Positions 1-64,000 of a DNA stretch of 64,000 bases are shown one piece after another. Position 1 is the first letter of the stretch. The number at the start of each line of letters is the position of its first letter. The stretch is from Mycobacterium sp. KBS0706 (lineage in GTDB: Bacteria; Pseudomonadota; Alphaproteobacteria; DSM-16000; Inquilinaceae): contig NZ_VCCH02000002.1 in NCBI RefSeq assembly GCF_005938675.2, positions 1 to 64,000 of the forward strand, in the 5' to 3' direction. The notes under the pieces were generated by a model, which was given only the letters and a program-made list of their open reading frames with translations, searched no databases and was not told where the DNA came from. The translations under genes were made by a program, and so were the position numbers.

Positions 1-1
1 G

Positions 2-268
2 GGCATCCGCCCAGACCCGGCCTGGCTGGACCCGGACCATTCCGGCGCCGGCGGGTCCCATGGCCGCATGGCGGGGGAAGACGGCAAACAGGACGATGGC
101 GAGGATGACGACGAGCCCGTCTCGCCCTGGTGGCCCCAGGACGGCCCCGAGCAATGCCGGTACTTCTACTTCAAGGGCAGCCAGAAAACCCCTCCCGGCT
201 GGATCGACCTCTTCACCGAGAAGCGGCTCGACCGCCCGCCCTGGGAGTTGAAACCGCGCCGCCGCTGA
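2..268 (+). CDS. C-terminal end of an unrecognised protein (partial)
   Basis: The frame is open from the window edge to a TGA at 266-268, giving about 88 residues of a gene that starts upstream. The visible part has an acidic stretch (repeated D and E around residues 25-35), then a Trp/Pro-rich segment with 'SPWWPQDG' and 'CRYFYFKGS', and a basic end 'KPRRR'. I do not recognise a family. Aromatic-rich, non-repetitive composition supports real coding rather than a shadow frame. It is followed by a palindromic repeat and a convergent gene. Function unknown. Confidence 0.5.
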   Translation, partial: GIRPDPAWLDPDHSGAGGSHGRMAGEDGKQDDGEDDDEPVSPWWPQDGPEQCRYFYFKGSQKTPPGWIDLFTEKRLDRPPWELKPRRR

Positions 269-314
269 GGGCTACCGGTCGTCAAGCGCCTCCCTCACAG
301 AGAGATCGGACGGT

Positions 315-449
315 TTTGCCTCTCCCGTTTACGGGAGAGGTCGGAGGCGCTTGCGCCTCCGGGTGAGGGGGGTTTGTCGAGGCCAGTGCCCGCCCTCACC
401 CGGTCTCGCTGCGCGAGCCCGACCCCTCCCGCCAGGCGGGAGAGGCAAA
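315..449. repeat. Palindromic GC-rich repeat element, copy 1 (intergenic)
   Basis: Outer inverted arms TTTGCCTCTCCCG (315-327) and its complement (437-449) enclose smaller hairpins: 320-339 (CTCTCCCG/CGGGAGAG), 343-360 (GGAGGCGC/GCGCCTCC), and GGGTGAGGG (361-369) with CCCTCACCC (393-401). The same CTCTCCCGC and CCCTCACCC vocabulary recurs at 26873-27026, 29868-30197 and 35164-35280. This copy occupies most of the 264-bp gap (269-532) between two convergent genes, so it could also act as a bidirectional transcription barrier. I see no gene in that gap. Confidence 0.85.
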
Positions 450-532
450 GGAAACAACGCATCGAAGGTATACAAACGCCGTGTCCCGCGAGGGGAGGCG
501 CGTTGCTGTGGCCGAGCCGGCCTGTCAGCCCC

Positions 533-1369
533 TCAACACCATTTGTATTCGTAGTCTCCGTCCCCCGCCGGGACCACGTCCCGGTCGCGGTAGATGATCG
601 AGATCTTGCTGCCGCGCGCCGAACAGGCGGCGTTGAAGAAGCTGATCGGGTCGACCGGGTTGCCGTCCGCGTCCCGGTCGTTGTCGTTGTACTCGATCTC
701 GTAGACCTGGTTGCCGTAGATTTCGGTGAAGGCCTCGCACTCCGACCACAGCTGGCATTCCTCGACGATGGCGAAGTCGAAGCCGATCTGTGACACGCCG
801 ATCGGGGCCAGCTCGCTGGTGTTCTTCTGCGCGATGGCGAGGTTGGCGGCATGGGCGCGCTGCACCAGCAGCTTGGCGAAGGCGGTGTTGTGGGCCTTGG
901 TCAGCACGCTCTTCGAGCGGGTCCAGGAATCGAGGTTGTCCGGCTCCACCGCCTTGAAGCCATCGCGCGCGCACTGATCGATCCACGGCCCGATGATCGC
1001 CATCAGCGCCGTGCGCTTGGCCGCCGTCGAGGTGTCGAGCAGGTATTCGTCCGGCCACTCCGGATCGATCACGTATTTGCCGTTCTTCTTGACCAGCAGG
1101 TTGGAGTGGTTGGTGGTCCACCACACCGCGTCGTCGGGCTGGGTCTGGAAGGCGTTGACGTAGCAGATGCTGTACTTGCCCGGGGCGGGGGCCGCCAGCC
1201 GGTCGCGGTCGACGATGGCGACGCCGGCCGCCGCGGCATAGGCGCCGCCGATCTGGTAGTCGAACTGCCCGTTGGCGGTCGGGCGAGTGAAGGCGCCGGC
1301 GGGCGTGGCCGCAAGGATGCTCGCCGCGGCGACGGCAGCCGCCGTCGTCCGGAACCACAATGCATGCAT
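533..1369 (-). CDS. Secreted endo-alpha-1,4-polygalactosaminidase-like protein (GH114 family)
   Basis: About 278 residues from the ATG at 1369, which has a GAGAGG ribosome site upstream. Longer upstream starts lack this and would spoil the signal peptide. The N-terminus (MHALWFRTTAAAVAAASIL, ending ATPAGA) is a signal peptide with an AxA-type cleavage site near residue 26, so the product should be exported. The mature part resembles the TIM-barrel GH114/DUF297 family: 'GFKAVEPDNLDSW' is the typical G-x-EPDN-D strand with its acidic catalytic candidate, followed by 'AQKNTSEL' and 'AIVEECQLW', which match later family strands. The expected activity is hydrolysis of galactosamine-rich polysaccharide. 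This is inferred from family; the substrate is not visible. Confidence 0.75.
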   Translation of the reverse strand: MHALWFRTTAAAVAAASILAATPAGAFTRPTANGQFDYQIGGAYAAAAGVAIVDRDRLAAPAPGKYSICYVNAFQTQPDDAVWWTTNHSNLLVKKNGKYVIDPEWPDEYLLDTSTAAKRTALMAIIGPWIDQCARDGFKAVEPDNLDSWTRSKSVLTKAHNTAFAKLLVQRAHAANLAIAQKNTSELAPIGVSQIGFDFAIVEECQLWSECEAFTEIYGNQVYEIEYNDNDRDADGNPVDPISFFNAACSARGSKISIIYRDRDVVPAGDGDYEYKWC

Positions 1370-1501
1370 GGGGGTCGTGACCTCTCGGGCCTGCCGTCCC
1401 CGCCTCGAGCCCGCTCGCTCTGGCGTGGTGGGGGCCGGGCTGGCTACCGGCTGGGGGCAGGCTGCGCGTAGGATGTCTATCCTTCCGCACAGGGTCAATA
1501 G

Positions 1502-3568
1502 TTATGATCGGGCGCGGTGGGATGGCGGAAGAGAGTGGGAGTCGAACCCACCAAGGACCGGCTCGCGGCCCCTCCCGGATTTGAAGTCCGGACGCCCCAC
1601 CGGGGACGATTCTCCTCCAGGCTCCCCGGCCGGCGCCGCGCCGGTCGAGGGACGAAACAGGTCCAGCCGATGCCGGTTCAGTCGGCGCAGGTCGCCCCGC
1701 CGCAGCGTCACGCCGTGGCGGTCGAAGAACTCCAGGATCTGAATCGCGACCTTGCGGCCGCTGTCCACCTGATCACGGAATTGCGCCGCGGTGAAGCCGG
1801 TCTCATGGGCCTCGCCCAGTTGCTCCAGGATGCCGACGATCTCGGCCGCGGTCGGGCGCAGGAAGAAATGGTCATGCGCCACCTCGTCGACCCGGCCCAT
1901 CCGCCCGGCGCGCTTCAGCAGCCGGCGGACCTCCGCCTCCTCGATGCCGGCCTCGCCGGCGATGTCGCGCACCCGCGGCGGCCGGAACCGGGCCTCGCCG
2001 CCGAGCCGCGGATGGATCTCGGCCCACAGGATCTCGTCGGCCTCGGTCAGATGCGCTTCGTGGCCGGCCAGCCGGACCCAGGCGCCGTCCAGCGCCACCT
2101 GGCCGGCCCGCGCCATCACCCGCAGCAGGGCGGCGAAGGCCGGCGCGGGCAGGCGCGGCTGCGACGGCAGGCGCAGCCGCTCGAAGCCGATGCCGGGCAG
2201 GTCGGGGTTGTCGCGGTGGAAGCCGTCCAGCGTCTCCAGCAGCCCCTGGGTCAGCCGCGTCCAGTCCTCCGCGGTCAGGGCCAGCCGCTGTTCGCCCGCC
2301 ACGATCTGCATCAGGCCGAGCCGTTCGGCCAACGCGTCCACCCGGTCGGCGCCCAGCGCCCGGTCGCGGCCGAAGGCGGCGAGGTCGACCAGCTGCGGCG
2401 GCACCGCCAGCAGCGCCACCAGCGCGGCCTCCGGGTCGTCGAGCGCCAATGCCGCCAGCTGGGCCATCCGCTCCGGGCCGCGCCGCTTGCGCGCCGGCGC
2501 CCGCAGGTCGACCAGCCGGCCGCCGCCGATGGTGCGCTGGGCCGAGGTGTCGCGGATGACATAGCGGTCACCGGAAGCTGCGGCGACCGGCCGGTCCAGC
2601 ACCAGCTGTACGAAGGCCTCGCCGCCCGGCGGGATCGGGTCGTCGCCCAGCAGCACGATCCGCGCCCCGGCCTCGGCCGCGGCGGTGTGGAAGCGCACCG
2701 GGAACCACTGCCCGATCGGCCTGCGCTCGCCCGGCAGCACGCGCAGGGTCGCATCGATGCGCTCGGTCGGGGCGTGCAAGGCGGGGTCTAGAACCACATC
2801 GCCGCGGGCAAAAGCCTCGCGCGTCACCCGGTCGCCGGCCAGGTTCAGGGCGCAGCGCTCGCCGGCGCGGCCACGTTCGGCCGGGCGGTTCTGGGCGTGG
2901 ATCGACCGCACCCGCACCGGCAGGCCGGACGGGCTGGCGACCAGCTGGTCGCCGACCGCGACCGACCCCGAGAGCACGGTGCCGGTGACCACCGTGCCGG
3001 TGCCGTGCAGGGTGAAGGACCGGTCGACCGCCAGCCGGAACCGGCCCGCCGCCTCGCGCCCGGCGAAATCCGCGGCCTCACGCGCCAGCCGCTCGCCCAG
3101 CTCGGCGACGCCCTCGCCGGTCACGGCCGAGACCGGCAGGATGTCGGCTTCCGCCATGGTGGTTCCGGCCAAAGCCGCGTGGATCTCCGTCGCCACCGCC
3201 GCGCGCCGGTCGGGAGCGGCGAGATCGGCCTTGGTCAGGGCGACCACGCCGCGGCCGATGCCGAGCAGGTCGATGATCGCCAGATGCTCACGGGTCTGCG
3301 GCATCACGCCGTCATCGGCGGCCACGACCAGCAGCGCGAAATCGATGCCGGAGGCGCCGGCCAGCATGGTGTGGACCAGCCGCTCATGGCCCGGCACGTC
3401 GATGAAGCCCAGCACCTCACCCCCAGGGATCGGCCGGTAGGCGAAGCCGAGGTCGATGGTGATGCCGCGGGCCTTCTCCTCCTTCAGCCGGTCGGTGTCG
3501 ACGCCGGTCAGCGCCCGCACCAGCGCGGTCTTGCCATGGTCGATATGGCCGGCGGTGCCGATGATCAC
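1502..3568 (-). CDS. selB: Selenocysteine-specific elongation factor SelB
   Basis: About 688 residues. SelB delivers Sec-tRNA to UGA codons on the ribosome by binding GTP, Sec-tRNA and the SECIS hairpin. The N-terminal GTPase shows GHIDHGKT (residues 7-14), DVPGHE (57-62) and TKAD (112-115); EF-Tu-like domains follow, and the C-terminal half is the winged-helix SECIS-binding region. The GTG start at 3568 has a GGAGG site 6-9 nt upstream and overlaps the TGA of the upstream gene (GTGA). No ATG fits the conserved start. The frame does not stop before selC: roughly the last 38 residues, including '[14 protein letters not shown]', are encoded by the tRNA gene, and the TAA lies at 1502-1504. This tail looks non-functional as protein (inference). 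Confidence 0.96.
1523..1618 (-). tRNA. selC: tRNA-Sec (UCA anticodon)
   Basis: The minus strand folds as a long tRNA of 96 nt. An 8-bp acceptor stem pairs GGAGGAGA (from 1618) with TCTCTTCC. The anticodon loop is CTTCAAA with TCA, the T arm contains GGTTCGACTCC, there is an extended variable arm, and a discriminator G precedes an encoded CCA (1523-1525). An 8-bp acceptor stem, UCA anticodon and long variable arm are diagnostic of selenocysteine tRNA. It lies wholly within the 3' end of the selB reading frame on the same strand. The neighbouring selA, selB and selD and the UGA-containing fdnG confirm the role. Confidence 0.96.
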
Positions 3569-4362
3569 GGCGCCACCTCCGGCAGAGGGCGGCGGGAGAG
3601 GGCCTCGGCCTCGGCGATGCCGGCGGGGTCGAGCACGGCCCGGGCGGGCCCGAGGAACCGGCCGGCGAGCGCGCTGCCGCCGGCTTGGCCGCGGATCAGC
3701 CAGGCCAGGGCCTGGACCGGATCCGCTGGCACGCCGGACCCCAAATGATAGGCCGCGCCGAGCATGGCCTGCGCGTCGGGCTCGCCGCACTCGGAGGCCT
3801 TGCGCCACCAGCGCGCAGCCTCGGCCGGATCGCGGGCGACGCCGAGGGCGTTGTGATGCAGCATGCCCAGCCGCGTCATCGCCGTGGCGACGCCCTGGTC
3901 GGCCGCGCGCTGCGCCCACAGCCGCGCCTCGGCCGGGTCGAACAGGACGCCGTCCTCGACCAGCATCCAGCTCAGCATGTCCTGCGCCGCGGCGTCGCCC
4001 TGTTCGGCGGCGGCTCGGTACAAGGCGGCAGCCCGGCCGTCGTCCCGCGCCACGCCCTCGCCGCGGAAATGCAGCGTCGCCAGGTTGCGCTGGCCGATCG
4101 GGTCGCCGGCCTCCGCCGCCAGGCTCAGCCAGCGCACCGCGAGCGCCAGGTCGCGCTCGACCCCCAGCCCTTCGGCGAAGCAGGCGCCGATATTGCTCTG
4201 CGCCCGGGCGACGCCGTCGCGGGCGAGCGGCCCCCAGATGGCGAGCGCCGCCGCATGGTCGCCTTTCCGCGCCGCGGCCGAGGCGGCGGCCAGCTGCTCG
4301 GCGACGGTGGGCGAGGGGGGCTCCGGCGTCCGGCCACCGCGAAGACGATCAAGCCAGCCCAT
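3565..4362 (-). CDS. Sel1-type tetratricopeptide repeat protein
   Basis: 265 residues with at least five Sel1/TPR-like units of about 36 residues, recognisable by recurring 'A..WL..AAE.GD..AQ..L' patterns (for example '[14 protein letters not shown]' and '[18 protein letters not shown]'). There is no signal peptide, so it is probably cytoplasmic. Such repeats form alpha solenoids for protein binding. The gene overlaps selA by 14 nt and selB by 4 nt, so it is translationally locked into the selenium operon. A link to SelA or SelB function is only inferred from this position. The name Sel1 refers to the repeat family and has nothing to do with selenium. Confidence 0.85.
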
Positions 4363-5764
4363 GATCGCCCGTGTCGAGCGCGGCGAGGGAGGCCAGGAAC
4401 CCGGCCTCGTCCTCCAGGCAGCGCAAATCCAGTAGCAGCGCGCCGCCGGTGATGCGCCCGACCACCGGCACCGGCAGCTCGCGCAACGCGGCGGCCAGCG
4501 CGTTCAGCGCCCGGCCGCTGTCGCCCGGCACGGTCAGGGCCAGGGCGGCGCTCGGCAGCGTCTCCAGCGGCAGGGCGCCGGAGCCGATCTGACTGGCGCA
4601 GGCCCGCAGCTCGACCGCGGCGAGGCCGCCCACGGCCTGCGCCACCGCCGGCAGGATGTGGCGGGCCTGGGCCTCGATCTCGTCGGCCTTGCGCGCCAGC
4701 AGGCGCAGCGTCGGCAGGCGCTCGGCCAGCCGGGCCGGATCGCGGTACAGCCGCAGCGTCGCCTCCAGCGCCGCAAGCCGGATTTTGTCGACCCTGAGCG
4801 CCCGCTTCATCGGGTTGCGGTTGATCGCGGCGACCAGATCGGCGCGGCCGACGATGAATCCCGCCTGCGGCCCGCCCAGCAGCTTGTCGCCGGAGAAGGT
4901 GACGAGGTCGGCGCCCTCGGCCACCGCCTCGCGCACCGTCGGCTCATGCGCCAGGCCGATGCCCGCAAGATCGGCGAGGGTGCCGGAGCCGAGATCATGC
5001 ACCAGCGGCACGCCGTGCTTGCGCGCCAGCGGCGCCAGCTCCCGCGCCGCGACCTCGGCGGTGAAGCCGGCGATGCGGTAGTTCGAGGTGTGGACCTTCA
5101 GCACCAGCCCGGACTCCGGCCCCAGCGCCGCCGCGTAGTCCTTCGGATGGGTGCGGTTGGTGGTGCCGATCTCGCGCAGCGCCGTGCCGGCCCGGGCCAT
5201 GATGTCGGGCATGCGGAAGGCGCCGCCGATCTCGATCAGCTCGCCGCGCGAGATGATCGACTGGCGCCCCTGGCCGAGGGTGTTCAGCACCAGCAGCACC
5301 GCCGCCGCGTTGTTGTTGACCACGGTGGCGTCCTCGGCCCCGGTCAGCTCGCGCAGCAGGTCCCGCAGATGGTCGTCGCGCTCGCCGCGCTGGCCAGTCG
5401 ACAGGTCGAACTCCAGCGACACCGGGCTGCGCATGGCCTCGACCGCCGCCTCCACTGCCGCCTCGGCCAGCAAGGCGCGGCCGAGATTGGTGTGCAGCAC
5501 CGTGCCGGTCAGGTTGAAAACCGGCCGCTGGGTCGACCGGGCGCCGGCCGCCAGCGTCGCCGCGGCGGTCGCCGCCACGCCCTCGGCGTCGGGGGCGGGG
5601 GCGCCCGCACGCACCGCCTCTCGCGCCACGGCCAGGGCGCCGCGCACCGCGGCCGTGGTCTGGGCGTGGCCGAAGGCGGCCAGGGCCGTCGTCGCGGCTG
5701 GCGTCTTCAGTACCTGGTCGACCGAAGGCAGGTCGCGCAGACGGGGGAGGGGGGCGCCGGCCAT
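4349..5764 (-). CDS. selA: L-seryl-tRNA(Sec) selenium transferase
   Basis: 471 residues. SelA is a PLP enzyme that converts Ser-tRNA(Sec) to Sec-tRNA(Sec) with selenophosphate. The start '[19 protein letters not shown]' is typical of the family. The PLP lysine is K294 in '[12 protein letters not shown]', close to the E. coli position. The ATG at 5764 lies one base after the fdhE stop, so a longer in-frame start at 5806, inside fdhE, was rejected. The downstream Sel1-repeat gene overlaps its 3' end. The enzyme should supply the Sec needed for fdnG in the same operon. Confidence 0.97.
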
Positions 5765-5765
5765 G

Positions 5766-6683
5766 TCAGTAGCCCAGCAGGAACGGATTGAAGCCGCCGC
5801 GCTCATACTCGCCCTGCTGCTGCATCAGCAGGTCGAGGCCGAGGCTGGCGGCGTCGTCCGCCACCGGCTCCAGATCCGTCTGCCTTACCTGGTACAGCAC
5901 CTTCACATAGCGGTGGCAGCCGTCGCAGGTCTCGGCCTTCACCGTGCCGCCGCCGCCTTCGACCTCCTGGTAGCCGATGCCCTTGGTGCTGCCGCACAGC
6001 ACGCATTGGATCCGGACCTGGTGCCAATAAGTGCCGCACAGGCTGCAGGCGCAGAACCGGATGCCGTGCATGCCGCGCCAGCCGACCACCATGGTGCTGA
6101 CCGGCGGCCCGCCGCAGCACGGGCAGGCGCCGTTGCCGACCGGCCCCAGCGCCGCGGCGTCCAGCCGCGCCGCCAGCCGGGCGAAATGGACCTGCAGTGC
6201 CGCCGCCATGAAGGCGTGCTCGGCCAGGGCCTCCGCCGGGATGGAGGCGGCCAGAACGGCCCGCAGCATGCTCTCGCCCTGCGCCCGGCCGGCTGCGCGC
6301 ACCCGGCTCAGGGCCTCGGCCGCCGCGGAGGGCATCGCGATCTCCTCTGCGGCGGCGGTGAAGCGGTCGAAGGTCGTCGCGAAGGCCGCGTCCGGGGCGA
6401 AGCCGGACCGGTCGAGCGGCGGCATGCCATGGGTGCGGGCCCACGCCAGCGCTGCCTCGCCGGGCGGGACCGGCTCGGGCAGGTCGTCCTGGATCCGGTA
6501 CTGGAGCTCGGCGAGGTCGGACAGGAACCGCAGATAGGGGCCGATCTCGCTCGAGGGCGCCAGGGCCCGCAGGCGCAGGGCGCGGTCGATGAAGATCTGG
6601 TGCGGGTCGGGCAGGCGGGCGAAGGGCGGGGCCGCGACCTCGCCGATCACGGTCGGGTCGGGCCGGGCCGTATCATCACTCAT
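5766..6683 (-). CDS. fdhE: Formate dehydrogenase accessory protein FdhE
   Basis: About 305 residues. FdhE is a cytoplasmic protein required for maturation of respiratory, Tat-exported formate dehydrogenases. The C-terminal half carries the paired rubredoxin-like zinc/iron motifs of the family, beginning with CPCC near residue 187, then 'FCACSLCGTYWH', 'CVLCGS' and 'CDGCHRY'. The start was set at ATG 6683 because a GTGAGG ribosome site lies 7 nt upstream; an in-frame GTG at 6695 would itself be part of that site. It sits between the FDH subunits and selA. No fdhD (the other accessory gene) is visible in the window. Confidence 0.93.
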   Translation of the reverse strand: MSDDTARPDPTVIGEVAAPPFARLPDPHQIFIDRALRLRALAPSSEIGPYLRFLSDLAELQYRIQDDLPEPVPPGEAALAWARTHGMPPLDRSGFAPDAAFATTFDRFTAAAEEIAMPSAAAEALSRVRAAGRAQGESMLRAVLAASIPAEALAEHAFMAAALQVHFARLAARLDAAALGPVGNGACPCCGGPPVSTMVVGWRGMHGIRFCACSLCGTYWHQVRIQCVLCGSTKGIGYQEVEGGGGTVKAETCDGCHRYVKVLYQVRQTDLEPVADDAASLGLDLLMQQQGEYERGGFNPFLLGY

Positions 6684-6738
6684 GTCGATCCTCACGAACC
6701 CGACGGGCCACGTGATGCGGGACTCGTCTCTGCTGCGC

Positions 6739-7446
6739 CTACGGGGCCGTCTTGCCGCGCCCGGGCTTCCGCGCCACCAGCTCGCGCAGCCATTTGCGAT
6801 GGTGGCGCCAAGCCCAGCCGCCGGTCACCCGGCCCTTGGTCATGGCGCCGATGGTGCCACGGACCCAGATCGCCGCATAGACATGGGTGATCCAGACGCA
6901 GATGATCACCACCGCCGCCAGGGCATGCACCAGGATGGCGATGCGCTTCTGCTCGATCGTGGTGAACGGATAGAAATACTGGTCCCAGACCACGAAGCCG
7001 CTGGCGATCAGGACGATGATCAGGATCGACATGCCCCAGAATACGAATTTCTGGCCGGCATTGTACTTGCCCAGCTCGGGCAGGTTCTCCTCGCGCCCGG
7101 CGAGGACGTCGCGGGCGCGGCGCAGCCAGGTGTTGTCCTCGCTCTTCCACAGATTGGCCTTCCAGAAGCGGATGAACAGGCCGGCGAAGGAGAAGAACAG
7201 CACCACGCCGATCCAGGGGTGCAGCGTCCGCGTCAACTGGCCGCCGCCGAACAGCGCGGTCAGGAAGAACAGGCTGGGATGGAACATCGCCAGGCCGGAC
7301 AGGGCCAGCAGCACCAGGCTGGTCGCCGTGATCCAGTGGTTGATCCGGGCGGCGACCGTGTAGCGGTCGACCACCACCGGCTTGCCCGGGTGGACGTCGT
7401 CGCCGGGCAGGACGTCATCCGGCCGGGGATCGGTGGCGGCGGTCAT
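6739..7446 (-). CDS. fdnI: Formate dehydrogenase-N cytochrome b556 (gamma) subunit
   Basis: 235 residues with four predicted membrane segments: about 35-52 ('[17 protein letters not shown]'), 75-92, 138-157 and 172-195. Histidines at the membrane faces ('ARINHW', 'TLHPWIG', 'LVHAL', 'WITHVY') are candidate ligands for the two b hemes and part of the quinone site. It anchors the periplasmic alpha/beta dimer and passes electrons to quinone. The ATG at 7446 overlaps the stop of the Fe-S subunit gene (ATGA). Length and motifs match the FdnI/FdoI family. Confidence 0.94.
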
Positions 7447-8387
7447 GTCCGGTCTCCGCCGGCCAGTTCCTCGGCGTGCTTCTCATCTTCCGGCGACACC
7501 CGGTTGGCCCCGGCGAACAGGTGGTGCAGCACGCCGGCCACCGCGGCCAGGCCGATGGCGCCGAGCCCGACCACCTTGGTCACGCCCTTCCAGGCCTCGA
7601 CGATCGGGCTGATGCTCGGGTCCTTCGGCAGCCCGGCATAGATCTCCGGCTTGTCGGCATGGTGCAGCACATACATGACATGGGTGCCGCCGACGCCGGG
7701 CGGATCATACAGTCCGGCCTGGTCGAAGCCGCGCGACTTCAGGTCCTTGATCCGGAAGTCGGCCCATTCCTTCATCTCGTCCTTGGTGCCGAACACGATG
7801 GCCTGGGTCGGGCACGCCTTCTGGCAGGCCGGGCCCTGGCCGACTGCGACACGGTCGGAGCACAGCGTGCATTTGTAGGCCTTGTGGTCGGTCTGCGAGA
7901 CGCGCGGAATGTTGAACGGGCAGCCCTTGATGCAATAGCCGCAGCCGATGCAGTTCTCGTGCACGAAATCGACGATGCCGTTCGAATACTGCACGATGGC
8001 GCCCGGCGCCGGGCATGCCTTCAGGCAGCCCGGATCCTCGCAATGCATGCAGCCATCCTTGCGGATCAGCCATTCCAGGTTCTGGGTCTCCGGGTTCTCC
8101 CATTCGGTGAAGCGCATCAGCGTGAACATGTCCGGCGTCAGGTCGGCCGGATTGTCGTAGACGCCGAGATTCTCGCCGATCGGCTGCGCCTGGGTGTCGT
8201 TCCACTCGATGCAGGCGGACTGGCAGGCCTTGCAGCCGATGCATTTCGACACGTCGATCAGCTTGGCCACCTCGGTCTGCCGCACGGCGGCCGGGGTGAT
8301 CGTGGAGGCCGATCGGCGGATCAGGTCCTGCTCGCCGAATTTGGGGGCGGTCGGGGCGACGGTGGGGTTGGGGATCGGGGGAAACAT
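7443..8387 (-). CDS. fdnH: Formate dehydrogenase-N iron-sulfur (beta) subunit
   Basis: 314 residues. It carries electrons from FdnG to the heme subunit through four [4Fe-4S] clusters. The visible cysteine groups are '[15 protein letters not shown]', '[14 protein letters not shown]', '[17 protein letters not shown]' and 'CTLCSDR....CQKACP'. A single C-terminal membrane helix ('[20 protein letters not shown]') anchors it in the membrane, as in the FDH-N family. The gene starts 13 nt after fdnG and overlaps fdnI by 4 nt. There is no signal peptide of its own; family members are exported by hitch-hiking with the Tat-targeted alpha subunit. Confidence 0.95.
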
Positions 8388-8400
8388 GGTCTCTTCTCCC

Positions 8401-11400
8401 TCACGCCACCGGCGGCCCGGACGAGGCCTCGATGTTGACGCAGAAGGCCTTGAACTCCGGCGTCTCGATGTTGGCGTCGCCGACGAAGGGCGTCAGGACA
8501 TTCGCCCCGAAGCCCTTCCGGGCGGCGCCGATGAAGCCCCAATGGATCGGGATGCCGACGATGTGGACGGTCTTGCCGTCGCAGGTCAGCGGCCGGATCC
8601 GCTTGGTCACCACCGCCTTGGCGAAGACCGAGCCGCGCTTCGACCACACCCGCACCCAGCCGCCCTTGGCGATGCTCTTCTCCTTCGCCAGCTCCTCCGA
8701 GATCTCGACGAAGAATTCCGGCTGCAGGACCGAGTTCACATGGTTGTTCTTGGTCCAGTAGTGGAAATGCTCGGTCAGCCGGTAGGAAGTTGCGGCATAG
8801 GGGAAGTCCGGCGAGGCGATGTCGGCGAATTGCGCGAAGTCGTCCTTGAACACCCGTGACGCCGGGTTGCCCCGCACCTTCGGCGCGATGACGTTGGCGA
8901 CCGGGCTCTCGAACGGCTCGTAATGCACTGGGAACGGCCCCTCGCGCATCAGCCCGCGGGCGAACAGACGCGACACGCCCTCGGCGTTCATGATGAACGG
9001 CCCGACATCCTCCGGCTTCGCCGTCGGCGAGATGTCGGGGACGTCGTAGCCGGTCCACTTGCTGCCGTTCCATTCGATCAGCTTGCGGGACGGGTCCCAG
9101 GGCTTGCCCGAGACGTCGCAGGAGGCGCGGTTGTACAGGATCCGCCGGTTGGCCGGCCAGGAGAACGCCCAGTTCTGGAAGGTGCCGGTGTCGTCCGGGT
9201 CGGAGTTGTCGTGCCGGGCCATCATGTTGCCGGCCTCGGTGAAGCTGCCGGCATAGATCCAGCAGCCGCTGGCGGTCGACCCGTCGTCGCGCATCACCGC
9301 GAAGTTCGGCAACTGCTTCCCGGCCTCGACGATCTTCTTGGTCGGGTCGGCCGGGTCGAACAGATCCGCCAGGGCGGACCCGTTCATCTCCTTCGCCAGC
9401 TCCTCCGCCTTCGGTTCGCCCGGGTCGGCATAGGCCCAGTTCAGGTTCAGGATCGGGTCGGGGAAGGCCCCTCCCTCCGTCCGGTACATCTCCTTAAGTC
9501 GCAGATGGATCTGCGCCATGATCCAGGCGTCGGTCTTGGCCTCGCCGGGGGGCGTGCCGCCGGGCCAGTGCCATTGCAGCCAGCGTCCGGAATTGACCAG
9601 CGACCCCTCATCCTCGGCGAAGGAGGTGGTGGGCAGCTGGATCACCTCGGTCTGGATCGAGGCGGTGGCCGCATCGTTGTAAACGCCGTGGTTCTCCCAG
9701 AATCGCGCCGTCTCGGTCTCCAGCGGATCCATCACCACCAGCAGCTTCAGCTTGGCCAGCGCCTCGGCCAGCTTGGCCTTGTTCGGGAAGGCCTGGAGCG
9801 GGTTGAACCCCTGGCAGAAATAGAGGTTCATCTTGCCCTGCTTCATCAGCTCGAAGGCCCGCAGGATGTCGTAGTTGGCCACGTCGAGCTTCGGCAGCCA
9901 GTCATAGGCGAAGTCGTTCTCCGGCGTCGCCGCCGCGCCGAACATCGCCTTCTGGAAGCTGACGAAGAACTTCCTGTAGTTCTGCCAGAAGCTGGTCTGG
10001 TTCGGCCGCAGCGGCTTGAAGCCGCGGGTCGACATGTAGGTGGCGAGATCCTTTTCCGTGTCGCGCGGCAGGTTCATGTAGCCGGGCAGCGAATTCGACA
10101 AGAGCCCGATATCGGTCAGCCCCTGGATGTTGGAATGGCCGCGCAGCGCGTTCATGCCGCCGCCGCGGATGCCGATGTTGCCCAGGATCAGCTGCAGCAT
10201 CGCCATGGTGCGGATGTTCTGGGCACCCTTGGAATGTTGCGTCCAGCCCAGCGCGTACATCGAGGTCATCGCCTTGGTCGGCGACGAGGCCTCGCCGACC
10301 ATCTCGGCCACCTTCAGGAACTTGTCCTTCGGCGTGCCGGTGATGCGCTCGACCATCTCCGGCGTGTAGACGGCGACGTGCTGCTTCAGCAGGTTCCACA
10401 CGCAGCGCGGATGCTGCAGCGTGTCGTCAACCACGGCAAAGCCGTCCGGGCCGATCTCGTAGTCCCAGGTCGACTTGTCGTAGTCGCGCTTCTGCTCGTC
10501 ATAGCCGGTGAACAGGCCGTCATTGTAGGCAAAGCCCTCCTTCACCAGGAAGGTGGCGTTGGTGAAGGCCTTCACATACTCCCACTGCACCTTGTCGTTC
10601 TGGATGCAGTGGTTGATCAGGCCCAGCAGGAAGGCGATGTCCGTGCCCTGCCGGATCGGCGCGTAATAGTCCGCCACCGACGCCGAGCGGGTGAAGCGCG
10701 GGTCGACGACGATCAGCTTGGCGCCGCGGTTGGCCTTGGCCTCGGTCACCCATTTGAAGCCGCAGGGATGGGCCTCGGCGGCATTGCCGCCCATGATGAT
10801 GACGAGGTCGGTGTTCTTGATGTCGGTCCAGGAGTTCGTCATGGCTCCACGGCCGAATGTCGGGGCGAGACTCGCCACCGTCGGGCCGTGTCAGACGCGC
10901 GCTTGGTTGTCGAACGCCAGAATGCCGGTGCTGCGCACCACCTTGTAGGTGGCGTAGGCGGTTTCGTTGGTGGTCGCCGAGGCCGCGAGGAACCCGGTGG
11001 TCAGCCATCGGTTGACCGTCGTCCCGTCCTTGTTCTTGGCGATGAAGTTCGCGTCGCGATCGTCCTTCATGGCCCGGGCGATCTTGTCCAGCGCGTCGCC
11101 CCAGGAGATCCGCTCGAACGTGTCGCTGCCCGCGCGCCGCAGCATCGGAGTTTGCAGCCGGGTGGCGGACTTGACCGTGTCCAGCAGCGCCGCGCCCTTG
11201 GGGCACAGCGTGCCGCGGTTGGTCGGGTGGTCGGAATCGCCCTCGATATGGGTGATCTCGGCCCTCTCGCCCTTCCGAAGGTCGCCCTTGGAGTAGAGGA
11301 TGATGCCGCAGGCCACCGAGCAATAGGTGCAGGTGTTGCGGGTCTCAGTGGTGTTGGCGAGTTTGAACGGCCTGATCGCCGCGGCGTAGGCCGCCTCGAT

Positions 11401-11490
11401 GTCGCCGAAGCCGAAGGCCCCGAGCGTCGTCCCCGCCACACCCGCGCCGGCCCCTTTCAGGAAGCCGCGGCGCGAGAGCTTCATGTCCAT
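8401..11490 (-). CDS. fdnG: Formate dehydrogenase-N alpha subunit, selenoprotein (UGA = Sec200)
   Basis: About 1029 residues when the in-frame TGA at 10891-10893 is read as selenocysteine. It oxidises formate to CO2 at a Mo/W-bis-MGD centre in the periplasm. The N-terminus has a Tat signal (SRRGFLKG), then a [4Fe-4S] site 'CTYCSVACG....CPKG'. The Sec context '[17 protein letters not shown]' is the one found in E. coli FdnG/FdoG, and the sequence stays highly conserved after the TGA, so this is recoding and not a frameshift or pseudogene. The ATG at 11490 follows GGGAGG. It would be split in two by a caller unaware of Sec. selA, selB, selC and selD are all adjacent. Confidence 0.97.
10848..10893 (-). 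promoter_or_regulatory. SECIS hairpin and recoded UGA of fdnG
   Basis: Directly 3' of the TGA (10891-10893), the minus strand reads CACGGCC (10890-10884), pairing with GGCCGTG (10854-10848). Inside it is a second stem GGCGA/TCGCC closing a small loop that contains GU. The two-part stem with an apical GU matches the bacterial SECIS layout recognised by SelB. The sequence is also coding, so the hairpin and the conserved '[15 protein letters not shown]' peptide are constrained together. Confidence 0.88.
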
Positions 11491-11861
11491 CTGGACCTCC
11501 CGGAAGCCAGTTCCGCAAAAGACACGCCAAATCTGGAAAAATGCTACGCTTGGAAGCGTTCCAAGTCAAACGGCCGTTGGCACCCTATACCTTGGTATTG
11601 TAACGCTTTTACAATAGCTTAATTGCGGCCGCTTCATGCGGGGCGAGGCTCGCCGAGACGGCGAGTCGCAGAAGCTCGGTTGACCCTCCGCGAGCCTCCA
11701 CCGTCTAATGGCTTCGTGGCACACAGCAGCGCTCCCGCGTCGCGGGGCAACAGCCAGGATCGGTGCGGCCGCCCGCGGGGACGGCACGACGCCTCACTTG
11801 CGCCCTTCACCCCTCCGGAACCATCGCATTCCCGGCCGGCGCCACACCAGGGAGCCCAACC
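11491..11861. other. Intergenic region between divergent fdnG and selD
   Basis: 371 bp with no convincing gene. It is more AT-rich than its surroundings near 11520-11620. It holds the candidate fdnG promoter, a dyad at 11549-11565, a second dyad TATTGTAA-N5-TTACAATA at 11596-11616, and a GC hairpin CTCGCCG-AGA-CGGCGAG at 11649-11665. The selD leader would occupy roughly the last 200 bp, where an in-frame upstream extension from 11763 looks non-coding (low-complexity, no domain match). Confidence 0.6.
11541..11569 (-). promoter_or_regulatory. Candidate promoter of the fdnGHI-fdhE-selA-selB-selC operon
   Basis: On the minus strand TTGACT (11569-11564) and TAGCAT (11546-11541) are separated by 17 bp, a reasonable sigma70-like pair, placing a start site about 45 nt upstream of the fdnG ATG. 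A perfect dyad CTTGGAA-N3-TTCCAAG (11549-11565) sits over the spacer, where a bound regulator could block or assist polymerase. This is read by eye and untested. Confidence 0.45.
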
Positions 11862-12947
11862 ATGACCAGCCGTCCCGATTCCACCACGGCGGAGGCGCCG
11901 CCGGTCCGCCTGACCAGCCTGGCGCATGGCGGCGGCTGCGGCTGCAAGCTGGCGCCTGCCGTGCTGCAGGAGCTGCTGGCGGGGCAGCCGGCGGCGACGC
12001 CGTTCCGCCAGCTGCTGGTCGGCACCGAGACCGGCGACGACGCCGCGGTCTGGCAGCTCGACGACGATCGCTGCGTCATCGCCACCACCGACTTCTTCAT
12101 GCCGGTGGTCGACGACCCGCGCGATTTCGGGCGGATCGCCGCCACCAACGCCATCTCCGACGTCTACGCCATGGGCGGCCAGCCGATCTTCGCGCTGGCC
12201 ATCCTCGGCATGCCGCTCGGCAAGCTGCCGGCGGAGACGGTGCGAGAGATCCTGGCCGGCGGCGCCGCCACCTGCGCCGAGGCCGGGATCCCGGTGGCCG
12301 GCGGCCATTCGATCGACGCGCCGGAGCCGATCTACGGCCTGGCCGTGATCGGCACCTGCCGGCCGTCGGAGCTGCGCCGGAACTCGGGGGCGCGGCCCGG
12401 CGACGCGCTGATCCTGACCAAGGCGCTCGGCGTCGGCATCTATTCCGCCGCCTTCAAGAAGGAGGCGCTGTCGGCCGATGGCTATGCCGAGCTGATCGCC
12501 AGCACCACCCAGCTCAACCGCATCGGCGCCGAGCTGGGGCGGGAAGAGGCGGTGCACGCCGTCACCGACGTCACAGGCTTCGGCCTGCTCGGCCATGGGC
12601 TGGAGATGGCGCGCGGCGCCGGCGTCACCCTGGCGATCCGGGACGGCGCGCCGGCGCTGTTCGCCCAGGCCGAAGCGCTGGCGCAGGACGGCTTCGTCAC
12701 CGGCGCCTCGCACCGCAACTGGGCCAGCTATGGGGCGGAGGTGACGCTGCCGCCCGGCCAGCCGGAATGGCGCCGCCACCTGTTGACCGATCCGCAGACC
12801 TCGGGCGGGCTGCTGGTCGCCTGCGCGCCGGACCGGGCCGACGCCCTGCTGGCCCGCATCGCCGCCGCCGGCTATCCGGCCGCCCGCCGCATCGGCTCGG
12901 TCGAGTCCGGACCTTCCAGGGTGAGAATTTATACCGAAGCGGAATAG
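11862..12947 (+). CDS. selD: Selenide, water dikinase (selenophosphate synthetase)
   Basis: 361 residues. SelD makes selenophosphate from selenide and ATP for SelA. The catalytic segment is '[10 protein letters not shown]' with Cys26 and Lys29; the position that is Sec in some SelD proteins is Cys here, so no recoding is needed. 'GDDAAVW' and '[13 protein letters not shown]' are the ATP/metal-binding signatures of the AIR-synthase-like fold. The start was set at ATG 11862 (GGGAG 9 nt upstream) rather than the open-frame start at 11763, because the family begins just before the Gly-Cys loop. It diverges from the fdn/sel operon. Confidence 0.96.
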
Positions 12948-13074
12948 ACCAAGGAAAATTATGAATTGGCCGGCCCCCTCTGCCGGACGACATCATGACC
13001 ATAATTTGGGCGTGCCCATTTGATGGGCGCAGGGCCGGCCGCCAAGGCCGGCGGCTCGGGCAGGGGGCAGTCAC

Positions 13075-14892
13075 GTGTCTGACGACGGCGCCATTCAGGC
13101 GGATCCGGCGACGATCCGCCCTTATCTCGACATCCCCGGCGCCAAGAGCCCGGCGCTGTCGCCGGATGGCGGGCTTCTGGCCTACCTGAGCGACAGCACC
13201 GGCTTTCCCCAGATCTGGCTGCAGCCGGCCGAAGGCGGGGCCGCCTGGCGCGCGGCGGAGACGCCGGAGCCGGTCGGCGCCCTGGCCTTCAGCCCGAAGA
13301 GCCGCGACCTGGTGTTCACCCTGGATTGCGGCGGCGATGAGCGGCACCAGATCTGGCTGATCCCGGGCGCCGACGGCCCGCCGCTGGCGCTGACCGACGA
13401 CCCGACCGTGGTCCATGTCTGGGGCGCCTGGTCGCCGGACGGCACGCGCATCGCCTACGCGTCGAACGCCCGCGACCGCTTTCACATGGACATCCATGTG
13501 ATGGAGGTCGCGATGCGGCAGGCGACCTGCGTCTACCGAGGCGAGCTGTTCCGGGAGGTCATGGCCTTCTTCCCGGACGGCCAGGCGCTGCTGGTGCGGG
13601 ACTCCACCCGGGCGACGATGGACCAGGACCTGTTCCGGCTGGACCTCGCGACCGGCGCCTATGAGCCGTTCCTGCCGCATGACGGCCGGGCGCGCTACGT
13701 CGCCGCCAAGACCCGGAAGGACGGCACGGGGCTCTATCTCCTGACTGATCAGGGCCGGGACTTCCAGGGCATCGCCTTCCTGTCCTTCGCCGACCGCAGC
13801 CTCGCCTGGGTGGTGGCGCCGGACGGGCAGGATATCGAAGCAATGGCGCTGTCGCCCGACCAGGGCCGGCTGGCCTATGTCGTCAACGAGGAGGGCTGGA
13901 CCCATCTCCTGGTCCGCGACCTCGACAGTGGTGCCGAGACGGTGGTGGCAGGGCTGCCGCCAGGGGTGATCGGCTCGGTCTCCTGGTGGCCCGATGGCAG
14001 CGGGCTGGTCTTCCCGCTGGAGGGCGCGACGACGCCGCCCGGCATCTGGGGCTACGACATCGCCGCCGGCGCCGTCAGCCGGCTGACCGATGCCCCGACG
14101 AGCGCGCTGGTCGGCGGCTTCGTCGAGCCGGAAGTGCAGCGCATCGCCAGCTTCGACGGGCTGCAGGTGCCGTTCCTGCTGTACCGGCCGCAGGGTGAGG
14201 CGCCGGCCGGCGGCTTCCCCGCGATGATCATCGTCCATGGCGGGCCGGAGGCGCAGTGGACCCCGACCTTCCGGGCCGACATCCAGTACATGCTGGCGCG
14301 CGGCATCATGGTCGTGGCGCCCAATGTCCGCGGCAGCACCGGCTACGGCCGGCCCTATCACCAGCTCGACGATGTCGGGCTGCGCATGGACAGCGTCGCC
14401 GACTTGCGGGCCGTGCGGCTGGCGCTGGGCGCGCGCGACGATGTCGACCAGGCCCGGATCGGTGTCTTCGGCCGGTCCTATGGCGGCTTCATGGTGCTGG
14501 CGGCGCTGACCGAATACCCGGACCTCTGGCGCCTGGGCATCGAGTTCTACGGCATCGCCAACTTCCACACGCTGCTGCAGACCACCGGCCCCTGGCGCCG
14601 CCGGCTGCGGGCGGCGGAATATGGCGATCCGGTCGCAAACAAGGATCTGCTGGAGCGCATCTCGCCAATCCACAAGCTGGACCGCATCCGCGTGCCGCTG
14701 CTGATGGCCCAGGGGCTGGACGACCCGCGCGTGCCGCCGGGCGAGAGCGAGATGATCCATTCCGGCCTGCGCGGCCTCGGCCGCCCGGTCGACTACATCC
14801 GCGTGCCGCATGAAGGGCACGGCTTCGCGCGGCGGGAGAACCGGCACGACGTCTTCGGCGCTGTCGCCGCCTTCCTCGACCGCCATCTCTGA
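13075..14892 (+). CDS. S9-family prolyl oligopeptidase-like serine peptidase
   Basis: 605 residues from a GTG start preceded by AGGGGG. The first 350 residues are a beta-propeller with WD40/TolB-like blades ('LSPDGGLLAYLSD', 'WSPDGTRIAYAS'). The C-terminal alpha/beta-hydrolase domain has the nucleophile S468 in 'GRSYGG', an acid at about D549/D550 ('GLDDPRVP') and H582 in 'PHEGHGF'. There is no signal peptide, so it is probably cytoplasmic. It heads an operon with an M20 hydrolase and a peptide ABC transporter, which fits hydrolysis of imported short peptides. The natural substrate is not determinable here. Confidence 0.9.
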   Translation: MSDDGAIQADPATIRPYLDIPGAKSPALSPDGGLLAYLSDSTGFPQIWLQPAEGGAAWRAAETPEPVGALAFSPKSRDLVFTLDCGGDERHQIWLIPGADGPPLALTDDPTVVHVWGAWSPDGTRIAYASNARDRFHMDIHVMEVAMRQATCVYRGELFREVMAFFPDGQALLVRDSTRATMDQDLFRLDLATGAYEPFLPHDGRARYVAAKTRKDGTGLYLLTDQGRDFQGIAFLSFADRSLAWVVAPDGQDIEAMALSPDQGRLAYVVNEEGWTHLLVRDLDSGAETVVAGLPPGVIGSVSWWPDGSGLVFPLEGATTPPGIWGYDIAAGAVSRLTDAPTSALVGGFVEPEVQRIASFDGLQVPFLLYRPQGEAPAGGFPAMIIVHGGPEAQWTPTFRADIQYMLARGIMVVAPNVRGSTGYGRPYHQLDDVGLRMDSVADLRAVRLALGARDDVDQARIGVFGRSYGGFMVLAALTEYPDLWRLGIEFYGIANFHTLLQTTGPWRRRLRAAEYGDPVANKDLLERISPIHKLDRIRVPLLMAQGLDDPRVPPGESEMIHSGLRGLGRPVDYIRVPHEGHGFARRENRHDVFGAVAAFLDRHL

Positions 14893-14907
14893 TCGAAAGC
14901 GAGAACC

Positions 14908-16335
14908 ATGCAGAATTCCGACAAGATCTGGCAGCTGGTCGACGCCAAGCGGACGGAGTTCGTGGGGCTGAGCGACCGGATCTGGGGCATGCCCGAGATC
15001 GCCTACACCGAATACCGCTCGGTCGCCGAGCACACGGCGATGCTGAACGCCCAGGGCTTCCGCGTGACCGAGAACCTCGCCGGCATCCCGACCGCGGTGA
15101 TGGGCGAGGCGGGCGAAGGCGGGCCGGTGATCGCCATCCTCGGCGAATACGACGCCCTGCCGGGGCTGAGCCAGGAGGCCAATATCGCCGAGCCCAGGCC
15201 GATCCCCGGCAACGGCTACGGCCATGGCTGCGGCCACAACATGCTCGGCTCCGCCGCCCTGCTGGCCGCCACCGCGGTCAAGGACTTCCTGGCCGCCACC
15301 GGCCGGCCCGGGCGGGTGCGCTACTATGGCTGCCCGGCGGAGGAGGGCGGGGCGGCCAAGGCCTTCATGGTGCGCGCCGGCGCCTTCGCGGATGTCGACA
15401 TCGCCATCACCTGGCACCCGGCATCGCTGACCCGGGTCGACGAGGCGCTGTCGCTGGCCAACACCCGGATGGATTTCCACTTCACCGGCCGCGCCTCGCA
15501 TGCCGCCGCGGCGCCGCATCTCGGCCGCAGCGCGCTGGACGCCGTCGAGCTGATGAATGTCGGCGTCAACTACATGCGCGAGCACATGCCGTCCGACGCC
15601 CGCATCCATTACGCCATGCTCGATTCCGGCGGCATCGCGCCGAATGTGGTGCAAGCCTCGGCCAAGGTGCGCTACGCCATCCGCGCCCGCGACCTGGCCG
15701 GCATGCTGGCGCTGAACGAACGGGTGCGGAAGATCGCCCAGGGCGCCGCCCTGATGACCGAGACCAGTGTCGCGATCTCGATCATGAGCGCCGTCTCCAA
15801 CATGCTTGGCAACACCCCGCTGGAGGAGGCGATGCACCAGCACCTGCTGCGCCTCGGCCCGGTGCCCTTCGACGCGGCGGACCGCGACTACGCGGCGCAG
15901 ATCCAGGCGACGCTGAGCGAGGAGGACATCCTCACCGACTACCGCCGCGTCGGCGTGCCGCCGCGCAAGGACCTGCCGCTGTGCGACTTCATCGTGCCGA
16001 AGGACTCCCGGGGCGAGCCGATGATCGGGTCGACCGACGTCGCCGATGTCAGCTGGGCGGTGCCGACGGTGCAGGCGCGGGTCGCCACCCACGCCATCGG
16101 CACGCCCGGCCATTCCTGGCAGATCACCGCCCAGGGCATGGCGCCGGCCGCGCATAAGGGCATGGTCCATGCCGCCAAGGTCATGGCCGGCACGGCGATG
16201 GACGTGCTCGGCGACGAGCTGCTGATGGCCCGGGCCAAGCAGGACCATCAGGAGCGGACGGCGACGACGCCCTATGTCTGCCCGATCCCGCCCGAGGTGC
16301 AGCCGCCGCTGCAGCCGCGGCCGAAGGCGGCCTGA
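14908..16335 (+). CDS. M20-family amidohydrolase, AbgB-like
   Basis: 475 residues, cytoplasmic. Metallo-amidohydrolases of this type cleave N-acyl amino acids or p-aminobenzoyl-glutamate. Metal-site features are 'GEYDALPG' (about residues 84-91), 'GYGHGCGHNMLGSAA' and 'GCPAEEGGAAK'; the lid domain begins near 'RASHAAAAPHLGRSALDA'. The long acidic substrate-binding insert and 'TDVADVSWAVPT' match the AbgB subgroup. It starts 15 nt after the S9 peptidase gene. Likely substrates are amide-linked dipeptide-like compounds brought in by the transporter downstream (inference). Confidence 0.88.
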   Translation: MQNSDKIWQLVDAKRTEFVGLSDRIWGMPEIAYTEYRSVAEHTAMLNAQGFRVTENLAGIPTAVMGEAGEGGPVIAILGEYDALPGLSQEANIAEPRPIPGNGYGHGCGHNMLGSAALLAATAVKDFLAATGRPGRVRYYGCPAEEGGAAKAFMVRAGAFADVDIAITWHPASLTRVDEALSLANTRMDFHFTGRASHAAAAPHLGRSALDAVELMNVGVNYMREHMPSDARIHYAMLDSGGIAPNVVQASAKVRYAIRARDLAGMLALNERVRKIAQGAALMTETSVAISIMSAVSNMLGNTPLEEAMHQHLLRLGPVPFDAADRDYAAQIQATLSEEDILTDYRRVGVPPRKDLPLCDFIVPKDSRGEPMIGSTDVADVSWAVPTVQARVATHAIGTPGHSWQITAQGMAPAAHKGMVHAAKVMAGTAMDVLGDELLMARAKQDHQERTATTPYVCPIPPEVQPPLQPRPKAA

Positions 16336-16436
16336 TCCCGCGGGACAAGCCGGCCCGGGGAACGAGGCCGGCACGCGGACGATGGTCGCGGAGGACGCCG
16401 GACAACAATCCCAGAACAAGCACGGAGGCTCGATCC

Positions 16437-18071
16437 ATGTTCGCCCGTCCGATCCCGGCGCCGCCCGGATCCCGCCCGCTCCGCCATCTCCTCGGCGCGG
16501 CCTGCGGCGCCGCCATCCTCGCAGCGCCGCTTGCTGCCGGAGCCGCCACGCCATCGAACGCGCTGGTCATGGCCTGGAACATCGACGCGATCAGCACCTT
16601 CGACCCGGCCCAGATCGGCGAGGTGGTGACCAATGAGATCGTGCAGAACACCTGCGACTCCCTGGTCGATTTCGACCCGGCGGACGAGACCAAGGTGATC
16701 CCGCTCTTCGCCGAGAGCTGGGATGTGTCGGACGACCGGCTGCAGATCACCTTCCATCTGCGCAAGGGCGCCACCTTCCCCTCGGGCAATCCGGCGACGG
16801 CCGCCGAGACCGCCTGGTCGATGCAGCGCGTGGTCAAGCTCGGCTTCGGCAATGCGGCGACGCTGACCGAATACGGCTTCACCAAGGACAAGGTCGACAC
16901 GCAGATCACCGCGCCCGACGACGCCACGCTCGTCATGAAGCTCGACAAGCCCTATCCGACCAACCTGGTCCTGCAGGCGATCGCGGCGAACCGCGTCTCC
17001 GCCACGATGGACACGAAGACGATCATGGCGAACGAGGTGAACGGCGACCTCGGAAACAAGTACCTCGCGACCCACACCGAATGCGTCGGCCCCTACAAGC
17101 TGGCGCAGTGGAACGCCGGCGAGGCCGTGGTGCTGCAGGCGAACGACAAGTATTGGGGCGAGGCGCCAGCGCTGAAGCGCGTCCTGATCCGCCATGTGGC
17201 GGAGGCGGGGACGCAGCGCCTGATGCTGACCCAGGGCGATGTCGATGTCGCCCGCGACCTGACGCCGGAAGACATGAAGGACCTGGAGAGCTCGCCGGAC
17301 GTGTCGATCGTCCGGGTGCTGAAGCCGCAGCTGTTCTTCTGGACCTTCAACAACGCCGATCCGATCTTCTCGAACGAGAAGGTGCGCCTGGCGATGCGCT
17401 ACCTGATCGACTATGACGGCCTCGGCAAGACGGTGATGACCTACACCGGCGTGCCGCGGGCCAGCTTCGTTCAATTGGGCGCGGTCGGCGCGCTGGACGA
17501 GAAGGAGGGGCAGCCCTTCTCCCTCGACCTCGACAAGGCCAAGGCGCTGCTGGCCGAGGCCGGCTACCCCAACGGCTTCAAGGCCACCGTCTTCATCGGC
17601 ACCCTGCCGCATTCCGGCCCGATCGCTCAGAGCGTGCAGCAGAACGCCGCCAAGGTCGGCGTCGAGCTGACGCTGGAGCGGATGGCCAACGCCCAGCTGT
17701 TCAGCCGGGTGCGCGGGCGCGAATTCCAGACCGCGATGCAGGCCTGGCAGACCAGCGTGCCCGACGCCCATGGCAACGCCTCGCGGCTGGTCTACAACCC
17801 GGACAACCGGGTCGAGGCGAAGCTGACCCAGTATCCGGCCTGGCGGGCGGCCTTCTATTCCGAGGATGCGAACAAGAAGGTCGACGCGGCGCTGCTGGAG
17901 CCGGATCCGGAGAAGCGGAACGCGATCTACCGCGACCTGCAGCTGCAGATCATGCAGCAGGGGCCGATGGCGATCATGTTCCAGATGTACAACCCCGCCG
18001 CGATCCGCAAGTCCTTGAAGAACTGGAGCTGGAACGGCTTCCGCACCTACTACGAGTCGGTTGGCAAGTAG
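16437..18071 (+). CDS. ABC transporter substrate-binding protein (SBP_bac_5 type)
   Basis: 544 residues. The N-terminal region to about residue 36 ('LLGAACGAAILAAPLAAGA') is a Sec signal peptide, so the product is periplasmic. The family fold is shown by 'DAISTFDPAQIGEVVTNEIVQNTCDSLV' (quoted in part: STFDPAQ, NTCDSLV), 'GPYKLAQW' and 'NEKVRLAMRYLIDYDGL', the hinge typical of dipeptide/oligopeptide binders. It precedes matching permease and ATPase genes. The 101-bp gap upstream may hold an additional promoter, but I see no clear one. Ligand unknown; peptides are suggested by neighbouring hydrolases. Confidence 0.92.
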   Translation: MFARPIPAPPGSRPLRHLLGAACGAAILAAPLAAGAATPSNALVMAWNIDAISTFDPAQIGEVVTNEIVQNTCDSLVDFDPADETKVIPLFAESWDVSDDRLQITFHLRKGATFPSGNPATAAETAWSMQRVVKLGFGNAATLTEYGFTKDKVDTQITAPDDATLVMKLDKPYPTNLVLQAIAANRVSATMDTKTIMANEVNGDLGNKYLATHTECVGPYKLAQWNAGEAVVLQANDKYWGEAPALKRVLIRHVAEAGTQRLMLTQGDVDVARDLTPEDMKDLESSPDVSIVRVLKPQLFFWTFNNADPIFSNEKVRLAMRYLIDYDGLGKTVMTYTGVPRASFVQLGAVGALDEKEGQPFSLDLDKAKALLAEAGYPNGFKATVFIGTLPHSGPIAQSVQQNAAKVGVELTLERMANAQLFSRVRGREFQTAMQAWQTSVPDAHGNASRLVYNPDNRVEAKLTQYPAWRAAFYSEDANKKVDAALLEPDPEKRNAIYRDLQLQIMQQGPMAIMFQMYNPAAIRKSLKNWSWNGFRTYYESVGK

Positions 18072-18083
18072 CGGCGCCGGGCC

Positions 18084-19154
18084 ATGGTCGATGCCCCCAT
18101 CGCCGTCCCGCGCCGGCCCGCCGCCCCAGGACGAAGGGTCTTCTCGTCCTGGGCCTTGGCGGCCGGCCGGACCGTGCTGTCCGTCGCCGTCACCCTGTTC
18201 GGGCTGGCCGCGCTGACCTTCTTCATCGGGCGGCTGCTGCCGCTCGATCCGGTTACCGCCATCCTCGGCGACAACGCCACCCAGGCGGCCTATGACGCGG
18301 TGTACCGGCAGCTCGGTCTGGACCAGCCGATCTGGGTCCAGTTCCTGCGCTACCTGCGCGACATCGTCAGCCTCGACCTCGGCACCGCCCTGACCACCGG
18401 CAAGCCGGTGGTCGAGGACATCGCCCGGGTGTTCCCGGCGACGCTGGAGCTGGCGACGGTCGCCATCATCATCGGCACCGGCTTCGGCATCCCGCTGGGC
18501 GTGCTGGCGGCGATGTACCGCGACAGCGTGGTCGACCACGTCGTCCGCGTCGTCGGCCTGCTGGGCTATTCGGCGCCGACCTTCTGGCTCGGGCTGATGG
18601 GACTGGTGCTGTTCTACGCCACGCTCGGCTGGGTCGGCGGGCCTGGGCGCATCGACGTGCTCTACGAGTTCGACATCGAGCCGATGACCGGCTTCCTGCT
18701 GCTCGACACCGCGCTGCGGGGGCAGTGGGAGGTGTTCGGCAACGTCTTCAGCCATGTCATCCTGCCGGCCTCGATCCTGGGCTTCAGCGCGCTAGCCTAT
18801 ATCAGCCGCATGACCCGCAGTTTCATGATCGAGCAGCTGGGTCAGGAATATGTGGTGGCGGCGCGGGTCAAGGGCCTGGACTGGGCCCGCACCGTCTGGA
18901 TCCACGCCTTCCGCAACATCGCTGTGCAGGTGGTGACGGTGGTGGCCCTGTCCTACGCCTTCCTGCTGGAGGGCGCGGTGCTGACCGAGACGGTGTTCGC
19001 CTGGCCCGGCTTCGGCCGCTACCTGACCAACACTCTGCTGGCCGGCGACATGAACGCGGTGGTCGGCTGCACGCTGCTGATCGGCGTCATCTTCGTGACG
19101 CTGAACCTGGTGTGCGACCTGCTGTACCGCATCTTCGACCCTCGCACCCGATGA
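18084..19154 (+). CDS. Peptide ABC transporter permease, DppB type
   Basis: 356 residues, inner membrane, about six membrane helices. The first is near residues 30-50 ('TVLSVAVTLFGLAALTFFIG'). The DppB-type signature 'LPLDPVTAILGDNAT' follows, and the EAA loop is 'YVVAARVKGLDWARTVWIHAFRN', which contacts the ATPases. Near the end 'FAWPGFGRYLTNTLLAGD' is characteristic. It is 12 nt downstream of the binding protein and overlaps the next permease by an ATGA junction. Confidence 0.93.
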   Translation: MVDAPIAVPRRPAAPGRRVFSSWALAAGRTVLSVAVTLFGLAALTFFIGRLLPLDPVTAILGDNATQAAYDAVYRQLGLDQPIWVQFLRYLRDIVSLDLGTALTTGKPVVEDIARVFPATLELATVAIIIGTGFGIPLGVLAAMYRDSVVDHVVRVVGLLGYSAPTFWLGLMGLVLFYATLGWVGGPGRIDVLYEFDIEPMTGFLLLDTALRGQWEVFGNVFSHVILPASILGFSALAYISRMTRSFMIEQLGQEYVVAARVKGLDWARTVWIHAFRNIAVQVVTVVALSYAFLLEGAVLTETVFAWPGFGRYLTNTLLAGDMNAVVGCTLLIGVIFVTLNLVCDLLYRIFDPRTR

Positions 19155-20083
19155 GCGCGGACATGCCCAGCGACATCGCTTCACGACCCGGCTCGATCCG
19201 CGCCTGGCTGCACGCCCCGGTCCCGGCCTCGCCGATGCAGGCCCGGGCCCAGCAGTTGTGGCTCAAGCTGCTGCGGCTGGTGGGCAACCCCCCGGCGCTG
19301 CTGGGGCTGGTCATCCTGCTGGTGATCCTGGTGATGGCGGTGTTCGCGCCGCTGATCGCGACCCACGACATCTACGCCCAGGACCTCGCCATCCGGCTGC
19401 AGCCTCCCTCGGCCGCGCATATCCTCGGCACCGACGAGCTCGGCCGCGACGTGTTCAGCCGCATCGTCTTCGGCGCCCGGATCACGCTCTACATCGCCGT
19501 GCTGACGGCGCTGATCGTGGCGCCGATCGGCCTCTTGATCGGCACCACCTCGGGCTATCTCGGCGGCTGGGTCGACATCGTGCTGATGCGCGTCGTCGAC
19601 ATCTTCCTGGCCTTCCCCAGCCTGGTGCTGGCGCTGGCCTTCGTCGCCGCGTTGGGCCCCGGCATCCAGAACGCGATCATCGCCATCTCGCTCGCCGCCT
19701 GGCCGCCGATCGCGCGGCTGGCGCGGGCCGAGACGCTGTCGATCCGGTCCTCCGACTACATCGCCGCGGTCCGGCTGCAGGGGGCGTCGTCGCTGCGCAT
19801 CATCCTGTCCCATGTGGTGCCGATGTGCCTGCCCTCGGTGGTGGTGCGGATCACGCTCAACATGGCGGCGATCATCCTGACCGCCGCCGGGCTCGGCTTC
19901 CTTGGCCTCGGGGCGCAGCCGCCCAGTCCCGAATGGGGGGCGATGCTCTCCAGCGGCCGCGAATTCGTGCTGACCAGCTGGTGGATCGCGGCGATCCCCG
20001 GCTGCGCCATCCTGCTCACCAGCCTCGCCTTCAATCTCTTCGGCGACGGGCTGCGCGACATCCTGGACCCCCGCCATGGCTGA
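19151..20083 (+). CDS. Peptide ABC transporter permease, DppC type
   Basis: 310 residues. The ATG at 19151 overlaps the previous stop (ATGA); a much longer in-frame extension back to 18725 is a shadow of the DppB gene. The N-terminal OppC_N helix is 'LLGLVILLVILVMAVFAPLI'. It is followed by the DppC signature 'HILGTDELGRDVFSRIVFGAR', the EAA loop 'YIAAVRLQGASSLRIILSHV' and 'GLGFLGLGAQPPSPEWGAML'. It pairs with the DppB gene to form the channel. Confidence 0.93.
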   Translation: MSADMPSDIASRPGSIRAWLHAPVPASPMQARAQQLWLKLLRLVGNPPALLGLVILLVILVMAVFAPLIATHDIYAQDLAIRLQPPSAAHILGTDELGRDVFSRIVFGARITLYIAVLTALIVAPIGLLIGTTSGYLGGWVDIVLMRVVDIFLAFPSLVLALAFVAALGPGIQNAIIAISLAAWPPIARLARAETLSIRSSDYIAAVRLQGASSLRIILSHVVPMCLPSVVVRITLNMAAIILTAAGLGFLGLGAQPPSPEWGAMLSSGREFVLTSWWIAAIPGCAILLTSLAFNLFGDGLRDILDPRHG

Positions 20084-20939
20084 ACCGCTCCTGCAGGTCG
20101 AGGACCTGCGCATCGACTTTCTCGGCGGCCGCGGCACGATCCAGGCCGTGCGCGGCATCTCCTTCGGCGTCGGGCGCGAGAAGGTCGGCATCGTCGGCGA
20201 ATCCGGCTCCGGCAAATCGCTGACCGGTCGTTCGGTCATGAAGCTGACGCCCAAGGCGGCGCGGGTGACGGCGCGGCGGCTCGCCTTCGACGGCATCGAC
20301 CTCCTCGCGGCCTCGGAGCGGCGGATGAGGGCGATCCGCGGCAACCGCATCTCGATGATCCTGCAGGACCCGAAATTCTCGCTGAACCCGCTGATGCGGG
20401 TCGGCCGGCAGATCACCGAGGCCTACCGGCTGCACCACCGGGTCGGCGCGCGCGAGGCGACGGCGCGGGCGCTGGAGATGCTGGACGCCGTCCGCATCCG
20501 CGACCCCGATCGGGTGTTCCGCCTGTTCCCGCACGAGGTCTCCGGCGGCATGGGCCAGCGCATCATGATCGCGATGATGCTGATCCCCGAGCCGGACCTG
20601 ATCATCGCCGACGAGCCGACATCGGCGCTGGACGTCACGGTGCGGCGGCAGGTTCTGACCATCCTCGACGAGCTGGTGACACGGCGCGGCACCGGGCTGA
20701 TGTTCATCAGCCACGACCTCAACCTGGTGGCCGATTTCTGCGACCGGGTGCTGGTGATGTATGCCGGGCGGATCATGGAGGACCTGCCGGCGCGGGAGCT
20801 GCACCGGGCGCGCCACCCCTACACCCGGGCGCTGCTGGACAGCCTGCCGCAGCTCGACCGGCCGGTCGACACGCTGCAGGTGCCCAGCCGCGACCCGGCC
20901 TGGCTCGACGGGCCGACCTTCGCCGGAGCCGCGGCATGA
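20076..20939 (+). CDS. Peptide ABC transporter ATP-binding protein, DppD type
   Basis: 287 residues. Walker A is 'GESGSGKS' (about 41-48), the ABC signature 'EVSGGMGQR', and Walker B 'LIIADEPTSALD', with 'ISHDLNLV' as the switch. It overlaps the permease gene by 8 nt and the next ATPase by 4 nt. It is shorter than many DppD proteins: the C-terminal Cys-rich oligopeptide-transporter domain (usually 'C.F..RC') is absent here. That would remove the potential Fe-S site, although the transport role should remain. Confidence 0.92.
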   Translation: MAEPLLQVEDLRIDFLGGRGTIQAVRGISFGVGREKVGIVGESGSGKSLTGRSVMKLTPKAARVTARRLAFDGIDLLAASERRMRAIRGNRISMILQDPKFSLNPLMRVGRQITEAYRLHHRVGAREATARALEMLDAVRIRDPDRVFRLFPHEVSGGMGQRIMIAMMLIPEPDLIIADEPTSALDVTVRRQVLTILDELVTRRGTGLMFISHDLNLVADFCDRVLVMYAGRIMEDLPARELHRARHPYTRALLDSLPQLDRPVDTLQVPSRDPAWLDGPTFAGAAA

Positions 20940-21724
20940 CCGGCACGATCCTGGAAGCGGTCGGCCTGCACGTCACCTTCGGCTCCGGCGCCGCGGCGAT
21001 GACCGCGGTCGACGACGTCTCCTTCGTCCTGAAGCAGGGCGAATCCTTCGGGCTGATCGGCGAATCCGGCTGCGGCAAGTCGACCGTGCTGAGGGCCCTC
21101 GCCGGCCTCAACACCGCGTATGGCGGGTCGATCCTGTTCCGTGACCACGAGGTGCCGCGCAAGCGCGACAAGGCGTTCTTCCGCCGGGTGCAGATGGTGT
21201 TCCAGGATCCCTATGCCTCGCTGCATCCGCGCAAGATGGTGCGGGCCGTGCTGTCCGAGCCCCTGCGGATCCACGGCTTCGACCGGCCGGAGCAGCGGAT
21301 CGACGCGGCGCTCGACGCCGTCGGCCTCGGCCGGAGCTTCCGCTACCGCTATCCCCACGAGCTGTCGGGCGGGCAGCGCCAGCGCGTCGCCATCGCCCGC
21401 AGCCTGATCATCGAGCCGGAGATCCTGCTGCTGGACGAGCCGACCTCCGCCCTCGACGTCTCGGTCCAGGCGGAGATCCTGAACCTGCTCAAGGCGCTGC
21501 GGCGCGATCGCGGCCTGACCTATCTGATGGTGACCCACGACCTTCCGGTCATCGCCCATCTCTGCGACCGCATCGCCATGATGAATGGGGGGCGCATCGT
21601 CGAGGAGATGACGGCGCAGGGCGTCCGTGCCCGCCAGGCGCAGGACGCATACACGCGCAGCTTCCTGGAGGCGAGCACAGGCTACCGGCCGGCGCCCGAG
21701 ACGGAAGAGGCGATAGCATCGTGA
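20936..21724 (+). CDS. Peptide ABC transporter ATP-binding protein, DppF type
   Basis: 262 residues. Walker A 'GESGCGKST', Q-loop 'MVFQDPYASLHPRKMV', signature 'ELSGGQRQR', Walker B 'ILLLDEPTSALDVS' and 'VTHDLPVI' are complete. Like its partner it lacks the C-terminal Cys-containing extension. ATGA overlap with the upstream ATPase and GTGA overlap with the following hydrolase point to coupled translation. It should work as a heterodimer with the DppD-type protein. Confidence 0.93.
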   Translation: MTGTILEAVGLHVTFGSGAAAMTAVDDVSFVLKQGESFGLIGESGCGKSTVLRALAGLNTAYGGSILFRDHEVPRKRDKAFFRRVQMVFQDPYASLHPRKMVRAVLSEPLRIHGFDRPEQRIDAALDAVGLGRSFRYRYPHELSGGQRQRVAIARSLIIEPEILLLDEPTSALDVSVQAEILNLLKALRRDRGLTYLMVTHDLPVIAHLCDRIAMMNGGRIVEEMTAQGVRARQAQDAYTRSFLEASTGYRPAPETEEAIAS

Positions 21725-22749
21725 GACCGTTGAGCTCAACCGAACCGGCCGATCCCTGGCCCGGCACGATCTGGGACATGGTCGAGGATATCCGGTCGGC
21801 CGGCTGGTCGCTGGAGCATCTCGACCGGATCTGGGCCCATGCCGACCGGATCGGCACCGCTGCCCTGATGATCGTGCAGGGCGGCCGGGTGATCGCCAGC
21901 CGCGGCGATGTCACCCGGCGCTATCTGTGCCATTCGATCCGCAAGAGCTTCCTCAGCGCCCTGATCGGCACCCACCGGGGCGACGACGCCATCGACCTGT
22001 CGCTGACCCTGGACACGCTCGGCATCGACGACCGCGAGGGGCTCAGCGAGCGCGAGAAGCAGGCGACCATCTACGACCTCCTGACCGCCCGGTCCGGCAT
22101 CTTCCACCCCGCGGGCTACGAGACGGCCTGGATGAAGTCGCTGAAGCCGCCGCGCCATGCGCACGCGCCGGGCACGGCCTGGTGCTACAGCAACTGGGAC
22201 TTCAACGCGCTCGGCACGATCTACACGCAGCTGACCGGCCTCGGCATCCACGCCGCTTTCCGCGACCGGATCGCCGCGCCGCTCGGCATGCAGGATTTCC
22301 GCCTCGATGCGGAGCAGGCGGATGGCTGGCTGCGGCCCGATCCGTGCTCGGTCCATCCGGCCTATCCGTTCCGGATGTCGACACGCGACCTCGCGCGCTT
22401 CGGCCTGCTGTTCCTGCGTGATGGCCGCTGGGGCGACCGGGAGGTGGTGCCGCAGAACTGGGTGGCCGCCAGCGTGCTGCCCTATTCCGACGCCGGGCCA
22501 CGCGGCGCCTATGGCTATATGTGGTGGGTGGCGCGGCAGGGCATCGCCTTCCCGGGCGCGATCGTGCCGGAGGGTACCTATAGCGCCTGGGGCTCCGGCG
22601 GCCATTACTGCGTGGTCATCCCGCCGCTCGACGTCGTCATCGTCCACCGCGCCGACACCGACGTGAAGGGACAGGAGATCGACCGGTTCCAGTTCGGCCG
22701 GCTACTCGCCCTGATCCTCGACGCCCGCAGGGCCGGCATGGCCGCCTGA
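21721..22749 (+). CDS. Serine hydrolase of the beta-lactamase / penicillin-binding protein fold
   Basis: 342 residues from a GTG at 21721 that overlaps the preceding stop (GTGA). The active-site SxxK is S72-I-R-K75 in 'CHSIRKSF', the second motif YSN is at Y156 ('WCYSNWD'), and a C-terminal 'GSGGH' replaces KTG. This is the class C/esterase EstB-like pattern. No signal peptide is visible, so it is likely cytoplasmic and acts as an esterase or D-amino-acid amidase/peptidase rather than an antibiotic-resistance enzyme (inference). Its position directly after the transporter ATPases suggests it processes an imported amide or peptide. Confidence 0.85.
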   Translation: MRPLSSTEPADPWPGTIWDMVEDIRSAGWSLEHLDRIWAHADRIGTAALMIVQGGRVIASRGDVTRRYLCHSIRKSFLSALIGTHRGDDAIDLSLTLDTLGIDDREGLSEREKQATIYDLLTARSGIFHPAGYETAWMKSLKPPRHAHAPGTAWCYSNWDFNALGTIYTQLTGLGIHAAFRDRIAAPLGMQDFRLDAEQADGWLRPDPCSVHPAYPFRMSTRDLARFGLLFLRDGRWGDREVVPQNWVAASVLPYSDAGPRGAYGYMWWVARQGIAFPGAIVPEGTYSAWGSGGHYCVVIPPLDVVIVHRADTDVKGQEIDRFQFGRLLALILDARRAGMAA

Positions 22750-22761
22750 ACTGGAGGAACC

Positions 22762-24222
22762 ATGGCCAGCATCATCGAGGCGATCGCGCGTTGGAGCCGC
22801 TCCGGGGTCGAGTTCGGTGATCTCGCCCGTCTCCGCGCCCGCCACGCCATCGCCGACACCATCGGCTGCATGCTGGCCGGGGCCGGCGACCCGTCGGTGC
22901 AGGCGGTGCGCGCCGCCTTTGCCGGCTCGATCGCCGACGGACCGCGCTGCACCCTGGTCGGCGGCGGGCAGGCGGCAGAGAGCCTGTCCGCCCTGCTCAA
23001 CGGCACGGCGGCGCATGCGCTCGACTATGACGACAACTTCCGCCCGGCCTGCAGCCACGCCTCGGCGGTGCTGGTGCCGGCGCTGTTCGGCGTCGCGCTG
23101 GCCCGCGGCATGTCGGGGCGGGCGCTGGTCGACGCCTATCTGGTCGGGCTGGAGGCGCAGGCCGCGGTCGGGCGTGGGGTCAACCCGTCGCATTACACCG
23201 CCGGCTGGCATGCCACTTCGACCGTCGGCTGCATCGGCACGGCGGCGGGCGTGGCCTGGCTGCGCGGCCTGGACGAGGCCGGCATTGCCCGGGCGATGAG
23301 TCTCGCCGTCAGCATGGCCGCCGGGGTGAAGGGCCAGTTCGGCACGCTCGCCAAGCCGCTGCATGCCGGGCTGGCCGCGCGCAACGCGGTCGAGGCCGCG
23401 GCGCTGGCGGAATGCGGCATGACCGGCCGCATCGACATCCTGGAGGCGCCGCAGGGCTTCCGCGAGCTGTTCGGCGGCCCCGATGCCGCGGGCTGGGACG
23501 CGGTCGCGGTCGGCGCGCCGCATGTGATCGAGAGCGAGGGGCTGATGCCGAAGCGCCACCCCTGCTGCGGCTCGACCCACAATGCCGTCGACATCGTCCT
23601 CGACCTGAAGGCGCAGCACGGCTTCACGGCAGCGGCGGTGACGACGGTCGAGACGCTGGTCGGCATCGTCAACCGGCGCAACCTCGCCTACCCGAATCCG
23701 ACGGACGAGATGCAGGCGCGCTTCTCGATGCAGTACTGCATCGCCCTGGCCCTGTTGAAGGACCGGCTGGAGCTGTCGGACTTCACCGCCGACGCGGTCG
23801 GGGCCGAGCCGATGCGTGCCCTGCTGCCTCGGGTCACCATGACCTCCCATTCGGCGGAGGCGGAGCGGGCGGCCGGGCGGGCGCTGCCGCACCGGGTCAC
23901 CATCCGCCTCGCCGATGGCCGGGTGCTGTCGGGCGAGCGCGGCGAGGCCAAGGGCACCATCGCCGATCCGTTCGACGATGCCGACCGCCGCGCCAAGTTC
24001 GCCGATTGCTGCCGCGGCACGCTCGCTGCCGGAGATATCGAACGCCTGCACGACCGCCTCGACCGGCTGGACGGGCAGGAGAGCCTGGCCTTCCTCGAGC
24101 AATCGCTCGCGCGGGCCGGTCAGACCGCCGAGATCCTGCGGGGCAGGGGCATCTCGTCGCGCCCGTCGGGGATGGCCGACCAGAACCGATCGGCGCAGGC
24201 GCGGGGGGCGGAGGCCCGGTAG
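22762..24222 (+). CDS. MmgE/PrpD family protein
   Basis: 486 residues, cytoplasmic. The family includes 2-methylcitrate dehydratase and cis-aconitate decarboxylase-like enzymes. Family features include 'LNGTAAHALDYDDNF' (about residues 81-95), 'GWHATSTVGCIGTAAGVA', 'GTLAKPLHAGLAARNAVEAA' and 'KRHPCCGSTHNAVD'. It starts 12 nt after the serine hydrolase. No methylcitrate cycle genes are nearby, so the substrate is probably another hydroxy or unsaturated acid. The last 103 nt overlap the convergent LysR gene. Confidence 0.88.
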   Translation: MASIIEAIARWSRSGVEFGDLARLRARHAIADTIGCMLAGAGDPSVQAVRAAFAGSIADGPRCTLVGGGQAAESLSALLNGTAAHALDYDDNFRPACSHASAVLVPALFGVALARGMSGRALVDAYLVGLEAQAAVGRGVNPSHYTAGWHATSTVGCIGTAAGVAWLRGLDEAGIARAMSLAVSMAAGVKGQFGTLAKPLHAGLAARNAVEAAALAECGMTGRIDILEAPQGFRELFGGPDAAGWDAVAVGAPHVIESEGLMPKRHPCCGSTHNAVDIVLDLKAQHGFTAAAVTTVETLVGIVNRRNLAYPNPTDEMQARFSMQYCIALALLKDRLELSDFTADAVGAEPMRALLPRVTMTSHSAEAERAAGRALPHRVTIRLADGRVLSGERGEAKGTIADPFDDADRRAKFADCCRGTLAAGDIERLHDRLDRLDGQESLAFLEQSLARAGQTAEILRGRGISSRPSGMADQNRSAQARGAEAR

Positions 24223-25049
24223 AGCCGGATCTCGACATCCAGCGTCCAGCTCGGGTTGCCGGCCCGGACCAGGGCGCCGGAGCGCAGATCCTCCGCGATC
24301 AGGCTTTCCGGGATCCAGGCCAGACCGCGCCCGGCCAGCGCCATGGCCTTGAGGCCGGCCGACATGGCGTTCTCATAGACCACGGCGAGCGGCAGCGGGC
24401 GCCCGGCGAACAGCTTGACCAGGCCATGGCCGAAGAAGGAGCCGGTGCCGTAGCTGAGATACTGGATCGGCCCAGTACCGCTGTCGATCGCATGCAGCGG
24501 CCGGCCCCGGGCGTCGGGGGAGGAGACCGGGATGACCCGCTCCTCGCCCAGGCAGCGGTGCTCGCAATAGGCGATGTCGCTCATCAGCGGCACCGATTCA
24601 TGGGCGTAGGTCAGCAGGAAGTCGCACTCGCCGTCGAGCAGCGTGGCGATGAGGCCGGCGAAGGTCGGCCGGGTCTCGAATCGGGTGCGCAGCGGGCCGA
24701 GCTGGCTCTCCAGCCGCCGGATCCAGGTCGGGAAGAAGGTCAGCGACAGGGTGTTCAGCGTGGCGATGGTCAGGGTCTCCGCCGCCGCGTCGTGCCGGTG
24801 CCGCAGGTCGATCCGGGTCTGGTGCACGAGATCCAGGATCTTTCGCGCTCGCGGCAGGAAATCCTGGCCTTCCAGGGTCAGGCGCACGGGATAGCTGGTG
24901 CGGTCGAACAGCGGCACGCCGATCCAGGTCTCGAGCTGCCGGATGCGGCGACTGAGGGCGGATTGCGTGACGTGGCGCTCATCCGCGGACCGGGAGAAGC
25001 TCGATGTCGCGGACAGGCTGAGAAAATCTTCCAGCCATTTGACTTCCAT
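24120..25049 (-). CDS. LysR-family transcriptional regulator
   Basis: 309 residues. The N-terminal winged helix-turn-helix spans about residues 1-60 ('LEDFLSLSATSSFSRSADER..TQSALSRRIRQLE'), followed by a periplasmic-binding-like effector domain. The ATG at 25049 has GGAGG 7 nt upstream and gives the standard LysR start 'MEVKWLEDF'; the in-frame start at 25082 adds 11 atypical residues. Its 3' end runs 103 nt into the convergent mmgE/prpD-like gene. It may control the upstream peptide operon or the malonate operon; neither is shown by the sequence. Confidence 0.92.
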   Translation of the reverse strand: MEVKWLEDFLSLSATSSFSRSADERHVTQSALSRRIRQLETWIGVPLFDRTSYPVRLTLEGQDFLPRARKILDLVHQTRIDLRHRHDAAAETLTIATLNTLSLTFFPTWIRRLESQLGPLRTRFETRPTFAGLIATLLDGECDFLLTYAHESVPLMSDIAYCEHRCLGEERVIPVSSPDARGRPLHAIDSGTGPIQYLSYGTGSFFGHGLVKLFAGRPLPLAVVYENAMSAGLKAMALAGRGLAWIPESLIAEDLRSGALVRAGNPSWTLDVEIRLYRASAPRACADRFWSAIPDGRDEMPLPRRISAV

Positions 25050-25316
25050 CAGGGGCCTCCGCTCGGGGTTCGGGGCAGCCACGCGATCTCGACGGGATGG
25101 GGGCCGGACGTCCGGACGGAAGAGACGCCGGTTCCGGCTGGGCGATACTGCGTCATCCGCAGCGACTGTGGAACCGGGAGCTCATGCAGGCAGCGTACCA
25201 GCCCGGGATTCGCCGGCCGGCGGAGCGCACCGGCAGCCGGCGTGACCAGGAGACAGGCACGACCCGACGATGTGATCAAGACGGAGGCAGTTGGAAGGAC
25301 GGGCGTCCTCCGGCTC

Positions 25317-26237
25317 TCACCGGTCTCCGGCGCGGGCGGCGAAGGCCCGGGCGCCCGCCAGCGACAGGCTCTCCATGTCCCGGTAGGCCAGGTCGGGGAA
25401 TTCCGCTGCGGCCAGCCGGGTCAGGACCGTGCCGGGCGGCATCTCCAGGAAGGTGGTGGCGCCATGCTCCGCCATCAGGGTGACGCTGTCGGACCAGCGC
25501 ACCGGATGGGCCAGGTTGGTCGCCAGCTCCTCCCGCACTGCGGCGACATCGCGCAGAACCCGGGCCCTCCGGTTGCCGACCATGGCGATGCGGGGCGCCG
25601 CGACAGGCACCGACTCGACTGTCGCCGTCAGGGCCGCCGCGGCGTCGTCCATCAGCGGACAATGGGACGGCACGGCCACGGCCAGCCGCTCCGCCCGCCG
25701 CGCGCCGGCCTGCTGTGCGGCGTCGATCGCGCGGTCCAGCGCGGGATCGGCGCCGCTCAGCACGAACTCCGCCGGCCCGTTGAGATTGGCGAGGTAGAGA
25801 AGCGGACCTGCCGCGGCGACGATCGTCTCGACCCGGCGCTGCGTCAGCCCGGTCACCGCGACCATGCCGAATCCGGCCGGGCAGGCCTGCTCCATCAGCC
25901 GCGCCCGGCGATCGACCAGGCGCAGCGCGTCGGGGAAGGTGAGGGCGCCCGCCGTCACCGCGGCGGCGAAAGACCCGACCGAGAGCCCGGCGACCATGGC
26001 TGGGGCGACGCCTTCCGCCGCCAGGGCGCGCGCGGTGGCGGCGCCGGCGACGAGCAGGCCGATCTGCACCGCCACCGTCGATTGCAGGGCGGAGGCTTCG
26101 TCCAGCTCCAGGACCTCCCGCCCCAGCACCGCGCTGGCCTCCTGCAGCGTCGCTGCGACGGCCGGGTGGTCCGGCAGCCGGTGCAGAAAGCCGGGGCTCT
26201 GCGCCCCCTGGCCCGGGAACAGGAAGGCGAGGCTCAT
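25317..26237 (-). CDS. mdcH: Malonate decarboxylase subunit epsilon (malonyl-CoA:ACP transacylase)
   Basis: 306 residues. MdcH loads malonyl groups onto the decarboxylase carrier protein. The fold is FabD-like: 'FPGQGAQ' at residues 7-13, the nucleophile S86 in 'GLSVGSF' and H192 in 'AVPSHCPLM'. The ATG at 26237 overlaps the mdcG stop (ATGA); the longer frame from 26768 is a shadow of mdcG. It is the last gene of the operon. The following 267 bp to the LysR gene contain only hairpin-rich, non-coding sequence with no clear U-rich terminator. Confidence 0.94.
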   Translation of the reverse strand: MSLAFLFPGQGAQSPGFLHRLPDHPAVAATLQEASAVLGREVLELDEASALQSTVAVQIGLLVAGAATARALAAEGVAPAMVAGLSVGSFAAAVTAGALTFPDALRLVDRRARLMEQACPAGFGMVAVTGLTQRRVETIVAAAGPLLYLANLNGPAEFVLSGADPALDRAIDAAQQAGARRAERLAVAVPSHCPLMDDAAAALTATVESVPVAAPRIAMVGNRRARVLRDVAAVREELATNLAHPVRWSDSVTLMAEHGATTFLEMPPGTVLTRLAAAEFPDLAYRDMESLSLAGARAFAARAGDR

Positions 26238-27061
26238 GCCGGCTCGGTCCAGGGATCGCGGACCAGCCGCGGCCCGGTGGGGGCTTTGACCACGACGGGG
26301 CCACCCGCGGCGATCTCGGCCAGGCTGCAGGCGCCGAGCGGGGTCTCCACCGCCATGTCGACCCGGACCCGCAGCACCGCGAGGGCCGCGAGCAGACGGC
26401 AGGCCTCGGCCGGGCTCATCCGGCGCGGCGCACGCAGGACGATGTCCAGATCGCTGTCCGGACGTGTCGTCGGATGCCCGGTGGCGAGCTCGAAGCCGAC
26501 ACTGCCGGCCGGACCCCAGTCCGATCCGGCGAGGAGGGTGGCGACGGCGTCGAGAGCCGCCAGTGCCGGGATCTCGGACTGACGCCAGGCTCGGGCCGCA
26601 GCCAGATCCTCCGGCGTGCGGCACTCGACGATCGCGGCCGGCGGCAGCCAGGCCGCGCAGCGTTCGGAACGGCCGTGCCCGCGGATGCCGACCGGCAGCA
26701 GGCCGTCGCAGGCCAATGCCCGGCGCGCCACCACCCACGGCACCGCCGCCAGCGACGCCGCGGCCCAACCGGGCAGGCCCCGGGCCAGTTCGGTGAGGGC
26801 TGCAGGGTCGACCCGCAAGAGGTCGTGCGGTTGGAACAGTCCTGCAAGCCAGACGGAGCTCTTCTCGTTTTTGTCCCCCCTCCCCTTGCGGGAGGGGGGT
26901 AGGGGGAGGGGGCTGCGCGCGTCCGCGCGCGAATGGGAAGGCAACCGCCGGGCCGACTCGTCCAGTTGTGGAGCGAGCGGAGAGAACCCCCTCCCCCTAT
27001 CCCCCTCCCGCGAGGGGAGGGGGGACTCATTAATCCAGGCGCTGCTCCCGCCTTCGCTCAT
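26234..27061 (-). CDS. mdcG: Malonate decarboxylase holo-ACP synthase, with in-frame repeat insertion near the N-terminus
   Basis: 275 residues from the ATG at 27061, two bases after the mdcE stop. MdcG transfers the phosphoribosyl-dephospho-CoA group to the carrier protein MdcC. The family domain begins at 'LFQPHDLLRVD' (about residue 69) and contains the nucleotidyltransferase-like 'DSDLDIVLR'. Residues about 13-63 are encoded by palindromic repeat copy 2, making the protein about 60 residues longer than usual. No ATG, GTG or TTG lies between the repeat and the conserved domain, so either the repeat is translated or an unusual start is used. An SD-like GAGAAGAG follows the repeat. Confidence 0.88.
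   Translation of the reverse strand: MSEGGSSAWINESPLPSREGDRGRGFSPLAPQLDESARRLPSHSRADARSPLPLPPSRKGRGDKNEKSSVWLAGLFQPHDLLRVDPAALTELARGLPGWAAASLAAVPWVVARRALACDGLLPVGIRGHGRSERCAAWLPPAAIVECRTPEDLAAARAWRQSEIPALAALDAVATLLAGSDWGPAGSVGFELATGHPTTRPDSDLDIVLRAPRRMSPAEACRLLAALAVLRVRVDMAVETPLGACSLAEIAAGGPVVVKAPTGPRLVRDPWTEPA
26873..27026. repeat. Palindromic GC-rich repeat element, copy 2 (inside mdcG)
   Basis: Outer arms GTCCCCCCTCCCC (26873-26885) and GGGGAGGGGGGAC (27014-27026) are perfectly complementary. Within lie the near-palindromes at about 26880-26900 and a GCGCGCG(TCC)GCGCGC hairpin near 26914-26930. The mirror-image arms and internal CCCTCCCGC vocabulary place it with the copies at 29868-30197, whose outer arms are almost identical. 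It carries no stop in the mdcG frame. Confidence 0.85.
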
Positions 27062-27062
27062 C

Positions 27063-27893
27063 TCACTCGGCGTCCCATTGCTCTGCAAGCCGGCGGCGCA
27101 CCTCGATCGAGGCGGACCGGGCCTGCCGTGCCTCGGGCGAGGCCAGGCGGGAGGACAGGTAGCGGTCGCCTGAGGCCCGGATATCGGCCACCGCCGCCGC
27201 CAGCTCGGCCCGCACCCTCTCGACATCCGCGCCGCCCGGCGCCTCCGCCGACACACCCTCGATCAGACGGTGCAGCAGGCCGAGCCCGGCATAGGCGCGG
27301 ATGCCATAGGCCATCGGCGGAACCTGCTCGCCCAGCCGGTCGAGCTCGGCGACCGTGCGGCGGGTGACGCGCGCCGCGGCCTCCCGGCCCATGGCGTGGA
27401 CCAGCACGCCGTCATCGGCCAGCGCCAGGATGCGGTTGGCCTGGTAGCCATGGGCCAGGAAGGCACCGGACATCGCCTTGCCGACCAGGAGCGCCACCAC
27501 CGGATGGCCGGCCAGCCGGGCAGTCGCGTAGGCGTCGGCCGCCGCGGCGCAGGCGAGGTGGATGCCCAGCATCTCCTCCTGCCGGCCATAGGCCTGGCTG
27601 GTCACGTCGACCACCGCGATGATCGGGCGGGGAGCGCCGCCCTGGTCGGCCTCGATCACGGCGCGGACCGCCGCGGCCAGGCCCCAACCCTCGTCCAGCC
27701 CGACCTCGCCGTGCCGGGCTCGCGGGAAGCGGTTGGCCGGGTCGGGCACCACCGCGATGAAGCGCGCGGGCTCGCCGCCCAGCGGCGCATCGGCGGCCAG
27801 CACGGTCGACGTGCCCTCGACCGCAGTTCCCGTCCCGGCCAGGGCCGAGAGCCAGATCCGGCCCCGGCTGTCGGATGATGCTGTCGTGCTCAT
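27063..27893 (-). CDS. mdcE: Malonate decarboxylase gamma subunit
   Basis: 276 residues. With MdcD it forms the decarboxylase that releases CO2 from malonyl-S-carrier protein; it is a crotonase/carboxyltransferase-fold protein. Recognisable parts are 'AVIEADQGGAPRPIIAVVDV', 'VALLVGKAMSGAFLAHGYQA' and 'PPMAYGIRAYAGLGLLHRL'. The ATG at 27893 overlaps the mdcD stop (ATGA) and yields the usual length; an earlier start at 27914 lies inside mdcD. mdcG begins immediately after the TGA. Confidence 0.94.
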   Translation of the reverse strand: MSTTASSDSRGRIWLSALAGTGTAVEGTSTVLAADAPLGGEPARFIAVVPDPANRFPRARHGEVGLDEGWGLAAAVRAVIEADQGGAPRPIIAVVDVTSQAYGRQEEMLGIHLACAAAADAYATARLAGHPVVALLVGKAMSGAFLAHGYQANRILALADDGVLVHAMGREAAARVTRRTVAELDRLGEQVPPMAYGIRAYAGLGLLHRLIEGVSAEAPGGADVERVRAELAAAVADIRASGDRYLSSRLASPEARQARSASIEVRRRLAEQWDAE

Positions 27894-28735
27894 GACACGC
27901 TCTCCTCGCCCCACAGGGCTCTCAGCGTTTCTGGCGTCGGCGGCGCGGCGGGGTCGATCGCCGCCAGCCTCGCCCGGTACAGCTCGACCGCGCCGCTGCG
28001 ATAGGTCCCCGTCACGCCGGCGGCGAAGGCGGCGCGCACGGCCTCGGTGATTGCCGCGGCATCATCCGCGACCAGTGCGTCGACGAAGCCGGCGTCCCGG
28101 CGCTGCTCGCCGCCGATCAGGCTCCAGATCAGCTTGCGGTCGGAGGAGTCCAGCTCCTCGATCCCCGCCTCCTGCTCGATCACCTCCGGCCCGTTCATGC
28201 CGAGCCGGGCCTGCCGGGTGACGATCAGCGTGCTGCACAGCGCCGCCGCCAGCGACATGCCGCCGAAGCAGCCGACCATGCCGCAGATCACCCCGACCAC
28301 CGGCACATGCGGCCGCAGCGCCAGGATGCCGGCCTGGATCTCGGCGATGGCGGCGAGGCCCAGATTGGCCTCCTGCAGCCGCACGCCGCCGGTCTCGAAC
28401 AGGATCACCGGCCGGGTCGGGATGCCGCGCTCATGGTCGGCCAGCGCCCGCTCCAGCGCCCCGGCGATCTTGGCGCCGGCGACCTCGCCCATGCTGCCGC
28501 CCTGATAGGCGCTCTCGATCGCGGCGACGACGGCCGGCTGGCCGTCGATCCGGCCGCGGGCCAGCACCACCCCGTCATCGGACTGGGTCGGGATGCCCTG
28601 CAGCGGCAGCCAGGGCGAGACCAGCCGGTCGAATGGCCCGAGGATCTCACGGACGCTGCCGTCGTCCAGCAGGGCGCCGGCGCGGTCGCGGGCGGTCAGC
28701 TCGATGAAGCTGTTGCGGCTTGCGATGGCGTTCAT
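27890..28735 (-). CDS. mdcD: Biotin-independent malonate decarboxylase beta subunit
   Basis: 281 residues. Partner of MdcE in decarboxylation. It has the carboxyltransferase beta-type core: 'QGGSMGEVAGAKIAGALE', 'RLQEANLGLAAIAEIQAGI', 'GVICGMVGCFGGMSLAAALC' and 'GPEVIEQEAGIEELDSSDRK'. It overlaps mdcC by an ATGA junction and mdcE likewise, implying tightly matched subunit synthesis. No biotin-carrier or membrane carboxybiotin pump gene is present, supporting the soluble biotin-independent type of system. Confidence 0.96.
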   Translation of the reverse strand: MNAIASRNSFIELTARDRAGALLDDGSVREILGPFDRLVSPWLPLQGIPTQSDDGVVLARGRIDGQPAVVAAIESAYQGGSMGEVAGAKIAGALERALADHERGIPTRPVILFETGGVRLQEANLGLAAIAEIQAGILALRPHVPVVGVICGMVGCFGGMSLAAALCSTLIVTRQARLGMNGPEVIEQEAGIEELDSSDRKLIWSLIGGEQRRDAGFVDALVADDAAAITEAVRAAFAAGVTGTYRSGAVELYRARLAAIDPAAPPTPETLRALWGEESVS

Positions 28736-29025
28736 GACTTCGTCGCCTCCACCGCCTGCTCCAGGCGCAGCGCCACCATGCCCGGCGTGGCGCCGAAATC
28801 ATTGATCTCGACCGAGGCGGCGACGCCGTGGCGGGCGATGAAGCGATCCAGCACTGCCCGCCAGACCGCGCCGTAGCCATCGACGCTGGTGGTGACGCGG
28901 AAATGGGCCTGGCCGTCCGGCGAGGGCTCGATCAGCACCTCGAGATTGCCGGAGCCGACGACGCCGACATGGACGCGCTTCGGCACGGGCGTGGTCGCGG
29001 GGTAATCGAAGCTCAGGCGTTCCAT
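28732..29025 (-). CDS. mdcC: Malonate decarboxylase acyl carrier protein (delta subunit)
   Basis: 97 residues. The carrier holds malonate as a thioester on a phosphoribosyl-dephospho-CoA prosthetic group. The attachment serine is S25 in 'GVVGSGNLEVL', the expected position for MdcC. The fold differs from ordinary ACP. It overlaps mdcB by 13 nt and mdcD by 4 nt. Its prosthetic group is made by MdcB and attached by MdcG, both encoded in this operon. Confidence 0.95.
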   Translation of the reverse strand: MERLSFDYPATTPVPKRVHVGVVGSGNLEVLIEPSPDGQAHFRVTTSVDGYGAVWRAVLDRFIARHGVAASVEINDFGATPGMVALRLEQAVEATKS

Positions 29026-30224
29026 GGGACGAAGCTCCGGTCGATGCGGTCGAGGAACAGGGCGGCGGCCAGCAGGTCCGCCGAGCCGCCGGGCGACACC
29101 CAGCGGGCGAGGAGATCGGCGTCGAGCGCCTGCAGCGCCGCACGGCCGGCCGTGCTGGCGGTGCCGCCGGCGGCCAGCACGGCGCGGGCGCCGGATTGCG
29201 CCGCCGCCAGCGCCGGGCGGCCGCCGCGATGCAGCAGGCAGGTGTCGTCCAGCGATGCCATCACCGCCAGCAGCGCGTCCAGCCGGGCCTCGGTCTCCGT
29301 CGCCCCGGCGGCGCGGCTGGCGCTCAGGGCGGGGAGGGCGACGGCGACGACATGCGGGAAGCCGGCCCGGGCCTCGCCGCGGGCGCCGGCGGCGCCATGC
29401 GCCTGCAGCGCCTGCTCGCCGTTGCTCGCGGACTGCGGCGCGAACCGGTCGGGCCAGCGCGCGATCGCGGCGGCCACCGCGGCGATGTGGCGGGCGCCGG
29501 CCGGGCCGGCGATCGCCGCCCCGGCCAGCAGCAACCCCAGCGCCCAGATCGCGCCGCGATGGGCGTTGCTGCCGCCGGTCGCCGCCATCATGTGGATCTC
29601 GCCGACGCGGCCGATCGCAGCAAGCTCCTCGCGTAGCGCCTGGTCCGGCGCGCGGCCCCGGGCGGCCTCGGCCATGGCGTGGAAGGCCGGGCGCAGGGCC
29701 CAGGCGCTGCGGCGCAGAATCTCCAGGTCCAGGTCGCGATGGGCGCCGGGGCCGCGCCGGTCGACCAGGCCGGGCTTCGGGGTCAGCTCGGCCTCCTCGA
29801 CCAGCGCCCAGGCGGCGAGGTCGGCGAGGGTGTCGGAGGTGATAACGGCTGGAGGATTCTCCTTTCTAGTCCCCCCTCCCCTCGCGGCCACGGCTTTCAC
29901 ACATCGATCGTCGATACCAACGGCGGAGCTGTGAACCAATTGCCTCTCCCGCTTGCGGGAGAGGTCGGACATCCGAAGGATGTCCGGGTGAGGGTATAGC
30001 GGTTTCGCCGAAAGTGCTGCTTTGCCACGAGCGAGCGCATGATCCGGCCGGCCCTGAAACAGCGGTCCTGGCGTCGCGGCCGCGTCGCCCTCACCCGGTT
30101 TCGCTGCGCGAGCCCGGCCTCTCCCGCAAGCGGGAGAGGCAATTTGACAGCACCCTGAGATCTGTGAATCCGATAGCCCGCGAGGGGAGGGGGGACTCAG
30201 TGTGAAAGTGTCGATCTTGCCCAT
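29013..30224 (-). CDS. mdcB: Triphosphoribosyl-dephospho-CoA synthase, with about 110 in-frame residues of nested repeat
   Basis: 403 residues from the ATG at 30224, six bases after the mdcA stop. MdcB makes the MdcC prosthetic-group precursor from ATP and dephospho-CoA. The conserved domain begins only at about residue 120 ('ADLAAWALVEEAELTPKPGLVDRRG'), followed by 'HRDLDLEILRRSAWAL'. Residues about 10-119 are encoded by two nested palindromic repeats, and the frame contains no stop through roughly 330 bp. Usual family length is below 300. Between the repeat and the domain I see no ATG, GTG or TTG, only an AAGGAG followed by GTT ATC, so a standard internal start is not evident. Confidence 0.86.
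   Translation of the reverse strand: MGKIDTFTLSPPSPRGLSDSQISGCCQIASPACGRGRARAAKPGEGDAAATPGPLFQGRPDHALARGKAALSAKPLYPHPDILRMSDLSRKRERQLVHSSAVGIDDRCVKAVAARGGGTRKENPPAVITSDTLADLAAWALVEEAELTPKPGLVDRRGPGAHRDLDLEILRRSAWALRPAFHAMAEAARGRAPDQALREELAAIGRVGEIHMMAATGGSNAHRGAIWALGLLLAGAAIAGPAGARHIAAVAAAIARWPDRFAPQSASNGEQALQAHGAAGARGEARAGFPHVVAVALPALSASRAAGATETEARLDALLAVMASLDDTCLLHRGGRPALAAAQSGARAVLAAGGTASTAGRAALQALDADLLARWVSPGGSADLLAAALFLDRIDRSFVPWNA
29868..30197. repeat. Palindromic repeat element, copy 3 outer (inside mdcB)
   Basis: Arms AGTCCCCCCTCCCCTCGCGG (29868-29887) and the complementary end at 30178-30197 (20 positions, essentially perfect) match the outer arms of copy 2 in mdcG. The two halves are separated by copy 4, giving an element-within-element arrangement. 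Confidence 0.82.
29938..30144. repeat. Palindromic repeat element, copy 4 inner (nested in copy 3)
   Basis: Perfect 15-bp arms AATTGCCTCTCCCGC (29938-29952) and GCGGGAGAGGCAATT (30130-30144). Internal hairpins CTCTCCCGC/GCGGGAGAG and the GGGTGAGGG...CCCTCACCC pair are the same as in copy 1 at 315-449, so this is the same family. It sits wholly inside copy 3. Confidence 0.85.
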
Positions 30225-30230
30225 CGCCGG

Positions 30231-31871
30231 TCACCAGCTGCGGAACCGGGCGGGGGGGCGGTACAGCCCGCCGGACCAGTCCACCAGGTCGTCGATCGAG
30301 CGCGCCGCCAGCAGCGAGCGGTTCGCCTGCAGCCGGCTGACGCCGAGATCCTCGGGATAGGCGACGATGCCGCGGGCCCGCAGGTCGGCGGTCCGCTTCG
30401 CCTCCGCCCGCCGGCCGATCTCGGTGGCGCCGGCCACGGCGGCGATGGCGGCGCGCCGTTCCTCGCCGCCCTCGGCCTTGTAGAGATAGGCGATGCCCTC
30501 CTCGGTCACGACATGGGAGACGTCGTCGCCATAGATCATCACCGGGGCGACCGGCATGCCGCTGTTGCGGCCGACCTCGACCGCGTCGAGCGTCTCGACG
30601 AAGGCCGGCACGCCGCCCGACTTGAAGGTCTCGACCGTCTGCACCACCAGCTTGCGGCCGCGGGCGACCGGCGCCTTGGAGGTCATCAGGCTGAGCCAGG
30701 CGTCGCTGGCGTGGCGGCGGCCGCGCGGGTCGTGGCCCATATTCGGGGCGCCGCCGAAGCCGGCCAGCCTGCCGAGGGTGACGGTGGAGGAGTTGCCGTC
30801 CGCATCCATCTGCAGGGTCGAGCCGATGAACAGGTCGACACCGTATTGCCCGGCCAACTGGCAGAACACGCGGTTCGACCGCAGGCTGCCGTCGCGGCCG
30901 ACGAAGAAGATGTCCGGCCGGGCGCGGATGTAGTCCTCCATCCCGACCTCGCTGCCGAAGCAGTGGACGCTCTCGACCCAGCCGCTCTCGATCGCCGGGA
31001 TCAGCGTCGGATGCGGGTTCAGCGCCCAGTTGCGGCAGATCTTCCCTCTCAGCCCCAGGCTCTCGCCATAGGTCGGCAGCAGCAGCTCCACCGCCGCGGT
31101 GTCGAAGCCGATGCCGTGGTTGAGGGAGGTGACGCCGTGCCGCTCGTAGATCCCGCGGATGATCATCATCCCCATCAGGATCTGCAGCTCGCCGATATGG
31201 CGCGGGTCGCGGGTGAACAGCGGCTCGACCGCGAAGGGCCGGTCGGCCTCGACCACGAAATCCACCCAGGAGGCCGGGATGTCGACCCGCGGCAGCTCGT
31301 CCACGATCTCATTGACCTGAGCCACCACCACGCCGTGCCGGAAGGCCGTGGCCTCGACGATGGTCGGCGTGTCCTCGGTGTTGGCGCCGGTGTAGAGGTT
31401 GCCGTGCCGGTCCGCCTTCTCGGCGCAGACCAGCGCCACCTGCGGCGTCAGGTCGACGAACATCCGGGCGTAGAGTTCGACATAGGTGTAGATCGCGCCG
31501 ATCTCGAGCTTGCCGTCCTCCAGGAGCTGCGCCACGCGCAGGCTCTGCGGCCCGGCGAAGGAGAAGTCGACCTTGCGGGCGATGCCGCGCTCGAACAGGT
31601 CGAGATGCTCGCGCCGGCCGAGGGTCGAGATCAGCAGGTGCAGGTCGTGGACCTTGGCGGGATCGAGCCCGGCCAGGGACCGGGACAGGAAGTCGGCCTG
31701 CTTCTGGTTGTCGCCCTCCAGCGCGACGCGGTCGCCCGGCTCGATCAGCGCCGTCAGCGCGTCGCCGATCCGTTCCGGCTTCAGCACCGCACCGTCGGCG
31801 AAGGCGGCGGCGCGCTGCAGGCGTCTCGCCTTGCGGGCGGGCAGCGTCGACCAGGTCCGTGCGGCTTGCAT
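30231..31871 (-). CDS. mdcA: Malonate decarboxylase alpha subunit (acetyl-S-ACP:malonate carrier transferase)
   Basis: 546 residues. MdcA exchanges acetyl for malonyl on the carrier protein, releasing acetate. The sequence is typical throughout: 'VALEGDNQKQADFLSRSL', 'DLHLLISTLGRREHLDLFE', 'NHGIGFDTAAVELLLPTYGE' and the C-terminal 'GYRPPARFRSW'-like end ('GGLYRPPARFRSW'). The start was moved to ATG 31871, preceded by GGAGAGA and beginning 'MQAARTWSTLPARKARRL'; an in-frame start at 31898 lacks a ribosome site. It is the first gene of mdcABCDEGH and is divergent from a GntR gene. Confidence 0.95.
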   Translation of the reverse strand: MQAARTWSTLPARKARRLQRAAAFADGAVLKPERIGDALTALIEPGDRVALEGDNQKQADFLSRSLAGLDPAKVHDLHLLISTLGRREHLDLFERGIARKVDFSFAGPQSLRVAQLLEDGKLEIGAIYTYVELYARMFVDLTPQVALVCAEKADRHGNLYTGANTEDTPTIVEATAFRHGVVVAQVNEIVDELPRVDIPASWVDFVVEADRPFAVEPLFTRDPRHIGELQILMGMMIIRGIYERHGVTSLNHGIGFDTAAVELLLPTYGESLGLRGKICRNWALNPHPTLIPAIESGWVESVHCFGSEVGMEDYIRARPDIFFVGRDGSLRSNRVFCQLAGQYGVDLFIGSTLQMDADGNSSTVTLGRLAGFGGAPNMGHDPRGRRHASDAWLSLMTSKAPVARGRKLVVQTVETFKSGGVPAFVETLDAVEVGRNSGMPVAPVMIYGDDVSHVVTEEGIAYLYKAEGGEERRAAIAAVAGATEIGRRAEAKRTADLRARGIVAYPEDLGVSRLQANRSLLAARSIDDLVDWSGGLYRPPARFRSW

Positions 31872-32003
31872 CGGTCTCTCCGCAGGTGGCGTATACACGT
31901 ATCGATTCTATCGTCGAATATGAATACAGAGATTGCATCTGGCAAGATCTTGGAATACGTTCGTGCCATTAAAACCAATCAATGTGCACGGGAGGCTCGC
32001 TCC
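31872..32003. promoter_or_regulatory. Divergent promoter/operator region between mdcA and gntR
   Basis: 132 bp, clearly AT-richer than its neighbours. It contains the 6-bp dyad GTATAC (31891-31896) within GGCGTATACACG, reminiscent of FCD-type GntR operators that centre on GTATAC, and an ATTC-N7-GAAT inverted repeat (31905-31919). Regulation of mdc by the adjacent GntR protein is inferred from layout. Confidence 0.4.
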
Positions 32004-32687
32004 ATGGCCCCTCTGGATACGCCCGTCGATGACCGCGGCTCGCTGTCGGAGCGGATCCGACTGGCGCTGACCGACGAGATTTCAACCGGCCGCATGCCCC
32101 CCGGGACGGTGCTGGACGAGGCACAGCTGGCCGAGATCTATGGCGCATCGCGCACGCCGGTGCGGGACGCGGTACGCCAGCTGGCCGCCGCCGGGCTGGT
32201 CGAGATCCGGCCGCGCCGCGGCATCGTCGTGCTGCCGATGACGATCGAGACCCTGTCCGAGATGTTCGAGGTCACGGCCGAGATCGAGGCGATGTGCGCG
32301 CGGATGGCGACCAACCGGATGACGGCGCTGGAGCGCGGCCGGCTGGTCGAGCTGCACGAGGAGTCCGAGGCGCTGCTGCAATCCGGCGACATCCCCGGCT
32401 ACGACGCCTTCAACCTGGCCTTCCACGAAGGCATCTACCGGGCCACCCACAATGCCTTCCTGGTCGAGCATGCGCTGCAGCTGCGCGCCCGGTTGCTGCC
32501 GTTCCGCCGGACCCAGCTGCGCTATCCCAACCGCCTGGTCCATTCGCGCGAGGAGCATGGCCGGATCCTGCGGGCGATGACCCGCGGCGACCCGGACGAG
32601 GCCGCCTTTGCCATGCGCGAGCACATGCTGAATGCCGGCAGCGCCCTGGCGCGCTTCCTGACATTGGAGCCGGACCGGCCGGGCTGA
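32004..32687 (+). CDS. GntR-family (FCD-type) regulator, probable malonate-operon regulator
   Basis: 227 residues from ATG 32004 with GGGAGG 8 nt upstream. The winged helix-turn-helix occupies residues about 12-78 ('LDEAQLAEIYGASRTPVRDAVRQLAAAGLVEIRPRRG'; key turn ASRTPVRDAV), followed by an all-helical FCD effector domain with 'FHEGIYRATHN' and 'SREEHGRIL', which supply metal/ligand histidines. The longer open frame to the left is antisense to mdcA. Divergence from mdcA and adjacency to a malonate-type transporter suggest a role like MdcY/MatR (inference). Confidence 0.88.
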   Translation: MAPLDTPVDDRGSLSERIRLALTDEISTGRMPPGTVLDEAQLAEIYGASRTPVRDAVRQLAAAGLVEIRPRRGIVVLPMTIETLSEMFEVTAEIEAMCARMATNRMTALERGRLVELHEESEALLQSGDIPGYDAFNLAFHEGIYRATHNAFLVEHALQLRARLLPFRRTQLRYPNRLVHSREEHGRILRAMTRGDPDEAAFAMREHMLNAGSALARFLTLEPDRPG

Positions 32688-32738
32688 CGTCGCCGGGACG
32701 ATACCGCCGCAAAACGACAAAGACAGGAGGGGAAACGC

Positions 32739-34091
32739 GTGTCTGCGCAGATCGCATCCATCATCGGGCTGGTGGTGATGTTCGTCATCGCCACCGCCCT
32801 GCCGATCAACATGGGCGCCCTCGGCTTCGCCATGGCCTTCCTGGTCGGCGGCGCCTTCGCCGGCATGTCGGCGACGCAGATCCTGGCCGGCTTCCCGGGC
32901 GACCTGTTCGTCACCCTGGTCGGCATCACCTATCTCTTCGCCATCGCCCAGAACAACGGCACGGTCGACTGGCTGGTGCATTACGCCGTGCGCCTGGTCG
33001 GCGGCCGCATCTCGGTGATCCCCTGGGTGATGTTTGCGGTCTCCGCCGTGCTGACCGCCATCGGCGCGGTCAGCCCCGGTGCCGTGGCGATCATCGCGCC
33101 GATCGCGCTGCGCTTCGCCGCCCGCTACAAGATCCATCCGATGCTGATGGGGCTGATGGTGGTGCACGGCGCCCAGGGCGGTGGCTTCTCCCCGATCAGC
33201 ATCTATGGCGGCATCACCAACCAGGTGGTGAAGAACGCCGGGCTGCCGGGCGACGAGATCGTGCTGTTCCTGTCCAGCCTGGCCTTCAACGCCGCCGTGG
33301 CGCTGGTGATCTTCTTCCTGTTCGGCGGCCACCGGCTGCCGGTGCGCCGCCCGGCCGAGGATTTCGAGGGCCTGGTCGACGCCGTGCCGGCCGGCGCCTC
33401 GGTCCCGGTCCGCGGCCATGGCGGCACGCCGGCACGTCCGGCCAACCCGCGGCCGGGGGCCGTGCATCGCGAGGGCGAGGACCATCACGTCGCGCTCGAC
33501 CGCGAGCAGGCGCTGACCCTGGCCGGGCTGGTGGTGCTGGCCGTCGCTTCGCTGGCCTTCAGCCTGAATGTCGGGCTGGTGGCGATGAGCGTCGCCGTGG
33601 TCCTGGCGCTGCTGTGCCCGCGCGGGCAGAAGGGCGCGGTCGACAAGATCAGCTGGTCGACCGTGCTGCTGATCGGCGGCGTCATCACCTATATCGGCGT
33701 GCTGCAGAAGACCGGCGCGGTCGACTATGTCGGCGGCGGCGTCTCGACCATGGCGGCGCCGCTCCTGGGCGCGCTGCTGCTGTGCTACGTCGCCGGGGTG
33801 GTCTCGGCCTTCGCCTCGTCGGTCGCGGTGCTGGGCGCCACCATCCCGCTGGCCGTGCCGCTCTTGATGCAGGGCCATCTCGGCGTGCCCGGCATGGTGG
33901 CGGCGATCGCGATCTCGACCACCATCGTCGATGTCAGCCCGTTCTCGACCAATGGCGCGCTGGTGGTGGCCAACGCCCATGGCGTCGACCGCGACGCCTT
34001 CTTCCGGCAGATGCTGATCTACAGCGCCATCGTCGTGGTGGTCGGCCCGCTGCTGGCCTGGCTGGCGCTGGTGGTGCCGGGCATGCTGTAG
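32739..34091 (+). CDS. MatC-like malonate/dicarboxylate transporter
   Basis: 450 residues from a GTG with AGGAGG 8 nt upstream. It is an integral membrane protein with about ten to twelve helices in two halves, separated by a hydrophilic, histidine-rich loop (about residues 200-255, including 'VHREGEDHHVALDRE'). 'GAVSPGAVAIIAPIALRFA' and 'STTIVDVSPFSTNGALVV' are repeats of the anion-transporter signature. It most resembles the Rhizobium MatC family, which imports malonate. It lies 51 nt after the GntR gene and on the other side of mdcA, so it likely feeds the decarboxylase. Typical mdcL/mdcM transporter genes are absent. Confidence 0.85.
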   Translation: MSAQIASIIGLVVMFVIATALPINMGALGFAMAFLVGGAFAGMSATQILAGFPGDLFVTLVGITYLFAIAQNNGTVDWLVHYAVRLVGGRISVIPWVMFAVSAVLTAIGAVSPGAVAIIAPIALRFAARYKIHPMLMGLMVVHGAQGGGFSPISIYGGITNQVVKNAGLPGDEIVLFLSSLAFNAAVALVIFFLFGGHRLPVRRPAEDFEGLVDAVPAGASVPVRGHGGTPARPANPRPGAVHREGEDHHVALDREQALTLAGLVVLAVASLAFSLNVGLVAMSVAVVLALLCPRGQKGAVDKISWSTVLLIGGVITYIGVLQKTGAVDYVGGGVSTMAAPLLGALLLCYVAGVVSAFASSVAVLGATIPLAVPLLMQGHLGVPGMVAAIAISTTIVDVSPFSTNGALVVANAHGVDRDAFFRQMLIYSAIVVVVGPLLAWLALVVPGML

Positions 34092-34112
34092 GTCCGGGGC
34101 ACCACGCCGCCG

Positions 34113-35081
34113 TCACCCCGTCCGGACCAGGCAGGCGGCCTCGGTGCCGCCATCGGCCGGGCGGAGGGCGGGGCGGATGGCGGCGCAATCCGCGACCCGG
34201 ATCGGGCAGCGGCTGACGAAGGGGCAGCCGGCGGGCGCCGCCAGCGGGCTGGGCAGGTCGCCGGACAGGATGATCTTGCGGCGCTGCCGCTGGGCTCGCG
34301 GGTCGGGCAGCGGGATCGCCGACAGCAGCGCCTCGGTATAGGGGTGGCGCGGCGCCGCGAAGACGGCGTCGGTGTCGCCCTGCTCGACGATGGTGCCGAG
34401 ATACATCACCGCCACCCGGTCGGCGATGTGGCGAACCACCGACAGGTCGTGGCTGATGAAGAGATAGGCCAGGCCCAAACGGTCCTGCAGCCGCACCAGC
34501 AGGTTCAGGATCTGCGAGCGGATCGAGACGTCGAGCGCCGAGACCGGCTCGTCGCAGACCAGCAGCTTCGGCGACAGCGCCAAGGCGCGGGCGATCACCA
34601 CCCGCTGGCGCTGCCCGCCCGACAGCTCGTTGGGATAGCGCTGGGCGTAGCCGGCCGGCAGGCCGACCAGGTCCAGCAGCTCCGCCACGCGCCGCCGCCG
34701 CTCGGCGCCCGGCGTGCCGCGGATCGCCAGCGGCTCGGCAATGCTGGCGTCGATCCGCATCTTCGGATCCAGCGCGGCGCTCGGGTCCTGGAACACGATC
34801 TGCATGGCGCCGGCCAAGGCGCGGCGCTCGGCCGGGGCGGCATGGGTGACGTCGCGGCCCTCGAAGGCGACGGTGCCGCGCGTCGCCGGCTCCAGCCCCA
34901 GGATGGCGTAGCCGGTGGTCGACTTGCCGCAGCCGCTTTCGCCGACCAGCGCCAGGGTGCGGCCGGCCTCGAGCTCCAGCGAAATGCCGTCGACCGCCTT
35001 GACCACGGCGCCCTTGGCGGCGCCGCGGACCGGGAAATGCACCGCCAGGTCGCGGACCGAGAGGAGTGGGGCTCCGGTCAT
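34113..35081 (-). CDS. Peptide ABC transporter ATP-binding protein, DppF/OppF type
   Basis: 322 residues; ATG at 35081 overlaps the upstream stop (ATGA). Walker A 'GESGCGKST' (about residues 50-58), Q-loop 'IVFQDPSAALDPKM', signature 'ELSGGQRQR', Walker B '[14 protein letters not shown]' and 'ISHDLSVV' are intact. The C-terminal oligopeptide domain has 'GCPFVSRCPIRVADC' with the usual cysteines. It ends 21 bp from the convergent MatC-like gene. Last gene of the 45-34 kb operon. Confidence 0.94.
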   Translation of the reverse strand: MTGAPLLSVRDLAVHFPVRGAAKGAVVKAVDGISLELEAGRTLALVGESGCGKSTTGYAILGLEPATRGTVAFEGRDVTHAAPAERRALAGAMQIVFQDPSAALDPKMRIDASIAEPLAIRGTPGAERRRRVAELLDLVGLPAGYAQRYPNELSGGQRQRVVIARALALSPKLLVCDEPVSALDVSIRSQILNLLVRLQDRLGLAYLFISHDLSVVRHIADRVAVMYLGTIVEQGDTDAVFAAPRHPYTEALLSAIPLPDPRAQRQRRKIILSGDLPSPLAAPAGCPFVSRCPIRVADCAAIRPALRPADGGTEAACLVRTG

Positions 35082-36238
35082 GCCAGCTCCCCGACGCGAT
35101 CGCTGTGCCAGCACGCGGCCAGATGGTCCATTGCCGGATTGGCTCGCGATGGAGAGGCCTGCTCCCCCTCACCCTCCCGTCGCTGCGCGCCGGGCCCCTC
35201 CCTCTCCCCGAGGGAGAGGGTTTCTTCACCTCTCCCCCGGGGAGAGGTCGAAATCGCGTCGGCGATTTCGGGTGAGGGGGTGGCACCAGCCTGTCCATGG
35301 AGGCCAGCGCCCTTCGCCGGTTCCAGCGGGGGCGTCTCGGCGCAGCGCTCATCGGCCAGCGGGCAGCGGGTGCGGAAGCGGCAGCCCTGCGGCCAGCTGG
35401 CCGCGTCCGGCACCGCGCCGGCGATGGTCTTCAGCTCCTGCCGGCGCGGGCCGTCGAGGCGCGGCACGGTCGCCAGCAGCAGCCTGGTGTAGGGGTGGGC
35501 CGGGGCATCGAAGATGGCGTCGACCGGCCCGGTCTCGACCACCGTGCCGCCATACATCACCGCCACCCGGTCGGCCATGTCGGCGACCACGCCCATATCG
35601 TGGGTGATCAGCAGGATGGCGCTGCCGGCCTCGGCCCGCAGGGTCTTCAGCAGGTCCAGGATCTGGGCCTGGATGGTGACGTCCAGCGCCGTGGTCGGCT
35701 CGTCGGCGATCAGGATCTCCGGCCGGCAGATCAGGGCCGAGGCGATCATCACCCGCTGGCACATGCCGCCCGACAGCTCGAACGGGAACTGCCCGGCCCG
35801 CCGCTCCGGATCGGCGATGCCGACCCGCGCCAGCATGGCGACGGCCTCGGTGCGGGCGGCGGCGGCCGAGGCGCCGCGATGCAGCCGCAGGCTCTCCGCC
35901 ACCTGGTCGCCGACCCGGACCAGTGGGTTCAGCGACGCCACCGGCTCCTGGAAGATCACCGACACCCGGTTGCCGCGCAGGTCGCGCAGCGCGGCCTCGT
36001 CGAGGGCCAGGAGGTCGGTGCCGTCCATGGCGACGGTGCCGCCGGCGATGCGCGCGGCGGCGGGCAGCAGGCGCAGCACCGACAGGGCGGTCAGGCTCTT
36101 GCCGCAACCGCTTTCGCCGACCAGGGCCAGCACTTCGCCGCGGCCGATCGACAGCGACACGCCATCGACCACGGACCGGCCGCCGATGGCGACGCGCAGC
36201 CCGTCGATGGCGAGAAGGGGCAGGGCTTCAGCCGGCAT
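35078..36238 (-). CDS. Peptide ABC transporter ATP-binding protein, DppD/OppD type, with in-frame repeat insertion
   Basis: 386 residues, about 45-50 more than usual. The nucleotide-binding domain is complete: Walker A 'GESGCGKS', Q-loop 'VIFQEPVASLNPLV', signature 'ELSGGMCQR', Walker B '[14 protein letters not shown]'. The C-terminal domain starts normally ('GCRFRTRCPLADERC...TPPLEPA'), is then interrupted near residues 320-358 by translated palindromic repeat, and resumes with the ordinary family ending 'DHLAACWHSDRV'. Because the native end is recovered in frame, the repeat is an insertion. It overlaps the ggt-like gene by 11 nt and the next ATPase by 4 nt. Confidence 0.93.
   Translation of the reverse strand: MPAEALPLLAIDGLRVAIGGRSVVDGVSLSIGRGEVLALVGESGCGKSLTALSVLRLLPAAARIAGGTVAMDGTDLLALDEAALRDLRGNRVSVIFQEPVASLNPLVRVGDQVAESLRLHRGASAAAARTEAVAMLARVGIADPERRAGQFPFELSGGMCQRVMIASALICRPEILIADEPTTALDVTIQAQILDLLKTLRAEAGSAILLITHDMGVVADMADRVAVMYGGTVVETGPVDAIFDAPAHPYTRLLLATVPRLDGPRRQELKTIAGAVPDAASWPQGCRFRTRCPLADERCAETPPLEPAKGAGLHGQAGATPSPEIADAISTSPRGRGEETLSLGEREGPGAQRREGEGEQASPSRANPAMDHLAACWHSDRVGELA
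35164..35280. repeat. Palindromic GC-rich repeat element, copy 5 (inside oppD-like gene)
   Basis: Perfect 11-bp arms CCCCCTCACCC (35164-35174) and GGGTGAGGGGG (35270-35280), total 117 bp, exactly 39 codons. Internal hairpins: CCCTCTCCCCGAGGGAGAGGG (about 35200-35220, quoted positions only for the full stem), CTCTCCCCCGGGGAGAG near 35230-35246, and AAATCGCGTCGGCGATTT (35251-35268). The flanking codons belong to the conserved end of the ATPase. Confidence 0.86.
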
Positions 36239-37778
36239 CTGGCCCTCCGACAGCGACGCCGGACCAGGGGCTGGTCGGGTGCGCCATGCCGACCGTCTCG
36301 CCTGTCGCCGGATCGCACGCGGCGGCGGAGGCGATGGCGAAGTTCACCGGATACAGCGTGTCCTCGACGATCTGGACCGGGAAGTCGCGCGCCACCGTGG
36401 CGGCGACATCCGGCGCCGCGGCCGCATTCACCTTGATGGTCGGGGTGCTGGCATCGACCCGCGGCGTGTGGAACGCCGCCTCCAGCGTCATGCCGTAATC
36501 GACGACATAGGAGATCAGCTGCAGCAGTGCCGGGAAGATCGACCGGCCGCCGGCGGCCCCGATCGCCAGCTCCGGCCGGCCGTCGCGGCCCAGGATCAGC
36601 GGGCACATATTGGCCAGCGGCTGGGCGCCCCTGGCCATGGAGTTCGGCTGGCCCGGCCGCGGGTCGAACCACATCATGCCGTTGTTCATCAGGATGCCGG
36701 CCCGGGGCAGCACCACCTTCGACCCGAAGCGGGACAAAAGGGTGTTGGTCAGCGACACCATGTTGCCCTGCGCGTCGACCACGCTGACATGGCTGGTGCA
36801 GCCGGGGTCGCGGGAGAGGCCGGCATGGCCCATGCCGGTCAGCCGACGGCGATAGGCCTCGCGCGCCGCCCGCGCATAGGCCAGCGCCGCGCGTGCATCC
36901 GGCCGCTCGCCCCAGGCTGCGCGCGGGGCCAGCAGCTCCAGCGCTTCCAGCAGGCTGGGGCCGCCGCTCAGCCCAGGCATGGCCCAGACCTGACAATCGC
37001 GATAGCGGCCTCGCAGCGGCTCGGCCCAGCGCGGCCGATAGGCGGCGAGGTCGGCGGCGGTGATGCAGGATCCGGCCGCGGCCAGGTCGGCCGCCAGGTG
37101 GCGTGCGGTCTCGCCCTCATAGAAGTCGCGGGCGCCGTCGCGGGCCAGGCGCCGCAGCATCCGGGCCTTGGCCGGCATCGGGCGGTGCTTGCCCTCGGCC
37201 GCCTTGGGCGCCTCGCCGTCCTCCAGCAACAGCGCGGCGGTCGGCGCGAAGCGGGCCAGGGCCGCGGCTTCGATCGAGAGGCAGAAGGCGGCGTACCAGT
37301 CGATCTCCAGCCCCCGCTCGGCATGGTCGATGGCGGGGTCCAGCGCCTCGGCCCAGCCGATGCTGCCGAAGCGCTCCAGCGCCGCGGCCAGGCCGGCGAT
37401 CGCGCCAGGGACGCAGATCGAGGGGCCGCCGATCAGGTTGCGGTCCTCCACCACCGACGGCCACTGGAACCAGTTGCCGGTGTCGGCCCCGGCCAGCGGA
37501 TAGTCGGCCGGGTCCAGCGCCGCGGGGGCCCGGACGTTGAAGTCCAGCGCCGAGACCGCGCCGGTGGCGCCATCGGCATGCAGCAGGAAGCCGCCGCCGC
37601 CGATGCCGGAGAGCCAGGGCTCGACCACGCTCAGCACCAGCGCCGCCACCACCGCCGCATCCATGGCGTTGCCGCCGCGGGCCAGCACCGCCGCGCCGGC
37701 CTCGGCCGCATAGCGATGCTGGGCCGCGACCAGGCCGTGGCGGCTGCGGATCTCGGTCTTGCGGCTATCCACGGTCAT
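36228..37778 (-). CDS. Gamma-glutamyltransferase family protein
   Basis: 516 residues. The family cleaves or transfers gamma-glutamyl groups and matures by self-cleavage before a threonine. That threonine is T328 in 'CTSHVSVVDAQGNMVSLTNT'; 'GGNAMDAAVVAALVLSVVEPW' and 'GIGGGGFLL' near the N-terminus and 'AAGGRSIFPALLQ' near the end are typical. No signal peptide is visible, unlike periplasmic E. coli Ggt, so it may act in the cytoplasm on imported compounds. It is overlapped by the deacetylase-like gene (4 nt) and the ATPase gene (11 nt), in the middle of a transporter operon. Confidence 0.92.
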   Translation of the reverse strand: MTVDSRKTEIRSRHGLVAAQHRYAAEAGAAVLARGGNAMDAAVVAALVLSVVEPWLSGIGGGGFLLHADGATGAVSALDFNVRAPAALDPADYPLAGADTGNWFQWPSVVEDRNLIGGPSICVPGAIAGLAAALERFGSIGWAEALDPAIDHAERGLEIDWYAAFCLSIEAAALARFAPTAALLLEDGEAPKAAEGKHRPMPAKARMLRRLARDGARDFYEGETARHLAADLAAAGSCITAADLAAYRPRWAEPLRGRYRDCQVWAMPGLSGGPSLLEALELLAPRAAWGERPDARAALAYARAAREAYRRRLTGMGHAGLSRDPGCTSHVSVVDAQGNMVSLTNTLLSRFGSKVVLPRAGILMNNGMMWFDPRPGQPNSMARGAQPLANMCPLILGRDGRPELAIGAAGGRSIFPALLQLISYVVDYGMTLEAAFHTPRVDASTPTIKVNAAAAPDVAATVARDFPVQIVEDTLYPVNFAIASAAACDPATGETVGMAHPTSPWSGVAVGGPDAG

Positions 37779-38665
37779 GCCGTGCGCCCGAAGCGGCGCG
37801 GCTCGACCGGGCCGGGGATGGCGGAGGCGGCGACGAAGCGCCCGGCATTGGCCGAGCCGGCGTGATACGCCGCGACCTCTCCGACCGTGGCGATCCAGAC
37901 GCCGGGTGCGGCGGTGACCCGCTCCAACAGGCGCTCCAGCAGGCGCAGCCGCTGGGCGCGGCCGGAGATCCAGTCATGGACCGTCAGCATGAACAGGCCG
38001 TTCAGGCGGCGCAGCCCTTCCCACTCGTCCAGCCAGCCCTCCAGGATCGGCCCCGGCGCCTCGGGCGGCCACTGGTCGGTGCCGCCGCCGGAGAATTTGA
38101 AGAAAACGGCGTCGTCGATCGCCCATTGCACCGGCACCTCGACCACGCCGTCGATCTCATAGGGGTGGTCGGCGCCCGCCAGCGAGCTGTCCCAGAAGCC
38201 GTGCCGGCGGATCTCCGCCAGCATATGGGGCGTCATCTCCCAGGCCGGGGAGCGGAAGCCCCTCGGCACCGCGCCGGTCTGGCGCCGGAACACCTCGATC
38301 GCCGCTTCCAGCGCGCCGGTGAACTCGGCGTCGCTGCTCTGCGCCACGATCTCGTGGAAGTAGCCATGCAGGCCGATCTCGTGGCCGCGCTCCAGGAAGG
38401 CCGGCAACAGCTCGGGGTTGGCCTCGGCCACCGCGCCGGGCACGAAGAAGCTGCCCTTGATGCCGAAGCGGTCAGCCAGGTCCAGCAGCCGCCAGATCCC
38501 CAGGCGCGGGCCGAAGCGGCGCTGCTCCAGCTGACCCAGCGACCGCGTCGCCTCCGGCGCCCGCTGCTGCCAGAGATAGGGCGAATCCGCGTCGACATCG
38601 ACGGTGAAGCAGAAGGCGCTGTCGCGGCCTTGCGGCCATTGGTAGCGCGGCCAGGGCTGGACCAT
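37775..38665 (-). CDS. Polysaccharide deacetylase (CE4/NodB-fold) family hydrolase
   Basis: 296 residues, without signal peptide. The NodB-fold metal site is visible: acidic 'TVDVDAD' (21-27) and H100-x3-H104 in 'GLHGYFHE', with 'RSPAWEMTP' as motif 3 and 'LTVHDWISGR' as motif 5. Cytoplasmic members of this subgroup include PuuE-type allantoinases and cyclic imidases, so the substrate may be a cyclic amide rather than a polysaccharide. Its ATGA overlap with the gamma-glutamyltransferase gene suggests a shared pathway (inference). Confidence 0.87.
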   Translation of the reverse strand: MVQPWPRYQWPQGRDSAFCFTVDVDADSPYLWQQRAPEATRSLGQLEQRRFGPRLGIWRLLDLADRFGIKGSFFVPGAVAEANPELLPAFLERGHEIGLHGYFHEIVAQSSDAEFTGALEAAIEVFRRQTGAVPRGFRSPAWEMTPHMLAEIRRHGFWDSSLAGADHPYEIDGVVEVPVQWAIDDAVFFKFSGGGTDQWPPEAPGPILEGWLDEWEGLRRLNGLFMLTVHDWISGRAQRLRLLERLLERVTAAPGVWIATVGEVAAYHAGSANAGRFVAASAIPGPVEPRRFGRTA

Positions 38666-38675
38666 CGGTGCCTCC

Positions 38676-39461
38676 TTACAGCGGCGACTTCTTGGCCTGG
38701 TAGACGGCCATCGACCCGATCGAGTTGCCGCCGTCGACGGTCATGGTCGATCCGGTCATGTAGGCGGCGGCGTCGCTGGCCAGGAACAGCACGGCGTTGC
38801 CGACATCGGCGGCGGAGGAGGGGCGGCCGAGCGGGATCGACCCGCTGGTGGCCTCGACATGCTCCTCGGTCAGCAGGCTGACCTTGCTGCCGGCGATGAA
38901 GCCGGGCTCGACCGCGTTGACCCGGATGCCGAACTCTGCCAGCTCCAGCGCGAAGCCCTTGGTCAGCCGGTCCAGCGCGGTCTTGGAGACGCAGTAGGGC
39001 ACCACCGTACGCCGCATCTTGCGCGACGCGCCGGAGGAGATGTTGATGATGCTGCCCGGCACCTTGGCGGCGATCATCTGCTTCGCCAGGGCCCGGGTCA
39101 GCAGGAAGGGCGCGCGCAGGTTGACGTCGAAGATCCGGTCCCATTCCTCGACATCGATGTCGAGCAGGAAGCCGCTGGGATAGACCCCGGCATTGTTGAC
39201 CAGGATGTCCGCGGTGCCCCAGCGGACGGCGATCTCCGCGGCCAGACCGTCGATCTCGGCCTCCTGGCGCAGATCAGCCGCATAGGCGAAGCGGTCGCCC
39301 TTGAGGTTCATGGCCAGGCGGTCGAGGTCGGGCTCCGAGGTGTCGGTCAGGCACAGCCTGGCGCCGGCCTCGGCGAAGGCGGCGGCGATCCAGCTGCCGA
39401 CCACGCCGCAGGCGCCGGTCACCACCACGCGCTTGCCGTTCAGATCCTGTGGGATATTCAT
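38676..39461 (-). CDS. SDR-family NAD(P)-dependent oxidoreductase
   Basis: 261 residues. Rossmann nucleotide motif 'TGACGVVG' (15-22), 'NNAG' (89-92) and catalytic S142/S143, Y156 and K160 ('YCVSK') are all present, so it is a classical SDR. The C-terminal 'YMTGSTMTVDGGNSIG' is typical. The ATG at 39461 is preceded by GAGGA at 6 nt; a further ATG at 39473 overlaps the permease stop (ATGA) but lacks its own site. It lies between transporter permeases and the deacetylase-like gene. Substrate unknown. Confidence 0.92.
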   Translation of the reverse strand: MNIPQDLNGKRVVVTGACGVVGSWIAAAFAEAGARLCLTDTSEPDLDRLAMNLKGDRFAYAADLRQEAEIDGLAAEIAVRWGTADILVNNAGVYPSGFLLDIDVEEWDRIFDVNLRAPFLLTRALAKQMIAAKVPGSIINISSGASRKMRRTVVPYCVSKTALDRLTKGFALELAEFGIRVNAVEPGFIAGSKVSLLTEEHVEATSGSIPLGRPSSAADVGNAVLFLASDAAAYMTGSTMTVDGGNSIGSMAVYQAKKSPL

Positions 39462-39469
39462 GGGGTTCC

Positions 39470-40333
39470 TCATCGGCTGTGGGGGTCGAGACGGTCGCGC
39501 AGCGCATCGCCGATCAGGTTGGCGGCGAGCACCAGCAGGAACAGGCAGAGGCCGGGGAAGGTCGCGATCCACCAGGCGGTGGCGACGTAGTTGCGCCCGG
39601 TCGACAGCATCGCGCCCCAGCTGGCGGTCGGCGGCTGCACGCCGAGGCCGAGGAAGGACAGCCCGGCCTCGAACAGCACCATCAGCCCGAACTCCAGCGT
39701 CGCGACCACGGTCACGGCGCCCAGGATGTTCGGCAGGATGTGGCGGAACAGCACGCGCAGCGGCCCGGCGCCCATGAAGGCGGACAGCCGGACATAGGGC
39801 CGGCCGGCGATCGACAGCGTCTGGCCGTAGGCGACGCGGGCGTAGCGCGGCCAGCGCGTCAGGGCCAGCACCAGGATGACGTTCAGCAGGCCGGGGCCGA
39901 CCACCGCGACGGTGATGATCGCCAGCAGGATGGCCGGCACCGACAGGAACACGTCGACCACCCGCATCACCACCATCTCGACCGGGCCGCGCAGATAGCC
40001 GGCGAGCATGCCGAGCACGGTGCCGACGACGCCGGAGATCAGCACCGACAGCACCGCAACCAAAAGCGAGATCCGGGCACCCCAGACCAGGCGGCTCAGC
40101 AGGTCGCGGCCGAGCTCGTCGCTGCCCAGCAGGTAGTGCACGTTGCGGGCGACTGTGCCGGGCGGCTTCAGCCGGCCCAGCAGGTTCTGGGCGTTCGGGT
40201 CATAGGGGGCGACCAGCGGCGCCAGCACGGCCGCCAGGGCGAACAATGCCAGCAGGATGATGAACGGCGCGGCACGTCGCAGCGGGTTGCGCTTGGCGGC
40301 CGGGGCTGGAGACGTGTCGACGGCGGCGCTCAT
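39470..40333 (-). CDS. Peptide ABC transporter permease, DppC type
   Basis: 287 residues. Start ATG 40333 overlaps the DppB-type stop (ATGA); longer frames are shadows of that gene. OppC_N-like first helix 'AAPFIILLALFALAAVLAPL', signature 'YLLGSDELGRDLLSRLVWGA', EAA loop 'YVRLSAFMGAGPLRVLFRHI' and '[20 protein letters not shown]' are clear. Inner-membrane channel subunit. Confidence 0.93.
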   Translation of the reverse strand: MSAAVDTSPAPAAKRNPLRRAAPFIILLALFALAAVLAPLVAPYDPNAQNLLGRLKPPGTVARNVHYLLGSDELGRDLLSRLVWGARISLLVAVLSVLISGVVGTVLGMLAGYLRGPVEMVVMRVVDVFLSVPAILLAIITVAVVGPGLLNVILVLALTRWPRYARVAYGQTLSIAGRPYVRLSAFMGAGPLRVLFRHILPNILGAVTVVATLEFGLMVLFEAGLSFLGLGVQPPTASWGAMLSTGRNYVATAWWIATFPGLCLFLLVLAANLIGDALRDRLDPHSR

Positions 40334-41256
40334 CGTGCGTTCCCCAGCCGGATGCGCGGGTCCACGACGGTGTAGAGGAGATCGGTCAGCAGGTTCAGCG
40401 CGACGGTGACGAAGGACCCCAGCAGCACCACCCCCTGCACGATCGGGAAGTCGCGCGCCAGGATGGACTGCACCGTCAGCTGCCCCAGCCCGGGCCAGGC
40501 GAACACCGTCTCGACGATCACCGCGCCGGCCAGCAGGTTCGAGATTTCGAGCCCGGCAACCGTGATCACCGGGATCGAGGCGTTGCGGGCCAGGTGGCGC
40601 AGCAGCAGGCGGCCGGTGGCGGCGCCGCGGGCGCGGGCGCTGCGGACATAGTCCTTCGACAGCTCCTCCAGGAGGGCCGTCCGCGTCACCCGGGCGAAGG
40701 TCGCCATGCTGAGCAGGCCCAGCGCCACCGACGGCATCACCAGATGGTCGATCCCGCCGGTGGAGGAGGGCGGCAGCCAGCCCAGCGTCACGGCGAAGAC
40801 CAGGATCATCAGGATGCCGCTCCAGAAGGTCGGCATGCTCTGCGCCGCCAGCACCAGCCCGGCCAGGATCCGGGCCACCCAGCGGTCGCGCCACAGCGCC
40901 AGCGCCACCCCGACCGGATTGCCGATGCCGCAGGCGACCAGCAGCGCCCCGGCCGCGAGCGCCAGCGTGTAGGGCAGGCGCGAGGCGATGATGTCGGCGA
41001 CCGGCACGTTCTGAACGACGGATTTGCCGAGATCGAAGCGGGCGATGTCGCCCAGGAAGGACAGGTACTGCACCCAGAGCGGCCGGTCGAAGCCCAGCGC
41101 ATGGCGCAGCGCCTCGATATCCGCCTGGGTCGCGGTGTCCGGCACCAGCAGATAGGTCGGGTCGCCGGTCAGGCGCTGCAGGAAGAAGATCAGCGTGGCG
41201 ACGCCGAAGATCGTCAGCAACGCCTGGCCCAGGCGGCGGAGCAGGAAGGCGGTCAT
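40330..41256 (-). CDS. Peptide ABC transporter permease, DppB type
   Basis: 308 residues from ATG 41256 ('[20 protein letters not shown]'). A TTG four codons upstream is too close to the GGAGG to be the start. About six helices, 'LTGDPTYLLVPDTATQADIE' after the first one, EAA loop 'YVRSARARGAATGRLLLRHL' and 'FAWPGLGQLTVQSILARDFP' identify the family. Coupled to the DppC-type gene by ATGA. Confidence 0.92.
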   Translation of the reverse strand: MTAFLLRRLGQALLTIFGVATLIFFLQRLTGDPTYLLVPDTATQADIEALRHALGFDRPLWVQYLSFLGDIARFDLGKSVVQNVPVADIIASRLPYTLALAAGALLVACGIGNPVGVALALWRDRWVARILAGLVLAAQSMPTFWSGILMILVFAVTLGWLPPSSTGGIDHLVMPSVALGLLSMATFARVTRTALLEELSKDYVRSARARGAATGRLLLRHLARNASIPVITVAGLEISNLLAGAVIVETVFAWPGLGQLTVQSILARDFPIVQGVVLLGSFVTVALNLLTDLLYTVVDPRIRLGNAR

Positions 41257-41275
41257 TCCGGGCGCCAATCCTCCG

Positions 41276-42769
41276 TCATTCCGCCCATGACATGCGGTTC
41301 AGGAACAGGCTCTCATTCGGCGTCGGCGTCCATTGCAGCGGCTTGGCGGCACCGTAGATCGCCACCGTCTGGAACAGCGGCACCACCGGGATCTCCTTGG
41401 CGATGAAGGTGCTGACCTTGCGGTAGTCGGTCAGCCGCTTGTCCGTGTCCAGCGTCGCCCGGGCGTCGTCCAGCCAGCCGTCGACCTCCTTGTTCTCGAC
41501 GATCGTCCAGGGATTGCCGGAATGGAACAGCTGGTACAGTGCCCCATCCGCATCCTGGCAGGCGCAGGAGGACCGGCTGACCGCCAGGGCGGGGCCGCCC
41601 TGCGCGCCCTGCTGGATCAGCTTCAGGAAGGTCGGGGTGTCGACCAGCTTGATGCTGGCGTCGAAGCCGACATCGGCCAGCTCCTGCTGGATCGCCTGGA
41701 CCACGCGCTGGTCGAAGAAGGCGCCGGTGGCGATCTCGACCTTCGGCGATCCGCCAGCCTCGGCGACCAGGGCCTTGGCCTTGTCCGGGTCGTAGGGCAG
41801 TCCGGGGATGTCGTCGAACCAGCCGAAATGCGCCGGCGTCAGCATCTGGCCGATCGGCTTGTCCAGGCCGCCGAGGATGCCCTCGGTGATGCCCTCCTTG
41901 TCGACGGCGTAGGCCACGGCCTGGCGCAGCCGAAGATCGTCGAAGGGCGGCCTGGTTGGGTTCAGGCGCAGATAAGCCAAACGCTCGGTCAGCGTATAGA
42001 GCCGCTTGCCCTTGCCCGAGGCCTCGAGCTGGCCGGCCAGGTCGGAATCGAGCGACACCGCCAGGTCGGCGCTGCCGGCCTGGATGTCGGCCAGCCGGGT
42101 GGCGGCGTCCGGGACGGCGCGGAACACCGCGGTCGCGAACGGCCCCTTCGTCCCCCAATAGGCGTCGTTGCGGGTCAGAGTGGCGGCAACGCCGCGCTGC
42201 CAGCTTTCGAACCTGTACGGCCCGCTGCCGACCGGCTTCAGGTTGAAGGCGTCGTTGCCCACCGCCTCGACCACATGCTTCGGCACGATCGACAGCTTCA
42301 CCAGCTGCGCCAGCAAAGCGGGGTAGGGGCCGGCGAGGGTCAGCACGACGTTGTGCGGCCCGGTCGCCTCGGCCTTCACGATCTTGTCGAATTGGCCCTG
42401 CTGCGGGCTGGCCAGCTTCGGGTCGATGATCCGGCTGACGCTGAAGGCGACATCCTCCGGCGTCAGCGTGCTGCCGTCATGGAAGGTGACGCCGTCACGG
42501 ATCTCGAACTCCACCTGGGTGTCGGACAGCACCTTCCAGGCCGTCGCAACCTGCGGGACGATCTCGCCCTTGTCGTCGCGGGTGACCAGGTTGTCGAAGA
42601 TGTTGCGGTAGACGTAGTAGCTGTCCGGGTTCCACTGCAGCTGCGGGTCCAGCGTCGACGGCTCGTTGACCAGGTCGACCACGAAGCGGTCCTTGGCCTC
42701 GGCGAGCGCCGGCACCGCCACCAGTGCCAGCGCGACGCCGAGCAGGCGGGCCTTGAATCTGCTCGCCAT
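41276..42769 (-). CDS. ABC transporter substrate-binding protein (second of a tandem pair)
   Basis: 497 residues with a signal peptide ('LLGVALALVAVPALA' cleaved near residue 24). SBP_bac_5 features include 'NEPSTLDPQLQWNPDSYYVY', 'VTFHDGSTLTPEDVAFS' and 'KPVGSGPYRFESWQRG'. It is closely related over its full length to the gene immediately upstream (42772-44283), including the unusual 'SCACQDADG' near residue 405 and the identical 'TPNESLFLNRMSWA' end. The two genes are two bases apart. The pair feeds one set of permeases and ATPases. Confidence 0.93.
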   Translation of the reverse strand: MASRFKARLLGVALALVAVPALAEAKDRFVVDLVNEPSTLDPQLQWNPDSYYVYRNIFDNLVTRDDKGEIVPQVATAWKVLSDTQVEFEIRDGVTFHDGSTLTPEDVAFSVSRIIDPKLASPQQGQFDKIVKAEATGPHNVVLTLAGPYPALLAQLVKLSIVPKHVVEAVGNDAFNLKPVGSGPYRFESWQRGVAATLTRNDAYWGTKGPFATAVFRAVPDAATRLADIQAGSADLAVSLDSDLAGQLEASGKGKRLYTLTERLAYLRLNPTRPPFDDLRLRQAVAYAVDKEGITEGILGGLDKPIGQMLTPAHFGWFDDIPGLPYDPDKAKALVAEAGGSPKVEIATGAFFDQRVVQAIQQELADVGFDASIKLVDTPTFLKLIQQGAQGGPALAVSRSSCACQDADGALYQLFHSGNPWTIVENKEVDGWLDDARATLDTDKRLTDYRKVSTFIAKEIPVVPLFQTVAIYGAAKPLQWTPTPNESLFLNRMSWAE

Positions 42770-42771
42770 CG

Positions 42772-44283
42772 TCAGTCCGCCCAGGACATGCGGTTCAGGA
42801 ACAGGCTTTCATTCGGCGTCGGCTGCCAGTTCAGCCCCTTGGCCGCGCCGTAGATGATCGCCGCCTGGTACAGCGGCAGCGCCGGCACCTCGGTGGCGAC
42901 GATCTCGTTGACCTTGGCGTAGCGGTCGAGGCGGGTGGCCTGGTCCAGGGTCGAGCGCGCCTCGACCAGCAGCTTGTCGACCTCGGCATTGCGGTAGTTC
43001 GACCAGCCGCTGCTGCTGTGCAGCAGGGGGAACAGCACGCCGTCGGCATCCTGGCAGGCGCAGGACCAGCGGCCGAAGGTGATGCTCGCGCCTTCCTGCG
43101 GCTTGCCCTGCGACCGCTTCAGGTAGCTGGCCATGTCGGTCATCGTGATCTTCACGTTGATGCCGACCTCCGTCAGCTGCTGCTGCACTGCCTGGACGAT
43201 GCGCTGATCGTAGACCGGGGCGGTGGACAGCTCGGCCTCCACCTTCGCCGCGTCGCCGGCCTCGGCCACCAGCGCCTTGGCCTTCTCCGGATCGTAGGGG
43301 AAGCCCTCGATGCCCTCGGTCCAGCCGACATGGGCGGGGGTCAGCAGCTCCGCCACCGGCTTGTCGTAGCCGCCCAGGATGCCCTCGGTCAGCCCCTGCT
43401 TGTCGATGGCATAGGCCACGGCCTGGCGCAGCTTCGGGTTGTCGAAGGGCGGGTTCATCGGGTTCAGCCGCAGATAGGCGACGCGCTCGGTCAGCACCAC
43501 CAGCGGCTTGACCTTGTCCGAGCCCTGGATCTGCGCGGCCAGGTCGCTGTCGAGGGTGACGACGAGATCGGCGGTGCCGGCCTGCAGGTCGGCCACGCGG
43601 GTCGCGGCGTCCGGCACGGCGCGGAACACCGCGGTCTGGAACGGCCCCTTCGTCCCCCAATAGGCGTCGTTGCGGGTCAGGGTGACGGCGACGCCGCGCT
43701 GCCAGCCCTCGAATTTGTACGGGCCGCTGCCGACCGGCTTCTGGTTGAAGGCGTCGTTGCCCACGGCCTCGACCACATGCTTCGGCACGACCGACAGCTT
43801 CACCAGCTGGGCAAGGAGGGCGGGGTAGGGGCCGTCGGTCTTCACCCGGACCGTGGCCGGGCCGGTCGCCTCGGCGCCGGTGATCTTGTTGAACTGGCCC
43901 AGCTGCGGACTGGCGAATTTCGGGTCGGTGATGCGGCGGATGCTGTAGGCGACATCCTCGGCCGTCAGCTTCTGCCCGTCATGGAAGGTGATGTCGTCGC
44001 GGATCTGGAACTCGATCTCGGTGTCCGAGAGGTATTTCCAGGATGTCGCGACCTGCGGGACGATCTCGCCCTTGTCGTCGCGGGTGACCAGGTTGTCGAA
44101 GACGTTGCGGTAGACGTAGTAACTGTCCGGGTTCCATTGCAGCTGCGGGTCCAGCGAGGACGGCTCGTTCACCAGGTCGACGGTGAGCCGGTCCTTGGCC
44201 ATGGCGGGCGCCGCCGCCAGCATCATGGCCCCGAGCGCCACACCCAGGCCCGCGCCGAGCCATCCGGTTTTGGTGCGCGTCAT
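42772..44283 (-). CDS. ABC transporter substrate-binding protein (first of a tandem pair)
   Basis: 503 residues, signal peptide 'GAGLGVALGAMMLAAAPAMA'. Same family and clearly a paralogue of the following gene; blocks such as 'NPDSYYVYRN.FDNLVTRDDKGEIVPQVAT' are shared almost unchanged (key residues only). A Cys pair in 'RWSCACQDADGV' is conserved in both. The ATG at 44283 overlaps the GntR stop (ATGA). Differences between the two concentrate in the central and C-terminal ligand-binding lobe, so they may bind different ligands (inference). Confidence 0.93.
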   Translation of the reverse strand: MTRTKTGWLGAGLGVALGAMMLAAAPAMAKDRLTVDLVNEPSSLDPQLQWNPDSYYVYRNVFDNLVTRDDKGEIVPQVATSWKYLSDTEIEFQIRDDITFHDGQKLTAEDVAYSIRRITDPKFASPQLGQFNKITGAEATGPATVRVKTDGPYPALLAQLVKLSVVPKHVVEAVGNDAFNQKPVGSGPYKFEGWQRGVAVTLTRNDAYWGTKGPFQTAVFRAVPDAATRVADLQAGTADLVVTLDSDLAAQIQGSDKVKPLVVLTERVAYLRLNPMNPPFDNPKLRQAVAYAIDKQGLTEGILGGYDKPVAELLTPAHVGWTEGIEGFPYDPEKAKALVAEAGDAAKVEAELSTAPVYDQRIVQAVQQQLTEVGINVKITMTDMASYLKRSQGKPQEGASITFGRWSCACQDADGVLFPLLHSSSGWSNYRNAEVDKLLVEARSTLDQATRLDRYAKVNEIVATEVPALPLYQAAIIYGAAKGLNWQPTPNESLFLNRMSWAD

Positions 44284-45059
44284 GTGATGTCCCCCTGTTG
44301 TGACGGCCGGTCCGGTCGCGCCGCGCGCGCCGTCGGCCTGGTTTGTCGTTGACGCCTGACGCTTCCCGCCACGTCGAGGGACGAGGGCAGGGAGAACAGC
44401 GCGTCGGTGGCGAAGTCCTGGAAGGAAGCGATCGCGGCCGCGATCTCGCGCCGCGCCGTCGCCGCATCGCCCGCGGCGAGCGCCGCCACCAGCGGCTCGC
44501 GCCCGACCGGCCGGTGGTGCAGTCCGGCGAGGTCGAAGAAGGCGGCGATCCGGTCCGCCTGGTTCCAGGCCTGGTCCAGCCAGCTTCCGACCAGCCCGCC
44601 GGCCTGAGCGGCCAGCTGGTCCAGGATCTGGCGGTCGGTGGCGCGCAAGGTGACCAGGGCCTGGCGATCCTCGCGCCCCTGCAGCGCAGCCCCCATGCGG
44701 GTCATCGCGGTCAGCCGGGCCGCGACATCCGGCGGCAGCCGGAGGTCGGCCAGGCCGGGCTCGATCGCCTTCCTGGCGCGGATAACATCGCCGATCAGCG
44801 CGCCGGTGACCGGCGCCACCCGCCAGCCGCGGCGCGGCTCGACCGCGACCAGCCCTTCGGCGGCCAGGGTGACGAGCGCGGTGCGGACGGCGGCGCGGCC
44901 CAGCCCGAAGCGCTTGGCGAGCTCAGGCTCCGAGCACTCGGCATCCGGCGGCAGCTCGCATTCGATCAGGGCACGGCGCAGCCGCTTCAGCGCGAAGGCC
45001 GCCTTCGGCTCGGCGCCGGGTGCCCGGATCTGGGCGAAAGGCGAGGACGGATCGTACAT
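44280..45059 (-). CDS. GntR-family transcriptional regulator
   Basis: 259 residues. The winged helix-turn-helix is at about residues 22-85 ('CSEPELAKRFGLGRAAVRTALVTLAAEGLVAVEPRRG'; key FGLGRAAVRTAL), followed by an FCD-like helical effector domain. The C-terminus has an Arg-rich tail ('RRQRQTRPTARAARPDRPS'). It is the first gene of the operon and is translationally coupled to the first binding protein, so it probably controls its own operon. 82 bp upstream separate it from the oxidoreductase gene. Confidence 0.88.
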   Translation of the reverse strand: MYDPSSPFAQIRAPGAEPKAAFALKRLRRALIECELPPDAECSEPELAKRFGLGRAAVRTALVTLAAEGLVAVEPRRGWRVAPVTGALIGDVIRARKAIEPGLADLRLPPDVAARLTAMTRMGAALQGREDRQALVTLRATDRQILDQLAAQAGGLVGSWLDQAWNQADRIAAFFDLAGLHHRPVGREPLVAALAAGDAATARREIAAAIASFQDFATDALFSLPSSLDVAGSVRRQRQTRPTARAARPDRPSQQGDIT

Positions 45060-45085
45060 GCCCGGCAGCGTGGCATTGTACGTGA

Positions 45086-45109
45086 CATCTCACAAGATGA
45101 ATCTGAGAT
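45086..45109. promoter_or_regulatory. Candidate operator upstream of the GntR-led ABC operon
   Basis: In an AT-rich stretch just upstream of the GntR start, CATCT-caca-AGATG (45086-45099) forms an inverted repeat, and ATCTCA (45087-45092) pairs with TGAGAT (45104-45109) across 11 bp. Overlapping dyads of this type are plausible autoregulatory sites. By-eye call. Confidence 0.35.
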
Positions 45110-45141
45110 TTTACACAGCTATCCTGAATTAGGAATTCGTG

Positions 45142-46137
45142 TCAGGGGGCGGCTGACAGCGCGACTTCGCGGCGGGACCGTTCGGACTGCCGGGCCGCCT
45201 CGATGCAAGCGATGAGATGCCGGGCATAGGCGCCATCCGCCGGATTTGGTCCGGTGCCATCGATCAGGGCCAGCATCGCCTGCCATTCGCGCTCGACCGC
45301 GCGCTGCGCCCAGTCCGGCTCGATCGAATTCGGCACCGGGGTCCAGGCGCCGCCCCGGCCGATCGCGACGCCCTGGTCGAAATCGAGGCGCAGCGCCCCG
45401 GCGTCGCAGACCAGGTCCATGGCGAAGCCGACGCCGCCGTCACGATAGCCGACGCTCGCCACCTGACCGATCCGGCCGTCGGCAAAGCGCAGCAGCATCA
45501 GCGCTGTGTCGTCGGCCTCCTGGTCGTGGAAATGGGTGCCGGCCATGGCCGAGACCGACGCCACCGGGCCGTCCATCAGCCAGACCAGCCGGTCGAGCGC
45601 GTGGATCCCGGCGGTCAGCAGCATGCCGCCGCCGGTCTTGGGCGACAGGTGCCAGGGCTGGCGGTTCCCCTCCATCCACAGCTTGATCAGCCAGCTGCTG
45701 CCGAGGACCGGACGGCCGATATCGCCGGATGCGATGATCTCCCGCGCGGCGAGGCAGGGCAGGGCGAAATGCAGGACGTGGCCGACCATCAGATGGATTC
45801 CGGCCTTGGCCACCGCGGCGTTGATCGCGTCGCATTCGGCGACGGTCGGCGCCATCGGCTTCTCCAGCAGGATGTGCTTGCCCGCCTGGGCCGCGGCGAT
45901 CGCCATCTCGGCATGGAGATGGTGCGGCGTGGCGATCAGCACCGTGTCGACCGACGGATCGTCCAGCAGCGCCTGCCAGTGGCTATGGGCGTTGCCGCCA
46001 TGCTCCCGCGCGAAGGCCCGGGCCGCGTCGATGTCCTGGCGGCAGGCCGCCGCGACCCGCGCGCCCGGCACGGCGGCGATGGCCCGCGCATGGATCGCAC
46101 CGAAAAAGCCCGCGCCGATGATGCCGATGCCGATCAT
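45142..46137 (-). CDS. Gfo/Idh/MocA-family oxidoreductase (A)
   Basis: 331 residues, cytoplasmic NAD(P)-dependent sugar/cyclitol-type dehydrogenase. Rossmann motif 'GIIGAGFFGAIHA' at the N-terminus, the family 'EKP' in 'HILLEKPMAPT' (about residue 94), and 'LLTAGIHALDRLVWL' supplying the catalytic His/Asp region. ATG 46137 overlaps the stop of oxidoreductase B (ATGA). It is the distal gene of a two-gene unit diverging from the FadR-type regulator and ABC operon, so it probably oxidises the transported compound or a product. Confidence 0.92.
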   Translation of the reverse strand: MIGIGIIGAGFFGAIHARAIAAVPGARVAAACRQDIDAARAFAREHGGNAHSHWQALLDDPSVDTVLIATPHHLHAEMAIAAAQAGKHILLEKPMAPTVAECDAINAAVAKAGIHLMVGHVLHFALPCLAAREIIASGDIGRPVLGSSWLIKLWMEGNRQPWHLSPKTGGGMLLTAGIHALDRLVWLMDGPVASVSAMAGTHFHDQEADDTALMLLRFADGRIGQVASVGYRDGGVGFAMDLVCDAGALRLDFDQGVAIGRGGAWTPVPNSIEPDWAQRAVEREWQAMLALIDGTGPNPADGAYARHLIACIEAARQSERSRREVALSAAP

Positions 46138-47105
46138 GCTGCAGCCTCCTGGTAAGCCCGGTCGATCAGGCGCATGGCCTGCAGATAGTCCGTGATCCCG
46201 ACCGATGGCGCCGCGCCGCGTGCCAGGCGGTCCAGCGTGTCGGCCATGAAGGCCTTGTACCGGTCCGCCGGCAGGATCGGCGCCAGGTCGCGCACCTGCC
46301 CGTCGTCCAGCGTGGCGACGCGGCAGGCGTCGCCGCGGTCGACAAGATAGGCGTCGCGGGCCGAGACGCGCCATTCGAAGTCGCCGCCCGGTGCCATCGA
46401 GGCGTAGGTGTAGCCGGCCTCGACCGTCGCGATCATGCCGTCCGAGGCCCGCAGGGTGACGATCGCATACTCTTCGACCGCCTCGGCGTAGAGGCGCCGG
46501 TCGATCGAGGCCGAGATGACAGCGAGGTCGGCGCCCCCGGCCAGGGCGAGGGCGGCGTCGATGCCGTGGATGCCGAGATTGCGCAGCGCCCCGCCGCCGC
46601 CGATCGCCGGATCCAGTACCCAGGGCACCCCGTCCAGCCGGTAGCGCTCCGGCGGGCCGTTCACGATCCGGAACTGGGCGTGCGACACCGGGCCGAGGCG
46701 GCCGGCGGCGTTCAGCGCCTCGATCTCGACCCAGATCGGGCCGCAGCGGTTGGGCAGGGGGACGGCGACGAACAGGCCGCGGGCCGCCTCGGCCAGCGGC
46801 TCGAGGGCGGCGGTCGACACCGCGGCCGGCTTCTCCAGCATGATCGGCAGGCCGGCCTCGATGCAGGCCAGGGCCAGGTCGGGCACCTGGTCCGGCCGGC
46901 CCATGACCACGGTCAGGTCGGGCTTCGTCGCGATCAGCGCCGCGACCGTGGGCTGGTGGGCAACCCCGTGCTTCGCGGCGAATCCGGCTGCAGCCGCGGG
47001 GTCCCGATCCCAGGCGGCGACCACCTCGGCGCCTGCCGCCCGGGACGCCTCCAGATGCATGCCCGCATGCCAATGCCCCACGCCCGCCAAGGCCACTCGG
47101 GCCAT
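46134..47105 (-). CDS. Gfo/Idh/MocA-family oxidoreductase (B)
   Basis: 323 residues. N-terminal 'ALAGVGHWHAGMH' is a Rossmann loop with His residues in the glycine-rich turn, and 'IMLEKPAAVS' carries the EKP motif (about 94). 'RNLGIHGIDAALAL' corresponds to the catalytic histidine region. It differs considerably from oxidoreductase A, so the pair likely catalyses two different steps. The gene starts 85 bp from the divergent FadR-type regulator, across a clear dyad. Confidence 0.9.
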   Translation of the reverse strand: MARVALAGVGHWHAGMHLEASRAAGAEVVAAWDRDPAAAAGFAAKHGVAHQPTVAALIATKPDLTVVMGRPDQVPDLALACIEAGLPIMLEKPAAVSTAALEPLAEAARGLFVAVPLPNRCGPIWVEIEALNAAGRLGPVSHAQFRIVNGPPERYRLDGVPWVLDPAIGGGGALRNLGIHGIDAALALAGGADLAVISASIDRRLYAEAVEEYAIVTLRASDGMIATVEAGYTYASMAPGGDFEWRVSARDAYLVDRGDACRVATLDDGQVRDLAPILPADRYKAFMADTLDRLARGAAPSVGITDYLQAMRLIDRAYQEAAA

Positions 47106-47130
47106 TCCATCCTCCCTCTTTGCTTATGGC

Positions 47131-47150
47131 CTTGACAGATATCCTACAAG
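47131..47150. promoter_or_regulatory. Dyad operator candidate between oxidoreductase B and FadR-type regulator
   Basis: CTTGACAGATATCCTACAAG reads as CTTG-N3-GATATC-N3-CAAG, symmetric about GATATC (14 of 20 positions). It contains a TTGACA that could serve as a -35 for the plus strand. Its central location in an 85-bp divergent gap fits binding of the adjacent GntR/FadR dimer. Confidence 0.5.
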
Positions 47151-47190
47151 TCGGCAACCATCAAGCCATGCTGATCCGGGGATGCTGCCG

Positions 47191-47907
47191 ATGAAGGAGA
47201 TCAAGCCGCTCGCCCGGCCGCCGCTGCTCCATGTCTCGGTGCAGGAGAGCCTGAAGAGCTACATCGACGACAACGCCCTCGCCCCCGGCGCGCCGCTGCC
47301 GCCGGAGAACGACCTGGCGCAGCAGCTCGGGGTCAGCCGCAACTCCGTGCGCGAAGCGATCAAGGCGCTGGAATCGCTCGGCATCCTGGAGACGCGGCGT
47401 GGCATCGGCGTGTTCGTGAAGGCCTTCTCCTTCGAGCCGCTGCTGGCCAACCTGGCCTATGGCCTGGGCGGCGCGCTGCGCGAGGTGGAGGAGGTGCTGG
47501 AGATCCGCCGCGTGCTCGAGGTCGGGCTGATCGGCAAGACCATCGAGCTGATCGGCGAGGCGGACCTGGCGGAGCTGAAGGACACGGTCGAGCGCATGCG
47601 CCGCCGGGCCGAGCGGAACGAGAGCTTCGCCGAGGAGGACCAGCAGTTCCACCACCTGCTGTTCCGCTGCCAGAACAACCGCATGCTGACCAGCCTGATC
47701 GATGTGTTCTGGATGGCCTTCTACAAGGCGTCCGACTTCGTGAACCTGGCCAATGTCGACCCGATGGCGACTTGGCGGGACCACCAGGAGATCTACCAGG
47801 CGATCGCGGCGCGCGACGGGGCCGCGGCCCGCAGCCGGCTCGACCAGCACTATGACGGGATCGCCCGTCTCCTCGCGACCCGGAAGGGCGCGAAAGCAGA
47901 AAACTGA
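47191..47907 (+). CDS. FadR/GntR-family transcriptional regulator
   Basis: 238 residues. HTH at about 15-80 with 'NDLAQQLGVSRNSVREAIKAL' (quoted end: SRNSVREAIKAL) and wing 'ETRRGIGVFV', then an FCD domain with 'DQQFHHLLFRCQNN' and 'WRDHQEIYQAI' that carries ligand histidines. ATG 47191 has a GGGG 9 nt upstream; an in-frame ATG at 47182 abuts that site and is less likely. It leads the plus-strand ABC operon (11 nt to the binding-protein gene). Confidence 0.9.
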   Translation: MKEIKPLARPPLLHVSVQESLKSYIDDNALAPGAPLPPENDLAQQLGVSRNSVREAIKALESLGILETRRGIGVFVKAFSFEPLLANLAYGLGGALREVEEVLEIRRVLEVGLIGKTIELIGEADLAELKDTVERMRRRAERNESFAEEDQQFHHLLFRCQNNRMLTSLIDVFWMAFYKASDFVNLANVDPMATWRDHQEIYQAIAARDGAAARSRLDQHYDGIARLLATRKGAKAEN

Positions 47908-47918
47908 CAGGGAGGAAC

Positions 47919-49502
47919 ATGATGAGATTCGGGATGCTGGCATCCGCGCTGGCGCTCGCCGCCGCCATGGCTTGGGCGCCGGGCGCCCCCGCTCTGGCGC
48001 AGGAGCCGTCGACGATCACCGGCGGGTTCGATGTCGGGCCGGGCGGCTTTCAGGGCAACTTCAACCCGCTCGCTGCCACCGGCGGCTTCACCTGGCTCAG
48101 CCTGTATTTCGAGCCGCTGGTGATCAATGACGACAAGCTGGAGAGCATCGTCGGCGACCTGGCGTCGAGCTACGAGGTCAGCGCCGACAAGCTGCAATAC
48201 ACCTTCAAGCTGGCCGATGCGAAATGGCATGACGGCCAGCCCTTCACCTCGGCCGATGTGAAGTTCACCATCGACACCGCGAAGAACGGCGCCACCGGCA
48301 CGGTCTTCGCCGCCCGGCTCGGCGCCATCGCCTCGGTCGAGACGCCGGACGCGAAGACCGCGGTGCTGAAGCTGTCGGCGCCGAATGCCGGCCTGCTGGC
48401 GACGCTGACCCAGCTGATGATGCTGCCGCAGCACGCGCTGAAGGACATCCCGTCGGACACGCTGGCCAAGCATGAATGGTGGTCGAAGTCGCCGATCGGC
48501 ACCGGCCCGTACAAGTTCTCGCGCTACGTCACCGACCAGTATGTCGAGCTGGCCGCCAATGCCGACTACCGCGGCGGCAAGCCGGTGACCGACCGGATCA
48601 TCAACCGCTACTTCGCCAACACTGCGGCGGCGGTGGCGGCGCTGCGCTCCGGCGAGATCGCCTTCAGCTATGTCGAGGCCGACGACGTCGCGACCTTCCA
48701 GGGCAATGACGGTTTCAAGGTGATCGAGGGCAACTCCTTCGTCGTCAACTACCTGGGCTTCAACCAGGAGGTGCCGCTGTGGAAGGACGTCCGCGTCCGC
48801 CAGGCGGTGATGCACGCCATCAACCGCGACGCGATCGTGCAGAGCCTCTACAAGGGCGCCGCCGAGATCGCCAATTGCGGCTATGTCGCCGACCATCTGC
48901 TGCCGTCCGGCCTCGACGCATACGCCTATGATCCGGAGAAGGCGAAGCAGCTGCTGGCCGAGGCCGGCTGGGATAAGATCAACGGCGACAAGCCGATCCC
49001 GCTGCTGACCTACTACAACACGCCGCTGGCCTCGAACGTGCTGGCCGCGGTGCAGGCGATGCTGGGCCAGGTCGGCATCAACGTGGTGCCGCGGGCGGTC
49101 GACACGCCGACCTACAACGCCACCATCTATGCCCAGAGCCCGGACTGGTCGCAGTTCCCGCTGGTCTATGCCGGGCTGCAGAACGGGCCGGACCCCAGCG
49201 CCATCAACATCGGCCTGAACGAGAAGCAGATCCCGCCGGCCGGCGCCAACTTCCTGCGCATCCGCATGCCGGAGGTCACCGGCGCCTTCGACGCCGCGCT
49301 GAACGAGACCGACGACAGCAAGCGGGCCGAGCGCTATCAGGCCGTGTGCAAGGCGATGAACGCCAACCTGCCCTGGGCCACCATGTGGGTGGCCAAGCGC
49401 TACGGCGTCGCCTCAGCCAAGCTGAAGGATTTCGTCTGGATCCCGGCTCCGGCCGGCGGCCCCTTCGCCGCCCATCCGGAGAAGTGGGCGCTCGGGAACT
49501 GA
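47919..49502 (+). CDS. ABC transporter substrate-binding protein (SBP_bac_5 type)
   Basis: 527 residues with a signal peptide ending near residue 28 ('[10 protein letters not shown]'). Ribosome site AGGGAGGA. Family features: '[20 protein letters not shown]', '[20 protein letters not shown]', '[14 protein letters not shown]', '[20 protein letters not shown]'. Periplasmic. It belongs with permeases and ATPases that follow, with an aldolase gene inserted between them. Ligand unknown; neighbouring aldolases and dehydrogenases point to a sugar-acid or opine-like compound rather than a simple peptide. Confidence 0.93.
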
Positions 49503-49563
49503 CATCCATCCATGGGGCAGGGGGCGCGGCCGGCCGGGCCGCGCCATCCCGCCGGGACAGGAC

Positions 49564-50523
49564 ATGCTGAACTATTGCCTTCGTCGCCTCGCGGTCGGGG
49601 TCGGCATGCTGATCGCCCTCAGCCTGCTGATCTTCATCCTGCTCCGGCTCGCGCCCGGCGACCCGATCGACGCCTACATCAACCCGAATGTGGCGATGTC
49701 GCAGGAGGAGATGGCCGCCGTGCGTGCCCGTCTCGGCCTCGACCAGCCGCTGCCGGTGCAGTACCTGGCCTGGCTGGGCGGGGCGCTGCGCGGCGATCTC
49801 GGCTTCTCGCTGCAGCGCAACGGCGAGACCGTGCTGGGCCTGGTGGCGCAGCGGATCGGCCCGACCCTGCTGCTGATGGGGACGGGGCTGGCGATCGCCA
49901 TCGTGGCCGGGATCGGCGCCGGCATCATCGGCGCCGTCCGGCGCAACTCGGCGACCGATCTCGGCCTGTCGGTCGCCGCCTTCCTCGGCATCTCCAGCCC
50001 GGCCTTCCTGACCGCGCTGGTCGGCCTCTACGTCTTCTCCGTGCTGCTGCGCTGGGCGCCGTCCGGCGGCATGCTGACCCCCGGCGCGCCGTTCTCGCTC
50101 GGCGACCTTATCAGCCACCTGATCCTGCCGGCGCTGCTGCTGTCGATCGGCCACGCCGCGCTGATCATGCGCTACATGCGTGCCTCGCTGCTGGAGGTGC
50201 TGAACCAGGACTATGTCCGCTCGGCCCGCGCCAAGGGGGTGAAGGAGTTCTGGGTGGTGGTGAAGCATGCGCTGCGCAACGCGCTGCTGCCGGTCGTGAC
50301 CCTGATCGGGTCGACCATCGGCATCGCCGTCGGCGGCGCCATCTTCCTCGAAAGCGTCTTCAACTGGCCGGGCATGGGCCTGCTGCTGGTCAATGCGGTG
50401 GAGACCCGTGACTATCCGGTGATCATGGGCGCGACGCTGGTGGTCGGCGCCTGCGTGATCCTGGCCAACCTGCTGACCGACATCGCCTATGCGGCGATCG
50501 ACCCGCGCATCCAGGTGGCCTGA
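49564..50523 (+). CDS. ABC transporter permease, DppB type
   Basis: 319 residues, about six helices. '[20 protein letters not shown]' after the first helix, EAA loop '[20 protein letters not shown]' and '[20 protein letters not shown]' are diagnostic. A GGGACAGGAC site precedes the ATG. The gap of 61 bp from the binding-protein gene has a weak hairpin (GGCCGGCCGGGCC near 49530-49545) that could temper expression of the membrane genes. Confidence 0.93.
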
Positions 50524-50524
50524 C

Positions 50525-51409
50525 ATGGCGATCGCGGAAACCTCCCGACCCCGCGGCGGCAACGGCCCGCTGGCCCGTGCCTTCCGCCGCTTCGCCGCCA
50601 ACGGCGCGGCGCTGGCCGGCATCGCCGTCCTGGTGCCGATGCTGGTGCTCATCGTGGCCTACCCGCTGATCCTGGGTCACAAGCCGAACGACATCGACCT
50701 GCTGGCCCTCAACAAGGGCCCCAGCGCCGCGCATTGGCTCGGCACCGACGGGGTGGGCCGCGACATCCTGGCCCGCGTGCTGCAGGGCGGCCGCATCTCG
50801 CTGCTGGTCGCCGTGGTCTCGGTCGCGATCTCGGTGGTGATCGGCTTCCTGGTCGGCTCGATCGCGGCCATGGCCGGGCGCTTCACCGATGCGGCAATCA
50901 TGCGCTTCGTCGACCTCGCCATGACCCTGCCGCCCGTGATCTCGCTCTTGGTGCTGGCCTCGATCACCGGCGCCGGCATCGTGCCGACCATCGTCGTCAT
51001 CTCGCTGCTGTCCTGGCCGGTGCTGGCGCGCATGGTGCGCGCCCGGCTGATGGAGCTGCGCGAGCGCGACTTCGTGGTGGCGTCGCGCGGCATGGGCGCC
51101 GGTCTCGGCCACCTGCTGTGGCGGCACGGCCTGCCCAACTCGATCGACATCCTGGTCGTCTACGCCACGCTGCAGATCGCCGCCGCCATCCTGCTCGAGG
51201 CCGGCCTGTCCTTCCTCGGCCTCGGCGTGCCGCCGCCGGAGGCGAGCTGGGGCAACATGCTGAACGCCGCCCGCAGCACCGTGGTGCTGGAGCAGTACCC
51301 CTGGCAATGGCTGTTCCCGGGCGCCGCCCTGGTGATCACCGTGCTGGCCATCAACTTCGTCGGCGACGGATTGCGCGACGCCTTCGACCCCCGCTCCGAA
51401 CTCAACTGA
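50525..51409 (+). CDS. ABC transporter permease, DppC type
   Basis: 294 residues; ATG 50525 follows the DppB stop by one base (an in-frame start at 50489 lies inside that gene). First helix '[20 protein letters not shown]', '[20 protein letters not shown]', EAA loop '[20 protein letters not shown]', '[20 protein letters not shown]'. It completes the channel. Confidence 0.93.
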
Positions 51410-51426
51410 CCGAAAAGTCCCTCATC

Positions 51427-52353
51427 ATGGCCTCAGCCCCCACCTTCCAGGGCGTCGTCCCGCCCGTCGTCACCCCGCTGACCGCGGATTTCCAGGTCGA
51501 CTACCCGTCCTTCACCCGCGTGCTCGAACACCTGATCGACGGCGGCGTGCACGGCCTGTTCGTGCTCGGCTCCACCAGCGAGGTGGTGTTCCATGACGAG
51601 GCGACGCGCCGGAAGATCCTGGAGCACGCGATCAAGGTCGCGAATGGCCGGGTGCCCGTGCTGGCCGGCGTGATCGACCCGACCACCGACCGCGTCATCG
51701 GCCACGCCAGGGTGGCGCAGTCGGTCGGCGTCGCCGCCGTGGTGGTGACCGCGCCGTTCTACGCCCGCACCAGCCAGCCGGAGATCGTCGACCATTTCCG
51801 CTACATCCGCGAGGCCATCGACGTCCCGGTGATCGCCTACGACATCCCGGTCTGCGTCCACGTCAAGCTGGACCGGACGAGTGTGGTGACGCTGGCGCGC
51901 GAGGGCACCATCGCCGGGCTGAAGGATTCCAGCGGCGACGACGGCAATTTCCGCTTCGCCCTGATGGACCTGGCCGACAGGCCGGAATTCGCGATGATGA
52001 CGGGCTCGGAGATCGTCTGCGATTCCGTCCTGGCCGCCGGCGCCCACGGCATCGTGCCCGGCCTCGCCAATGTCGATCCGCATGGCTATGTCCGCCTCTA
52101 CGAGTTGTGCCGCAAGGGCGACTGGGCGGCGGCACGCCAGGAGCAGGAGCGGCTGTGCCGCCTGTTCGAGATCGTCTGGGTCAGCCTGCCGCGCACCAGC
52201 GCTGGGTCGGCCGGCGTCGGCGGCTTCAAGACCGCGATGCGCCGCCTCGGCATCATCGACACTAATGTCATGGCCCGGCCGCAGCGGGCGCTGAACGACG
52301 CCGAGGCCGCGAAGGTCGAGGCGATCCTGCAGGCGACCGGCCTGTTGGCCTGA
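51427..52353 (+). CDS. DHDPS/NAL-family aldolase (A)
   Basis: 308 residues. Class I aldolase TIM barrel: Y138 in 'VIAYDIP' and Schiff-base lysine K166 in 'AGLKDSSG' are conserved; '[10 protein letters not shown]' is the usual first strand. The expected 'GTTGE' phosphate/carboxylate loop is 'GSTSE' here (49-53), which favours a 2-keto-acid substrate other than in lysine synthesis. Housekeeping DapA would not normally be placed in a transporter operon. Products could pass to the divergent dehydrogenases (inference). Confidence 0.9.
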
Positions 52354-52360
52354 GGACCCC

Positions 52361-53377
52361 ATGGTAGAGGCTCAGCACCCGATCCTCGACGTCCATGGGC
52401 TGCGGACGGTGTTCCGCATCCGGGGGCACGAGGTGACCGCGGTGGCGGATCTCGACCTCGCCATCGGCGCGGCGGAGACCGTCGCGCTGGTCGGCGAGTC
52501 CGGCTCCGGCAAGTCGGTGACGAGCCTCTCCATCATGGGGCTGCTGCCGGCCAAGGCGGGCCGGGTGGCGGCGGGGTCGATCCGGTTCCGCGGCAAGGAC
52601 GGGCAGGGGCGGGACCTGGCGACGCTGGATGGCGAGGCGCGGCGCCGGATCCGCGGCAACGACATCGGCATGGTGTTCCAGGAGCCGATGACCAGCCTGA
52701 ACCCGGTCTACACCATCGGCGACCAGATCGCGGAGCCGATCCGCATCCATCTCGGCCGCGACCGCAAATCGGCCTGGGCGGCGGCGGTGGACCTGCTCGA
52801 CAGCGTCGGCATCCCCGACCCGAAGCGGCGGGCGGCGCAGTATCCGCATGAGCTGTCGGGCGGCATGCGCCAGCGCGCTACCATCGCCATGGCGCTGGCC
52901 TGCGACCCGACGCTGCTGCTGGCCGACGAGCCGACCACCGCGCTCGACGTCACCATCCAGGCCCAGATCCTCGACCTGCTGCGCCGGCTGCAGGACCAGC
53001 GCGGCATGGGCGTGCTGTTCGTGACCCACAATCTCGGCGTGGTCGCCGAGATCGCCCATCGCGTGGCGGTGATGTATGCCGGCCGGATCGTCGAGACCGG
53101 GCCGGTGCGCGAGGTGTTCCGGCACCCGCGCCACCCCTACACCATCGGCTTGCTGGCCTCGGTACCGAAGCTGGGCGAGGCGACGCGGCTGAAGGCGGCG
53201 GGGGAGAAGCTGGCCACCATCCCGGGCACCGTGCCCAGCCTGGCCGCCATGCCGCCCGGCTGCGCCTTCGCGTCGCGCTGCCCGCATGTGGTCGGGGCCT
53301 GCCGCGCCGCCGTGCCGGCGCCGGCCGAGGTCGCCCCCGGCCACACCAGCCGCTGCATCCGCTGGCAGGAGCTCTGA
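52361..53377 (+). CDS. Peptide-type ABC transporter ATP-binding protein, DppD type
   Basis: 338 residues. Walker A 'GESGSGKS' (about 45-52), Q-loop '[14 protein letters not shown]', signature 'ELSGGMRQR', Walker B '[14 protein letters not shown]', 'VTHNLGVV' with Asn in place of the usual Asp after the switch His. The C-terminal domain has '[16 protein letters not shown]'. It begins 7 nt after aldolase A. Confidence 0.94.
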
Positions 53378-53379
53378 CC

Positions 53380-54348
53380 ATGGCCGAACCGCTTCTCGCC
53401 GTGCGCGGCCTGGCCAAGCATTTCGGCCCCGGCGCCTTCGGCCGCGGCCCGCTGGTGCGCGCGCTCGACGACATCCATTTCGAGGTCGGCCGCGGCGAGG
53501 TGGTCGGCCTTGTTGGCGAATCCGGCTCGGGCAAGACCACGATCGGCCGGTCGGTGCTGCGGCTGATCGAGCCGACGGCCGGGGAGGTGGTGTTCGATGG
53601 CCAGGACCTGACCAAGCTGTCCGGCAGCGCGATGCGCCGGCAGCGGCGGCGGATGCAGTACATCTTCCAGGACCCCTTCGCCAGCCTGTCGCCGCGCATG
53701 ACGATTGGCGAGATCCTGACCGAAGGCCTGGCGATCCAGGGCATCGGCACCGGCCGCGAGCGGCTGGCCAAGGCGCGGGCGGCGCTGGAAGCGGTGGAGC
53801 TGCCGGCCGATGCGGTCGAGCGCTACGCCCATGAGTTCTCCGGCGGCCAGCGCCAGCGCATCGGCATCGCCCGGGCCCTGGCGCTGGAGCCGGAGTTCCT
53901 GGTGGCGGACGAGCCGGTCTCGGCGCTCGACGTCTCGGTGCAGGCGCAGATCGTCAACCTGCTGCGCGACCTGCAGTTGCGCCTCGGCCTGACCATGCTG
54001 TTCATCTCGCACGACCTCGCGGTGGTGGAGTACATCTGCGACCGCGTGATCGTGCTGTATCTCGGCCGGATCATGGAGATCGCGCCGAGCGACCGGCTCT
54101 ACGCCGCGCCGAAGCACCCTTACACCCGCGCGCTGCTGTCGGCGATCCCGGAGCCGGACCCCGACCGGCCGCGCCAGCGCCAGATCCTGAAGGGCGACAT
54201 CCCCAGCCCGGCCAACCCGCCCTCCGGCTGCGTCTTCCGCACCCGCTGCCCGCACGCGGTCGAGGCCTGCGCCCGCGAGGTGCCGAAGCTGGAGGAGGTC
54301 GAGCCCGGCCACTTCAAGGCCTGCATCAGACAGGATGTCAGCCGATGA
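53380..54348 (+). CDS. Peptide-type ABC transporter ATP-binding protein, DppF type
   Basis: 322 residues. Walker A 'GESGSGKTT', Q-loop '[14 protein letters not shown]', signature 'EFSGGQRQR', Walker B '[14 protein letters not shown]', switch 'ISHDLAVV', C-terminal '[15 protein letters not shown]'. Starts two bases after the DppD stop and overlaps aldolase B by 4 nt (ATGA). Confidence 0.94.
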
Positions 54349-55277
54349 CCGGGAGAGACACCGTGCTGCGCGGCAACTGGGCGACGCTGCTGCTGCCGAT
54401 CGCGGCGGATGAGGGCATCGATTTCGCCCGCCTGGCGGAGGAGATCGACCTGCTGGTCGCGGCGCGGGTCGACGGCATCTATTCCAACGGCACCGCGGGC
54501 GAACTGCACAACCAGACCGAGGCGGAGTACGCCGCGATCCAGGCGCTGCTGGCCGAAAAGTGCCGGGCCGGCGGCACGCCCTTCGTGATTGGAGCCTGCC
54601 AACCGGATCCGAGCCTGGCGCGGGAACGGGTGAAACTGGCGCGGGACCTCGGCGCGTCGGCGATCCAGGTGGTGCTGCCGGATTGGTGGCCGGTGACCGA
54701 GCCGGAAGCCTTGGATTTCCTCCAGCTGATGGCCGAGGCCGCCGGCGAGGTGCCGCTGATCCTCTACAACCCGCCGCACGCCAAGCGCGTGCTGGCGCCG
54801 GATGAGCTCGGCCGGCTGGTCCGGGCGGTGCCGGCTGTGGCCGGCATCAAGCTGGCCGATGGCGACGACGCCTGGTACGCGGCGGCCAAGCAGCATTTGT
54901 CCGGCACCGCGCTGTTCGTGCCGGGCCACCACCTCGCCACCGGCATGAGGCACGGTGTCGCCGCCGGCGCCTTCTCCAACGTCGCCTGCCTCAGCCCTGC
55001 CGGCGCCCAGGCCTGGACCGACCGGATGGCCGGCGACATCGACGGTGCGCTCGACCTGGAGCGTCGGATCTGCCGCTTCATGGACGAGCACGTCGTGCCG
55101 TTCCGCAGCCTGCATGGCTATTCGAACGCTGCCCTCGACAAGCTGCTGGCGGCGGTCGGCGGCTGGGGGCCGGTCGGCACCCGGCTGCGCCGCCCCTATC
55201 GCTGGATCGACGAGGCCGAGGCCCAGCGCCTCCGCCCGGTGGCGCGGTCGATGATGCCGGAGCTGTTCCCGGGGTAG
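54345..55277 (+). CDS. DHDPS/NAL-family aldolase (B)
   Basis: 310 residues. Y141 in '[11 protein letters not shown]' and Schiff-base lysine K169 in 'AGIKLADGD' are present. The 'GTAGE' loop (49-53) differs from aldolase A, and 'QVVLPDWWP' replaces the usual 'PYYN' region, so specificity is probably different. The operon thus encodes two non-identical aldolases. The gene ends 7 bp from the convergent MocR-type regulator. Confidence 0.9.
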
Positions 55278-55284
55278 GGTTCGG

Positions 55285-56796
55285 TCACCCGACCCCGGCC
55301 TGCCGGGCGTCGTGGCGTTCGGCGCGGACCAGCCGGGCCAGCAGCTGGATGCCGGGGTCGATGCGGTCGACCGGGATCGAGGAATAGCCGAAGCGCAGGA
55401 AGTTCTCCGGCGGCAGCGGATGGTCGAAGAACACCGCCCCCGGGTCCAGCAGCAGTCCCTGCTGCGCCCCGGCGGCGGCGACCGCGTTCATCGAGACGTC
55501 GGCCGGACCTTCGGCCCACAGGGCGGATCCGCCGGCCGGCAGCCGGAACTCGAACTCCGGCAGATGGGTGCGCAGCCCTTCGCCGATCGCGTCGGCGCGC
55601 TCGCGATAGGCGGCGATCAGCCGCTTGATCGCGGCGTCGTGGTGCCCCAGCTGCAGGAACAGTGCCACGGCGCGCTGGTTGTTGGACGGCGGGTGCCGCG
55701 CCGTCAGCCGCCGCATCGCCCGAGCCTCGGCGATGAACTCCGGCGCCGCCACCACGTAGCCCAGACGCAGCCCCGGAGCCAGGGTCTTCGACACGCTGCC
55801 GACATAGATCACCCGGTCGTCGCGATCGAGCGCCTTGAGCGCCGGGGTGGCCTCGCCGACAAAGGTCAGCTCGCTGTCGTAGTCGTCCTCGACGATCACC
55901 AGGTCGTGCACCGACGCCGCCTGCAGCAGCTCCTGCCGGCGGGCCAGCGGCATGGTCACGGTGGTCGGGTTCTGGTGGCTCGGCTGCACGAACAGCATGT
56001 CGCATTCGGCCAGGCTGCCGGTCGGACGCAGCCCGTGATGGTCCATCGCCAGGGGCAGGATGCGGGCGCCGAACTGCCGGCACAGGTTGCGGATGTCGGG
56101 ATAGCCCGGCTGCTCGATCCCGACCGTCCGCTCCGGCTTCAGCAGCAGCGAGGCGGCGAGGTACAGCGCCTGCTGCGCCCCGATTGTGACCAGGATCTGC
56201 TCCGGCGACACCCAGATGCCGCGGCGCGGCAGGATCCGCTTCTGCAGCTGCTCGATCAGCAGCGGGTCGTCGGCGTCGACCCGGTCGCCGGCCCAGTCGC
56301 GGATGGCGACCGAGCGCAGCGACAGCTGCACCACCTCGCGCCACTCGGCGATCGGGAACAGGGTCGGGTCGGGCTGGCCGTAGACGAAGGGGAAGCGGTA
56401 ATTGTACCAGTCGACCGGCTTCATCACATGTCGGGTGCGCGACGGGCGGCTGGTCAGCCGTCCGGTCCAGTCCGGCCGGCGGATCGGCGCGTCGGGCCGC
56501 GCCCCGGCCGCCCGCGCCGCATTCTCCAGCGCCGCTGGGTCGACCATGTGCCGCGACCGGCTGTGCGCCGCGATGAAGTGCTCCTGGGTCAGCTGGTCAT
56601 AGGCCTGGATCACGGTGTTGCGGCTGATGCCCAGGATCTCCGCCAGGCGCCGCGACGAGGGCAGCTCGGCGCCCGGCGGCAGCCGCCGGTCCAGCACCGC
56701 CTGGGCGATGGCGGCGCGCAGCTGCGCCTGCAGCGTCAGGTCGGGTCGGCGCGACAGCGTCAGCAATTGCCGCCACAGAATATCGTCGGCCCCCAC
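55285..56796 (-). CDS. MocR-family regulator (GntR HTH fused to aminotransferase-like domain)
   Basis: 503 residues. N-terminal GntR winged helix ('PPGAELPSSRRLAEILGISR' then 'NTVIQAYDQL', about residues 37-75), a linker, and a fold-type I aminotransferase domain with PLP lysine K337 in 'VGSVSKTLAPGLRLGY' and 'EDDYDSEL'. These regulators use PLP-amino acid adducts as effectors. GTG 56796 is preceded by AGGAGAGG, so the upstream TTG/GTG at 56817/56814 are less likely. Four direct repeats lie upstream (56858-56935). It may control itself, the aldolase operon or the divergent RTX gene. Confidence 0.92.
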   Translation of the reverse strand: MGADDILWRQLLTLSRRPDLTLQAQLRAAIAQAVLDRRLPPGAELPSSRRLAEILGISRNTVIQAYDQLTQEHFIAAHSRSRHMVDPAALENAARAAGARPDAPIRRPDWTGRLTSRPSRTRHVMKPVDWYNYRFPFVYGQPDPTLFPIAEWREVVQLSLRSVAIRDWAGDRVDADDPLLIEQLQKRILPRRGIWVSPEQILVTIGAQQALYLAASLLLKPERTVGIEQPGYPDIRNLCRQFGARILPLAMDHHGLRPTGSLAECDMLFVQPSHQNPTTVTMPLARRQELLQAASVHDLVIVEDDYDSELTFVGEATPALKALDRDDRVIYVGSVSKTLAPGLRLGYVVAAPEFIAEARAMRRLTARHPPSNNQRAVALFLQLGHHDAAIKRLIAAYRERADAIGEGLRTHLPEFEFRLPAGGSALWAEGPADVSMNAVAAAGAQQGLLLDPGAVFFDHPLPPENFLRFGYSSIPVDRIDPGIQLLARLVRAERHDARQAGVG

Positions 56797-56857
56797 GCGG
56801 CCTCTCCTGCACACCAACCCTGGATTGCATAAGATCGTATTTCATCCCCTGGCGCAA

Positions 56858-56935
56858 TTTGGACTCATCGACAGGTCCCATCTGGACTCATCGAAACCGC
56901 ATCTGGACTCATGGGTTGGTCGGATCTGGACCTAA
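56858..56935. promoter_or_regulatory. Four direct repeats, candidate MocR-type operator
   Basis: Copies begin at 56858 (TTTGGACTCATCGA), 56881 (TCTGGACTCATCGA), 56902 (TCTGGACTCATGGG) and 56925 (TCTGGACCTAACGG). Spacing is 23, 21 and 23 bp, about two helical turns, so all lie on the same DNA face. They are between the MocR gene and the RTX-like gene. MocR proteins such as GabR and PdxR bind direct repeats, which supports but does not prove the assignment. Confidence 0.6.
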
Positions 56936-57048
56936 CGGAATATGTGGCATACCTGCTAAATCCTCCTCAGCGCGTGACTGCCCGGCCAGCCGGGCTCATT
57001 CGGACGCTCCCCAGGAAGGGCGGCGCCGACGACAGTGGAGGATGTTCC

Positions 57049-60000
57049 GTGACCCAGACCCTGAACGGCACCGCCGGCCCCGACATCCTCACCGGGACCG
57101 ATCCGGGCAACCCGGCCAATCCCGACGGCATCGACATCATCAATGGCGGCGACGGCAACGACACGCTCTCGGGCCTGGGCGGCAACGACACGATTTCCGG
57201 CGGCCTGGGCGCCGACATCCTGGACGGCGGCGCGGGCTTCGACACGCTCAGCTTCGCCAACGCCACCGCCGGCGTGTGGGTGAACCTCAACGGCGCCGGC
57301 ATCGGCGGCGAAGCCGTGGGCGACACCACGACCGGCTTCGAGGCCATGATCGGGTCCGCCTTCAACGACATCTTCGGCGGCGATGGCGGGAACAACACCA
57401 TCGACGGCGGTGCCGGCACCGACATCATCGCGATCAGCGGCGGCACCGACTTCCTGGACGGCGGCGCCAATGGCGACTTCCTCGACTGCCGCGGCGCCGG
57501 CTCGGCCGTGATCATCAACGTGGGCACCGGCATCGCCGGCGGCGGGGCCGCGGGCACCACCTTCGCCAACTTCGAAAGCATCATCGCCACCGGTTTCAAC
57601 GACATCCTGACCGCCGCCGCGACCGGCTCGACCCTGGGCGGGCTGGGCGGCGACGACACGATCACGGGCGGCAACGGCAACGACGTGCTGTTGGGGGACG
57701 ACTTCCTCAACATCGTCGGCACCACCGGCAACGACTCGCTCAGCGGCGGCGCCGGCAACGACTTTCTCCAGGGCGGCGCGCTGGGCGATGTCATGGACGG
57801 CGGCACCGGCAGCGACACCGCCTCCTACGAGAATTCCAATGCCGGGGTCATCGTCAATGTCGACACCGGCGCCGCGTCCGGCGGCCATGCCCAGGGCGAC
57901 ACGCTGACCAGCATCGAGAACGTGCTCGGCTCGGTCTTCGACGATTTCTTCGGCGCCAGCGCCGCGGCCAATTTCTTCGACGGCCGCGCCGGCGTCGACG
58001 GGGTGACCTATGTCGGGTCCGCCGCCGCGGTCCTGGTCAACTTGAACGGCGGCATCGGCCAGGGCGGCTGGGCCGAGGGCGACACCTTCGCCAATATGGA
58101 GAACGTGGTCGGCTCGAACTTCGCCGACACCCTGTACGGCAACGGCCAGGCCAACAGCCTCGACGGCGGCGCCGGCAACGACGTGCTCGAAGGCCTGGTC
58201 GGCGCCGACACCCTGCAGGGCGGCACCGGCAGCGACACTGCGGCCTATGCCTTCTCCGCCGCCGGGGTCACCGTCGACCTGAAGGCCGGCTTCTATGCCG
58301 GCGGCGACGCCCAGGGCGACGTGCTGATCAGCATCGAGAACCTGACGGGCTCGGGCTTCGCCGACACGCTGCGCGGCGATGACGGGGCCAATGTCATCGA
58401 CGGCGGCGGCGGCGACGACGCCATCGCTAGCTATGGCGGTGCCGACGCCATCAATGGCGGCGCCGGCATCGACACTGTCTATTACGACGTCGTGGCGGTG
58501 ACCGTGAACCTGACCACCGGGCAGGGCTCCGGCGGCGACGCCCAGGGCGACACGTATCAGAATGTCGAGAACGTCGTCGGCACGGCCTTCAACGACACCC
58601 TGATCGGCAATGCCGGCAGCAACCGGCTCGATGGCGGTGCCGGCGATGACACCATCGCCGGAGAGGCCGGTGCGGACACCTTGATCGGCGGCGCCGGCAT
58701 CGACACGGCCTGGTACAACAATTCGGCCGTCGGCGTCCTGGTCGATCTGCGGAGCGGCACCGGCGCCGGCGGATATGCCCAGGGCGATACCTTGAGCGGG
58801 ATCGAGAATCTCGCCGGCTCGAATTTCAACGACACCTTGATCAGTGATGCCGGCAGCAACCGGCTCGATGGCGGTGCCGGCGACGATACCATCGCCGCGG
58901 AAGCCGGTGCGGACACCCTGATCGGCGGCGCCGGCATCGATGCGGCCTGGTACAACAACTCGGCCGTCGGCGTCCTGGTCAACCTGACCACCGGCACCGG
59001 CGCGGGCGGCGACGCCCAGGGCGACACGCTGACGGCGATCGAGAACCTGATCGGCTCGTCCTTCAACGACACGCTGATCGGGAATGCCGGGGCCAACGAC
59101 CTGCGCGGCGATGTCGGCAACGATGTGATCCGCGGCGGCGCCAGGGCCGACCGGATCGGCGGCGGCGACGGGGTGGATACGGCGGATTACAGCACATCCG
59201 CGGCCGGGGTGACGATCGACCTCGCCGCCGGCACGGGCACGGGCGGCGATGCCCAGGGCGACACGCTGTTCGCCATCGAGAACGTCACCGGCTCCGCCTT
59301 GGTCGACAAGCTGATCGGCGATGGCTTCGCCAATGCGCTGAACGGCGGCGCCGGGGACGACGTGCTGCGCGGCGGGGCCGGGGCCGATGTCCTGACCGGC
59401 GGCGCCGGCCTCGACCAGGCCAACTACCAGGGCTCAACGGCGGCGGTGTCGGTCAATCTGCTGACCGGCGCGACCTCGGGCGGCGATGCCGGGGGCGACA
59501 CGCTGAGCGGGATCGAGAATTTGTACGGGTCGAGCAACGCCGACCAGCTGACCGGCGACAATGCCCGCAACGTCATCGGCGGCGAGCTCGGCAACGACAC
59601 GCTCGTCGGCAATGGCGGTGACGACTCCCTCTCGGGCGAGGGCGGCAACGACAATCTCAGCGGTGGCGATGGCGCCGACCGGCTGGTCGGCGGGGCAGGG
59701 ATCGACACGATCCATGGCGGCATTGGCAACGACAGCGTCGACGCCGGCAGCGAGGCCGATCAGGTCTTCGGCGAGGCTGGCCATGACAACCTCTATGGCG
59801 GCACCGGGAACGACAGCCTCGACGGCGGCGACGGCAACGACACGCTCGAAGGGGCCGCCGGGGCCGACACGCTGACCGGCGGGGCCGGCATCGATACGGC
59901 GAGCTATGCCGGCTCGGCGGCCGCGGTGTCGGTGAATCTCGCCACCGGCGCGATGTCGGGCGGCGACGCGGCGGGTGACACGCTGAGCGGCATCGAGCAA

Positions 60001-60438
60001 GTGCTGGGCTCGGGCTTCGCCGACACCCTGACCGGCGACGCCAATGCCAACACGCTATGGGGCATGGCCGGAAACGATGTGCTCAGGGGCGGCGGGGGTG
60101 GCGATGCGCTGAAGGGCGGCGCCGGCAATGACCGCTTCGTCTACACCGCCCTGTCCGACAGCGCGGTCTCCGGCATCGGCAAGGACGGCATCACCGACTT
60201 CTCCACCGGCGACAAGATTGACCTGTCGGCGATCGATGCCGACGGCAATTCCGCCAATGGCGACACCGCCTTCACCTTCGGCACCGGCGACTACACCCGC
60301 CATGCCGGTGAGCTGCGGGTGGTGATCTCAGGGGCGATCCAGGTGGCCTATGTCGACGTCAACGGCGACAAGGTCTCGGACTTCGCCATCAACGTCACCT
60401 CCGACCATGCCCTGACGGCCAGCGACTTCGTTCTCTAA
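57049..60438 (+). CDS. Large RTX-like calcium-binding protein with type I secretion-type C-terminus
   Basis: 1129 residues. GTG 57049 has GGAGG 7 nt upstream and gives 'VTQTLNGTAGPDILTG'; upstream in-frame codons are non-conserved. Nearly the whole protein is Gly/Asp-rich nonapeptide repeat ('GGAGNDTL', 'GGDGNDT') alternating with about 80-residue modules containing 'VNLTTG.GAGGDAQGDTL..IENL.GS.FNDTL'. The end ('FVYTALSDSAV', 'ITDFSTGDKIDLSAIDADG', final 'LTASDFVL') is the peptidase M10 C-terminal/T1SS signal region. No enzymatic domain is visible, so it may be an adhesin or surface-layer-like protein (inference). No T1SS transporter genes are nearby. Confidence 0.9.
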   Translation: MTQTLNGTAGPDILTGTDPGNPANPDGIDIINGGDGNDTLSGLGGNDTISGGLGADILDGGAGFDTLSFANATAGVWVNLNGAGIGGEAVGDTTTGFEAMIGSAFNDIFGGDGGNNTIDGGAGTDIIAISGGTDFLDGGANGDFLDCRGAGSAVIINVGTGIAGGGAAGTTFANFESIIATGFNDILTAAATGSTLGGLGGDDTITGGNGNDVLLGDDFLNIVGTTGNDSLSGGAGNDFLQGGALGDVMDGGTGSDTASYENSNAGVIVNVDTGAASGGHAQGDTLTSIENVLGSVFDDFFGASAAANFFDGRAGVDGVTYVGSAAAVLVNLNGGIGQGGWAEGDTFANMENVVGSNFADTLYGNGQANSLDGGAGNDVLEGLVGADTLQGGTGSDTAAYAFSAAGVTVDLKAGFYAGGDAQGDVLISIENLTGSGFADTLRGDDGANVIDGGGGDDAIASYGGADAINGGAGIDTVYYDVVAVTVNLTTGQGSGGDAQGDTYQNVENVVGTAFNDTLIGNAGSNRLDGGAGDDTIAGEAGADTLIGGAGIDTAWYNNSAVGVLVDLRSGTGAGGYAQGDTLSGIENLAGSNFNDTLISDAGSNRLDGGAGDDTIAAEAGADTLIGGAGIDAAWYNNSAVGVLVNLTTGTGAGGDAQGDTLTAIENLIGSSFNDTLIGNAGANDLRGDVGNDVIRGGARADRIGGGDGVDTADYSTSAAGVTIDLAAGTGTGGDAQGDTLFAIENVTGSALVDKLIGDGFANALNGGAGDDVLRGGAGADVLTGGAGLDQANYQGSTAAVSVNLLTGATSGGDAGGDTLSGIENLYGSSNADQLTGDNARNVIGGELGNDTLVGNGGDDSLSGEGGNDNLSGGDGADRLVGGAGIDTIHGGIGNDSVDAGSEADQVFGEAGHDNLYGGTGNDSLDGGDGNDTLEGAAGADTLTGGAGIDTASYAGSAAAVSVNLATGAMSGGDAAGDTLSGIEQVLGSGFADTLTGDANANTLWGMAGNDVLRGGGGGDALKGGAGNDRFVYTALSDSAVSGIGKDGITDFSTGDKIDLSAIDADGNSANGDTAFTFGTGDYTRHAGELRVVISGAIQVAYVDVNGDKVSDFAINVTSDHALTASDFVL
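58614..59087 (+). repeat. Near-identical tandem 237-bp units within the RTX-like gene
   Basis: Unit 1 (58614-58850) and unit 2 (58851-59087) both begin CGGCAGCAACCGGCTCGATG and stay almost identical for the first 130 bp, then diverge. Each encodes 79 residues, one full module ('GSNRLDGGAGDDTIA....WYNNSAVGVLV'). The higher similarity relative to other modules indicates a recent duplication by slippage or unequal crossover. Confidence 0.85.
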
Positions 60439-61211
60439 TGGAACAGCCGGGCGGCGAGCTGCAGGGCGGTGCTGATGCCCAGGCGCTCATAGGCCCGGCG
60501 ACGATAGGTCAACACGCTGGTCGGCCGGATGCCGAGGTCGAGGCCGATGCCCTCGGCGGTCATGCCGATCACCGTGCGGGCGCAGACCGCGCGCTCGCGG
60601 TCGGTCAGCGCCGGGCACAGGCTGCGCAGCCGCGCCTCCACCGCCGCGGCCGAACCGGGCGGTGGCCGGTTGGCGCCGAAGACCCGGCCATGGGCCTCGA
60701 TCAGCGGCAGCAGCAGCCGGCCGAAGGCGCGGAGATCCCGCACCTCGCCGTCGGAGAACGCGCCGCTGCCGCCATGGCGGAACAGGCTCAGCGTGGTCCA
60801 GCCGCCGCGGCCGGGGCGCAGGATCGACAGCTTCTCGACGAAGCCCGGCCGGGCATAGCAGTCGCGCCGGTAGTCGCGGTCGCCGATGTCGTCCGGCCGC
60901 ACCCGCAGGCACAGGCCCAAATCGCCGCCGGCATGGAACACGCGGTTCAGCGGATCGAAGCGGAAATAGTGGCGGCGATAGGCCTCGGCCCGGCCGCCGG
61001 CCTCCGACCCGGCGCCGGCGGACAGGATCACCGCAGGCAGGACGCCGTCATCGGTCCGGCGGAAGGCGAAGATCTCCTCCACCCCGGCCATGGCGCCGAG
61101 GGCATGCAGCACCGCGGGCCCGAACTCCGGCGTGCCCAGCGCATCGACGAGGCCGGCCTGCACATCGGCATCCATCGCCCATGGCGCGTCCGGCGCTTCG
61201 ATCCGCTCCAT
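60435..61211 (-). CDS. LuxR-family transcriptional regulator
   Basis: 258 residues from ATG 61211 (GGGAGGAG upstream); the open frame to 61292 has no site. The C-terminal HTH is 'LTDRERAVCARTVIGMTAEG' followed by 'IGLDLGIRPTSVLTYRRRAY' and 'ERLGI' (about residues 190-250). The N-terminal 180 residues are a sensory domain without the usual acyl-homoserine-lactone residues that I can recognise. Its last codons overlap the RTX-like gene by 3 nt (convergent). It is 59 bp downstream of the MBL-fold gene on the same strand and may be co-transcribed. Confidence 0.87.
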   Translation of the reverse strand: MERIEAPDAPWAMDADVQAGLVDALGTPEFGPAVLHALGAMAGVEEIFAFRRTDDGVLPAVILSAGAGSEAGGRAEAYRRHYFRFDPLNRVFHAGGDLGLCLRVRPDDIGDRDYRRDCYARPGFVEKLSILRPGRGGWTTLSLFRHGGSGAFSDGEVRDLRAFGRLLLPLIEAHGRVFGANRPPPGSAAAVEARLRSLCPALTDRERAVCARTVIGMTAEGIGLDLGIRPTSVLTYRRRAYERLGISTALQLAARLFH

Positions 61212-61270
61212 CGCTCCTCCCTCGCGGGGACCTGTCCCCGCGTTTGGCGCGGAGCCTAGCATAGCGCCGG

Positions 61271-62221
61271 TTAGCCTTGCAGGGCGGCCCACATCTCCCG
61301 ATCCCGCGCGGCGGTCCAGATCCGCGGCGTGTCGATGCCCAGCGCCTCATCATAGGCGCGGGCGACGTTGAAGGGCAGGCAGTGCTCGTAGATGGCGTAG
61401 CTCGCGAATTTCGCATCGCAGGCGGCGCGGCAGGCATCCCAGGCCTCCTTCAGCGAGCCGCCGCGCGCCGCGACCCGGGCGACCGGCCGGTAGGTGCTGG
61501 CCAGGAAGTCGCGGGTCAGCTCGATCGCCTCGGCCACCTTGGCGGCGCCGACCAGGGCGTCGCCGCGCCCGGGCGACAGCGCCTCCGGCCGCAGCGCGGC
61601 GATGGCGTCCAGCGTCCCCGGCCAGTCGCCGAAATGCGCGTCGCCGCAATAGCAGGCGGAGCGATACTCGACGATGTCGCCGGAGAACATCACCCCGGCA
61701 TCCGGCACCCAGGCGACGATGTCGCCGGCGGTGTGGGCGCGGCCGAGATGCAGCAGGTCGACCCGGCGGCGGCCGAGATGGAGCGTCATGCGGTCCTTGA
61801 AGGTCACCGTCGGCCAGGTCAGCCCGGGGATCGACTCCGCCGCCTGGAACAGCCGGGGGAAGCGGCCGAACTCCGAATCCCAGTCCTCCTGCCCGCGCTC
61901 ATGGATCATTGCCCGGCAGGTCTCCGACGCGATGATCTCGCTGGCGCCATAGGCCGAGGCGCCAAGCACCCGCACCGCGTGGTAGTGGCTGAGGACGACG
62001 TATTTGATCGGCTTGTCGGTGACACCGCGGATCCGCTCGATCACCTTCCGCGCCATCACCGGCGTGGCCTGGGCGTCGATCACCACGACGCTGTCGTCGC
62101 CGATGATCACGCCGGTGTTCGGGTCGCCCTCGGCGGTGAAGGCGTAGAGCCCGTCGCCCAGCGGGGTGAAGGAGATCGACTTCTCGGCCAGGTCGCCGGC
62201 CGAGGCGAAGGTCTTGGTCAT
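61271..62221 (-). CDS. Metallo-beta-lactamase-fold protein with degenerate metal motif
   Basis: 316 residues. The fold is shown by 'NTGVIIGDDSVVVIDAQATP', 'YVVLSHYHAVRVLGASAYGA', 'LGRAHTAGDIVAWVPDAGV' and 'MFSGDIVEY'. The usual HxHxDH is H79-Y-H81-A-V-R: the Asp and third His are replaced by Val and Arg. The third-strand His (in RAHTAGD) and a later Asp (SGDI) remain. This probably leaves only one metal site, or a different ligand set. Its divergent partner is an aromatic-type FAD monooxygenase, suggesting a role in hydrolysing a ring-cleavage or lactone product (inference). Confidence 0.86.
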   Translation of the reverse strand: MTKTFASAGDLAEKSISFTPLGDGLYAFTAEGDPNTGVIIGDDSVVVIDAQATPVMARKVIERIRGVTDKPIKYVVLSHYHAVRVLGASAYGASEIIASETCRAMIHERGQEDWDSEFGRFPRLFQAAESIPGLTWPTVTFKDRMTLHLGRRRVDLLHLGRAHTAGDIVAWVPDAGVMFSGDIVEYRSACYCGDAHFGDWPGTLDAIAALRPEALSPGRGDALVGAAKVAEAIELTRDFLASTYRPVARVAARGGSLKEAWDACRAACDAKFASYAIYEHCLPFNVARAYDEALGIDTPRIWTAARDREMWAALQG

Positions 62222-62274
62222 GGGCGGTCCTCCCCCGTTGTTCCGGCCAGCATAGGCCGGCGGCGCCGTCTCCG

Positions 62275-62296
62275 CTGTCCTCAGATCTGAGGACAG
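62275..62296. promoter_or_regulatory. Perfect 22-bp palindrome in a divergent promoter region
   Basis: CTGTCCTCAGA (62275-62285) followed directly by its exact complement-reverse (62286-62296), centred on AGATCT. It lies 53 nt upstream of the FAD monooxygenase start and 53 nt upstream of the MBL-fold start, i.e. in the middle of the 128-bp divergent gap. Such symmetry is typical of a dimeric regulator site; the nearby LuxR protein is one candidate. Confidence 0.65.
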
Positions 62297-62349
62297 ACTC
62301 GGGGCCTCCGGCTCATCATCCTGGGCAAACGGCCAAGCAGGGGAGGGCC

Positions 62350-63924
62350 ATGGCCCGATATGTCACGCAGCGCTTCGAGGTGCGCACTCCGCCGGAGCTG
62401 GGCGGCGGCGTCAGGCGGCGATATCCCGTCGCCATCGTCGGCGCCGGCCCGGTCGGGCTGGCGGCGACGATCGACCTGGCGCTGCACGGCGTGCCGAGCG
62501 TGGTGCTGGACGACAACGACGTGGTCTCGGTCGGCTCCCGCGCCATCTGCTGGTCCAAGCGCACGCTGGAGATCTTCGACCGGCTCGGAATCGGCGACCG
62601 CATGCTGGCCAAGGGCGTGACCTGGCAGGTCGGCCGGCTGTTCCACCGCGACCGCGAGGTCTATGCCTTCGACCTGCAGCCCGAGCCCGGCCACAAGATG
62701 CCGGCCTTCATCAATCTGCAGCAATATTACGTCGAGCAGCATCTGGTGGAGCGCTGTGCCGACTTTCCGGAGCTGATCGACCTCCGTTGGAAGAACCGCG
62801 TGACCGGGCTCGAGTCGGGCAGCGACGGCGTGCGGGTCCAGGTCGAAACTCCGGAAGGCGGCTACGCGATCGAGGCCGACTATCTGCTGGCCTGCGACGG
62901 GGTGCGCTCGACCCTCCGCCGCGCCCTGGGGCTCGACTTCATCGGCCAGGCCTTCGAGGAGCGCTTCCTGATCGCCGATGTCGAGATGAAGGCGGGGTTC
63001 CCATCCGAGCGCTGGTTCTGGTTCGAGCCACCTTTCCATCCCGGCCAGTCGGCGCTGCTGCACAAGCAGCCAGACGACATCTACCGCATCGACCTGCAGC
63101 TCGGCCCCGACGCCGACCCCGAGGTGGAGCGCAGACCCGAGCGGGTGATCCCGCGCATCCGGGCGATGGTTGGCGACCGGCCGTTCGAGCTCGACTGGGT
63201 GTCGGTCTACAGCTTCCAGTGCCGGCGGCTGGAGCGCTTCGTGCACGGCCGGGTGATTTTCCTGGGCGACGCCGCCCATGTGGTCTCGCCCTTCGGCGCC
63301 CGCGGCGGCAATGGCGGCATCCAGGACGCCGACAACCTGGCCTGGAAGCTGGCACTGGTGCTGCAGGGCGAGGCGCCGCCGGCGCTGCTGGCCAGCTATG
63401 ACGAGGAGCGGGTGCGGGCGGCGGATGAGAACATCCTGCACTCGGCGCGCGCCACCCGTTTCATGACCCCGAAGAGCGAGATCGAGCGGGTGTTCCGCGC
63501 CGCGGTGCTGGACCTCGCCGCCGACCACGCCTTCGCCCGCCGGCTGGTCAATTCAGGGCGGCTGTCGCTGCCCTGCGCCCTGGGCGGTTTGTCGCTGCAG
63601 ACGCCGGCCGAGGCCGCCGAGGGGCTGCTGGCGCCGGGGGCGCTATGCCCGGATGCCCAACTGGAGGGCGACAGCTTCCTCCTCAACCAACTCGGCGGCG
63701 GCTTCAGCCTGCTGGCGGTCGGCGGTGTCGTGGTGCCGGAGGGCACGGGCCTGCCGGTGCTGCGGCTCGGCGCCGATTGCGACCCGCACGGCTTCGCCGC
63801 CGCTCGCTACGGCGAGGCCTTGTACCTGATCCGGCCGGACCAGCATGTCGCGGCCCGGCTGACCGGCGCCTCGGCAGCGGAAGTTCAGGCGGCGCTGGCG
63901 CGGGCAAAGGGAGAGCGCTCATGA
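62350..63924 (+). CDS. FAD-dependent aromatic monooxygenase (MhpA/PheA-like)
   Basis: 524 residues. FAD motif 'GAGPVGL' (31-37), the class A flavoprotein 'DG' motif in 'LLACDGVRSTLRRALG', and 'GDAAHVVSPFGARGGNGGIQ' (from about 307). 'DADNLAWKLALVL' follows. A C-terminal thioredoxin-like domain of about 130 residues ends the protein, as in phenol hydroxylase/MhpA relatives. It probably inserts one O into an aromatic ring with NAD(P)H. GGGGAGGG precedes the ATG. Overlaps the next gene by ATGA. Confidence 0.9.
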   Translation: MARYVTQRFEVRTPPELGGGVRRRYPVAIVGAGPVGLAATIDLALHGVPSVVLDDNDVVSVGSRAICWSKRTLEIFDRLGIGDRMLAKGVTWQVGRLFHRDREVYAFDLQPEPGHKMPAFINLQQYYVEQHLVERCADFPELIDLRWKNRVTGLESGSDGVRVQVETPEGGYAIEADYLLACDGVRSTLRRALGLDFIGQAFEERFLIADVEMKAGFPSERWFWFEPPFHPGQSALLHKQPDDIYRIDLQLGPDADPEVERRPERVIPRIRAMVGDRPFELDWVSVYSFQCRRLERFVHGRVIFLGDAAHVVSPFGARGGNGGIQDADNLAWKLALVLQGEAPPALLASYDEERVRAADENILHSARATRFMTPKSEIERVFRAAVLDLAADHAFARRLVNSGRLSLPCALGGLSLQTPAEAAEGLLAPGALCPDAQLEGDSFLLNQLGGGFSLLAVGGVVVPEGTGLPVLRLGADCDPHGFAAARYGEALYLIRPDQHVAARLTGASAAEVQAALARAKGERS

Positions 63925-64000
63925 CCGACCATGATCTCGGCCGTGACCGGCTGGCGGGCCGCGGCGACGATATCTACGCCGCGCTGCTGCGGGCGCATGA
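63921..64000 (+). CDS. Start of a small protein, possibly DUF2783 (partial)
   Basis: ATG at 63921 overlaps the monooxygenase stop. The visible 26 residues begin 'MTDHDLGRDRLAGRGDDIYA' and continue with 'ALLRAH' at the window edge. Short DUF2783-like proteins with 'D.Y..L..AH' often follow FAD monooxygenases of this kind, so this is the best guess, but only the beginning is seen. Confidence 0.45.
   Translation, partial: MTDHDLGRDRLAGRGDDIYAALLRAH

Follow-up and report, generated by a model that had tools for sequence, protein, structure and literature searches.

How a palindromic repeat of more than three hundred bases came to lie in frame inside a gene with a conserved domain, and whether its nested form records two insertions at one place, are the questions raised by mdcB, which encodes triphosphoribosyl-dephospho-CoA synthase. 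We analysed a window of 64,000 nucleotides, the whole stretch of DNA that contains the gene, together with six genomes of one genus of soil bacteria, called Inquilinus (G000 to G005). G000 is the genome of the window (8.97 Mb, 449 contigs, contamination estimate 9.8%).

An in-frame composite palindrome in mdcB

The element in mdcB is 330 bp long and consists of two A-type half-arms around a long B element (Table 1). The outer arms form an inverted repeat that nearly matches the arm of the copy in mdcG (GTCCCCCCTCCCCTTGCGGG at 26873-26892), largely as the initial annotation had proposed; the inner arms, which it had put at 15 bp, are indeed perfect and are longer than that. The reading frame is open across the entire element. 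Since TIGR03132 begins at residue 132 of MdcB and the CitG domain at residue 134, about 110 residues ahead of the domain come from the element, in agreement with the same annotation, and no ATG, GTG or TTG lies between the element and the domain in mdcB of the window. As RNA, the 330 bp is predicted to fold at -209.5 kcal/mol, a value reached by none of 100 dinucleotide shuffles (z -11.4); the A element of mdcG folds at -127 kcal/mol (z -10.8; 0 of 200 shuffles as low). The element bears terminal inverted repeats. Target-site duplications, which the initial annotation had proposed to look for at 29938 and 30144, are found neither there nor at the outer ends when 10 bases per side are compared.

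Table 1. Palindromic elements and their host genes in the 64,000-nucleotide window.
Feature	Position	Strand	Remark
Composite palindromic element in mdcB	29868..30197	-	A half-arms around a long B element; in frame
Outer arm, A type	29868..29887		perfect, 20 bp
Outer arm, A type	30178..30197		perfect, 20 bp
B element nested in the composite	29938..30144		
Inner B arm	29938..29964		perfect, 27 bp; itself hairpin-like
Inner B arm	30118..30144		perfect, 27 bp
mdcB (triphosphoribosyl-dephospho-CoA synthase)	29013..30224	-	start 6 bp past the mdcA stop
mdcA, gene upstream of mdcB	30231..31898	-	mdcB element begins 33 bp past the mdcA stop
A-family palindrome in mdcG	26873..27026	-	in frame; 40-bp arms, 95% complementary
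mdcG	26234..27061	-	start 1 bp past the mdcE stop
Short B element	315..449	+	stand-alone copy
D-family palindrome in OppD-like ATPase	35164..35279	-	internal in-frame copy close to the C-terminus
OppD-like ABC ATPase (ABC_tran + oligo_HPY)	35078..36238	-	carries the D element

Elsewhere in the window, a tRNA-Sec lies at 1527-1618 (-) and a SECIS_3 element at 10838-10896 (-), so that the organism probably makes selenoproteins.

The composite is a recurring unit

The whole of the 330-bp query (1-330) recurs in G000 at about 81% identity (L002), which, together with the strength of the fold, excludes that the arms are a coincidence. G000 holds at least three further near full-length copies of the composite (L002, L003 and L005) and at least three one-ended copies (L004, L006 and L010), and these counts are lower bounds from 40 scored candidates out of 289. 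In the alignment the copies share the spacers between the A half-arm and B (CTAGGGCATATACACATC... on one side and its partner on the other). The spacers are present in all six Inquilinus genomes, where 33 of the 34 matches listed are halves. A probe in which the two spacers are joined detected no clear outer element without B in the six genomes, with 40 of 91 to 159 candidates scored per genome; one weak match in G001 runs across the join (34-75 of 92).

Because the A-ended form of B recurs, the nest in mdcB is a spreading unit and not the record of two insertions at mdcB. The initial annotation had read the nesting as successive mobility of two repeat subfamilies. Two families are indeed present, in frame, and families do succeed one another at this spot (see below); the landing of B in an A element at mdcB itself is not supported, given the recurrence of the unit, the joined-spacer result and the absence of a visible target-site duplication.

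The palindromes named here belong to unrelated families: A, B, the A/B composite, C, D and F. The A and B families are 135-330 bp long, and F starts with GTCATTGCCGGGCTTGACCC. D and F were found as occupants of orthologous 3′ sites (sites 0 and 16 in G003 and site 31 in G004). Rfam contains no family for the repeats at gathering thresholds. Among 17 genomes of the taxonomic family, the B query matches seven, which are the six Inquilinus genomes and one other with two weak matches. In a plasmid collection neither B nor A gave a match at E 1e-5 with the BLAST low-complexity filter on, which may hide A.

Different families occupy the same spot in mdcB and mdcG

mdcB was found in five of the six genomes, and G002 gave only a match to the element at E 1e-20. 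In all five the gene carries a palindrome at the same spot, after a conserved start 6 bp past the mdcA stop. The occupant is the A/B composite in G000, an A half-arm with B in G003 (inverted relative to G000, the right A arm being absent), a plain A element in G004 and G005, and an unrelated C element in G001. The comparison across related genomes that the initial annotation had recommended thus gives A alone twice, A with B twice and C once, all in the same place and all filled. mdcG likewise bears a palindrome at one spot in five of five genomes: an A element in G000, a short B in G003, C behind a B half-arm in G001 and G005, and in G004 a remnant of A, about 36 bp long and still able to fold. 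All ten mdcB and mdcG alleles are in frame and free of stop codons. Identity over pieces of the mdc genes is 0.905-0.930 among the five genomes, which form nearly a star.

A second cluster in G000 (L106, C405:46000-52000) contains MdcG-like and CitG/MdcB-like reading frames, and in translation no palindrome is seen where the two meet.

Different occupants at orthologous gene ends

Besides the two mdc sites, G000 has 44 eligible sites, of which 34 were drawn at random and ten left out. The upstream gene ends were sought in G001, G003 and G004; 80 of the 102 site-genome pairs could be assessed, and 22 were dropped (21 not found, one found but not placed). These gene ends are 75-99% identical, and 75 of the 81 reach at least 85%. 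At the 80 orthologous ends a different family is present in 29, the same family in 19, a mixture in 2 and none in 30. The added C, D and F queries came from ortholog sites first scored as empty, or from mdcG, which inflates occupancy; the narrower set of three families, which lacks this step, gives 24 different, 17 same, 2 mixed and 37 none, with a background of 6/109. With the wide set, neighbouring 3′ ends in the same loci are occupied in 14/109 (Fisher 2e-4 versus 29/80), and against this looser background the contrast is weaker. Ends that are empty in G000 are occupied in relatives in 3/73 (Fisher 6e-7 versus 29/80), or in 2/26 where at least 40 bp of space is available (Fisher 0.006 versus 29/80), and these control counts are small. 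At further ends of the same control set that are occupied in G000, the relative is occupied in 10/18. The p-values serve as guides, since the three genomes at each site are not independent.

More than one family is found at 15 of the 21 sites assessed in all four genomes, and the patterns of families conflict between sites. Judged by eye at ten sites, a change of family comes with a change of the spacer between stop codon and element. Several empty relatives have the two genes almost abutting. Layered remnants, detected by exact arm motifs, occur at 5 of 90 junctions with the binding-protein junction left out. C stands behind a B half-arm in mdcG of G005 and at site 1 of G001 (and, by eye, in mdcG of G001); A stands behind a B half-arm at site 24 of G003; and B lies within or behind A at site 37 of G003 and in mdcB of G000 (and, by eye, in mdcB of G003). 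At two further sites, 39 (C417) and 42 (C57), the relatives have an overlapping ATGA stop/start, and in the filled G000 the element is flanked by ATGA at each end, which looks like a duplicated overlap or a start formed anew.

These states could arise at a pure insertion hot spot, where new palindromes land in, or are captured by, existing ones while the old parts decay; the position would then persist because the target persists, and the host would gain no function. IS elements are reported to target REPs (reference in PMC5082802), and the layered states described above, as well as the multi-copy nature of the A-ended B composite, are in keeping with such a process, which we regard as quite possible if somewhat short of an even chance. 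It fits less well with the spacers, which differ between alleles too, and with the rarity of remnants, as at most exchanged sites the exact arm motifs give no sign of the other family.

Alternatively, homologous recombination in the flanking genes may have exchanged whole intergenic blocks among species, which would make the different families imported alleles. The joint change of spacer and element between gene ends of such high identity is expected of this process, as exchange of a whole intergenic block would likewise couple the two, and the conflicting family patterns between sites point the same way. The first arrival of different families at the same spot is left unexplained by it, and we rate it as a rather unlikely account. 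Layered remnants suggest that new elements arrived within or next to older ones, and coupled spacers suggest block exchange; both may act.

Palindromes within coding sequences and their empty alleles

Beyond mdcB and mdcG, in-frame palindromes are present in two more protein-coding genes, making four loci. In a family-5 solute-binding protein (PF00496) the signal peptide region is split in frame by B in G000 (C395:101083-101218) and by C in G001 and G003, while the element-free G002 has an ordinary-looking signal peptide. No ortholog was detected in G004 and G005 at E 1e-60. The D element of the OppD-like ATPase is present and open in frame in G000, G001 and G004, and the site is empty in G002 and G003; G005 gave no match to the gene. 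The coding sequence is conserved on both sides of this element, so the insertion cannot be a misplaced start. The empty sites outside mdcB are too diverged for a target-site duplication to be read. The B, C and empty alleles of the signal peptide and the D and empty alleles of the ATPase are ready natural comparisons.

Three of the four in-gene copies sit in the first codons. All 13 filled N-terminal alleles (mdcB, mdcG and the solute-binding protein) are in frame and stop-free, and their predicted folds are more stable than those of mononucleotide shuffles (z -2.4 to -10.5), which is not true of the one empty allele (z +0.8). Di Nocera et al. (2013) suspected that many N-terminal REPs are untranslated (PMC3733652), and the N-terminal copies here might similarly be leaders, with the genes starting inside or after the element. 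An in-frame ATG, GTG or TTG does occur within the element in 10 of the 13 alleles, so part of the N-terminal extension may be untranslated. A start after the element, however, is missing from 12 of the 13, including nine of the ten mdcB and mdcG alleles (the exception, mdcG of G004, has one TTG at the element edge), and two of the five mdcB alleles (G004 and G005) have none inside it either. The upstream ATG, moreover, is conserved, and in the binding protein the start and the GAGGAG motif that precedes it are common to the filled alleles and the element-free G002. Such leaders are therefore unlikely at the three N-terminal loci, and the idea is inapplicable to the OppD-like gene, where coding sequence flanks the element.

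Placement behind genes

The placement of the repeats was surveyed in 1.13 Mb of G000 (12.6%) with a home-made coding model. The pieces come from contigs with B copies, smaller ones being placed around such copies, so that element density is not an unbiased figure. The 62 clusters found with A, B, C and the composite divide into 43 between tandem genes, 18 between convergent genes, none between divergent genes and one inside a predicted gene (3 of 65 near piece ends were dropped). Divergent space makes up 24.9% of the intergenic length, and the binomial probability of 0/61 is 2.6e-8; zero divergent copies are also expected if insertions in promoters are simply lost. When D and F are added, the 82 clusters comprise 58 tandem, 22 convergent, 0 divergent and 2 inside genes (4 of 86 near piece ends were dropped). 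The coding model misplaces the starts of mdcB and mdcG, which it sets downstream of or inside the elements; both are scored as tandem for this reason, and the clusters within genes therefore number 4 of 82. Each of the 46 clusters of at least 80 bp follows a stop codon at a distance of -4 to 122 bp, with a median of 37 bp. The copies in mdcB and mdcG fit this rule, the first 33 bp past the mdcA stop and the second 35 bp past the mdcE stop, and the in-gene copies are rare exceptions to an extragenic rule. The repeats are thus multi-copy and lie behind genes and not between divergent genes, as do REP/BIME elements in the broad sense.

That the palindromes are selfish repeats specialised for coding sequence, as the four in-frame copies beside intact domains (mdcB, mdcG, solute-binding protein and OppD-like) might suggest, was rejected as very improbable, because the clusters are mostly intergenic (80 of 82 in the gene model, before mdcB and mdcG are recounted).

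A model of persistent sites and changing occupants

We consider it likely that these REP-like palindromes keep their positions, that one family replaces another over time, and that close packing of genes leads to in-frame capture. In Inquilinus the repeats lie some tens of bases past stop codons, like REP/BIME elements elsewhere. The site would be long-lived and its occupant replaceable, so that over species time one family may yield to another and sometimes leave layered remnants. Tight packing would put the site inside the next gene at mdcA-mdcB, at mdcE-mdcG and at the gene before the solute-binding protein; in the OppD-like gene it would fall in a loose C-terminal tail. Within genes, presumably only in-frame, stop-free versions survive, and the repeat, if translated, would become a low-complexity protein segment before or beside an intact domain.

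By analogy with REP elements elsewhere, a 3′ role in decay or termination may be supposed. The long RNA hairpin could mark the 3′ border of the upstream message, against decay or read-through, with any sufficiently stable hairpin serving; we put this forward as a possibility that is a little less than evenly balanced. REP elements are described to hinder 3′-5′ decay, affect termination and stall ribosomes near stop codons (PMC5082802). With none of the known families at 30 of the 80 orthologous ends, many sites can do without a repeat. More tentatively still, selection might keep a strong hairpin at gene ends regardless of its sequence, the unrelated families being interchangeable parts, and packed operons might tolerate the repeat-coded residues (up to about 110).

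Such a history would amount to positional conservation of structure without conserved sequence or even a conserved family, and would offer a path from junk repeats to protein segments. It has long been asked whether extragenic palindromes are junk or serve a use, and the replacement sites allow this to be tested directly: should a place retain a hairpin of whatever kind, then a hairpin is what that place requires. These sites include four genes where palindromes would cost extra protein.

Comparison with known systems

The closest likeness is to the REP/BIME repeats of the GTAG and CGTC super-families, which share paired inverted hairpins, many copies, a place behind tandem or convergent ORFs and occasional copies within ORFs (PMC3733652). 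The location of REPs behind genes and the intragenic REPs are already known from that work, the cited passages of which also assign RPE-4/6 to the CGTC REPs, report no transposase for CGTC REPs, and note that two Xanthomonas species carry different REPs at roughly the same position in recB. The C family resembles alphaproteobacterial CGTC REPs in its terminal CGTC, in CCA after the first stem and in its head-to-head dimer, as compared by eye with the description in PMC3733652 and not with its consensus figure. The ends of A (AGTCCCCCC) and B (ATTGCCTCTCCC), in contrast, carry neither tag by eye, and both families are longer. The cited parts of PMC3733652 do not describe one family taking the place of an unrelated one at an orthologous gene end.

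REPINs, which are inverted pairs of hairpins moved by RAYT transposases, are likewise hairpin pairs spread over a genome. Mobilisation of the present repeats by a RAYT was rejected, as Y1_Tnp (PF01797) has no match in G000 at E 0.01, with six of 14 control genomes positive. MITEs are similar in size and terminal inverted repeats; no target-site duplication is seen at the mdcB element, and a transposase search with the PF01797 profile pointed to no parent transposon. The Rickettsia palindromic elements, for which an in-gene location is the main habitat, are also in-frame palindromes inside proteins with conserved domains. Here, however, the in-gene copies are the minority, three of the four lie in the first codons and the host is not Rickettsia, while the Rickettsia elements are usually described as specialised for coding sequence (background section of PMC3733652). 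Br-REP1 and Br-REP2 of Bradyrhizobium (PMC5082802) are also alphaproteobacterial 3′-UTR palindromes, seen in transcripts and changing fast between relatives. Their sequences are different, and the cited parts of that paper describe no coding captures or orthologous exchange.

Searches of open-licence papers for REP family exchange between orthologous sites, for in-frame palindromes and for Inquilinus palindromes listed no such report, and a text search with the C-family motif returned no paper relevant by title. As far as we have seen, A and B are new families; also new are the frequent replacement of one family by an unrelated one at orthologous gene ends and the same replacement inside genes with the reading frame kept.
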